IMG/VR virus record: IMGVR_UViG_3300020446_000050 | Location: 1 to 30,789 of that record | Strand: one strand, 5' to 3' | DNA from: a virus | Length of the DNA: 30,789 nt | Part shown: piece by piece, positions 1-30,789 of the stretch | Layout of the letters: every line of letters starts with the position of its first letter | How positions within the stretch are numbered: position 1 is the first letter of the stretch | Notes under the pieces: generated by a model | What the model was told of the DNA's origin: nothing | The model's database searches: none | The model's input: the letters and a program-made list of their open reading frames with translations, nothing else | Position numbers and translations under genes: made by a program

Positions 1-207
1 CGCCCAGCCGTTGGGTGGGTCTGTGCGATTGCTTTTGCCTATCACTTTATCGTAAAAGATCTAATTATATTTGGTGCGAGTTTTGCTGGTGCAGAATTAC
101 CAGAACTGCCTGATTTTGATATGGGTACACTTTTAACTGTTCTCGGCGGCATGCTCGGAATCGGGGGACTCAGAACATATGAAAAGCAGAAAGGTTTAAC
201 TAAATGA
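1..207 (+). CDS. Holin of the gene-transfer-agent 3-TM type, C-terminal part
   Basis: This is the end of an ORF that enters from the left edge in frame 1 and stops with TGA at 205-207. The visible 68 residues begin RPAVGWVCAIAFAYHFIV, a hydrophobic membrane segment. A short linker rich in E, P, D and F follows, then a second hydrophobic helix (MGTLLTVLGGMLGIGGL) and the ending RTYEKQKGLTK. The closing pattern GMLGIGGLRTYEKxKG is typical of the GTA_holin_3TM family, whose members form pores in the inner membrane that let lysozyme reach the wall. The first TM segment lies outside the window. The stop overlaps the start of the next gene (ATGA), and lysozyme follows three genes later, which fits a lysis block. 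Family call is fairly confident; function is inferred from family. Confidence 0.75.
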   Translation, partial: RPAVGWVCAIAFAYHFIVKDLIIFGASFAGAELPELPDFDMGTLLTVLGGMLGIGGLRTYEKQKGLTK

Positions 208-344
208 GTTTATACAGAAATATACAAGCTAAAAGAAGAAGAATAAAAGCTGGTAGTGGAGAGAAGATGCGTAAGGTAGGATCAAAAGGCGCACCTACAG
301 CTAAAAACTTTAGAAGAGCAAAGCAGACAGTTAAGAAAAAATAA
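204..344 (+). CDS. Small basic phage protein, 46 aa
   Basis: A 46-codon ORF starts at an ATG that overlaps the holin stop (ATGA at 204-207) and ends with TAA at 342-344. The product begins MSLYRNIQAKRRRIKAGSGEK and continues with the core KVGSKGAPTAKNFRRAKQ. Nearly one third of the residues are Lys or Arg, and there is no hydrophobic segment. Similar short basic proteins with the phrase GSKGAPTAKNF occur between structural genes of marine tailed phages, from my memory of the family. No function is known; nucleic-acid binding in the virion or on packaged DNA is a guess from the charge. The one-base or four-base overlaps on both sides argue for a translated, coupled gene. Confidence 0.75.
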   Translation: MSLYRNIQAKRRRIKAGSGEKMRKVGSKGAPTAKNFRRAKQTVKKK

Positions 345-664
345 TGTCAGATAGACTTTTTAGGATAAGAAGAAAGATGGCTAAAAAAAGAGACCCTAAA
401 GTTGGAACAGGAAAGAAACCAAAAGGTTCTGGTAGACGCTTATACACAGATGAAAACCCAAAAGACACAGTCGGTATCAAGTTTGCCACAGAAGCAGACG
501 CAAGAGCTACGGTTGCTAAAGTTAAAAAAGTCAGTAAGCCTTTTGCGAGAAAGATACAAATCCTTACAGTTGGTGAGCAGAGAGCAAAGGTGATGGGTAA
601 AAATAAAGTAGCTAGTATATTTAAAAGAGGCAAAGAAAGCATAAGGAAAGCGCACAAAAAGTAA
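344..664 (+). CDS. Basic conserved phage protein, 106 aa
   Basis: The start ATG overlaps the previous stop (TAATG, 342-346). The protein has a basic N-terminus, MSDRLFRIRRKMAKKRDPKVG, a KKPKGSGRRLYTDENPKDTV segment and a basic tail KRGKESIRKAHKK. The middle (TVGIKFATEADARATVAKVKK) looks like a small folded alpha/beta unit. A second in-frame Met at residue 12 (MAKKRDPK) is a possible alternative start. The pattern resembles conserved hypothetical proteins found beside lysis and structural genes in marine podoviruses; their role is unknown. Its TAA stop (662-664) runs into the first copy of the genome-wide palindromic repeat. Nucleic-acid binding is plausible from charge but not shown. Confidence 0.8.
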   Translation: MSDRLFRIRRKMAKKRDPKVGTGKKPKGSGRRLYTDENPKDTVGIKFATEADARATVAKVKKVSKPFARKIQILTVGEQRAKVMGKNKVASIFKRGKESIRKAHKK

Positions 665-682
665 AACTTTACGTAAAGTTTT
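663..682. repeat. Palindromic repeat, copy 1 (upstream of lysozyme)
   Basis: AAAACTTTACGTAAAGTTTT is a perfect 20-bp palindrome. It begins inside the stop codon of the gene before it and is followed at once by the lysozyme Shine-Dalgarno GGAGG (683-687). It is one of nine copies in this window. Confidence 0.9.
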
Positions 683-692
683 GGAGGTAGTT

Positions 693-1139
693 ATGAACAT
701 TGATAAATTAAGACAAGAATTAGAAGCCGATGAAGGAAAAGTACATGCAATTTACTTGGATCACCTTAACCTGCCTACTTTTGGGATTGGACATTTGGTG
801 CTTGATTCTGATTCAGAATACGGGCAGCCCGTAGGCACACCTGTAAGTGAAGAGCGTGTAAATAGCTGTTTTGACAGTGATATTCAAGGAACTATAACAG
901 ATTGTAAAAATTTATTTGATAATTTTGATGACTTGCCAGAAGAGGCACAATTAATTTTATGTAACATGATGTACAATTTGGGGTACACAAGACTAAGTAA
1001 ATTTAGTAAACTTAGAGCAAGTATATCAATTATGGATTTTACTGAGAGCGCAAATCAGATGTATGACTCGAAATGGAGAAAACAAGTGCCAAATAGAGCA
1101 GAGCGTTTAATTAATAGAATGAAAGCATTAGGAGCGTAA
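693..1139 (+). CDS. Phage lysozyme, T4 type (glycoside hydrolase 24, muramidase)
   Basis: The product is a 148-residue muramidase that cleaves the MurNAc-GlcNAc beta-1,4 bond of peptidoglycan at lysis. The catalytic triad aligns with T4 lysozyme E11-D20-T26: Glu14 in LEADEG, Asp23 in IYLD and Thr29 in LPTFGIGH. The later W-R-x-Q-x-PNRAERL (here KWRKQVPNRAERLINRM) is also a family hallmark. No signal peptide or N-terminal membrane anchor is visible, so release probably depends on the upstream holin. I chose the ATG at 693 because GGAGG sits five bases before it; an in-frame TTG at 681 lies inside the palindromic repeat. The size matches the short T4/P22 type. The palindrome directly before the SD suggests regulation separate from the genes upstream. 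Confidence 0.93.
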   Translation: MNIDKLRQELEADEGKVHAIYLDHLNLPTFGIGHLVLDSDSEYGQPVGTPVSEERVNSCFDSDIQGTITDCKNLFDNFDDLPEEAQLILCNMMYNLGYTRLSKFSKLRASISIMDFTESANQMYDSKWRKQVPNRAERLINRMKALGA

Positions 1140-1140
1140 T

Positions 1141-2193
1141 ATGTTATCAGCAATACTTAGTTTAGCAGGCCCAGCTATCGCAAGCAGCGTTTTGGGACCA
1201 GCTTCTTTTTTGGCTATGAATCCAATGATTACAAGCGCTTTAGGTGGTGGCATAGGAAAATTATTAGAGGGTGGTAATCAACAAGATGCATTACAGGCTG
1301 CAGCTTTAGGTGGATTAGGTAGTTTTCTTGGTGGTAAATTAGCTGGTTCTGGTGCAGGAAATTTGCCGGGAACTTCTGGTGCATTAGGCCCTACAGCTCC
1401 GGGTGTGACACCTGCTTTAAATCCAGATATAGCATCAAAAATGGCTGCCGCAGGACCGGGAGCAGGCACAGGATTGACAAGCGTACCATTTACAGAAGCA
1501 TTAACAAGACCAGAGGCTATAGGAGCTGGTATAGGTGCATCTTTAGCACCACCTCCTATGATGAAACTAAAAGAAGAAGAAGAAAGAGAAATGCCAAGAG
1601 GTATGCCTATTAAAAATACATCTATATTTCCAGAGATGGGTTATGATGCAGGTAAAATGGGTGAGTTTAACTACAGAATACCTAAAAATTTTGCAGAGGG
1701 TGGTGAGATAGAAAGCGATATTATGCCTATGGATGCAGGTATTGGTGGCATGATGAATGATGGCATGAATGATAAAGAATTAATTAGTAGCACCATTGAC
1801 GTATTACAAGGTGAAATAATAGACACTGACAGGCAAAGTGTAATACTAGCACAATTTGTAGCTCAGTTTGGTCAAGAAGCGTTACAAGATTTAATTAACA
1901 GAGTTGAATCTGGTGAAATACCAGATATTCCTAGAGAGGGCGATGGTATGGTTAGCGGTGCAGGTGATGGCATGGCTGATATGATACCTGCCTCAATGGA
2001 AGGAGATCAAGATGTATTACTTTCTGATGGCGAGTTTGTTGTGCCTGCTGACGTTGTTAGTGGCCTCGGAAACGGCTCCTCAGATGCAGGTGCTAATAAA
2101 TTAGAAGATATGATGGATAGAGTTAGAGAGCTAAGAACCGGTGGCAAGACACAGCCGCCTGCTATACCTGATGAGATGATGTTGCCTGCATGA
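1141..2193 (+). CDS. Glycine/alanine-rich virion-associated protein, probable
   Basis: The 350-residue product starts with a hydrophobic Gly/Ala-rich region (about residues 1-75, with SALGGGIGKLLEGG and AAALGGLGSFLGGKLAG), of the glycine-zipper kind seen in phage ejection proteins. A charged patch (KLKEEEERE) comes near residue 142. The C-terminal half contains FAEGGE, a helical section (STIDVLQGEIIDTDRQSVILAQFVAQFGQEALQDLINRVESG) and DVLLSDGEFVVPADVVSGLGNGSSDAGA. That last block is common in proteins beside tail and ejection genes of marine podoviruses. It starts one base after the lysozyme stop and ends in an ATGA overlap with the next gene, so it belongs to the late operon. A membrane-active or DNA-ejection role is inferred, not proven. 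Confidence 0.75.
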   Translation: MLSAILSLAGPAIASSVLGPASFLAMNPMITSALGGGIGKLLEGGNQQDALQAAALGGLGSFLGGKLAGSGAGNLPGTSGALGPTAPGVTPALNPDIASKMAAAGPGAGTGLTSVPFTEALTRPEAIGAGIGASLAPPPMMKLKEEEEREMPRGMPIKNTSIFPEMGYDAGKMGEFNYRIPKNFAEGGEIESDIMPMDAGIGGMMNDGMNDKELISSTIDVLQGEIIDTDRQSVILAQFVAQFGQEALQDLINRVESGEIPDIPREGDGMVSGAGDGMADMIPASMEGDQDVLLSDGEFVVPADVVSGLGNGSSDAGANKLEDMMDRVRELRTGGKTQPPAIPDEMMLPA

Positions 2194-2618
2194 TATGCAC
2201 AGCAGTGCCTCGTGAGGCAATAGACATAGTTTGGGGTGATGTTAGCAATATGCTTAACAAAGCCATAGTAACAAGCGCAGGTAAATATCACATAGATGAT
2301 ATTTATCGACACTTAAATGAGGGATATTATAATCTTTGGTTGATTATAGATGATAAGAAAGATGAAAAAGTGATAGCAGCAATAACCACTAGAATAATAG
2401 ATTATCCAAGCAAAAAAGCTATGGCTATGGATTGGATAGGTGGTAGAAGAATGATGGAGTGGTTGCCTATTGCTATGGAAAGATTGACAAGTTTTGCAAA
2501 AGATTGTGGTTGTAGCCATTTAGAGGGTTATGGCAGAAAAGCATGGTCTAAGATTTTAAAAAAGTATAACTGGGAACCAGAATATATAGCTTATCGAATG
2601 GAGATACACAATGGGTAA
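2190..2618 (+). CDS. Conserved phage protein, GNAT-like, unproven
   Basis: The start overlaps the previous stop (ATGATA at 2190). The 142-residue protein has an alternating beta/alpha layout: NLWLIIDDKKDEKVIAAITTRIIDYPSKKAMAMDWIGGRR, then MEWLPIAMERLTSFAKDCGCSHLEGYGRKAWSKILKKYNW. This resembles the compact acetyltransferase-like proteins found among structural genes of T7-like and marine phages: a strand carrying the substrate edge, a helix of AMERLTSFAKDCGC type, and GYGRKAWSKIL as the closing part. I cannot point to a clear acetyl-CoA P-loop (Q/RxxGxG/A), so catalytic activity is doubtful. It overlaps the next gene by eight bases. Confidence 0.65.
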   Translation: MICTAVPREAIDIVWGDVSNMLNKAIVTSAGKYHIDDIYRHLNEGYYNLWLIIDDKKDEKVIAAITTRIIDYPSKKAMAMDWIGGRRMMEWLPIAMERLTSFAKDCGCSHLEGYGRKAWSKILKKYNWEPEYIAYRMEIHNG

Positions 2619-3549
2619 AGGCGGATCAAGACCACAACAGCCAACAGAACAAAATATAGTACAAAGCTCATTACCTAAATATTTTGAGCCATATGCTATA
2701 GACATGATAAAAAGAGCAGAGGCTGAATCAAAAAGAGAATATATACCATTTGAGGGTCAAAGACTAGCAGATGAAAATACTGACACAGCCAGATCAAGAG
2801 AAATAGCTAGATCTGTAGCAGAGGGTGGTATACCGGGCCTAGGTCAAGCAACAGCAGGAACTACAGCAGGCATGGGTAGAGCTATAGAAGGCTTAGGATT
2901 TCAATCACAAGATTTTGGATCTGATCAAGCACGACAATATATGTCTCCTTATTTACAAAATGTATTAGATGTACAAAAAAGACAAGCAATATTAGATTTT
3001 AATAGACAACAAGCAGGCAGGGATGCTGATGCTGTCCAAGCAGGTGCATTTGGTGGCTCAAGACAAGCTGTAGCACAGGCACTTGCAGGAGAAGGTTTAC
3101 AAAGACAGTTAGGTGAAATACAAGCAGTCGGTCAACAAAAAGCATTTGAACAAGCACAGCAACAGTTTGAAAGAGATAGAGCGGCGCAATTAGCCGCAGA
3201 AAGACAAGGATTATCTGCGGCAGAGAGTTTGTCTGGTCAATCAGCACAACTTGCTGCATTAGGCGAAAAAGCGAGAGCTGGTGATATAGAGTCTGCACAG
3301 TTGTTAGAAAAGATTGCTAAAGATAGACAAGCAAGAGAGCAGGCTGGGCTAGACTTAGCATACGAAGATTTTGTTAGACAAAGAGATATGCCAAGAGAAG
3401 ATCTAACATTCTTGTCCTCTATTCTTCGTGGTGTTCCTGTACAGCCATCAACAGAAACTACTAAATTTCAACAATACAATCCTGTGAAAGACTTATTAGG
3501 TACAGGTATAGCTGGATTAGGATTATATAGAGGATTAACAGGCGGATGA
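2611..3549 (+). CDS. Virion (probable DNA-ejection) protein, 312 aa
   Basis: The ATG at 2611 is preceded by GGAGA inside the end of the upstream gene. The product has a Gln/Ala-rich, mostly helical middle (about residues 110-250: QQAGRDADAVQAGAFGGSRQAVAQALAGEG and many AQQQFERDRAAQLAAERQ-type turns) expected to form long coiled helices. A short Gly-rich hydrophobic end (GTGIAGLGLYRGLTGG) follows. Proteins with the block DAVQAGAFGGSRQAVA sit in the tail or ejection region of many marine podoviruses and resemble T7 gp14/gp15 in composition; that is family memory, not an alignment. Its place between structural genes supports a virion role. The next gene starts within its stop codon. Confidence 0.75.
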   Translation: MGKGGSRPQQPTEQNIVQSSLPKYFEPYAIDMIKRAEAESKREYIPFEGQRLADENTDTARSREIARSVAEGGIPGLGQATAGTTAGMGRAIEGLGFQSQDFGSDQARQYMSPYLQNVLDVQKRQAILDFNRQQAGRDADAVQAGAFGGSRQAVAQALAGEGLQRQLGEIQAVGQQKAFEQAQQQFERDRAAQLAAERQGLSAAESLSGQSAQLAALGEKARAGDIESAQLLEKIAKDRQAREQAGLDLAYEDFVRQRDMPREDLTFLSSILRGVPVQPSTETTKFQQYNPVKDLLGTGIAGLGLYRGLTGG

Positions 3550-4847
3550 TGAATGTTTTACAAATACAAGATGATTTAAAAAACTTTTCTGAAGATCAGT
3601 TAATAAAAGAAATGCAACAGCCAAGCGGCTCTGCTCCTCAGTTTCTTGTATTGTCAGAATTAAATAGACGTAAAAGAGTAAAAGGTGAGTTTGCAGCAAG
3701 ACAAGCTAAGACTGAGCCTACAGTTGCACAAGAAGTTGTGGCTGCCGCTGGAGTTCCTCAGTCTGGTATAGCTGGTATGGCTGAAGCTATGGCCCCTGCA
3801 AGCGCTATTTCAGATGGTGTAGGAACAAATGCGCCTATTAATATGAGATCAGGTGGATTAGCTCAGTTTGGTAATGAAATAAGAGAAAGTATGGGTCAAG
3901 AGATAGATCCTTATTTAGATCAAATAGAGAATGAAGCAGAGTCAAAATTTAATATTAATTTAGATAACCAAAATATGAAAGGTCCGTTAGGATTTGTAGG
4001 TCCATACCCACCCGGATTTGTAGACAGAGGCGGCTTTCGTCCCGGCTCTAGAGATTATAATCGAAGATCACTAGCTTTGAATCGAAGACCAATAGGTATG
4101 GGCGGTAAAGGTGGTGGCATAATGAAGATGACTGAACCACAAGATCCTGTTGAAAGAAATCCTTTAGATAGATATGTAGAGGGTGGCGTTATAAAAGCGT
4201 CAAATGGCTTTGCTGGTACTGGTAAATCTGCAGATGATATAATCAAACAGATGGAAGAAAAAGATAAAGCAAAGATAGATGAAAATGCTGATGTAGAGAA
4301 TATATCAAAAGACGTTACTACTAAAAATACAGGAGTTGCAGGTAATGTTCCTAATTACACGATAGAGCCTGACATAATACCTTTGGTATCTGATTCTGTA
4401 GAACAAGATATTTTAAATTTACAAAAGGGTCTGCAGAAGGAAAGAGCCTTAGATAGGGCTTTAGCTATCGCACAGGCAGGTTTTGGTATTTTAGCATCAG
4501 ATGCGCCAACTTTGGGTCAGGCAGTAGGTGAAGGGGCTTCTACGGGCCTAGAAGCCTACAGAGATGCTAATAAAAGATATCAAGAAGGTGTTGTTGATTT
4601 AATAAATGCTAGAGCAAAGATTGCTTCTGGCAGAAAGAAAGGCAAGTTAACTGCAAGTGATATCATGAGCAATCTTAATAAAACTAGAGAACAGCTTTAT
4701 GGTAAGCCCGGTGATTTAGGTTTTGTTAAACCAGAACTTGATGATAAAACTAGGAATCAATTAGCAGCACAAGAAAGATATTTGATGAATCTTTTATCAG
4801 AGGATTATGGTATAGATCTACCTGTTGCAACAGCCATACCATCTTAA
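3546..4847 (+). CDS. Virion-associated protein, 433 aa, unknown role
   Basis: The start lies at ATGATGAATG overlapping the previous stop; residue 1 or 2 may be the real Met. The N-terminus (LQIQDDLKNFSEDQLIKEMQ, then QFLVLSELNRRKRVKGEF) is a short helical block that recurs in marine phage structural clusters. A disordered Gly/Pro-rich middle follows (FVGPYPPGFVDRGGFRPGSRDYNRRSLALNRRPIG, residues about 150-195). The helical C-terminus contains QKGLQKERALDRALAIAQAGFGILASDAPTLGQAVGEGASTGLEAYRDANKRYQEG, in the style of Ala/Gly-rich ejection proteins. No enzyme motif is seen. Ten bases separate it from the giant gene, implying co-expression; I infer that it travels in the virion with it. Confidence 0.7.
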   Translation: MMNVLQIQDDLKNFSEDQLIKEMQQPSGSAPQFLVLSELNRRKRVKGEFAARQAKTEPTVAQEVVAAAGVPQSGIAGMAEAMAPASAISDGVGTNAPINMRSGGLAQFGNEIRESMGQEIDPYLDQIENEAESKFNINLDNQNMKGPLGFVGPYPPGFVDRGGFRPGSRDYNRRSLALNRRPIGMGGKGGGIMKMTEPQDPVERNPLDRYVEGGVIKASNGFAGTGKSADDIIKQMEEKDKAKIDENADVENISKDVTTKNTGVAGNVPNYTIEPDIIPLVSDSVEQDILNLQKGLQKERALDRALAIAQAGFGILASDAPTLGQAVGEGASTGLEAYRDANKRYQEGVVDLINARAKIASGRKKGKLTASDIMSNLNKTREQLYGKPGDLGFVKPELDDKTRNQLAAQERYLMNLLSEDYGIDLPVATAIPS

Positions 4848-4857
4848 AGGCGTATAA

Positions 4858-7800
4858 ATGGGTACAATTAATGTAAAAAGTAACTTAACTGGTAAAACAT
4901 ACCCTATATTAATAGCTGGTAACAGGCCCACTGTAGCAGAAGACCAATTTATACAAAACTATATTGCTAGAGAAGATGGTGTTTTATTAGAGGCACCAGA
5001 AACAGCGGAAGAAGAAGGGAGTCTTATTGATGTCCCTAAAAGTTTTGTTGGAAGTTTTATAAAAGGTTTTACAGATTTACCCGGTGGTATAGCTTCTATC
5101 GGTGAAGGTGTTGGAGAAAAATTAGGATTTGATGTTGCACCCGGTGAATCAGGTATAGGAGAGGCTGCACAGAATTTTTCTAAAGGCGCTAGTAGGGCTT
5201 TAGCGGATACATTTGATTTTAATGAAAGTCCTTATAGTAAATTTGGTCAAGCAGGTGGGTCTCTTGCCTCTTTTTTAGCAGGTGGATGGGCTGTTAAAAG
5301 TGGTTTGGCAGTTGCAGGCGCTGCCCCTAAAATTGCTTCATACTTAGGTTTAGGCACTGTTGCAACACAGGGTGCGGCTTTAACATCACAAGATCAGATG
5401 AATAGGATTGCTAATTTTTTAGAAAATGGCGGTGTTATAGACGGTTCGCAAAAAGCAGATGCTGTATTATTAAGCGCTTTAATTGGTACATCAGAGGCAA
5501 TACCTTTTGCTGCGTTAAGCAAGAGCTTAGGCGCTTCTTTAAAAATTTTAAAAAAAGTAGACAAAAAAGACATAGATGAAGCAGTAAAAACTATAGGCGG
5601 CAGAATAAAAAGAAGCATTGGTGTTGGTATTGGAGAGGGTACTCAAGAGTTAGTTGCAGGTATACTTCAAGATTTAACTGAAAAAAATATTTACAACCCA
5701 GATGTTCAGGTTGGACAAAGTGCATATGATGATGCCGTTTATGGTGGTGGCGCAGGTTTTGCTTTAAATTTAATATTAGACAGTATTAGAGGCAGAAGAG
5801 TAAATCAATACGAAAAGAAACAAAAAGAATTAGATGATGATGCAGATGAAGCTGCTAGAGAAAATGCTAGTATGGCCCAAAATGCAAAAGATTATTTAAA
5901 AACCCAAGAAGATAAACAAGTAAAACTAATAGAGGGTCCGGGCCTTGGATTGCCTGCACCCGATGCTCCAATTATCCTACCATCTGGCGATCCTGTTACT
6001 GATATAGACAATCAATCAGCAGTTGATGCCCAAGAAAATCAAAAAAGAAAAAATACTGAAGATACATTACAGGCTGCAAGAGAGGCTACAACTCCATATA
6101 ATCTTGTGAAATTAGAGAGTTTGCCAGAAGATGAAGCGTTTAAAATACGTAAACAAAGAATAGAATTAAAAAAAGGCATACCTGTAGATGATCCTGTAAC
6201 AATACAAGAATTAGAAGAAGTTGTTGGCCCTGAAGCATCTTTAAGAGAAAAAATTTTACAAAAACCTACTTTAAATAAAGTGCCTGCATTAGAGGAAATA
6301 TCAGATGCTGAATTAGAAGCAGAGCGCATCACACAAGAAACAAAAGAACAAGTAATAAAATTTCAAGAAAATCTATTAAAACAAAAAATAATTAATAGAG
6401 CTGCAGCAAAAAGAGTATATCAAAAACTATACAAAGAAAAAATGCCAGATGATATTGCTGATGGTGCATTGGCTCAAATGTTAGGATCTGGTTTATTGCA
6501 GTATGATGGAAAAGGTAGATATTCACCTAGAAGTCAGGTAGATGTAAATTTAGATTTTATTGAACAGGCAAGAGCTTTATCTGAAAGAGCAAGGCAAATA
6601 AGAGAAGCTGATGATAGACTAAGAAAGCAAAGAAACATATTTCGTAATGATCCAGTTAATCTTGAAACTAACAGTCAACAATTAGATTTATTACAAAAAA
6701 GATATAGTGATATACAATTAGAGGCCTTTAATTTAGAAAATAAAGCTAATCAGGCTGTGCAAGGTCAACAAACAATACAAGCTAGAAGAATAGCTCCTGC
6801 ACTTGCGCCTAAAAAGGTCTTTGATCAAGCTACTAAAACAAAAGAAACTTCAGAATATGTATTAAAACAAAAGCGTGTTCTTGATGCTCTAAGAGCAGAG
6901 CTAAATAGAATAGGATTAACTGATGTAAGGTTAGAAGGTAGACCATTATTAGATGCTGCACAGTTAACAGAAGACCTTTCAAGAGGACAAGACATAGGTA
7001 TAACTGAAGGCATACAAGAAGTTTCACCTGATGGTAAACGTATCATAGCGTTAGCAATGGAAATATACGATCCTAATATGACTGATGCTGAGTTGCAGGC
7101 AAAGTTAGGAAGTGTCATGAATCATGAAATTATTCATGCATTAAAAAGTTTAAATGTTTTTACAGATCAGGAATATGACATATTAAAAAAAGCTGCAATG
7201 ACAAGAAAATATGTCAAAAGATCAAAAGGCACAGATACAACAAGAAGTTATACATATTATGAAAGAGCCACTCATGCTTATATACGTGATGGTATGCCAA
7301 ATGAACAAATAGTAGAAGAAGCTATTGCAGAGATGTATAGAGACTATACTGATGGTAAACTTAAATTTGGCGGTAAACCAAAGAGTCTTTTTGATAGAAT
7401 TGTTGCTTTTTTCAAAGCTATATTTGGTTCGCATGCAGATCAAGGTTTTACACAGACAGAACAAATTTTTGAAAACATAGGTACAACAGAGATAGAAAAG
7501 CAGATAGGTAGAAGAGATAGAAAGCCGGATGACCCTGAAACTGTTACTGAGCCACGTAGATCACGTATAATTATTGATAGATTGCCAGATTTACACAGAG
7601 GTTCTATAGGACCCCTGCCTATAGCGCATATTGTTAAGTCTAGATATTTACAATCGATAGGTATGCCTAATACACGGCCTGATAGGTATGTGCAAATAAA
7701 CGAAGAGTTAGCTAGAAGAATAGCCAAAGACTTTGATGAAGCAAAGCATGATCCTACTAATCCAGAAGTAATACAGGCATACAAAGCTATGGCTGATGAA

Positions 7801-10800
7801 ACATTTAATCAGTGGTTATTTATAAAAGATACAGGAATACAAATAGAGTTTATTAAGCCCAATCAAAGTAATCCTTATCCAAAAGGATCTAAAGATTTAT
7901 TACAAGATATTAGTAATAATCATATGTGGGTGTTCGCCACAGACGATGGCTTTGGTAGTGATGCTATAACGGACCAAGATATAGCAGAGAACCCATTACT
8001 ACAAACAACTGGTGAAATTATTGATGGTCGTGATGTTCGTTATAATGATTTATTTAGAATAGTTCACGATTACTTTGGTCATGCGCTAGAGGGTGCAACA
8101 TTTACAGCTAGAGGTGAAGAAAATGCATGGCAGGCACATAGTCGTATGTATACCCCGTTAGCCGCTAGAGCTATGACTACAGAAACAAGAGGACAAAACT
8201 CATGGCTTAACTACAGTGATGCTGTTGGGGACCATAATAGAAATAGTAAAAATAAAGCTGAAGAAACAATATACGCAGATCAAAAGATAACTTTATTATC
8301 TGATTTTGTGCAAACAGAGGGATTAGCTAATAATATAGAAGGAGCAATAGATGAAAGAGCAATTCGAGAAGATGAACGATTTAGTGAAACAAGAGATGAT
8401 GCAACTGACCGAGGAAGAGACGCAAGAAGAGATGGAAGACGGAGCGTTATACGAAGCACGATTGAACCGACAAAAGAAAGGAGGGAACCTGAGTTATCTC
8501 CGCAAAGGACAGTCAAGTTAACACACTTCTCTCCTGTTGAGGGCCTTCAAAGCATAGATCCTGAAAAAGAAAGGTCTAATCTATTTATGCGGGGAGAAGA
8601 AAGGCGAAGAACTTTTGAGGGATATCCTGCTAGAAGTTATTTTGCGGTAAATATATCTGATCCTAATGGTTATAATCCTGAGCAAAATGTTGGGGATAAC
8701 ATATATGAGGTGGATGTACCGTATGAAGGTATGTATGATTGGGAAGCAGACCCAGAAAAATTTAATGACGCTGCAAATGCAGAATTAGAAAACAATAGAC
8801 CTGATATTGTAGATCCAACTGGTCGTGTAAATTACATAACAACTGCCAAAGAAAGAATGATTAAAGAATCTGGTGCCACAGGTTATTGGATAAATGACCC
8901 TTTCCGTGGAACTATGGCGGCTATGTTCTATGAGTTAAGAGTTCCAGAGACTTATCAAGCTAAGAAGTATGATCAGGCATACAAAGATGGTATAAATCAA
9001 AAACGTGGCGTTGATGCAAAAAGAACCATGAGATCTAGAACTAGAGTTGTGGGACAAGAACACACAGTAAGCACAAGATTTCCTACAGCTAAAGAAAGAG
9101 AAGCAGATCCATCTACTAATTTATTATTTATAAATGGTGATATAATTAAAAATGATTCTAGATTATCTGAACAAGCAGCTAATTTAATTAAAGGATATAA
9201 TTTATCAGGTAACTCAAAACTTTACGTAAACTTTTCAAATGAAGAAATAATAGAAGATCATATACAGGCTATGACAGATAATATTTTATTTGTTCATGAT
9301 TCTTATCCTGTGGAATTTAGAGAGAGATCTGCTTTATGGTATGATGGTGCCAGAGATATTGTAGATAGATTTTCAAAAACATATAATTATAGCCCAGAAA
9401 TTGTCTCTGCTGTTATTGCTGCGCAATCACCACAGAAAGATTGGTACATGAATGTTTCCTTAGCGGAACGTGTATTAGATATAAGTAGAAACCATGGTGA
9501 TAAACAATTTACTCCAGAGATGATGGAAACTGGACAACGTATTTTTGGTAAGCCTCAGTATAAAGAAGCATTAGATTATATTAGTAATTCAAATAGAAAC
9601 TCTACAAGTTTAGATGATTTAAACCATTCTTTGCATAAGGCGATGTGGATTAGAATATTTGATGAAACATATAATGATAGGGGTCACAGAATAATAACAC
9701 CCGAGGGTCAGTTTTTAGATTATGCAAGAAGAAAAGATGGAACAAAGAAATTAACAGGCTGGGGTTCAAATAAGGAAATTTCCTCAGCAGTAGAGGCGTT
9801 GGGTTTAAAAGGGGGTCAATCTTTACAGCAAATATCAATATTATTAGGAGATAGACATAAAGTTAGAAGTTTTCATAATAATATGGTTTCACCTATGTCT
9901 CCAGATGGACACTCTACAATAGATACACATGCAGTAGCTGTGGCTTTTTTAAAACCTTTAAGTGGCAAGGCAGTAGAAGTTGACCATAACTTTGGTGTTT
10001 ACACAGAAAAAGGTAGATCAAAAACCTATGGTGTAATACCTAACTCTTCTATTACAGGGTCCAGAGGTATGTATGGGTTAATAGCTGATGCATATGCTAG
10101 AGCCGCAGAGCAAAGAGGTATTTTGCCACGACAAATGCAATCAATAACATGGGAGCCAATAAGAGGATTATTTCCAGATACATTTAAAAATCAAAAACAA
10201 AATGTTGATAAGATAAATGGAATTTGGGACTCATACATTGACGGTGGATTAACTTTAGACCAAACAAGACAGGAGATAATAAATGCTACCCCAGATGGAT
10301 TTACGGAACCAAGTTGGGCAAGACCCTCTGATACAATACCTCAATTCAGTAGGGATGCCAGTTACGAGACAGAACTATCTAGACCTTATGTATCCGGAAG
10401 GAATACCAGAAATGACAGCGGAATTGGAAGAGATTCTACCGGAGTTCCTGAGACTAGACGCTCAAGAATAAGAGCAACACCTTCTAGTGAAAGACAGAGA
10501 CAGGCACAACAGAATGATCGTGACATTGCACAGGCTCAGTTAAATATAAGATATAATAATTTAGCAGGTATTTTAGCTAAAGGATTAAAAGTAGTGCCTG
10601 AATCATTTTTATTTGGCAACACTAGAGCGCAAGCCGCACAAAAGATAGTGCAAAAATATCAAGACTCTTTTCAACCTGTTGGCGCAATGATGGATGAGTT
10701 GCGTGATAAAGGCTACACAATAGCCGATGCTATGGACCCTTATCTAAGAGAGGTAAATTCTTCAGGTATTATAGGAGATAAATTAACTGATTTAGAAGAA

Positions 10801-13419
10801 ACTATAGTTAAACCAACTATTGAAGAAATTAAAAAAATAAAAGTTTCGGATGAAAAATTAACAGAATTAAAAAATGCCTCTGCTAGAGCCGCTGCGCAAG
10901 AACAAGGAGAGGGATTAGTTAATAAAACTATAGATTCTTCAATTGATGTTAAGTTAGCTTTAACAGATATATATCTTTACGCTATGCATGCAAAAGAGAG
11001 AAATATAGATATAGCAAATCGTTATGCAAGACCTAATGGTTCAGGATTATCAAAGACTGAAGCTGATGTAATATTAGATTGGTTTGACAGTTTAGATCAG
11101 TCAAATAAAGATATTTTTCAATTTATTAATAAACAAACTAGAAGAATAGTTAATAGCACTAATAATATTAGATATGAAAGTGGATTAATAGATAAAGCAG
11201 AATACGATGAGCATCAAGAAGGCGCTAGATTTAAATATTATGTGCCTTTACGTGGTGATTTAGACATTGATGTTGAGATGAAAGAAGATAGACAAAATAC
11301 ATTACGTAAAACAACTAATTACTTTGGCGCTTTAGGAAGAGAAGACAAAGTGGCCAGAGGTCGTGGTATAAAGTATGCAGAAAATATTTTTGCATCAGTT
11401 ATTGCACAAAACCAAAGAGCGATAGATAGATCAGAAAGAAATAAAGTAGGTCAAAGTCTTTTAAGATTATTAAGAGGTCAAGAAGAACAGCCTGATGGTA
11501 GCACGGCTATAAACGATGCGTTGGCTACAGATTTACAGCAAAATTTTGCAGAAATTACAACTGAAGCAGACCCTATGGACCCACATCAGATTGCAATAAA
11601 AGAGAATGGTCAACAAGTTTACGTAAACTTTTACAGAGAAAGTATGTCCAGATCTTTCAAGCATCATTACGAACCTAAAACACATCATGTTGCATTTAGA
11701 ACTTTATCTAAATTAAATAGATTTTTATCTAATGTTAATACTTCTTATAACCCAGCTTTTGTTATTCCAAACTTTGCAAAAGACTTGGAAACAGCTTTAG
11801 TAAATATACAACAACATGATGCAGAAGGTATTACAAAAGAGATAACCAGAGATGTTGCTGGTGCTATAAATGGGATTAGAAAAGTTTTTGGTGTTGGTGC
11901 AAATCCTTTTGGCAAAAGAACACCAGACACATCTAGTTATTGGTCACAAGAATATTTAAAATTTGTAAAGGCAGGTGGCAAGAACGCCACTAATCAAATG
12001 GGAACTGTACAAGATCAAATGGAGAATCTTAGTAAGTTGTTAATGGATATTAGTGAAGCTAAAACATTAGGATTTAAAAGAAATGGATTCTTTAGAAAAA
12101 AAGGAAGAAGTCTTTTACAGTTTTTAGAAGATTACAATACTGTTATTGAGAATGGTGTTCGTGTTGCCACGTTTACTAATTTGAAAAAAAGAGGATTTAC
12201 TGATGCTAGGGCTGCCGAAGCAGCTAGGAACGTAACAGTAAACTTTGCTAAAGGTGGTGAAGATAAAGTATTTATGAACTCTTTGTATTTATTTTATAAC
12301 GCATCTTTGCAAGGTAGTATGGCTATATACAATGCGGCTTATAAATCTAAAAAGGTAAGAAAAATATTAGGTGGCATAATAGTTTATGGATTTTTGCAAG
12401 ATCAACTATTAGCATTTTTAGACGATCCGTCAGAAGATGATGATCCAATAACTTATGATAAATTAAATGAATATGATTTAGAGCATAATTTAATATTTCC
12501 ATCTTTTGGTTTAATGGAAGATAAGTTTATAGCAATACCATTGGCTTATGGACTTAATATGCCATTTAATTTAGGCAGATCTCTTAGCCGCTACACACGA
12601 GGCGAATATACTTTTGGTCAAGCAGCAAATAGTATTTTTGACACAACTATGGAAACATTATCTCCTTTTGGTGCAATAGAGAACTTTGAAACATACGTAA
12701 TACCAACTGCTTTTAAACCGGCAGTAGAAATGTATATTAATAAAAATTACAGAAACGATCCTATATACAAAGAAACGCCTATGTACTCAACAACGAATGT
12801 TCCTGATGCTTATACACATTGGACAAATACCGGTGCTGTATCTAAGTTTATAGTGCAAACTATAAATGATTTAACATTTGGAGATGAAGTAGAAAGTGGT
12901 TTGATTGATATATCTCCGGATACAATAGAATATTTTTATGAGTATGTAATAGGAGGTGCTGGAGCTTTTATAGGTAGATCAGCTAATCTAGTTTTTGATG
13001 TCATACCGGCTATAGCTTCCGGAGACTTTGAGGGTAATTTACCAAATAGAATACCATTTATTAGAAAAGTTATAAAACAGCCGTCAGATAGAGTAGATAC
13101 ACAAAATTATTTAGAAAAGAGAAAAGAGCTATACACGATATTTTCTAGAATAGATTTGGCAAGAAGAAGGGGTGACCCCGAAACTATACGTAAACTTATC
13201 GCTAGGTACGATGACGAGGTTCGTATATATGGTAGATTTAAGGCTTTAGATAACGCAAGAAACAGATTATTGAGACAGATCAAAGAGTTAGAACGTAATC
13301 TTCGACTGTCAGATGATGTCAGACAAAAACTTATTAAATTACGTAGAGAACGAATACAAGAGATCATGAGAAAAGGTATTCAGTTAATGAGAAGTGTGGG
13401 CATAAGACAAACTGCATGA
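4858..13419 (+). CDS. Giant polyvalent virion protein (metallopeptidase, ART-like and LPD38 regions), 2,853 aa
   Basis: One uninterrupted ORF of 2,853 residues. Visible parts in order: a short N-terminal unit (residues 1-45); a Gly/Ala hydrophobic region (about 120-320); charged helices; a zinc-peptidase motif HEIIH at 756-760 with a likely third ligand Glu in EEAIAEMYRD near 825; a block about 905-1,160 with RIVHDYFGHALEG and GQNSWLN; an ADP-ribosyltransferase-like block about 1,218-1,362 (LTHFSP to FRGTMAAMFYEL); a block about 1,420-1,820 with AAQSPQKDWYMNV and STIDTHAVAVAF resembling a phage helix-hairpin-helix-like domain; then an LPD38-type end (NPAFVIPNFAKDLETALVN near 2,300; VENG-type and TVNFAKGG blocks; hydrophobic stretch about 2,502-2,521). 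Such polyvalent proteins are thought to be ejected with the DNA and act in the host. The motif RRSxI recurs at 900, 1,194 and 1,867, between domains. Domain names beyond the peptidase motif and LPD38 are tentative. Confidence 0.88.
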   Translation: MGTINVKSNLTGKTYPILIAGNRPTVAEDQFIQNYIAREDGVLLEAPETAEEEGSLIDVPKSFVGSFIKGFTDLPGGIASIGEGVGEKLGFDVAPGESGIGEAAQNFSKGASRALADTFDFNESPYSKFGQAGGSLASFLAGGWAVKSGLAVAGAAPKIASYLGLGTVATQGAALTSQDQMNRIANFLENGGVIDGSQKADAVLLSALIGTSEAIPFAALSKSLGASLKILKKVDKKDIDEAVKTIGGRIKRSIGVGIGEGTQELVAGILQDLTEKNIYNPDVQVGQSAYDDAVYGGGAGFALNLILDSIRGRRVNQYEKKQKELDDDADEAARENASMAQNAKDYLKTQEDKQVKLIEGPGLGLPAPDAPIILPSGDPVTDIDNQSAVDAQENQKRKNTEDTLQAAREATTPYNLVKLESLPEDEAFKIRKQRIELKKGIPVDDPVTIQELEEVVGPEASLREKILQKPTLNKVPALEEISDAELEAERITQETKEQVIKFQENLLKQKIINRAAAKRVYQKLYKEKMPDDIADGALAQMLGSGLLQYDGKGRYSPRSQVDVNLDFIEQARALSERARQIREADDRLRKQRNIFRNDPVNLETNSQQLDLLQKRYSDIQLEAFNLENKANQAVQGQQTIQARRIAPALAPKKVFDQATKTKETSEYVLKQKRVLDALRAELNRIGLTDVRLEGRPLLDAAQLTEDLSRGQDIGITEGIQEVSPDGKRIIALAMEIYDPNMTDAELQAKLGSVMNHEIIHALKSLNVFTDQEYDILKKAAMTRKYVKRSKGTDTTRSYTYYERATHAYIRDGMPNEQIVEEAIAEMYRDYTDGKLKFGGKPKSLFDRIVAFFKAIFGSHADQGFTQTEQIFENIGTTEIEKQIGRRDRKPDDPETVTEPRRSRIIIDRLPDLHRGSIGPLPIAHIVKSRYLQSIGMPNTRPDRYVQINEELARRIAKDFDEAKHDPTNPEVIQAYKAMADETFNQWLFIKDTGIQIEFIKPNQSNPYPKGSKDLLQDISNNHMWVFATDDGFGSDAITDQDIAENPLLQTTGEIIDGRDVRYNDLFRIVHDYFGHALEGATFTARGEENAWQAHSRMYTPLAARAMTTETRGQNSWLNYSDAVGDHNRNSKNKAEETIYADQKITLLSDFVQTEGLANNIEGAIDERAIREDERFSETRDDATDRGRDARRDGRRSVIRSTIEPTKERREPELSPQRTVKLTHFSPVEGLQSIDPEKERSNLFMRGEERRRTFEGYPARSYFAVNISDPNGYNPEQNVGDNIYEVDVPYEGMYDWEADPEKFNDAANAELENNRPDIVDPTGRVNYITTAKERMIKESGATGYWINDPFRGTMAAMFYELRVPETYQAKKYDQAYKDGINQKRGVDAKRTMRSRTRVVGQEHTVSTRFPTAKEREADPSTNLLFINGDIIKNDSRLSEQAANLIKGYNLSGNSKLYVNFSNEEIIEDHIQAMTDNILFVHDSYPVEFRERSALWYDGARDIVDRFSKTYNYSPEIVSAVIAAQSPQKDWYMNVSLAERVLDISRNHGDKQFTPEMMETGQRIFGKPQYKEALDYISNSNRNSTSLDDLNHSLHKAMWIRIFDETYNDRGHRIITPEGQFLDYARRKDGTKKLTGWGSNKEISSAVEALGLKGGQSLQQISILLGDRHKVRSFHNNMVSPMSPDGHSTIDTHAVAVAFLKPLSGKAVEVDHNFGVYTEKGRSKTYGVIPNSSITGSRGMYGLIADAYARAAEQRGILPRQMQSITWEPIRGLFPDTFKNQKQNVDKINGIWDSYIDGGLTLDQTRQEIINATPDGFTEPSWARPSDTIPQFSRDASYETELSRPYVSGRNTRNDSGIGRDSTGVPETRRSRIRATPSSERQRQAQQNDRDIAQAQLNIRYNNLAGILAKGLKVVPESFLFGNTRAQAAQKIVQKYQDSFQPVGAMMDELRDKGYTIADAMDPYLREVNSSGIIGDKLTDLEETIVKPTIEEIKKIKVSDEKLTELKNASARAAAQEQGEGLVNKTIDSSIDVKLALTDIYLYAMHAKERNIDIANRYARPNGSGLSKTEADVILDWFDSLDQSNKDIFQFINKQTRRIVNSTNNIRYESGLIDKAEYDEHQEGARFKYYVPLRGDLDIDVEMKEDRQNTLRKTTNYFGALGREDKVARGRGIKYAENIFASVIAQNQRAIDRSERNKVGQSLLRLLRGQEEQPDGSTAINDALATDLQQNFAEITTEADPMDPHQIAIKENGQQVYVNFYRESMSRSFKHHYEPKTHHVAFRTLSKLNRFLSNVNTSYNPAFVIPNFAKDLETALVNIQQHDAEGITKEITRDVAGAINGIRKVFGVGANPFGKRTPDTSSYWSQEYLKFVKAGGKNATNQMGTVQDQMENLSKLLMDISEAKTLGFKRNGFFRKKGRSLLQFLEDYNTVIENGVRVATFTNLKKRGFTDARAAEAARNVTVNFAKGGEDKVFMNSLYLFYNASLQGSMAIYNAAYKSKKVRKILGGIIVYGFLQDQLLAFLDDPSEDDDPITYDKLNEYDLEHNLIFPSFGLMEDKFIAIPLAYGLNMPFNLGRSLSRYTRGEYTFGQAANSIFDTTMETLSPFGAIENFETYVIPTAFKPAVEMYINKNYRNDPIYKETPMYSTTNVPDAYTHWTNTGAVSKFIVQTINDLTFGDEVESGLIDISPDTIEYFYEYVIGGAGAFIGRSANLVFDVIPAIASGDFEGNLPNRIPFIRKVIKQPSDRVDTQNYLEKRKELYTIFSRIDLARRRGDPETIRKLIARYDDEVRIYGRFKALDNARNRLLRQIKELERNLRLSDDVRQKLIKLRRERIQEIMRKGIQLMRSVGIRQTA
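9216..9235. repeat. Palindromic repeat, copy 2 (inside the giant gene)
   Basis: AAAACTTTACGTAAACTTTT matches the family consensus, with C on both sides of the centre, so the outer arms do not pair perfectly. It is translated in frame as KLYVNF within the giant ORF. Confidence 0.8.
11613..11632. repeat. Palindromic repeat, copy 3 (inside the giant gene)
   Basis: ACAAGTTTACGTAAACTTTT has one mismatch (position 2) to the consensus and contains a perfect 16-bp palindrome, 11,615-11,630. It is read as QVYVNF, nearly the same peptide as copy 2, so a coding origin is possible. Confidence 0.75.
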
Positions 13420-13480
13420 TAGTAGTACAGCTAATTTTACTAGTATATTTGAATCCGTTGAGCTGTTGGAGCATAAGACC

Positions 13481-13500
13481 AAAAGTTTACGTAAAGTTTT
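13481..13500. repeat. Palindromic repeat, copy 4 (between convergent operons)
   Basis: AAAAGTTTACGTAAAGTTTT lies in the 119-bp gap between the giant gene and the minus-strand recombination operon. It is followed by AGTCT and a GC-rich hairpin, the same order as at 21,043 and 25,287. Confidence 0.9.
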
Positions 13501-13508
13501 AGTCTAGC

Positions 13509-13525
13509 TTCCCCGTGCCGGGGAA
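13509..13525. terminator. GC-rich hairpin, probable bidirectional terminator
   Basis: Stem TTCCCCG (13,509-13,515), loop TGC, stem CGGGGAA (13,519-13,525). Outer AGTC (13,501) and GACT (13,527-13,530) can extend it, and TTTT follows on the plus strand. It sits where the two converging transcription units meet. The U tract is short in both directions, so strength is uncertain. Confidence 0.55.
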
Positions 13526-13538
13526 CGACTTTTCATAG

Positions 13539-13763
13539 TCATTTCTTTTTTATTTTTATTAATTCTTTGAGATACCATTCTGCTTTCAACAAGTCTTCTA
13601 AACTACTCTTGTGCTTGTGCCTGTATCTCCAAACATATTTAATTATATTTCCTTGTAGGTAATACTCGTAGCCCTCGCCTAGGGCTGATTTAATGGCATC
13701 AATGCACTCTACACTACCTTTGCGATAGTGCTTTGGTCTGTTTACATTGTCTTCATTCTTCAT
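13539..13763 (-). CDS. DUF3310 family protein, 74 aa
   Basis: The product reads NVNRPKHYRKGSVECIDAIKSALG, then YYLQGNIIKYVWRYRHK, then SSLEDLLKAEWYLKELI. This order (VNxPxHY, a GxxECID block, a GNxIKYxWR block, EDLxKAxWYL) is the DUF3310 family, small proteins common in tailed phages and sometimes fused to nucleotide kinases. The role is unknown; a link to nucleotide metabolism is a literature guess. The start ATG lies inside the last codons of the upstream gene (11-base overlap), so it is the last gene of the minus-strand recombination operon. The length (74 aa) is normal for the free-standing domain. Confidence 0.88.
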   Translation of the reverse strand: MKNEDNVNRPKHYRKGSVECIDAIKSALGEGYEYYLQGNIIKYVWRYRHKHKSSLEDLLKAEWYLKELIKIKKK

Positions 13764-14004
13764 CTAAATAATCCTCTATATCTTTTATCTTGTGTTGATT
13801 TATAAATATAGGTGTATCATCTCCAACCCATGCACCTATCGTATTAAAATCAAACCATTCTACAGCCTCTTCTTCACTCCAATTGTTGTCATGCATCAAT
13901 ATCATTATGCACTTGTCATAATCATATAATGCTACTTGCTTTCTACTGAAGGCACTTATGGTAGTGCCAACAAAAGCATCTTCGTATCCGTCAGCTAGTT
14001 TCAT
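13753..14004 (-). CDS. Conserved phage protein, 83 aa, unknown
   Basis: The start overlaps the stop of the HNH gene (ATGA). The sequence begins MKLADGYEDAFVGTTISAFSRKQVALYDYDKCIMILM and continues NNWSEEEAVEWFDFNTIGAWVGDDTPIFI. The pattern GYxDAxxG...YDxxKCIxxLM...SEEEAxEWFxFNxxGAWVGDxTPxF is widespread among small phage proteins in replication regions; no function has been assigned that I know of. The fold appears to be alpha/beta with many acidic residues. It shares its 3' end with the start of DUF3310. Confidence 0.8.
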   Translation of the reverse strand: MKLADGYEDAFVGTTISAFSRKQVALYDYDKCIMILMHDNNWSEEEAVEWFDFNTIGAWVGDDTPIFINQHKIKDIEDYLDEE

Positions 14005-14549
14005 TTTAGTCCATGCTCCTTGTGATGACAGCTAATGCAAAGCAAGTCACATTTAGCTATTTCTGCTTTTATCTTTTCCATAGAATGGTTCTTGCCAACC
14101 AATCTAGAGATATTATCAATCTTGGTGTTAGGGTCTCTGTGATGAAAATGTAGTATGTCCGGATTGTCTTTGTATCCACAAGCCATACACCCCACTTCTT
14201 GTTTGTAAGCACTAACTTGCAACCTTTTCTCAGCTTTTCTTCTAGCATTTAATCTGTTACTAGCTTTGTTTTTAAACCTCTCTTCTGCATCGTTCTTTGC
14301 TTTCTTTTGGGTCAAATTCATTTCTAAAGAGTTTCTAACCAAAAAACTATCTAAGTCTTTATTAAAATTAGTTTGATTCTCTAGCTTGTCTGCTAGATCC
14401 CTTAAATGCTTTGCCAAGTGGTTTAGTTTAATTTGTTTGGATATCTCTTCTTCAGTATAGCCAATAGAAGAAAGAATATAGCCATTGAGATTTTGTTTAA
14501 CTCCATTCACTTTGCATCGCATGTTTTCTACTTTTTTATCAATTTTCAT
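14001..14549 (-). CDS. HNH endonuclease-like protein, 182 aa
   Basis: The C-terminal half holds an HNH-type zinc domain: CMAC (residues 121-124), HFHHRDP (134-140) and CISCHHKEH (171-179). This is the double CxxC with a central HH and trailing H arrangement of small phage and intron HNH nucleases. The N-terminal 115 residues are charged and helical (DAEERFKNKASNRLNARRKAEKRL), probably a DNA-contact region. SD AAGGA precedes the ATG by a few bases. HNH genes may be homing enzymes or part of DNA processing; no interrupted gene is seen nearby, and the tight overlap with the next gene suggests a stable operon member. The nuclease call is motif-based. Confidence 0.82.
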   Translation of the reverse strand: MKIDKKVENMRCKVNGVKQNLNGYILSSIGYTEEEISKQIKLNHLAKHLRDLADKLENQTNFNKDLDSFLVRNSLEMNLTQKKAKNDAEERFKNKASNRLNARRKAEKRLQVSAYKQEVGCMACGYKDNPDILHFHHRDPNTKIDNISRLVGKNHSMEKIKAEIAKCDLLCISCHHKEHGLK

Positions 14550-14558
14550 GTCTGTCCT

Positions 14559-15002
14559 TTATTCGGCTGCCGACAAATCAGAGTGTGAAATTATTTTAAA
14601 ATCCTTAATGTCAAAGTGGCAAACCGGCTCTTGATCTTGCCAATCATCTCTATCTGACCTACCACCTTGCTTTACATCAAAGTCTGAAAAGAAATTTATC
14701 CAACCGGTAGCATCAGACCAACTCACAATTAAAACAGATTTTGTTCCGGTAACAGATGCCAGACGTCTGGCTTTAATTACCTTAGACAAAGATATTATGT
14801 AAGTTGAGAAATCGTGTACTGAGTTCTGTCTACATTTCACTTCAGCAAAACCCAACAACTTTTCATCTCTGTACATGGCATAATCTAATTTATAGGATAT
14901 TGGTAACTTAGAATAAGACACATCCCATTTTACTGACATGTGTCTTAAAACATTTTTTTCTTTGTCTAGGTTATCTTCCGATTCGTATTTTTTCCTAGGC
15001 AT
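14559..15002 (-). CDS. Putative PD-(D/E)XK nuclease, 147 aa
   Basis: The core reads SYKLDYAMYRDEKLLGFAEVKCRQ: Asp40, then Glu54-Val-Lys56, the spacing of a PD-(D/E)XK active site. A strand-helix follows (FSTYIISLSKVIKARRLA) and a strand (KSVLIVSWSD). This matches small VRR-NUC or Holliday-type phage nucleases; the exact family is unclear. I chose ATG at 15,002 (MPRKKYESED). A TTG at 15,038 would extend it by 12 residues, but that extension lies in the upstream gene and across the degenerate palindromic repeat. The SD is weak with either start. Neighbouring genes (HNH, AlpA-like, annealing protein) support a DNA-processing role. Confidence 0.68.
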   Translation of the reverse strand: MPRKKYESEDNLDKEKNVLRHMSVKWDVSYSKLPISYKLDYAMYRDEKLLGFAEVKCRQNSVHDFSTYIISLSKVIKARRLASVTGTKSVLIVSWSDATGWINFFSDFDVKQGGRSDRDDWQDQEPVCHFDIKDFKIISHSDLSAAE

Positions 15003-15020
15003 AACTTTACGTAACTTTTT
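15001..15020. repeat. Palindromic repeat, copy 5 (degenerate)
   Basis: ATAACTTTACGTAACTTTTT keeps the TTTACGTAA core but has lost one base from the right arm. It overlaps the stop of the AlpA-like gene and ends at the likely ATG of the nuclease gene, both on the minus strand. Confidence 0.6.
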
Positions 15021-15246
15021 CACTACGTTGTTCTTCAAGCCACTTTTTAACCTCTTCTTTACTCCAAATATTCTTTTCTCTTTTTTCAGATTTCATCAGA
15101 GGAAATGGCTTTGGAAAGTTTCGCTCTTTGGTATTTACGATCTTGTATACTGATTGTTTTGAAACCATGAGCATATGTGCTAGACCATCAAGTGTAATAT
15201 ACTCGGCATTTTCAACAATCTCGTCTTTAGACCTCTTCCGTGGCAT
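15007..15246 (-). CDS. AlpA/excisionase-like helix-turn-helix protein, 79 aa
   Basis: The central section AEYITLDGLAHMLMVSKQSVYKIVNTKERNFPKPFPLMKSEKREKNIWSKEEVKKWLEEQ is a winged helix-turn-helix of the AlpA/MerR-like excisionase type: recognition helix near VSKQSVYKI, then the FPxPxx wing and WxxEEVxxWL end. It probably binds DNA as a regulator. I start it at the ATG (MPRKRSK) at 15,246, six bases after AGGGGG; an ATG two codons earlier is possible. It overlaps the upstream ORF by about 20 bases. It is the only clear sequence-specific regulator in this window, and so one candidate for the protein that binds the palindromic repeats. That link is speculation. Confidence 0.75.
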   Translation of the reverse strand: MPRKRSKDEIVENAEYITLDGLAHMLMVSKQSVYKIVNTKERNFPKPFPLMKSEKREKNIWSKEEVKKWLEEQRSEKVT

Positions 15247-15460
15247 TTTCATCCCCCTTATCCGGAGTACCATCTTCTTTTAACTTAACCATAACAACCA
15301 TGTATCTAGAGCCAACCCAATCTTTGTGTAACTCAGCCGGAACATCGTTTGGATGTATGGTAAGCCTTATGTTAGTTCCGTTTTTGTCTTGCATCATAGA
15401 TGTTTTGACAGCCTCGAAACTGACGTTAGGCACATCTGTTTTTGTTGAAATATTATCCAT
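15227..15460 (-). CDS. Small unknown protein, 77 aa
   Basis: MDNISTKTDVPNVSFEAVKTSMMQ opens a protein with a beta-rich middle (GTNIRLTIHPNDVPAELHKDWVGSRYMVVMVKLKEDG) and an acidic tail (DKGDENATEEV). AGGGAG lies six bases before the ATG. The phrase IRLTIHPNDVPxELxxDWVGSRYMVVxVxL recalls small conserved proteins in replication operons of other phages, but no function is known to me. It sits between the SSB-like gene and the AlpA-like gene, so a role in replication or recombination is possible. Confidence 0.75.
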   Translation of the reverse strand: MDNISTKTDVPNVSFEAVKTSMMQDKNGTNIRLTIHPNDVPAELHKDWVGSRYMVVMVKLKEDGTPDKGDENATEEV

Positions 15461-15471
15461 TATAATCTCCC

Positions 15472-15789
15472 TTAAAATGTTATATCTTCTAATGCAGAAA
15501 AGTCCTCTTTTGGCTTTTCCTCTTTTTTCTCTTCATCTTTGTTAGGTGGATCATAGATACTACCTCGTATGGATAAAAAGTTTTTACCACTTTTAGGACT
15601 ATATTTTTTCCAACCGGCAATATTAAATAATGGCTTTTTAACACCATTTTTCATTTGCTTAACCAAGTCTTCTATTACCTCGTAAGGTAATTCAAACTGT
15701 CCGGTATAATCCGGAGATCTTTCAGATCTTTTATTTGTTGCTATGAACAATGTTCCACTAGGTGGATAGTCTTTTTTCTCTTCACTCAT
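15472..15789 (-). CDS. SSB-like protein with acidic C-terminal tail, tentative
   Basis: The 105-residue protein has a beta-rich first part (SGTLFIATNKRSERSPDYTGQFELPYEVIEDLVKQM, then LFNIAGWKKYSPKSGKNFLSIRGSIYDPP) that could form an OB-fold. A charged linker (DEEKKEEKPKED) leads to the end FSALEDITF. An acidic tail ending in Phe is the protein-docking signature of ssDNA-binding proteins such as bacterial SSB and T7 gp2.5. It directly follows the annealing-protein gene (TGAATG junction) with AAGGAG before its ATG. The SSB call is an inference from the tail, size and neighbours; DUF736-like proteins share part of the pattern. Confidence 0.5.
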   Translation of the reverse strand: MSEEKKDYPPSGTLFIATNKRSERSPDYTGQFELPYEVIEDLVKQMKNGVKKPLFNIAGWKKYSPKSGKNFLSIRGSIYDPPNKDEEKKEEKPKEDFSALEDITF

Positions 15790-16479
15790 TCAACTCTCCT
15801 TTTGTTGTGATTTGAGTTTATCTGCCCTTTCTATAAAAGCCTTGGAAACCTCTCCAAAAACATTAGGGTCAAATTCTTTTAGTGCTTTTAAAGCCTCTGC
15901 ATTAGAGTTCTTAAATCTTCTAAGTTCATCAATATTAGTATCCGGCATAAATGTTAAAAATATCTTTTTAACATCTTCAGCACCCTCTTTTGTAGAAATT
16001 CTTTGAACTTTCTCAGTTTTAATATCTGTAACATCTATTGTTTTTTCTTCTTCAGATCCATTGTCCAAAGTTCCACCTTTAATTTCATCCGGTCTTTCTT
16101 CTTTAAATGCATCTGCCTCATCCTCTGCATATACATCGCCATGAAGACCAACTAACTTTAATATCACTCTATCTTTGGCTCTTTTTTCAGCCATAGCATA
16201 TGGATAACTATTCTTATTGTTGGATGGAGATGCCTCTCCAATAGACCATTCTGATTTGTCTCCCATAGTTCCGGTGACAAGTAAACTGACGACTTTTTTT
16301 TCAGAATTACATTCTAAAATTGTTGGCTCTTTAAAAACTATTTTTCTGTGTACAGCAACTTTTTCTAATGCTTTATGCAGTAACACGTAAGTACCATGAC
16401 AATTCCAACCGGCTTGTTTTGGTGTCATGCCTATTTCTCTCAAGGTATCTGCTACCTTTTCCGGTATATCACTTTTCAT
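15790..16479 (-). CDS. Single-strand annealing protein, ERF/Rad52-like
   Basis: The diagnostic block is SYPYAMAEKRAKDRVILKLVGLHGDVYAEDEADAF (about residues 91-125), preceded by a beta-rich N-terminal domain (YVLLHKALEKVAVHRKIVFKEPTILECNSEKKVVSLLVTGTMGD). The arrangement of a beta sheet followed by a xxYAMAxxRAxxRxxLxxxG helix is typical of ERF/Rad52-type annealing proteins, which pair complementary single strands during phage recombination and end joining. The C-terminal 100 residues are acidic and flexible. It lies in one operon with a RecB-like nuclease upstream and an SSB-like gene downstream, a standard phage recombination set. The exact subfamily cannot be fixed by eye. Confidence 0.78.
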   Translation of the reverse strand: MKSDIPEKVADTLREIGMTPKQAGWNCHGTYVLLHKALEKVAVHRKIVFKEPTILECNSEKKVVSLLVTGTMGDKSEWSIGEASPSNNKNSYPYAMAEKRAKDRVILKLVGLHGDVYAEDEADAFKEERPDEIKGGTLDNGSEEEKTIDVTDIKTEKVQRISTKEGAEDVKKIFLTFMPDTNIDELRRFKNSNAEALKALKEFDPNVFGEVSKAFIERADKLKSQQKES

Positions 16480-16482
16480 CTA

Positions 16483-16719
16483 CTAACCTTTCTCCTCTGT
16501 AGAAAATATTTCTGTCCTTGTGCTGTCATAATGTGAGGTCTTGAGAAAGTTTCTTTGGAATGTAGTTTTCTTTATTCCGGCATCCACTCTTTCATAGGTT
16601 ATCAATTCTTGTGTAATGATATCGCCTTTGTTCTGTGGAAAAAAACTTTCATCTAAAACCTCGTTTATTCTGCACAATCCATTTGTTGGTAAGTAACATA
16701 AATCAATTCTATCACTCAT
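16483..16719 (-). CDS. Small unknown protein, 78 aa
   Basis: I start this gene at the ATG (MSDRIDLCYLPTNGLCRINEV) at 16,719, one base after the stop of the previous gene (TAAGATG); a longer ORF upstream overlaps that gene without an SD. The product is a small protein with DESFFPQNKGDIITQELITYERVDAGIKKTTFQRNFLKTSHYDS. It has four strand-like segments and no hydrophobic helix. Translation is probably coupled to the upstream gene. No family is recognised. Its position between a RecB-like nuclease and the annealing protein suggests a helper in recombination. Confidence 0.6.
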   Translation of the reverse strand: MSDRIDLCYLPTNGLCRINEVLDESFFPQNKGDIITQELITYERVDAGIKKTTFQRNFLKTSHYDSTRTEIFSTEEKG

Positions 16720-16720
16720 C

Positions 16721-16951
16721 TTACATACCAAACATTCTATCAACGAACTCGTTGTATTTCTTACCCACATGATTAAACCATCTAACCAAGAAAAACTGTT
16801 TAATAGGTTTGCCCTTGTTGGTAGCCTCTGCTATGTGATCAGCTATTAAAGATGCATCCTTTTTTCTCGTTCCGGATATCTTTGGCTTTAATTTAACAAA
16901 GCCACTTTTCTTAACTTTTCTGACTACTTTTTTTTCTTTTTGTTCTTTCAT
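16721..16951 (-). CDS. Small basic unknown protein, 76 aa
   Basis: The protein starts MKEQKEKKVVRKVKKSGFVKLKPKISGTRKKDASLIADHIAEATNKGKPIKQFFLVRWFNHVGKKYNEFVDRMFGM. About one quarter of the residues are Lys or Arg, and the first 35 are strongly basic, suggesting contact with nucleic acid. A helix-rich C-terminal half follows. The ATG at 16,951 comes two bases after the stop of the nuclease gene, whose final bases (AAAGAGAGG) supply the SD. No known family is recognised. Confidence 0.7.
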   Translation of the reverse strand: MKEQKEKKVVRKVKKSGFVKLKPKISGTRKKDASLIADHIAEATNKGKPIKQFFLVRWFNHVGKKYNEFVDRMFGM

Positions 16952-16953
16952 TT

Positions 16954-17853
16954 TTACCTCTCTTTATATTGGTTACAAAAATCAGCAACTGAACAATAGT
17001 TGCCACAACGTGTGTACTCGCCACCACGAAACTCTAATTCCAAATCTGATTTTTTGACATATGCTTTATCAGTTTCATTATGCCAATCCATGTATTTGAT
17101 AGCCTCTCCCTCGCTATCAAAAACTCTTAATGCTCTTTTCTGACCTTTTTTCTTTACTGCCCAAGTATCGTTTTTCTTCCATGTCTCTTCATCAGAACAG
17201 AATGGAAGTTCTTCATTTAAGTCATAATTAACTTGAGCCTCTTGATGTAATGATAATCTATCTGATACGTATTTGTGTGCCACCTCATCATCCCACATAG
17301 GTATATCAACAAATACTATTGGTGCTTGAGGGTAGTTCTCTTTTTTCTCAGCATCTCTTCTGTTCCAATCTCTGAGGATTGCACATATTTTTAAAGCACC
17401 AACTTTATGCTGAGTAAATTTGTGTTTGTCTCTGCACAGCCAAGCATAACAATTAAGCTGTCTTTCCCACTCTATCTTTCCATAAATAACTGACCAAACA
17501 GATGTAACCTTATAATCAATTATTGTTGAAACCCCATTTACTATTTCTTGTCTATCCAAAGCACCGGATATAATCCAACCATTTAATTTAGAATATAATC
17601 TCTCCTCTGTAATTATATCTTTTGATGGATTTGATTGTTCTAAAACTGAATGTACAGCAGTTCCAAATAATGCCCAAACCATATCAACAGCATCTATTTC
17701 GATGTCTTCTTTGTAGACATCTTTCATTATTCTAACTCTTGGACTATCGATTAGTGACGTTACTGATATGTCGGCTTTACCTTTACTGTATTTGTCGTTT
17801 ATGGCAAAGTCTACAAAAGGTTGTGGCATACCAAACTTATTGGTAATTTTCAT
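16954..17853 (-). CDS. RecB/Cas4-like PD-(D/E)XK exonuclease with cysteine cluster
   Basis: The 299-residue product has the RecB-type nuclease motifs in order: GTAVHSVLEQ (His68), an acidic motif SGALDRQ (Asp100), STIIDYKVTS (Asp113-Tyr-Lys115) and ERQLNCYAW (Gln132). Four cysteines sit near the end (Cys219 in LPFC, then 283, 287 and 293 in RCGNYCSVADFC), suggesting an iron-sulfur staple like those of Cas4 and AddB. Such phage enzymes usually resect DNA ends for the annealing protein encoded downstream. AGGAG precedes its ATG. It is the first gene of the minus-strand recombination operon and diverges from rusA. The Fe-S cluster is inferred from spacing. Confidence 0.85.
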   Translation of the reverse strand: MKITNKFGMPQPFVDFAINDKYSKGKADISVTSLIDSPRVRIMKDVYKEDIEIDAVDMVWALFGTAVHSVLEQSNPSKDIITEERLYSKLNGWIISGALDRQEIVNGVSTIIDYKVTSVWSVIYGKIEWERQLNCYAWLCRDKHKFTQHKVGALKICAILRDWNRRDAEKKENYPQAPIVFVDIPMWDDEVAHKYVSDRLSLHQEAQVNYDLNEELPFCSDEETWKKNDTWAVKKKGQKRALRVFDSEGEAIKYMDWHNETDKAYVKKSDLELEFRGGEYTRCGNYCSVADFCNQYKER

Positions 17854-17869
17854 ATTTTTCTCCTATTAT
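17840..17869 (+). promoter_or_regulatory. Candidate sigma70-like promoter for rusA
   Basis: TTGGTA (17,840-17,845), an 18-base spacer and TATTAT (17,864-17,869) precede the rusA ATG at 17,900. The -35 lies inside the start of the divergent nuclease gene. The -10 belongs to a 13-mer, CTATTATGCTACA, that recurs exactly at 20,988. In AT-rich DNA such matches are weak evidence. Confidence 0.4.
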
Positions 17870-17899
17870 GCTACAATAAATATATATACAGGTAAAATA

Positions 17900-18292
17900 A
17901 TGTCAATACAAATAAATAAAAGTTTTAATTTTATAGTTTATGGAGAACCGGCATCCAAGGCAAACTCAAGAAAAATAGTCCATTTTGGTAAAAGAATGGG
18001 AGTTATAAAATCTCAAAAAGCTAGGGATTACGAAAAAAATTTTGCAGAGCAATGCCCTCAATTAGAAAATCTTATTGAAACAAATGTGAAAGTAGAGTTA
18101 ATTATATACTATGCATCAAGAAGACCGGATCTAGACGAGAGTGTTGTTCTAGATTGTATGCAAGGAAAAATTTATGTTAATGACAGACAAGTCAAACAAA
18201 AAATCGTTTATTGGGGGTTGGACAGAAACGCACCACGAACTCACATCCGAATCTCGACTTTGGAAACATGTGATTTGCCAAGCGATTTCTGA
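17900..18292 (+). CDS. rusA: RusA-family Holliday junction resolvase
   Basis: The 130-residue protein shows the RusA pattern: N-terminal FIVYGEPASKANSRK, a strand (VKVELIIYYASRRPDLDES), VVLDCMQGKIYVNDRQVKQKIVYWG and an end APRTHIRIS. The metal-binding aspartates line up as Asp77, Asp79, Asp85 and Asp95. RusA dimers cut four-way junctions symmetrically, resolving recombination intermediates and branched DNA before packaging. I start at ATG 17,900 (MSIQINK); a longer ORF upstream reads into the divergent gene. The SD is weak (AGGT). The length is typical of the family. Confidence 0.88.
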   Translation: MSIQINKSFNFIVYGEPASKANSRKIVHFGKRMGVIKSQKARDYEKNFAEQCPQLENLIETNVKVELIIYYASRRPDLDESVVLDCMQGKIYVNDRQVKQKIVYWGLDRNAPRTHIRISTLETCDLPSDF

Positions 18293-18500
18293 TTCATATC
18301 TTGGAAACAAAAGACAAAAACTTGCTGTAGGTCAATGGATTGTATCAGATGATTTTATCATGGTATGTGATTTAAGTTCTTTAAATTCTGATAGAATGGA
18401 AAAATTAATAAAAGAAATATTAACTAGTAAGCCGGTGGTGGCTAGATATTTAGGGGAGAAACTTAGAAAGGTAATTCAAAACAAAACATGCAGTATGTAA
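18174..18500 (+). CDS. Small unknown protein overlapping rusA, 108 aa
   Basis: The frame is open from ATG 18,174 (SD AAGGA at 18,162-18,166) to TAA 18,500, overlapping rusA by 119 bases. The protein reads GGWTETHHELTSESRLWKHVICQAISDSYLGNKRQKLAVGQWIVSDDFIMVCDLSSLNSDRMEKLIKEILTSK. The regular helix-strand layout (W-rich, then KLAVGQWIVSDDFIMVCDL) argues for a real coding sequence in the non-overlapping part. Similar short proteins after resolvase genes occur in other phages, but I know no function. The long overlap makes the exact start uncertain. Confidence 0.65.
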   Translation: MLMTDKSNKKSFIGGWTETHHELTSESRLWKHVICQAISDSYLGNKRQKLAVGQWIVSDDFIMVCDLSSLNSDRMEKLIKEILTSKPVVARYLGEKLRKVIQNKTCSM

Positions 18501-18580
18501 TATTTATAAATATATAATATATAAATTATATATATATAAACTTCTTTAATATATTTATAAATATTAAACTTAAATTTTTT
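18497..18580. other. Extremely AT-rich tract with two copies of a 14-bp palindrome
   Basis: This stretch is almost pure A and T. Two exact copies of ATATTTATAAATAT (18,500-18,513 and 18,551-18,564), each a perfect palindrome, start 51 bases apart. It lies directly upstream of the primase-helicase gene. A DNA-unwinding element, origin or promoter UP element are possible readings. Confidence 0.7.
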
Positions 18581-18581
18581 G

Positions 18582-18609
18582 TTGACGATTTCCTTTGTTT
18601 TAAAATAAT
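18582..18609 (+). promoter_or_regulatory. Candidate sigma70-like promoter for the primase-helicase
   Basis: TTGACG (18,582-18,587), a 16-base spacer and AATAAT (18,604-18,609) match the bacterial consensus at five of six bases each. The start codon at 18,637 lies about 20 bases past the predicted transcription start. The AT tract just upstream could act as an UP element. Confidence 0.55.
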
Positions 18610-18636
18610 TATGAATTGTGTAGCAAGGAGATTAAT

Positions 18637-20460
18637 ATGGAGATAAAACACTCACTAAGAAGTGTTGCCTACAAATTAGGAGATGGGCAACACAAGGCAA
18701 TATGCCCATTCTGTTCCCATACAAGAAAAAAAAGAGAGCAAAAAACATTATCGTTAAAAGTACACGATGATGTGATTATGTATTACTGTTGGCATTGTGG
18801 GGAAGATGGTGGCATAAAATTTAACGATGAAAATATGGCGAGGAGAAAATCTGTGAAAGAGGAAAAGGTTGTAAGCATCAATAAGAATATAGCTGATAAA
18901 TGGTTTGGCATTGGAGAGAGTAATGATTGCTTAGAATACTTAAACAGCAGAGGAATATCTAAAGAGACAGCAGAAAAAGCCGGTTTAAAAGTTACAAAAC
19001 AATACATTGGATCAATTAAAAAAGAGACAGATTGCTTAGTTTTTCCGTATCAAAACGAAAACGGATTGTATCATTTTGCAAAAGTAAGATCTTTTCCGGA
19101 TAAAGGTTTTTCTAGCTTTGGTAAAGCAGATAAATTTTATAACGTAGATAATGTAAACAAAGACGAGGACATAATTATTTGTGAGGGAGAAATGGATTGC
19201 CTATCATTTATGGAAGTAGGCTACACAAACAGTATTTCAATTCCTCATGGTGCTGTTTTAAAAGTTGTTGATGGCAAAATAGATCCTCGTGATGACAATA
19301 AATTTAAATTTATTTGGAACTCAAAAGATAAATTAGATAAATGCAAAAAGATAATAATAGCTATGGACAACGATCAAGCTGGACAAGCTATGGAAGAAGA
19401 AATTGCTAGGAGAGTTGGCAAAGACAAATGTTTTAAAATTGTTTATCCAAAAGATTGTAAAGATGCAAATGAGATATTAACAAAACATGGTAGGGATAAA
19501 TTACAAGATATTGTAAAAACTTCTATACCATATCCGGTTTCAGGTTTATACGATGCAGAACATTTTTACGAACAAGTTGATGAGATTTTTGTGAATGGTG
19601 TTGGTAGTGGAACAAGCACCGGATATCAAGATGTGGATAAGCTATACACAATTGTTGAGGGTCAATTAACAGTTGTTACCGGTCATCCATCATCCGGCAA
19701 ATCAGAATTTGTTGATCAGATAATGATAAACATAGCTAAACAAAAAGGATGGAAATTTGGTATTTGTTCTTTTGAAAACGAGCCAAGAATACATATTGCA
19801 AAGTTAATTAGTAAATACGTTGGTAAACCATTTTTTAGTGGCATTACACCTAGAATGACTACACACGAATTAGAGAGTGGTAAAAAGTTTATATCTGATA
19901 ATTTTTGTTTTCTCTATCAAGCAGATGGTTCGCTATCCACGTTGGACAGCATATTAGAAAGACTTAAAACTGCTGTATTAAGATTTGGTATTAGAGGCTG
20001 TGTTATAGATCCCTACAACTATATAGCAAAAGATATAACAACATCTGAAACTGATTGGATATCTGATATGCTTACAAAACTAAGGGTATTTGCACAAGCA
20101 CATGGCATCCACATATGGTTTGTTGCTCATCCAACAAAGATGGTTAGGAAAGAAGATGGAACTGTGCCACCTCCAAAAGGATACGATATTGCCGGTTCTG
20201 CTAGTTTTTTTAGTAAATCAGATGTAGGATTAACTGTGCATAGACCTAATCCATCTCAAAGTAATGTTACTGAGATACTTGTTTGGAAATGTAGATTTTC
20301 TTGGGTTGGTGCTATTGGGGAATGTGAGTTAGAATATGACAGCCTAACATCTAGGTATAATAAAATATCTGATGTTGCTGAAATGCTAAAGCCAAAGAAA
20401 AGCGATAAACAATACGACAACTATTATGAACCAAAAGAGTATAAAGACATCAGTTTCTAA
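18637..20460 (+). CDS. DNA primase-helicase, T7 gp4-like
   Basis: The 607-residue product combines primase and DnaB-type helicase. An N-terminal zinc ribbon has CPFC (Cys23, 26) and CWHC (Cys51, 54). A TOPRIM domain has CEGEMD (Glu183) and AMDNDQAG (Asp244, Asp246). The helicase has Walker A GHPSSGKS (349-356), the motif ICSFENEP, Walker B CVIDPYN (Asp458) and HPTKMVRKEDG with GSASFFSKSD. This is the T7 gp4 / Twinkle layout: it unwinds the replication fork and makes primers. AAGGAG (18,625-18,630) precedes ATG 18,637; the upstream TTG at 18,616 is rejected. It follows an AT-rich tract and a consensus-like promoter. Confidence 0.93.
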   Translation: MEIKHSLRSVAYKLGDGQHKAICPFCSHTRKKREQKTLSLKVHDDVIMYYCWHCGEDGGIKFNDENMARRKSVKEEKVVSINKNIADKWFGIGESNDCLEYLNSRGISKETAEKAGLKVTKQYIGSIKKETDCLVFPYQNENGLYHFAKVRSFPDKGFSSFGKADKFYNVDNVNKDEDIIICEGEMDCLSFMEVGYTNSISIPHGAVLKVVDGKIDPRDDNKFKFIWNSKDKLDKCKKIIIAMDNDQAGQAMEEEIARRVGKDKCFKIVYPKDCKDANEILTKHGRDKLQDIVKTSIPYPVSGLYDAEHFYEQVDEIFVNGVGSGTSTGYQDVDKLYTIVEGQLTVVTGHPSSGKSEFVDQIMINIAKQKGWKFGICSFENEPRIHIAKLISKYVGKPFFSGITPRMTTHELESGKKFISDNFCFLYQADGSLSTLDSILERLKTAVLRFGIRGCVIDPYNYIAKDITTSETDWISDMLTKLRVFAQAHGIHIWFVAHPTKMVRKEDGTVPPPKGYDIAGSASFFSKSDVGLTVHRPNPSQSNVTEILVWKCRFSWVGAIGECELEYDSLTSRYNKISDVAEMLKPKKSDKQYDNYYEPKEYKDISF

Positions 20461-20935
20461 AAAAAGTAAAAAAAATTACGATGAGTTTAGAGTATATGAT
20501 GGACAACATACTGCAAAAGCAGAGTTTGTAGGCAATACCAATAAGGCTAGAATAAAGATATTAGATCAGACATGTTTAGACCGGCTACTCATGCATGATA
20601 GTATATCATTAGCAAATTATAGAATAATGGATAGACTTTATTCTGATTATTGCAAATCCGGATTTGTTGGAGTTAGGGCGTCAAATTACAATCCTAGGAT
20701 CGAGGCTACACACGAGGGATTGAGCGAGAAACATATGATGATAAAAAGAAAAGTTATGGATTGTTTCTCTTACGTAAAAAAAACTGGAAACAAAACAGCA
20801 TATAAAATTTTTAAAAAAATTATACACGATGAAGAAATCACGAAATGGGAAAATGAATGGATTGCTGTGGATGGGAACTTTGATTTTATATGCAATCACG
20901 TGGAAAAGTTTTATAAATTTTGGGGAAATAGTTGA
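20426..20935 (+). CDS. Unknown replication-region protein, 169 aa
   Basis: The start lies 35 bases inside the primase-helicase. The protein has a charged N-terminus (SVSKKSKKNYDEFRVYD), a helical section HDSISLANYRIMDRLYSDYCKSGF (a helix pattern resembling the DUF6456-type phage proteins), a helix around GLSEKHMMIKRKVMDCFSYVKKTGNKTAYKIFKKIIHDEE, and WENEWIAVDGNFDFICNHVEKFYKFWGNS at the end. It is probably a small helical DNA-associated protein; the DUF6456 similarity is a weak impression. It ends the operon: a promoter-like sequence and a strong terminator follow at once. Confidence 0.7.
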   Translation: MNQKSIKTSVSKKSKKNYDEFRVYDGQHTAKAEFVGNTNKARIKILDQTCLDRLLMHDSISLANYRIMDRLYSDYCKSGFVGVRASNYNPRIEATHEGLSEKHMMIKRKVMDCFSYVKKTGNKTAYKIFKKIIHDEEITKWENEWIAVDGNFDFICNHVEKFYKFWGNS

Positions 20936-20960
20936 CTAATGCTTTGGTGGCACTTATTAA
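20932..20960 (+). promoter_or_regulatory. Consensus-like promoter directly before a terminator
   Basis: TTGACT (20,932-20,937), a 17-base spacer and TATTAA (20,955-20,960) overlap the stop codon of the previous gene. The only thing downstream before the terminator at 21,004 is about 40 bases of noncoding sequence, so the transcript would be roughly 70 nt. Confidence 0.45.
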
Positions 20961-21003
20961 TTAAGTGTGAGTATTATTTCTCATATACTATTATGCTACA
21001 CAC

Positions 21004-21039
21004 AAAGAGCCAATCATCTCCTCGATTGGCTCTTTTTTT
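21004..21039 (+). terminator. Strong rho-independent terminator
   Basis: A 12-bp perfect stem, AAAGAGCCAATC (21,004-21,015) with GATTGGCTCTTT (21,024-21,035), closes an 8-base loop ATCTCCTC and is followed by TTTT. It ends the plus-strand primase operon. The loop is the exact complement of GAGGAGAT, a Shine-Dalgarno-like sequence present upstream of 26,646. Confidence 0.92.
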
Positions 21040-21042
21040 GTG

Positions 21043-21062
21043 AAAACTTTACGTAAAGTTTT
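21043..21062. repeat. Palindromic repeat, copy 6 (after terminator)
   Basis: AAAACTTTACGTAAAGTTTT is identical to copy 1 and perfectly palindromic. It sits between the terminator and the end of the SleB-type gene, followed by AGTCTGTGG, a tail shared almost exactly with the copy at 25,287. Confidence 0.9.
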
Positions 21063-21096
21063 AGTCTGTGGTTGTAGGGGGCAACACAAGAGTAAA

Positions 21097-21546
21097 TTAA
21101 TCATATAAATAAGTGTTGTTTGGTTCAGTTTCCCACCTATAAAATATGTGATCATCTATTCTTGTAACGTATGTTTTAGTTTCTGCCCAACTAGGATTAA
21201 CGTAGTCAGCATGATAATGTGTCGCTCCCTCAACAAAATCACTTAAATGTTGATTATAAACACCATTGGCAACATGCATGGCGTCTTCCCATGCTTTAGT
21301 TTCTATTGGTTTGTCGCTTTTACCATCGCAGTACCAACTAAATTGACACCTATTTTTAATGGGAAAAGATGGTTTCCATTTGTAGGTTTGACCTTGTTTG
21401 ACTACCTCACAAACTGTATTGGGATATCTTTTATCCTTAACTCTATTCATTACAACTTGTGCGACAGCCACTTGCCCTAAGAAACTTTGATTTTTAGCCT
21501 CATGATACACGTTTAGTGCGAGACAAATTAATGATGCAGTTAGCAT
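21097..21546 (-). CDS. SleB-type cell-wall hydrolase
   Basis: The 149-residue enzyme shows the Hydrolase_2 (SleB/CwlJ) pattern: CLALNVYHEAKNQSFLGQVAVAQVVMNRVKD, then RYPNTVCEVVKQG and QFSWYCDG, then ATHYHADYVNPSWA. Glu16 in NVYHEA is the predicted catalytic acid of this lytic transglycosylase-like family. The hydrophobic first 12 residues (MLTASLICLALN) are part of the domain rather than a clear signal peptide. A wall hydrolase in the minus-strand block, far from the late lysozyme, may serve another stage, such as entry or an early effect on the host, or be a second lysis enzyme. Confidence 0.88.
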   Translation of the reverse strand: MLTASLICLALNVYHEAKNQSFLGQVAVAQVVMNRVKDKRYPNTVCEVVKQGQTYKWKPSFPIKNRCQFSWYCDGKSDKPIETKAWEDAMHVANGVYNQHLSDFVEGATHYHADYVNPSWAETKTYVTRIDDHIFYRWETEPNNTYLYD

Positions 21547-21560
21547 TTTAAAATCTCCTA

Positions 21561-21803
21561 TTAATCTTCAAATTGACTACCACCTCGCATATGTTGGATG
21601 GTGGATGTTGATACACGATTTACTCTTCCATAATCTTTTTCACGAATGGCTCTAGGATCATCTTCAAATCTTTCATCCTCTCCTAACTCCTTTGGTGTCA
21701 TTTTGGAATTACGTTTGTAGAGGTCACGTTGTAAATCTACTATTGAATTACGATATCGATGACCTTTAGATCTACCTTTTAGTTTGCTATATGTTGTTGT
21801 CAT
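21561..21803 (-). CDS. Small unknown protein, 80 aa
   Basis: MTTTYSKLKGRSKGHRYRNSIVDLQRDLYKRNSKMTPKELGEDERFEDDPRAIREKDYGRVNRVSTSTIQHMRGGSQFED is a hydrophilic, highly charged protein without a membrane segment. Its ATG shares bases with the stop of the upstream ORF (ATGA) and is preceded by AAGGGGA. It ends 14 bases before the cell-wall hydrolase, suggesting coexpression. I recognise no family; the basic N-terminus and acidic middle suggest a flexible binding protein. Confidence 0.68.
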   Translation of the reverse strand: MTTTYSKLKGRSKGHRYRNSIVDLQRDLYKRNSKMTPKELGEDERFEDDPRAIREKDYGRVNRVSTSTIQHMRGGSQFED

Positions 21804-22138
21804 GTGAATTTCCCCTTAATAAGCGAATACTCTTCGTACAGAGCATCTAGGTTAATTTGGTAGGTTTCATACAGAGAGGTCTGCCAACCCCTCTGTATGA
21901 GGCTCTGAGAGCCTTTTTTTATGTGCTTAAACCTCGCTGAATAACGAATGGAGGTTTTATCGTGAACATAGCACATATTTTGTGGCTTTCCGTACATTAA
22001 CTGAACCATTTTTAAAGAGACCTCAGTTTTGCCCACAATACAAGTGCAATAAAATATTTGAGGGAACACGTATCTAGGGATGTACAGCATTGACGTATGG
22101 TTAATGCATAAACCAAAGGCATCCACTTTTGCCCACAT
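21800..22138 (-). CDS. Doubtful ORF, 112 aa
   Basis: An ORF runs from ATG 22,138 and ends in ATGA overlap with the next gene, which is the usual junction style here. The product (KMVQLMYGKPQNMCYVHDKTSIRYSARFKHIKKGSQSLIQRG, then WQTSLYETYQINLDALYEEYSLIKGKF) has no recognised domain. Against coding: the ORF contains a long inverted repeat (21,868-21,899) and a plus-strand terminator-like hairpin (21,900-21,920), and no SD is well placed before the ATG. A shorter version starting at an internal Met is possible. It may be real only in the 3' part, or not coding. Confidence 0.4.
   Translation of the reverse strand: MWAKVDAFGLCINHTSMLYIPRYVFPQIFYCTCIVGKTEVSLKMVQLMYGKPQNMCYVHDKTSIRYSARFKHIKKGSQSLIQRGWQTSLYETYQINLDALYEEYSLIKGKFT
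21868..21899. repeat. Long inverted repeat (12-bp arms)
   Basis: CATACAGAGAGG (21,868-21,879) and CCCCTCTGTATG (21,888-21,899) pair with one A-C mismatch around an 8-base loop. It lies directly before a second hairpin with a T tract, inside the doubtful ORF. Confidence 0.7.
21900..21920 (+). terminator. Terminator-like hairpin on the plus strand
   Basis: AGGCTC (21,900-21,905), loop TGA and GAGCCT (21,909-21,914) are followed by TTTTTT. No plus-strand gene lies upstream before the terminator at 21,004, so it may stop antisense transcription. It could also be a chance palindrome within the minus-strand ORF. Confidence 0.45.
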
Positions 22139-22157
22139 TATGGAGTGGTCTCTCCCC

Positions 22158-22352
22158 CTATTCTTTAAAATAGATACTGTAAAAACTTACAAGTATCATT
22201 GTTAAACCAATTGATCCTATAAATAATGTAAACAGTATGCCCTCTACACTCTGCATATAATATCCATTAGGATCAGACAAAGTAACTAATGACATAAGCA
22301 TAACACAAATGCCTAAGAGAAATAAGAATATTCTATCTAATTTATCCATCAT
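22158..22352 (-). CDS. Small two-TM membrane protein, 64 aa
   Basis: The protein has two predicted membrane helices: IFLFLLGICVMLMSLVTL (about residues 8-25) and GILFTLFIGSIGLTMILVSFYSIYF (about 38-62), with a short DPNGYYMQSVE loop between. The start is MM; either ATG could be used, both after GGGAG in the last codons of the preceding gene. Small two-TM proteins in phages include holins, antiholins and superinfection proteins, but nothing here selects one. The distance from the lysozyme and holin argues against the main lysis function. Confidence 0.65.
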   Translation of the reverse strand: MMDKLDRIFLFLLGICVMLMSLVTLSDPNGYYMQSVEGILFTLFIGSIGLTMILVSFYSIYFKE

Positions 22353-22692
22353 CTTTCTCCCATTCTTCTATTTGCTCTAAAAGATTGGTTGCACACTCGT
22401 GTCTTCCATCGAGTATACCAAGTTCATGTCTGTCCGGTTCAGCATCATGAGTTGGATGAGATCTTCTGACATCAGAGATCTCTCCTCTAAGCCAAGTTTT
22501 AATTTTATTTGTAATAAAATTATCTCTAAAGTTTTCCGGATTTAATTCAGCACCATACTTTTCCAATTCGTAATATACATTGTTAATCTGATCTTTTATG
22601 TATACCTCAGTATGTATCAATGCTGTTAATTTACCTTGTAACTTAGATATTTTTGATAGCTTTTTATTTTTAATAAATTCTTTATTAAGCAT
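22342..22692 (-). CDS. Unknown protein, paralogue of its upstream neighbour, 116 aa
   Basis: The C-terminal half (LNPENFRDNFITNKIKTWLRGEISDVRRSHPTHDAEPDRHELGILDGRHECATNLLEQIEEWEKDDG) aligns over its full length with the 66-residue protein encoded just upstream. The shared block is R-x-ELGILDGR, a helix and WEKD. The extra N-terminal 50 residues are a charged helix (KLSKISKLQGKLTALIHTEVYIKDQINNVYYELEKYG), probably coiled. The start ATG overlaps the end of the upstream gene (ATGCTTAA), with GGGAG before it. The function is unknown. It looks like a duplication with an added N-terminal domain. Confidence 0.75.
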   Translation of the reverse strand: MLNKEFIKNKKLSKISKLQGKLTALIHTEVYIKDQINNVYYELEKYGAELNPENFRDNFITNKIKTWLRGEISDVRRSHPTHDAEPDRHELGILDGRHECATNLLEQIEEWEKDDG

Positions 22693-22885
22693 TATCTTTC
22701 TCCCATTTCTTGATTACATTTTTTAATTCCACAGCCATTTCATATCGACCATCAAGAATACCTAGTTCTCGACTATCAACATCGTCTTCATGGCTGTGTG
22801 ATTTATAGGTTTTTATCTCTGAAGATATTTCTTTTTTAATCACAGCTATAAGCTGATTAGATAAATCATCCGGATTAAATCGCAT
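22685..22885 (-). CDS. Unknown small protein, paralogue of its downstream neighbour, 66 aa
   Basis: I start this at ATG 22,885 (MRFNPDDLSNQL), six bases after GGGAG and one base after the TAA of the 388-residue gene; a longer ORF upstream overlaps that gene without an SD. The product FNPDDLSNQLIAVIKKEISSEIKTYKSH...DVDSRELGILDGRYEMAVELKNVIKKWEKDNA is the minimal form of the domain seen in the next gene. It is helical and acidic, with no known family. The last codons (WEKD) contain GGGAG, the SD for the next gene. Confidence 0.72.
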   Translation of the reverse strand: MRFNPDDLSNQLIAVIKKEISSEIKTYKSHSHEDDVDSRELGILDGRYEMAVELKNVIKKWEKDNA

Positions 22886-22886
22886 A

Positions 22887-24053
22887 TTACACTCCCATTG
22901 CATTAAGTATGTTTCGCTGAACTCTGCCACTCATGACATTCTCTGCTCTTCTAAAGTTTGAGGATGCACAGTTTATGGTCTCAGCTATGTTATACCTACG
23001 ATTATTGTAGGTTTGAGCAGTTTCTCTGTCGTTACCTCTAAAAGGTATATTGCCCATGCCTTGCTGTGTTTCTTCAATTGTCCAAGCCTTTGTTTGGTAA
23101 ACCAAATAATACAGATCTTTCTCCATACTGATAATGCCATCGTGGCTTGTAATAATATCAACAGTATAAGCCTCAAGACCATTAGCTGTAATTCTGTCAG
23201 AAACTTTAAGAGGCTTGGCACTAGCAACAAATGCTGTTTTGCTTTTATATACTGTGGTTGCTAAACCTTTCATGTAGACATTCTTAAACCATGATGGAGA
23301 CAAAGAGACCTCATTGAAATGCTCGTAGTATTGCCAATTATCTGCTCTTCCTACAGTAGATGGTTTAATAGCTGTTTCTGCTCTTAATGCATCAGCATTA
23401 ATCTTAACATTGGTTCTAGCCATATTGTCATCCCACCATTTTTTAGCAAAGGCATTAGTGAGTACAGCATACTTGCTGTTAACAGCTTGACCATTGAAGA
23501 AACCATGCTCGTAATTACGTTCTTTACGAAACACTTTTTTACCATCAATCTTATTGCTGTAAATGGCAGACTTATCTTTACGAGCCTTTCTGTGTTGCTT
23601 GATCCAAGCACTACAATTGTAAATGCTGTCTAAACCATGATTACCAAAATGATCTTTGTGTTTGGTAAACATAAAAACAAAATCTTTTTCTTCAGCAGAT
23701 AAATCGTCTGCATGATATGAATAATTAGATCCGGCTTTTACTAGACTAGCTTTTTGGTTTTCGTTTAATCCAAATGATTTATATCCCTCGTTTAAAAAGT
23801 TGAGATAATGCTTTAAGACTATTTGATCCTTAAACTCTTGAGATTTAGGATCTTGTTTTTTTCCAAAATTATGTATCATAAAATACTCCATATAATGATA
23901 GTAGTTGGCTGATTTCATGCTTTCGCAATCGTCAGTAGGAACACACATTCCTATATCAGCATAGTTAAAATCCCTAGGTACAATCACACACAGACATATC
24001 GTTTCGCCTCTGTGTGACGTTCCTAGAGCCTTGTTTTTATCTAAAAGTAGCAT
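22887..24053 (-). CDS. Unknown protein, 388 aa, cotranscribed with the VWA gene
   Basis: The start overlaps the stop of the VWA gene (TAATG). The product is soluble, about 390 residues, with a mixed fold: MLLLDKNKALGTSHRGETICLCVIVPRDFNYADIGMCVP at the N-terminus, a Lys-rich middle (DGKKVFRKERNYEHGFFNGQAVNSKYAVLTNAFAKKWWDDNMA), NWQYYEHFNEVSLSPSWFKNVYMKGLATTVYKSKTAFVASAKPLKVSDRITANG, and a C-terminal TAQTYNNRRYNIAETINCASSNFRRAENVMSGRVQRNIL. I see no enzyme motif. The direct coupling to the VWA/MoxR pair suggests it may be a client, adaptor or effector of that module. Unrecognised family. Confidence 0.78.
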   Translation of the reverse strand: MLLLDKNKALGTSHRGETICLCVIVPRDFNYADIGMCVPTDDCESMKSANYYHYMEYFMIHNFGKKQDPKSQEFKDQIVLKHYLNFLNEGYKSFGLNENQKASLVKAGSNYSYHADDLSAEEKDFVFMFTKHKDHFGNHGLDSIYNCSAWIKQHRKARKDKSAIYSNKIDGKKVFRKERNYEHGFFNGQAVNSKYAVLTNAFAKKWWDDNMARTNVKINADALRAETAIKPSTVGRADNWQYYEHFNEVSLSPSWFKNVYMKGLATTVYKSKTAFVASAKPLKVSDRITANGLEAYTVDIITSHDGIISMEKDLYYLVYQTKAWTIEETQQGMGNIPFRGNDRETAQTYNNRRYNIAETINCASSNFRRAENVMSGRVQRNILNAMGV

Positions 24054-25273
24054 TAAGCCACTTTCAGATAGGTTGTTTGACCAATAGGTGCATTATCAGC
24101 ACGTAGGTCTGTACTTACCCACAGAACCGGATATGGCTGTTCCTCTGTGGGAAAATCGTATATGCCCATGTCAGTAAAATAAATAAAGCTGTCTACCTCA
24201 AGATCGTTTTCTTTGATGTAGTTGAACACCGGCATAACACATGTACCACCACGACCATCAGCAGATATCATTTTTATTTCATCGCCTTGCTCGTACTTGA
24301 TAACATTCTGTATTTTGCTGTCGCATGTAATTACAGTTATAGATTTTGGTTTGAGATCTAATGCCATAGCATTGAGACCACCAAGAAAATACTGCAACTC
24401 TTTATTAGATACAGAGCCGGAACTATCCACAGCCACAACAATATGACCAACACCAATATGCTCAAGTGTTGGAGCAATCATCTCATGAGTGTAGTAGAAC
24501 TTTTTATGTATTCTACGATAGCTGTAATTATGAGGAACATCGCCCTCAAGATGTCTCTCAACAACGTCTTCCCAATTAATCTCAGCACGTTTCATGATCT
24601 TGACCATTTGCTTGACCTCTGCCGGTAATGTTCCACGTTCTTTAGCTTGTCTTACAGCTTGGAATATCTCCTCTTTAACATCAGCCTCTTCTTCGCTGAT
24701 CTCAGCTTGAGACATGCCCTCAGTAACATTGTCTTCGATGTTGCCCCATGATTGTGGCTGTAACCAAGTTGGATCTCCATTATCTGATTGATCCCCTTGA
24801 TCGCCTTGACCATTTTGACCTTGTTGCTGTTGCTGTTGCTGTTTAGCTTTGATCTTTGGATAGATATAATTATAAATCTTTTCAGCCATCCATCCATCAA
24901 ACTTTGGATCAAACAAAGCACCTTTTGGTAAAACAAAACCGGATCTCTCAAGAACTTGGTTCATTGATAAATCACATGCTATGTTCCAAATCTCAGCATC
25001 ACGTTCTTGCTGTCTTGTATGGTGCATAAGAAATCTATGACCAACCTCATGAACAACAACACCTTTGAGTGGCTCGAAATCTAAACTCTCAGCATATTCT
25101 TTGTTATAGAATATATCTCTGCCATCAGTTGCAAATGTCTTGATGCTGTTCTTTTCGATAATCTTCATCTTGACTAAGACAGCACCATAAAATGCATGAC
25201 CTTTATCGTCACGATCCCATAGTAGCTGTATCCTAATCTTTGAGAACTTATCTTCTAATTTTAAATTTTGCAT
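24053..25273 (-). CDS. DUF2201-type metallopeptidase/VWA-like protein
   Basis: The 406-residue product has an N-terminal putative metallopeptidase domain with HEVGHRFLMHH (His75-Glu76...His79), a low-complexity linker of seven glutamines (residues 145-151) and QNGQGDQGDQSDNGD, and a C-terminal VWA-like domain with the MIDAS motif DSSGS (283-287) and later FTDMG. This is the DUF2201_N plus DUF2201 architecture, commonly encoded next to MoxR-type AAA ATPases, as here. I start at ATG 25,273 (MQNLKLEDK), five bases after GGAGA; the longer reading crosses the palindromic repeat. It probably acts with the MoxR protein in metal-dependent remodelling or processing of a target; the target is unknown. 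Confidence 0.87.
   Translation of the reverse strand: MQNLKLEDKFSKIRIQLLWDRDDKGHAFYGAVLVKMKIIEKNSIKTFATDGRDIFYNKEYAESLDFEPLKGVVVHEVGHRFLMHHTRQQERDAEIWNIACDLSMNQVLERSGFVLPKGALFDPKFDGWMAEKIYNYIYPKIKAKQQQQQQQGQNGQGDQGDQSDNGDPTWLQPQSWGNIEDNVTEGMSQAEISEEEADVKEEIFQAVRQAKERGTLPAEVKQMVKIMKRAEINWEDVVERHLEGDVPHNYSYRRIHKKFYYTHEMIAPTLEHIGVGHIVVAVDSSGSVSNKELQYFLGGLNAMALDLKPKSITVITCDSKIQNVIKYEQGDEIKMISADGRGGTCVMPVFNYIKENDLEVDSFIYFTDMGIYDFPTEEQPYPVLWVSTDLRADNAPIGQTTYLKVA
24821..24842. repeat. TTGCTG hexamer tract (glutamine linker)
   Basis: TTG is followed by three copies of TTGCTG and a trailing G on the plus strand. On the coding strand it reads CAA/CAG and makes the seven-glutamine linker of the VWA protein. 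It could vary in length by replication slippage. Confidence 0.65.
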
Positions 25274-25286
25274 TAAAATCTCCAAT

Positions 25287-25306
25287 AAAAGTTTACGTAA
25301 AGTTTT
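25287..25306. repeat. Palindromic repeat, copy 7 (upstream of the VWA gene)
   Basis: AAAAGTTTACGTAAAGTTTT lies four bases before the GGAGA of the VWA gene on the minus strand. On the other side it is followed by TGTCTGTGG and a hairpin, the arrangement also seen at 21,043. Confidence 0.9.
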
Positions 25307-25309
25307 TGT

Positions 25310-25339
25310 CTGTGGCACTACCGGTACGCAGTACCACAG
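25310..25339. other. Stable intergenic hairpin
   Basis: CTGTGGCACTAC (25,310-25,321) pairs with GCAGTACCACAG (25,328-25,339), with two wobble pairs and loop CGGTAC. It lies between the MoxR stop and the palindromic repeat. No T tract follows, so it is more likely an mRNA processing or stability element than a terminator. Confidence 0.75.
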
Positions 25340-25349
25340 ATATAAAGTT

Positions 25350-26426
25350 TTAAAGTAATAGATCTTTCAAGTTACCTTGCGATCCTAATACTTGTTTCAT
25401 AGCTTGATGAGTAACCAAGGTCTTGTTTCTTAGTACTGCATCTTTAAGCATAAATGCCATGAACTCTTGCTCCGGTATCCTTTGGACATAAGTTAGGATA
25501 CTTGCACAGTTTGTCATGTTCATCTTACTAGCTAGTGATCCACACAAAGCAAATAAAACACCACGATCTTCCGGTATTTGTGTAGTGCTAGGATCTTTAA
25601 CAATGCTGTCAAAATCCGGTAGCTTTTCATACAGCTTTATGTGAGCCATTAAACTAGCTGATGCTGTCTCGCCAATCTGACCATTCAACATGCCTCGTAA
25701 TGTACTGTGATCTATATCCATGCCAATTAAAACACCGGCACGTTGGCAAGATCTTGGTGTAGCATTACCGGTTGCTGATACATCAAAGTTATGCAGATGC
25801 TGATCATCAAACTTAATCCATGATGTAATTCTGTGATCTACATTATTGGATGCATAGTAACTTAATACATCGTCAGTATTGACCTCAAGATTAAGGAAAT
25901 CAAATCTGTCAGCAAGTTGTGATGGCAACTTATTAGATCCGGCTCTTGCAGATAAAGGATTACCGGCTGAAACAATTACCCATCCATCCGGAATGATAAA
26001 ATCTCCAACACGATGTTCATCCACAGCTTGACCAAATAGGTTGTGCAGAACTTGGTTTGCTTGAGCAACCTCGTCAGCAAATATAATCCCACATCCCTCA
26101 ATAGGCACAAACATAGGTCGTAATCTTCTCATGCTTTCGCCATCTTTAGCCGGTACTAACCAACCGGCATACTCATTAGGATCTAGCTGTGCCAAGCTAA
26201 AGTTTAAAAAACCTAGCTTGTCTTTATCGTAGCCAAATAATTCTTTAGCTAAAGATAATAAATCCGGATCAGTAACCAATGATCTGACAGATGTTGTCTT
26301 ACCTTGACCAACACCACTTTCAGCATAAGGATGAACTAGGTTATCCTTACTGCCCCCATTGGCTCTTACTTTCCAATTATTCATAATACAGCTTTTGATT
26401 GCTGTTCTCATTTCATGTATTCGCAT
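25350..26426 (-). CDS. MoxR-like AAA+ ATPase
   Basis: The 358-residue ATPase has Walker A SGVGQGKT (37-44), Walker B GIIFADE (Asp118-Glu119), a sensor-1 Asn in VSAGNP (156) and ADRFDFLNL (172-180) typical of the MoxR/CobS/RavA group. It is expected to form a hexameric ring that remodels proteins, usually with a VWA partner. The next gene encodes just such a partner. AAGGAG precedes ATG 26,426 by six bases. CobS-type ATPases are known in cyanophages and marine phages, but the metallopeptidase/VWA neighbour points to the MoxR branch rather than cobalt chelation. Confidence 0.87.
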   Translation of the reverse strand: MRIHEMRTAIKSCIMNNWKVRANGGSKDNLVHPYAESGVGQGKTTSVRSLVTDPDLLSLAKELFGYDKDKLGFLNFSLAQLDPNEYAGWLVPAKDGESMRRLRPMFVPIEGCGIIFADEVAQANQVLHNLFGQAVDEHRVGDFIIPDGWVIVSAGNPLSARAGSNKLPSQLADRFDFLNLEVNTDDVLSYYASNNVDHRITSWIKFDDQHLHNFDVSATGNATPRSCQRAGVLIGMDIDHSTLRGMLNGQIGETASASLMAHIKLYEKLPDFDSIVKDPSTTQIPEDRGVLFALCGSLASKMNMTNCASILTYVQRIPEQEFMAFMLKDAVLRNKTLVTHQAMKQVLGSQGNLKDLLL

Positions 26427-26436
26427 ACGATACTCC

Positions 26437-26646
26437 TTATTTAGATTGATTGATAAATTTATTAATTATTGATACAGCAAGATCTCTGTATTCTGATCCA
26501 TAATGCTGTACCACTTTTTCAATTACTTGATCATTAGTAAGATCTTGTAACTGCTCTTGTATAAAGTTCTCCACAGCTTTTTCTTTCTGTGGAAAACGAC
26601 ACTCATAATTCCAAGGGAATATGAATTCTTTGTATTTTTGTGACAA
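26437..26646 (-). CDS. Small unknown protein, 69 aa
   Basis: MSQKYKEFIFPWNYECRFPQKEKAVENFIQEQLQDLTNDQVIEKVVQHYGSEYRDLAVSIINKFINQSK is a helical soluble protein with no recognised family. The start is notable: an ATG two codons earlier (26,652) directly abuts the GAGGAG SD with no spacer, while the in-frame TTG at 26,646 has the ideal six-base spacing. I prefer the TTG. The gene sits ten bases before the MoxR ATG, so it may be a partner or regulator of the MoxR/VWA pair. Confidence 0.68.
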   Translation of the reverse strand: MSQKYKEFIFPWNYECRFPQKEKAVENFIQEQLQDLTNDQVIEKVVQHYGSEYRDLAVSIINKFINQSK

Positions 26647-26673
26647 TGGCATCTCCTCTAATTATTGTCGTTG

Positions 26674-26689
26674 TTGTTCAAATGAACAA
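26674..26689. other. Short hairpin
   Basis: TTGTTC (26,674-26,679), loop AAAT, GAACAA (26,684-26,689), six base pairs. It lies in the gap between the SprT-like gene and the small gene before MoxR, next to a second hairpin. Confidence 0.55.
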
Positions 26690-26692
26690 GCA

Positions 26693-26716
26693 GAGACACG
26701 AAATTAATCGTGCCTC
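26693..26716. other. Intergenic hairpin (9-bp stem)
   Basis: GAGACACGA (26,693-26,701) pairs with TCGTGCCTC (26,708-26,716), with one wobble, around loop AATTAA. No T tract follows in either direction. It may stabilise the 3' end of the SprT-like message or attenuate readthrough to the MoxR genes. Confidence 0.65.
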
Positions 26717-26731
26717 AATTTGTGCATTTGA

Positions 26732-27925
26732 TTAAGAGAGTAAAGCCTCGACAGTATCGTCTACAACTTTCTGCTCTTTCTCAGCATCATCAATTGCTTT
26801 CCTACCTTTGTCAGCAATCTCAAATCTGTTCTTTAGTCTGACCTCAAACTCTTCAAGTTCTTTTGCTGACATAATCAAACCATCTCTTTGCTTACCGGTC
26901 TTAGTCTTCAGACCTACTAGCTTATCGATGATTGTATCCAATGGAGATTTAACATCCTCTCCTTTGTTGTGTGCAATGATCTTAGCTTGAGATTTAAGAT
27001 CTAACTTAGCAAACAGATCCAAGATGTAGGTCTTGGTAAGATTGCTTGATGGTAGATCATGCTTGTTTGTAAAAAGTACACAATTCCTTTTGAACAAATC
27101 TGCTTGACCTTTTGTCATGTCGCAACGTGTCTGTAACGTGGTTAATATTTCATTGGTCGCATCTTCTGAAATATTACCGGTATCAGATCTTGGCAATGCA
27201 TTAATTGGTATCATTAATGTCGCATACTGATCTATTCTTATAGCACTCATGTCAGCAGAGTTCTGCTTGTTAGATCCTTTTAAAAGGTTGTGCTGTTGCT
27301 CTTGTTTAGCTAATTGCTTAACGACATCGTCAGCAATGATTGATTTAGTTTTCTGCATTATGGTATCTCCTTTTGTTGCAGTTTGTTTAGGTTGGTTGTC
27401 GTTGTCTAGTATGTCCTTATCAATGATAGGATTAACTAGGTCTCTTCTTAAATATCTGTAGATTGCTTTGAAACAATCTCCATGTGGTCTGCTGTAGTTG
27501 TTTCTAAATCTCTTTATCCTAGCACCTTTGTAAAACTGTACATGGTGGGCAACCTCATGGCTGACACTTATAAGATATGTATGATCTAGATTGAGGCATA
27601 CTCTGCCACCTATTTGAGGATCACTATCGTAACTTTTATATTCTCTGTGATAATGTTTTTCATCTAGGTGTTGCCAATAACTAAGATTAATTTTGATGCT
27701 GTATGCACATGCATTTGTTGCACCGGCACGTTTAGAATTAATAACCTTAGTTACACGTACTGCTCTATCAACATCAGCAGTTGTTATTCCTAACTCGTAT
27801 TCTTTTTTCTTTAGGTGGTTCATGCATTTACGAACCATCTTTTTAATATTGTTAGTGTGAGCAGTAATTTCTTTTTTACTGTAGTTATATTTATCATGAG
27901 ATAAATTTATATTTTTATTAGGCAT
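26732..27925 (-). CDS. SprT-like metalloprotease fused to a C-terminal helical domain
   Basis: Residues 1-165 form a SprT-like zinc protease: HEVAHHVQF (His123-Glu124...His127) and a third ligand His148 in RPHGDCFKAIYRYL. SprT/Spartan-like enzymes often cut DNA-bound proteins. After a short linker, residues 190-397 form a separate helical domain (KTKSIIADDVVKQLAKQEQQHNLLKG, later KSPLDTIIDKLVGLKTKTGK and KDEEKEQ-like acidic helices). A strong SD, AGGAGA, and an in-frame ATG sit exactly at this boundary, so the C-terminal part may also be made alone. The start at 27,925 has GGAG at six bases, just downstream of the second hammerhead ribozyme. Confidence 0.8.
   Translation of the reverse strand: MPNKNINLSHDKYNYSKKEITAHTNNIKKMVRKCMNHLKKKEYELGITTADVDRAVRVTKVINSKRAGATNACAYSIKINLSYWQHLDEKHYHREYKSYDSDPQIGGRVCLNLDHTYLISVSHEVAHHVQFYKGARIKRFRNNYSRPHGDCFKAIYRYLRRDLVNPIIDKDILDNDNQPKQTATKGDTIMQKTKSIIADDVVKQLAKQEQQHNLLKGSNKQNSADMSAIRIDQYATLMIPINALPRSDTGNISEDATNEILTTLQTRCDMTKGQADLFKRNCVLFTNKHDLPSSNLTKTYILDLFAKLDLKSQAKIIAHNKGEDVKSPLDTIIDKLVGLKTKTGKQRDGLIMSAKELEEFEVRLKNRFEIADKGRKAIDDAEKEQKVVDDTVEALLS
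27356..27371 (-). promoter_or_regulatory. Internal ribosome binding site and start codon in the SprT-like gene
   Basis: AAAAGGAGATACCATA then ATG (27,358-27,356) on the minus strand. AGGAGA with an eight-base spacer is as good as the SDs of stand-alone genes here. The ATG is Met190, in frame, at the junction between the protease and the C-terminal helical domain. Confidence 0.6.
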
Positions 27926-27949
27926 TAAGTACTCCGGTTAATTGTTTAT

Positions 27950-28012
27950 CCTAGGACAAAGAGCAGTAAATACTGCTCAATGTTTCGACCTCAGTAGGTC
28001 TCATCAGCTAGG
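27950..28012 (-). ncRNA. Hammerhead ribozyme, type I (second)
   Basis: Read on the minus strand: CCUAG (stem I), CUGAUGA core (28,007-28,001), stem II GACCU-ACUG-AGGUC (28,000-27,987), GAAA (27,986-27,983), stem III CAUUGAGCAGUA with loop UU (27,969-27,970) and UACUGCUCUUUG (27,957-27,968) with one internal UU/UU mismatch, then GUC (cleavage after C at 27,955) and stem I CUAGG (27,954-27,950). All core residues and the canonical GUC site are present. Open stem I makes it type I. Its first base pair abuts the TAG stop of the 151-aa gene. Confidence 0.93.
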
Positions 28013-28468
28013 CTATATGGCTGATAAAGTTATTGAATGTGGATGACCATCTTCGTAAGCCTCTGCTACACGATCAACAGATTTATTTTCCATCCTCAAT
28101 GCCACAGATGGTTTGACATAGAAAATGTCCATTGTTCCATCTGCCCATTCGTAAGCCTCGTCTTCATTCTTTTCTAGAACAAGAGGCACAGCCTTTTGTG
28201 GCTTACCAACATTTCGATATTGAACACCATCGCAATCGCATCCCTCAGTAATAGGAACAACGTATCCATCCTCTGAGTTTTTATAGATGTAAGAAAATCT
28301 GTTAGCTTTTTCTTCCAACTCATCACGTATGCCATAATACAGCATGTCATCGATGGCTATTTTTCTCATCGTTCTTCTGAGTTCTTTTACATCCAAACCT
28401 TGTTGTACTGATTTAGTATAAAGTCTCACTAGCATTTTACATTTTTCTAAGTATTTTTCTTTATTCAT
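28013..28468 (-). CDS. Unknown protein between two hammerhead ribozymes, 151 aa
   Basis: The ATG at 28,468 (MNKEKYLEKCKMLVRLY) has GGAGA six bases before it; an in-frame ATG four codons earlier is part of the SD. The product is soluble and acidic, with a helical N-terminus (RLYTKSVQQGLDVKELRRTMRKIAIDDMLYYGIRDELEEKANRF) and a beta-rich second half (YIYKNSEDGYVVPITEGCDCDGVQYRNVGKPQKAVPLVLEKNEDEAYEWADGTMDIFYVKPSVALRME). CDCDG is a possible metal or redox site. No family is recognised. Its special feature is context: a type III hammerhead lies upstream and a type I hammerhead directly after its stop, so cleavage would isolate this message. Confidence 0.85.
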   Translation of the reverse strand: MNKEKYLEKCKMLVRLYTKSVQQGLDVKELRRTMRKIAIDDMLYYGIRDELEEKANRFSYIYKNSEDGYVVPITEGCDCDGVQYRNVGKPQKAVPLVLEKNEDEAYEWADGTMDIFYVKPSVALRMENKSVDRVAEAYEDGHPHSITLSAI

Positions 28469-28488
28469 GATTATCTCCATATTTGATT

Positions 28489-28541
28489 AACTGTTTCGAC
28501 CTTTTGGTCTCATCAGATGCAACACACATTGCATTACAGTT
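28489..28541 (-). ncRNA. Hammerhead ribozyme, type III (first)
   Basis: Read on the minus strand: AACUG (stem III, 28,541-28,537), U16.1 and A17 (cleavage after 28,535), stem I AUGCAA (28,534-28,529), loop UGUGUG, UUGCAU, then CUGAUGA core (28,516-28,510), stem II GACC-AAAA-GGUC (28,509-28,498), GAAA (28,497-28,494), and stem III CAGUU (28,493-28,489). Stems I, II and III are fully complementary. The site is GUA, an allowed NUH triplet. Stem III is open, so this is type III. It lies between the hairpin after the upstream gene and the SD of the 151-aa gene. Confidence 0.93.
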
Positions 28542-28543
28542 GA

Positions 28544-28571
28544 GGGGCAATTTCTTGCCCCCCTTTTTTTT
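28544..28571 (+). terminator. GGGGCAA hairpin, terminator-like on the plus strand
   Basis: GGGGCAA (28,544-28,550), loop TTTC, TTGCCCC (28,555-28,561), followed by a run of eight T (28,564-28,571) on the plus strand. The genes run on the minus strand, where the hairpin has A's before it and no U tract. It may stop antisense transcripts or shield the 3' end of the upstream gene. A near-copy lies at 28,953. Confidence 0.6.
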
Positions 28572-28926
28572 AACTTTCATTTGGAACATTCCATCCACCA
28601 AATTCTGATGGCTCAATGCCAACTTTCTCTTGGCTGTCTGTAAAATTGATTAACCAATCTACATCGTAGTTTGATCCATTGATCCAAAGATCATGTAACT
28701 CTTTACCAATCATCGAGGTTATGATCTGAGATATTGGATTACAAATTTTAGAAACTAGATTGTGATCTAATCCATTTACTAAATCCATTGTCTCGTAGTT
28801 GCCAACAAACTTACCACCAAACTCTGTGGCTGTTGGACTTTCTACATCAGCAATGTTTCCAAAGTTGTAAGCATCAGATAATAGTCTTAGTAATTTGATT
28901 TCGTCTTGATTTAATTTCTTGTACAT
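28570..28926 (-). CDS. Unknown protein, 118 aa
   Basis: I start this at ATG 28,926 (MYKKLNQDEIKLL), six bases after GGAGA; an ATG four codons upstream overlaps the SD. The protein is helical and acidic (KLLRLLSDAYNFGNIADVESPTATEFGGKFVGNYETMDLVNGLDHNLVSKICNPISQIITSMIGKELHDLWINGSNYDVDWLINFTDSQEKVGIEPSEFGGWNVPNES). The phrase GNYETMDLVNGLDHNLVS and the end PSEFGGWNVPNES are distinct. I recognise no family. It lies between two GGGGCAA hairpins and shares its leader style with both neighbours. Confidence 0.78.
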   Translation of the reverse strand: MYKKLNQDEIKLLRLLSDAYNFGNIADVESPTATEFGGKFVGNYETMDLVNGLDHNLVSKICNPISQIITSMIGKELHDLWINGSNYDVDWLINFTDSQEKVGIEPSEFGGWNVPNES

Positions 28927-28952
28927 AATGATCTCCATTTTTAATTAGTTGA

Positions 28953-28972
28953 GGGGGCAATCTCTTGCCCCC
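28953..28972. other. GGGGGCAA hairpin, near-copy of the element at 28,544
   Basis: GGGGGCAA (28,953-28,960), loop TCTC, TTGCCCCC (28,965-28,972). On the minus strand both hairpins are followed by UCAACU. It lies right after the stop of the 160-aa gene. It is a candidate mRNA 3' end element; no long T tract follows. Confidence 0.75.
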
Positions 28973-28977
28973 ATATT

Positions 28978-29460
28978 TTACTTAGATATTTTAACCAATG
29001 TTCTGTAGTGCAATGCTTGGATATTGTAGCCACCACATAAGATTGTGCTAATTGTTATTGTCTTATTACCTTTGTCAGTTCTGACATTGTAGTAACCATG
29101 AAATCCATCAGAGTTCATTACGAGGTTTGTATTATAGATTTCATTGATGCCAAAACTTTGTAGTTTCAAAGCCATCTTTTTATTTCTAGCTTTGATGACA
29201 GCCTCTGCATCTTTGACAGCAAATTCTTTGACCATCTTAAAGCTGATGCCATACAATCTTTCAGCCATTGATTTGCCACCACCAACTTTGTGAAGATGAT
29301 ACCAATCAACACGACCATTTATTTTAGTAGGTTGTTGCCACCACTTTTTAATAGCCATGTATTTGAACTCATAATCTTCAATTTTTCTTGATATGTATTC
29401 TCTGTCGAACTCATCAAAGGTTTGCTCTAAGTTCTTAATAATTTGTTCATATTTATTCAT
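28978..29460 (-). CDS. Unknown protein, 160 aa
   Basis: The ATG at 29,460 (MNKYEQIIKNLEQTFDEFDREYISRK) has GGAG eight bases before it; an in-frame ATG four codons upstream is discounted. The product is a soluble helical protein with a charged first half (KIEDYEFKYMAIKKWWQQPTKINGRVDWYHLHKVGGGKSMAERLYG) and a beta-rich end (NSDGFHGYYNVRTDKGNKTITISTILCGGYNIQALHYRTLVKISK). It is the first gene of the long minus-strand block and faces the terminase gene across 555 bp. No family recognised. Confidence 0.8.
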   Translation of the reverse strand: MNKYEQIIKNLEQTFDEFDREYISRKIEDYEFKYMAIKKWWQQPTKINGRVDWYHLHKVGGGKSMAERLYGISFKMVKEFAVKDAEAVIKARNKKMALKLQSFGINEIYNTNLVMNSDGFHGYYNVRTDKGNKTITISTILCGGYNIQALHYRTLVKISK

Positions 29461-30015
29461 ATGATACTCCATTGTTATTTGATTGATTTGAAATGTTACA
29501 ACCTCTATTTGGAAACTCGTAAGAAACTACTAGCCCATATCGTCATCCTCATCAGACCGAATTGTGGGGGCTGTATCGCTCTTGCCTTTTCGAGGTCATG
29601 ACCGAAACAAGTTCCGGTCTCCGAGATCCTAATTTCCCAAGTAGGTTAAAAAAGGGATGTTTGCTTTACAGTTCAAACGAGTTGCCAAACAGAGGCTGTA
29701 CCATTTATATAATATTTTTAGACCAATAATACAAGCACTAAAGTTGATATTATTTAACTTATAGGAACATTATTTTACTTACTAAGACTAAATCTTCTGT
29801 AATCCAAGGTGGACAACAAAAACGCTGAAACTTACTTTTAGGTAACAATATAGCCTAAACTGCTTACATGTGCTGTATGCCTCTTAAATCGACAGCAATG
29901 AATATTTCACGAAATGAGACTACAAACAAAGATAATAAAGTGTTATCATTGTTAAAGGTCGCAGGTCTAAGGAACATGATATTAAAACTTTACGTAAACT
30001 TTTGAGGATAAAAAT
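29461..30015. other. Divergent intergenic region, 555 bp, no gene seen
   Basis: The region lies between the divergent starts of the 160-aa gene and the small terminase. It holds a 10-bp palindrome GGTCATGACC (29,594-29,603) and an overlapping hairpin (GACCG 29,600-29,604 with CGGTC 29,615-29,619). It ends with palindromic repeat copy 8. No convincing consensus promoter or ORF was found, although promoters for both directions must lie here. A CUGAUGA on the minus strand near 29,550 lacks the rest of a hammerhead. The region could also hold an origin or regulator sites. Confidence 0.7.
29984..30003. repeat. Palindromic repeat, copy 8 (upstream of terminase)
   Basis: AAAACTTTACGTAAACTTTT directly precedes the SD GAGG (30,004-30,007) of the terminase gene, the same placement as before lysozyme (copy 1) and the VWA gene (copy 7). 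Confidence 0.88.
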
Positions 30016-30537
30016 ATGTCAGATAAAAAAGATAATAAACCTAAATTAAAATTGGTAAGTGATAATGACGGCAGTAAAAGCAAGGGCAAAAAATCTAAAG
30101 TTATTGGATCAGAATTGACAGCAAAACAAATGGGATTTTGTAGGGATATTGTATTCAATGATATGACGTATATTGATGCATATCGTAACAACTATAATGT
30201 ATCTGAAAAAACTAAAGGTAATTCTTTAAGAGCAATGGCATCTAAGCTAAGAGCAGACATTAACATAACCTTAACTATAAATAAGCTATTAGAGCATAAG
30301 CAGACGTTACACAGCATGGACAGCGTCAAGCGATCAGATATAATCTTAGAGAAGATCGAGAAGATGGCTGATGATGTAAATGTTACTGATGCAGTTCGTC
30401 TAAAAGGTTTGGAATTACTTGGAAAGCATCATGGATTATTTACTGACGTTTTAAAGGTGGATGATAAACGTGATAGGTCTTCAGTAGAAATAGAGAATGA
30501 ATTACTAAACAAGCTAAACAGTATAATTTCTAAATAA
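30016..30537 (+). CDS. Terminase small subunit
   Basis: The 173-residue protein has a basic N-terminus (KLKLVSDNDGSKSKGKKSKVIG), then the diagnostic helix-turn-helix region ELTAKQMGFCRDIVFNDMTYIDAYRNNYNVSEKTKGNSLRAMASKLRADINITLTINKLLE, and a helical oligomerisation part with an ending GKHHGLFTDVLKVDDKRDRSSVEIENELLNKLNSIISK. LTAKQxxFCxxxxxxxxTxxDAYRxxY...GNSxRAxASKLxAxxxI is the small-terminase signature. It recognises the packaging site and loads the large subunit, which should lie beyond the window. GAGG lies eight bases before the ATG. The repeats just downstream may be its target. Confidence 0.9.
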   Translation: MSDKKDNKPKLKLVSDNDGSKSKGKKSKVIGSELTAKQMGFCRDIVFNDMTYIDAYRNNYNVSEKTKGNSLRAMASKLRADINITLTINKLLEHKQTLHSMDSVKRSDIILEKIEKMADDVNVTDAVRLKGLELLGKHHGLFTDVLKVDDKRDRSSVEIENELLNKLNSIISK

Positions 30538-30556
30538 AAAAGTTACGTAAACTTTT
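30537..30556. repeat. Palindromic repeat, copy 9 (degenerate, after terminase)
   Basis: AAAAAGTTACGTAAACTTTT lacks one T in the left arm. It begins at the TAA stop of the terminase gene, so this gene is bracketed by copies 8 and 9. Confidence 0.7.
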
Positions 30557-30559
30557 ACA

Positions 30560-30604
30560 GCTAGGAACGATAAGTTCTTTCCGGCTAGTTACGATAAGTT
30601 CTTT
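30560..30604 (+). repeat. Tandem repeat, 21-bp units
   Basis: GCTAGGAACGATAAGTTCTTT (30,560) and a second unit (30,584) match at 19 of 21 positions, 24 bases apart. They lie just after the small terminase gene and are candidate terminase or replication binding sites. Confidence 0.8.
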
Positions 30605-30642
30605 TAATGTGTCCGGTCTAATTTTTTTTTGTTAGTCGCTAA

Positions 30643-30666
30643 CCCCACCCACTCCCTACCCACCCC
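30643..30666 (-). other. Predicted G-quadruplex sequence
   Basis: The minus strand reads GGGG T GGG TA GGG AGT GGG T GGGG: five G runs with loops of one to three bases. This fits a stable parallel quadruplex and is the most GC-rich stretch in the window. No gene covers it. No gene is seen from 30,557 to the end. Confidence 0.85.
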
Positions 30667-30789
30667 GACACATGGCCGTGGCTACACACAACACAACATG
30701 ATTTTGCACATGAAAATACTAAAATTTCACAAAGTAAAAATACTTCTTTTTGAAAGATTGATCAAGTTTGTGCCTAATTAATATGAACT

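Follow-up and report, generated by a model that had tools for sequence, protein, structure and literature searches.

Two hammerhead ribozymes bracket an exchangeable gene slot in a viral operon and are probable intercistronic processing sites

Prokaryotic hammerhead ribozymes are often tied to phages, and clusters of them flank small, non-conserved ORFs in prophages, according to passages of a 2017 review (PMC6155905) that treat their role as an open question. Passages of an earlier report (Perreault et al. 2011; PMC3088659) describe clustered hammerheads that flank single genes or short gene blocks of varying identity in prophages, and propose that such clusters process transcripts into gene-length mRNAs. 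In the same passages, three of the clusters are reported to cleave in vitro and one in E. coli, and a halovirus transcript has its mapped 5' end no more than three nucleotides from where a hammerhead variant is cleaved. Here, we describe a viral stretch of 30,789 nucleotides (the window; IMG/VR record IMGVR_UViG_3300020446_000050) in which two hammerheads, HHR1 and HHR2, bracket a single ORF, gC. As in the prophage clusters of those passages, at least two close hammerheads flank a gene or short block, both in the window and in 22 other contigs, and the flanked genes vary. The locus differs from what those passages describe in that the ribozymes form a slot with type III followed by type I in one phage clade, that the type I ribozyme is fused to a stop codon while the type III ribozyme precedes a ribosome-binding site, and that the hammerheads checked here score below the Rfam cut-offs.

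The RNA that the pair would release also resembles retrozymes and other circular RNAs made by ribozymes, in that a hammerhead cuts at either end and the termini are 5'-OH and 2',3'-cyclic phosphate. In those RNAs, the unit has one and the same hammerhead at each end, as a direct repeat. The present locus, in contrast, has a type III ribozyme at one end and a type I at the other, carries protein-coding cargo of varying size, and is accompanied by no ligase in the contigs searched. The early mRNA of T7 is likewise polycistronic and is cut between genes, in that case by RNase III, leaving hairpin ends; the difference is that the site in our locus would cut itself without a host nuclease. Finally, in the PeSL cassettes of T4-type phages exchangeable small genes are joined by an intergenic regulatory element that stays constant, and an early promoter lies inside the shuffled linker. 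A constant intergenic element also joins exchangeable small genes in the present case, but this element is a ribozyme, and only a weak sigma-70-like match (9/12) overlaps HHR1, in a region with 19 such matches against a shuffle mean of 25.6.

The ribozyme pair and its comparative support

Table 1. Coordinates of the features of the window
Feature	Coordinates	Strand	Predicted cut	Position or content	Basis
Leader	29497-29699	minus		about 200 nt, ahead of the operon's first gene	alignment of six sequences
gA/gB linker	28926..28973	minus		hairpin and AACT of the HHR1 linker, without ribozyme	
GC-rich hairpin	28542..28563	minus		between the upstream gene's stop and HHR1	fold
HHR1, type III hammerhead	28541-28489	minus	28535/28534		sequence, fold, model, covariation
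Weak sigma-70-like match	28499-28470			overlaps HHR1	
gC, 151-aa ORF	28013..28468	minus		likely start at second ATG (28468); SD GGAG 28478-28475; stop TAG 28015-28013	
HHR2, type I hammerhead	28012-27950	minus	27955/27954		sequence, fold, model
gD, first gene of the core operon	26732..27925	minus		start codon 30 nt past the HHR2 cut	
Conserved element	24050-23965	minus		gG/gH junction, before the third hammerhead	
Third hammerhead, type III, triplet AUA	23908..23960	minus	23954/23953	gG/gH intercistronic leader	covariance model
Long ORF	4858-13419	plus		one ORF of 2853 aa, over a quarter of the window's length	

The initial annotation had placed two same-strand hammerheads around one ORF with its own SD, and this description was confirmed, with coordinates that proved exact and a GGAG ahead of gC. 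HHR1 reads AACUGUA^AUGCAAUGUGUGUUGCAU-CUGAUGA-GACCAAAAGGUC-GAAACAGUU (the caret marks the predicted cut), with stem I closed, stem III open and GUA as its triplet, and its cut would leave a 5'-OH at 28534. HHR2 reads CCUAG-CUGAUGA-GACCUACUGAGGUC-GAAACA..(hairpin)..UGUC^CUAGG, with GUC as its triplet and the cut after 27955. Both contain the full core (CUGANGA and GAAA), three helices and an NUH triplet. The stretch between the two predicted cuts (28534 to 27955) is exactly 580 nt long, as had been claimed for the product of double cleavage. A hammerhead fold is predicted for both ribozymes, and 4 of 200 shuffles of HHR1 and 3 of 200 of HHR2 fold likewise.

Neither ribozyme is matched by Rfam at the gathering threshold. 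In a relaxed search, HHR1 reaches 38.0 bits with Hammerhead_3 (cut-off 48.5; E 7.6e-06), and HHR2 is hit only by RAGATH-1 (20.0 bits, cut-off 56.3) and HH9 (18.9 bits, cut-off 52). Because the core and helices are satisfied, we read these sub-threshold scores as a limit of model coverage. The covariance models built here score HHR1 at 85.1 bits (R1) and HHR2 at 95.7 bits (R2), each model including the sequence that it scores. A simple hammerhead scan finds a match in 10 of 200 shuffled windows, three of these matches being as strong, by the thresholds chosen here, as those of the window, and a lone hammerhead match is therefore weak evidence.

Among the aligned type III copies (HHR-III; 19 distinct sequences), both partners have changed and still pair at 12 of 17 base pairs; compensatory cells number 77 against 20.5 in shuffles, and fall to five or fewer when the partner is slid by 1-3 columns. 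The type I copies (HHR-I; 16 distinct sequences) show such two-sided change at 3 of 20 pairs, with 9 compensatory cells against 2.5 in shuffles. All cells of this alignment (100%) are paired and its covariation lies in stem I, stem II being invariant and hence uninformative. One of the five covariation measures, that of further pair types, exceeds shuffles in neither alignment: the observed value is reached by all of 500 shuffles in one and by 245 of 500 in the other. Both alignments were collected with the motif in view, by pattern or model, which biases them toward the fold; the variable helix parts that carry the compensatory changes lie outside what the search patterns fixed. Taken as sequences, HHR1 and HHR2 look like real ribozymes, the comparative evidence being the solid part of that case.

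Most type III copies depart from the textbook form in one respect: the basal pair of stem II (10.1/11.1) is replaced by U.U in 15 of the 19 distinct sequences (alignment A4). This form is the commoner type III variant and a candidate ribozyme. For the same reason, a reading of the gA/gC type III copy of three contigs (L021, L011, L042) as degenerate was rejected. The loop I sequence UGUG is widely common to type III copies, and together with the U.U base it may be the reason that the Rfam models miss them.

A further type III hammerhead lies 29 nt before the likely start of gH (23879) and recurs there in 13 other contigs, so that 14 of the 42 mapped have it; five of the six pairs of its stem III differ from those of HHR1, with pairing kept. 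A location inside the gH coding sequence was considered and rejected. The N-terminal part of the gH ORF is in another frame in L014, L045 and L054, and the ribozyme region is missing in L051 and L055, which places the ribozyme upstream of the gH start. With it, the transcript would have at least three cutting sites. The conserved element before it, which contains a CACACAGAGGCGAAACGAUAUGUCUGUGUGUG hairpin, persists in L051, L057 and L058, all of them devoid of this hammerhead.

A gene slot with changing cargo

The product of gC had been called unrecognised, and it stays so: no Pfam family matches at E 0.01, no match was found among 50,697 phage records, and a single weak PHROG match (E 0.0053) has no assigned function. 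An AlphaFold2 model from eight sequences has a mean pLDDT of 49.7. Ten other slot or neighbour proteins fare similarly, with only weak PHROG matches of unassigned function for two of them.

In order to follow the slot across relatives, eight gC loci, 15 stretches found by the HHR-III pattern, 27 found by the HHR-I pattern and 23 ATPase loci were merged by contig into 42 contigs, including the window, and searched with the covariance models. The type I ribozyme is present in 33 of these, a type III ribozyme before the core operon in 30, and both in 23; a single kind occurs in the remainder of each set (type I only in 10 of 42, type III only in 7 of 42), and neither ribozyme is thus essential. 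These counts come from a sample that the 27 and 15 pattern-derived stretches bias toward ribozymes, and many of the contigs are mutually close relatives, so that they are not independent events. A fairer set is formed by the 23 contigs found through the ATPase only: two begin beyond the slot (L052, L059), and the other 21 all carry at least one ribozyme there, with both in 10, type I only in five and type III only in six. An earlier assignment of contigs as having type I without any type III was wrong for 14, where divergent type III copies came to light with the covariance model. Among the bacterial genomes searched (genome_contigs), none matches the HHR-I pattern exactly. The top-ranked annotated relative of the operon ATPase is in Roseobacter phage CRP-7 (28.1%), whose 9.4-kb segment matches the models only weakly (15.5 bits at best, E 0.54).

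Where both ribozymes occur, type III lies upstream of type I in 23 of 23 contigs; in one of them (L058) the contig ends within the type III copy. Between the nearest type III and type I copies the spacing is 334 to 814 nt, and from the first type III copy it extends up to 1163 nt (L021). The pair brackets one or two genes in 14 arrangements of ORF clusters among the 23 contigs, some of these clusters being possibly spurious as the ORF caller is crude. The cargo is gC in the window, L001 and L041, gA with gC in L021, and elsewhere ORF clusters 44+57, 95, 45+44, 44, 133, 59+30, 8+30, 30, 8, 51, 130+131 or 85+45. Hence, the operon begins with a slot, framed by the two ribozymes, in which genes are exchanged, and the cargo moves independently of the ribozymes.

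The distribution of gC itself illustrates this point. Homologues occur at eight loci besides the window, and in the resulting nine contigs gC stands alone in the bracket in only the three named above. L021 has gC alone between a variant type III and the type I ribozyme; in L011 and L042 a variant type III precedes gC and the type I after it is absent; in L006 gC lies downstream of the ribozyme pair; and the contigs of two more distant homologues (L007, L008) give no covariance-model match at E up to 10. The initial annotation had suggested that the ORF and its ribozymes might form one RNA-processed cassette, and had asked whether they travel together. Bracketing by the pair does recur, but the ORF and the two ribozymes are not one unit, with one ribozyme or none beside gC elsewhere; since gC is found without ribozymes in some relatives, that suggestion is contradicted in part.

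The GC-rich hairpin and an AACT linker precede HHR-III in close relatives as they do in the window, and the gA/gB linker, which has the same elements, looks like the result of a clean ribozyme gain or loss. The leader ahead of the operon's first gene is conserved; 11 of its 51 predicted pairs change on both sides, many others are broken in some rows, and Rfam finds nothing above chance in it. In some other relatives the leader is a different one and has HHR-III at its end. Downstream of the slot, gD is 397 aa long in the window against about 208 aa in L006, L011, L017, L042, L043 and L044, and its extra N-terminal part contains HEVAH, which we take to be a zinc-protease-like motif.

Placement of type III and type I hammerheads relative to genes

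A variant type III pattern was found in 60 viral stretches, some with same-strand rows of copies (five each in L065 and L075, four in L079, three each in L096 and L097); Rfam at the gathering threshold matched none in the 12 such loci given to it. A second class of type I ribozymes, with stem I CCAA/TTGG, occurs in at least 120 viral stretches (L070, L103-L218), and the scanner reports similar copies in L085 and L096. Among the 136 matches listed for this class, 99 passed the stem filter and 81 were distinct; four near contig starts were dropped, leaving 77.

Type III ribozymes lie ahead of translation starts. When ORFs of 40 aa or more are counted, an SD-led start codon lies 15-50 nt past the 3' end of 53 of 61 distinct copies, compared to 170 of 3050 random positions on the same strand (5.6%); one of 62 copies had been dropped for its short flank. 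Four of the eight that break the rule are in L065, and for six of the eight there is a start codon at 18-48 nt that lacks an SD, under a crude calling of such sites.

Type I ribozymes lie on stop codons. The stop of an ORF of at least 40 aa falls within -12 to +20 of CUGA in 33 of 33 copies of the clade, against 144 of 1650 random positions; in the window, the TAG of gC directly adjoins stem I, the first base of HHR2 being the next base after the stop. The stops involved are a TAG before stem I (7 copies), a TAG inside stem I (11 copies and that of L056), the TGA of CUGA itself (11) and a TAA in loop II (3), and they span three reading frames and 12 ORF clusters. In the second class, among the matches listed, 64 of 77 copies have a stop at the ribozyme against 422 of 3956 random positions, and 13 of 77 break the rule. 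The random rate for this rule is thus 9-11%. As the TGA of CUGA is a stop that every hammerhead offers in one frame, the 11 of 33 and 17 of 64 stops of this kind are to be read with caution; without them, 47 of 77 copies of the second class, among the matches listed, still have a stop at the ribozyme.

The rule, with type III before a ribosome-binding site and type I on a stop, holds in the clade and in loci with different ribozyme sequences. On cleavage, a type III ribozyme stays on the downstream RNA and a type I on the upstream RNA, and with these positions each ribozyme would be kept by the gene that it adjoins. The order of the two types is another matter. Among neighbouring pairs within 2.5 kb in 159 further loci, which include a few of the same clade (for example L072, on the contig of L059), we counted 21 III-III, 25 I-I, six III-I and eight I-III, so that the III-then-I bracket appears to be a feature of the clade and the local punctuation to be more general. 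Apart from PMC3088659 and reviews, no paper among the matches listed describes the position rule or a two-ribozyme gene slot, as judged by titles and abstract openings, mostly outside subscription journals. As far as this search shows, both appear new; Figure 3 of PMC3088659, a source seen here in passages, may show a similar rule.

Processing of the operon message and rival explanations

We consider it likely, from sequence comparison, that the hammerheads are intercistronic processing sites that flank a plug-in slot in one leftward polycistronic transcript. That the pair might simply set mRNA boundaries had been raised as an alternative in the initial annotation, and it is this reading that the covariation, the positions and the exchange of cargo support best. 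As the arrangement is kept while the gene is swapped, the cutting of a message into gene-sized mRNAs is likelier than the making of a special circular RNA.

The slot would accept small accessory genes between the conserved leader and the core operon. A cut at HHR1, just upstream of the gene, would leave a 5'-OH end held in stem I, before the ribosome-binding site, while HHR2, built onto the stop of the preceding gene, would leave a message whose 3' end is held in stem III and bears a 2',3'-cyclic phosphate. Both ribozyme bodies would remain on the slot RNA, giving a hairpin-capped monocistronic mRNA apart from the leader and the core genes, and the third hammerhead would split the operon once more, before gH. 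In fold predictions, the end fragments of the 580-nt RNA have hairpins at the cuts, flush at the 5' end and with one unpaired base at the 3' end. The upstream message would have the GC-rich hairpin near its 3' end after the HHR1 cut, and the 5' end of the gD message would be nearly bare. Bacterial mRNA is protected by hairpins at its ends, and 5'-OH ends either withstand RNase E or serve as substrates for RtcB. We infer that the ribozymes are active in infected cells, that one transcript covers the genes, that the hairpin ends stabilise the messages and that a ribosome terminating at HHR2 holds back the folding and cutting of this ribozyme.

The initial annotation had put first a different fate for the 580-nt RNA, namely circularisation through ends of the kind that RtcB-type ligases join. 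In this reading, a host RtcB or a chimeric hammerhead would connect the two ends of the slot RNA, once both cuts are made, to give a circular mRNA. The end chemistry would be suitable, 5'-OH and 2',3'-cyclic phosphate being the right termini for ligation, the III-then-I order is constant within the clade, and the 3' UUGUC could pair over 4 bp with the ACAG of HHR1. A circle needs two flanking cuts and a ligation, however, whereas punctuation needs neither a set order nor a ligase, and the order is not general, I-then-III being as common as III-then-I in the further loci. No RtcB or RNA_ligase match was found in the window or nine related contigs (two of them near 60 kb, completeness not established), in a search that recovered these families in 9 and 6 of 14 control genomes, respectively. 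The length that would be released varies over the several hundred nucleotides given above, and the joined ends fold into separate hairpins, on which ground the chimeric hammerhead at the junction was rejected. Passages of PMC3088659 also state that circular or spliced products of the clusters were undetected (data not shown there). The claim of circularisation thus gained no positive support; closure through a host ligase is possible, and a circular mRNA as the purpose of the pair is very unlikely.

The repeated association of different ORFs with the same linkers, exemplified by the last codons TTCCACAAGACAAACAGCCTAG before HHR-I for both ORF clusters 44 and 8, would also be expected if the ribozyme sequences were patches of DNA homology for swapping slot genes, RNA cleavage being incidental. 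Changes on both sides of a pair cost DNA identity, though, and are expected only if the RNA fold matters, and recombination has no need of the type-specific placement at stops and ribosome-binding sites; we regard such linkers as an improbable explanation. The main effect of cleavage might instead be reduced expression, either of the slot gene or of the operon after it. Self-cleavage of the glmS ribozyme yields 5'-OH products that are degraded in B. subtilis, and after the HHR2 cut the 5' end of gD would be nearly free of structure. The slot RNA, on the other hand, would keep its ribozyme hairpins, and the upstream message would have the GC-rich hairpin close to its end; a role as decay switches is, in our view, unlikely.

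Within the preferred reading of the pair as processing sites, we tentatively propose a stronger version, which is possible yet doubtful as a whole: hammerhead topology may act as a code for mRNA ends, with type III marking 5' ends at the SD and type I marking 3' ends at the stop, combined with a self-excising slot and a ribosome-gated 3' end. Each ribozyme would then stay with its own gene as an end cap. Because the type I ribozyme contains or touches the stop of the preceding gene, a terminating ribosome would gate the 3' end formation of its own message.

From the position rule one can predict the ends that form, the hairpin that stays on each message, and a competition between translation and type I cleavage, which makes the role of prokaryotic hammerheads directly testable. 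The 60 stretches with the variant type III pattern and the at least 120 with the second type I class also point to many viral hammerheads outside the standard RNA models, as judged from the 12 loci covered by Rfam.
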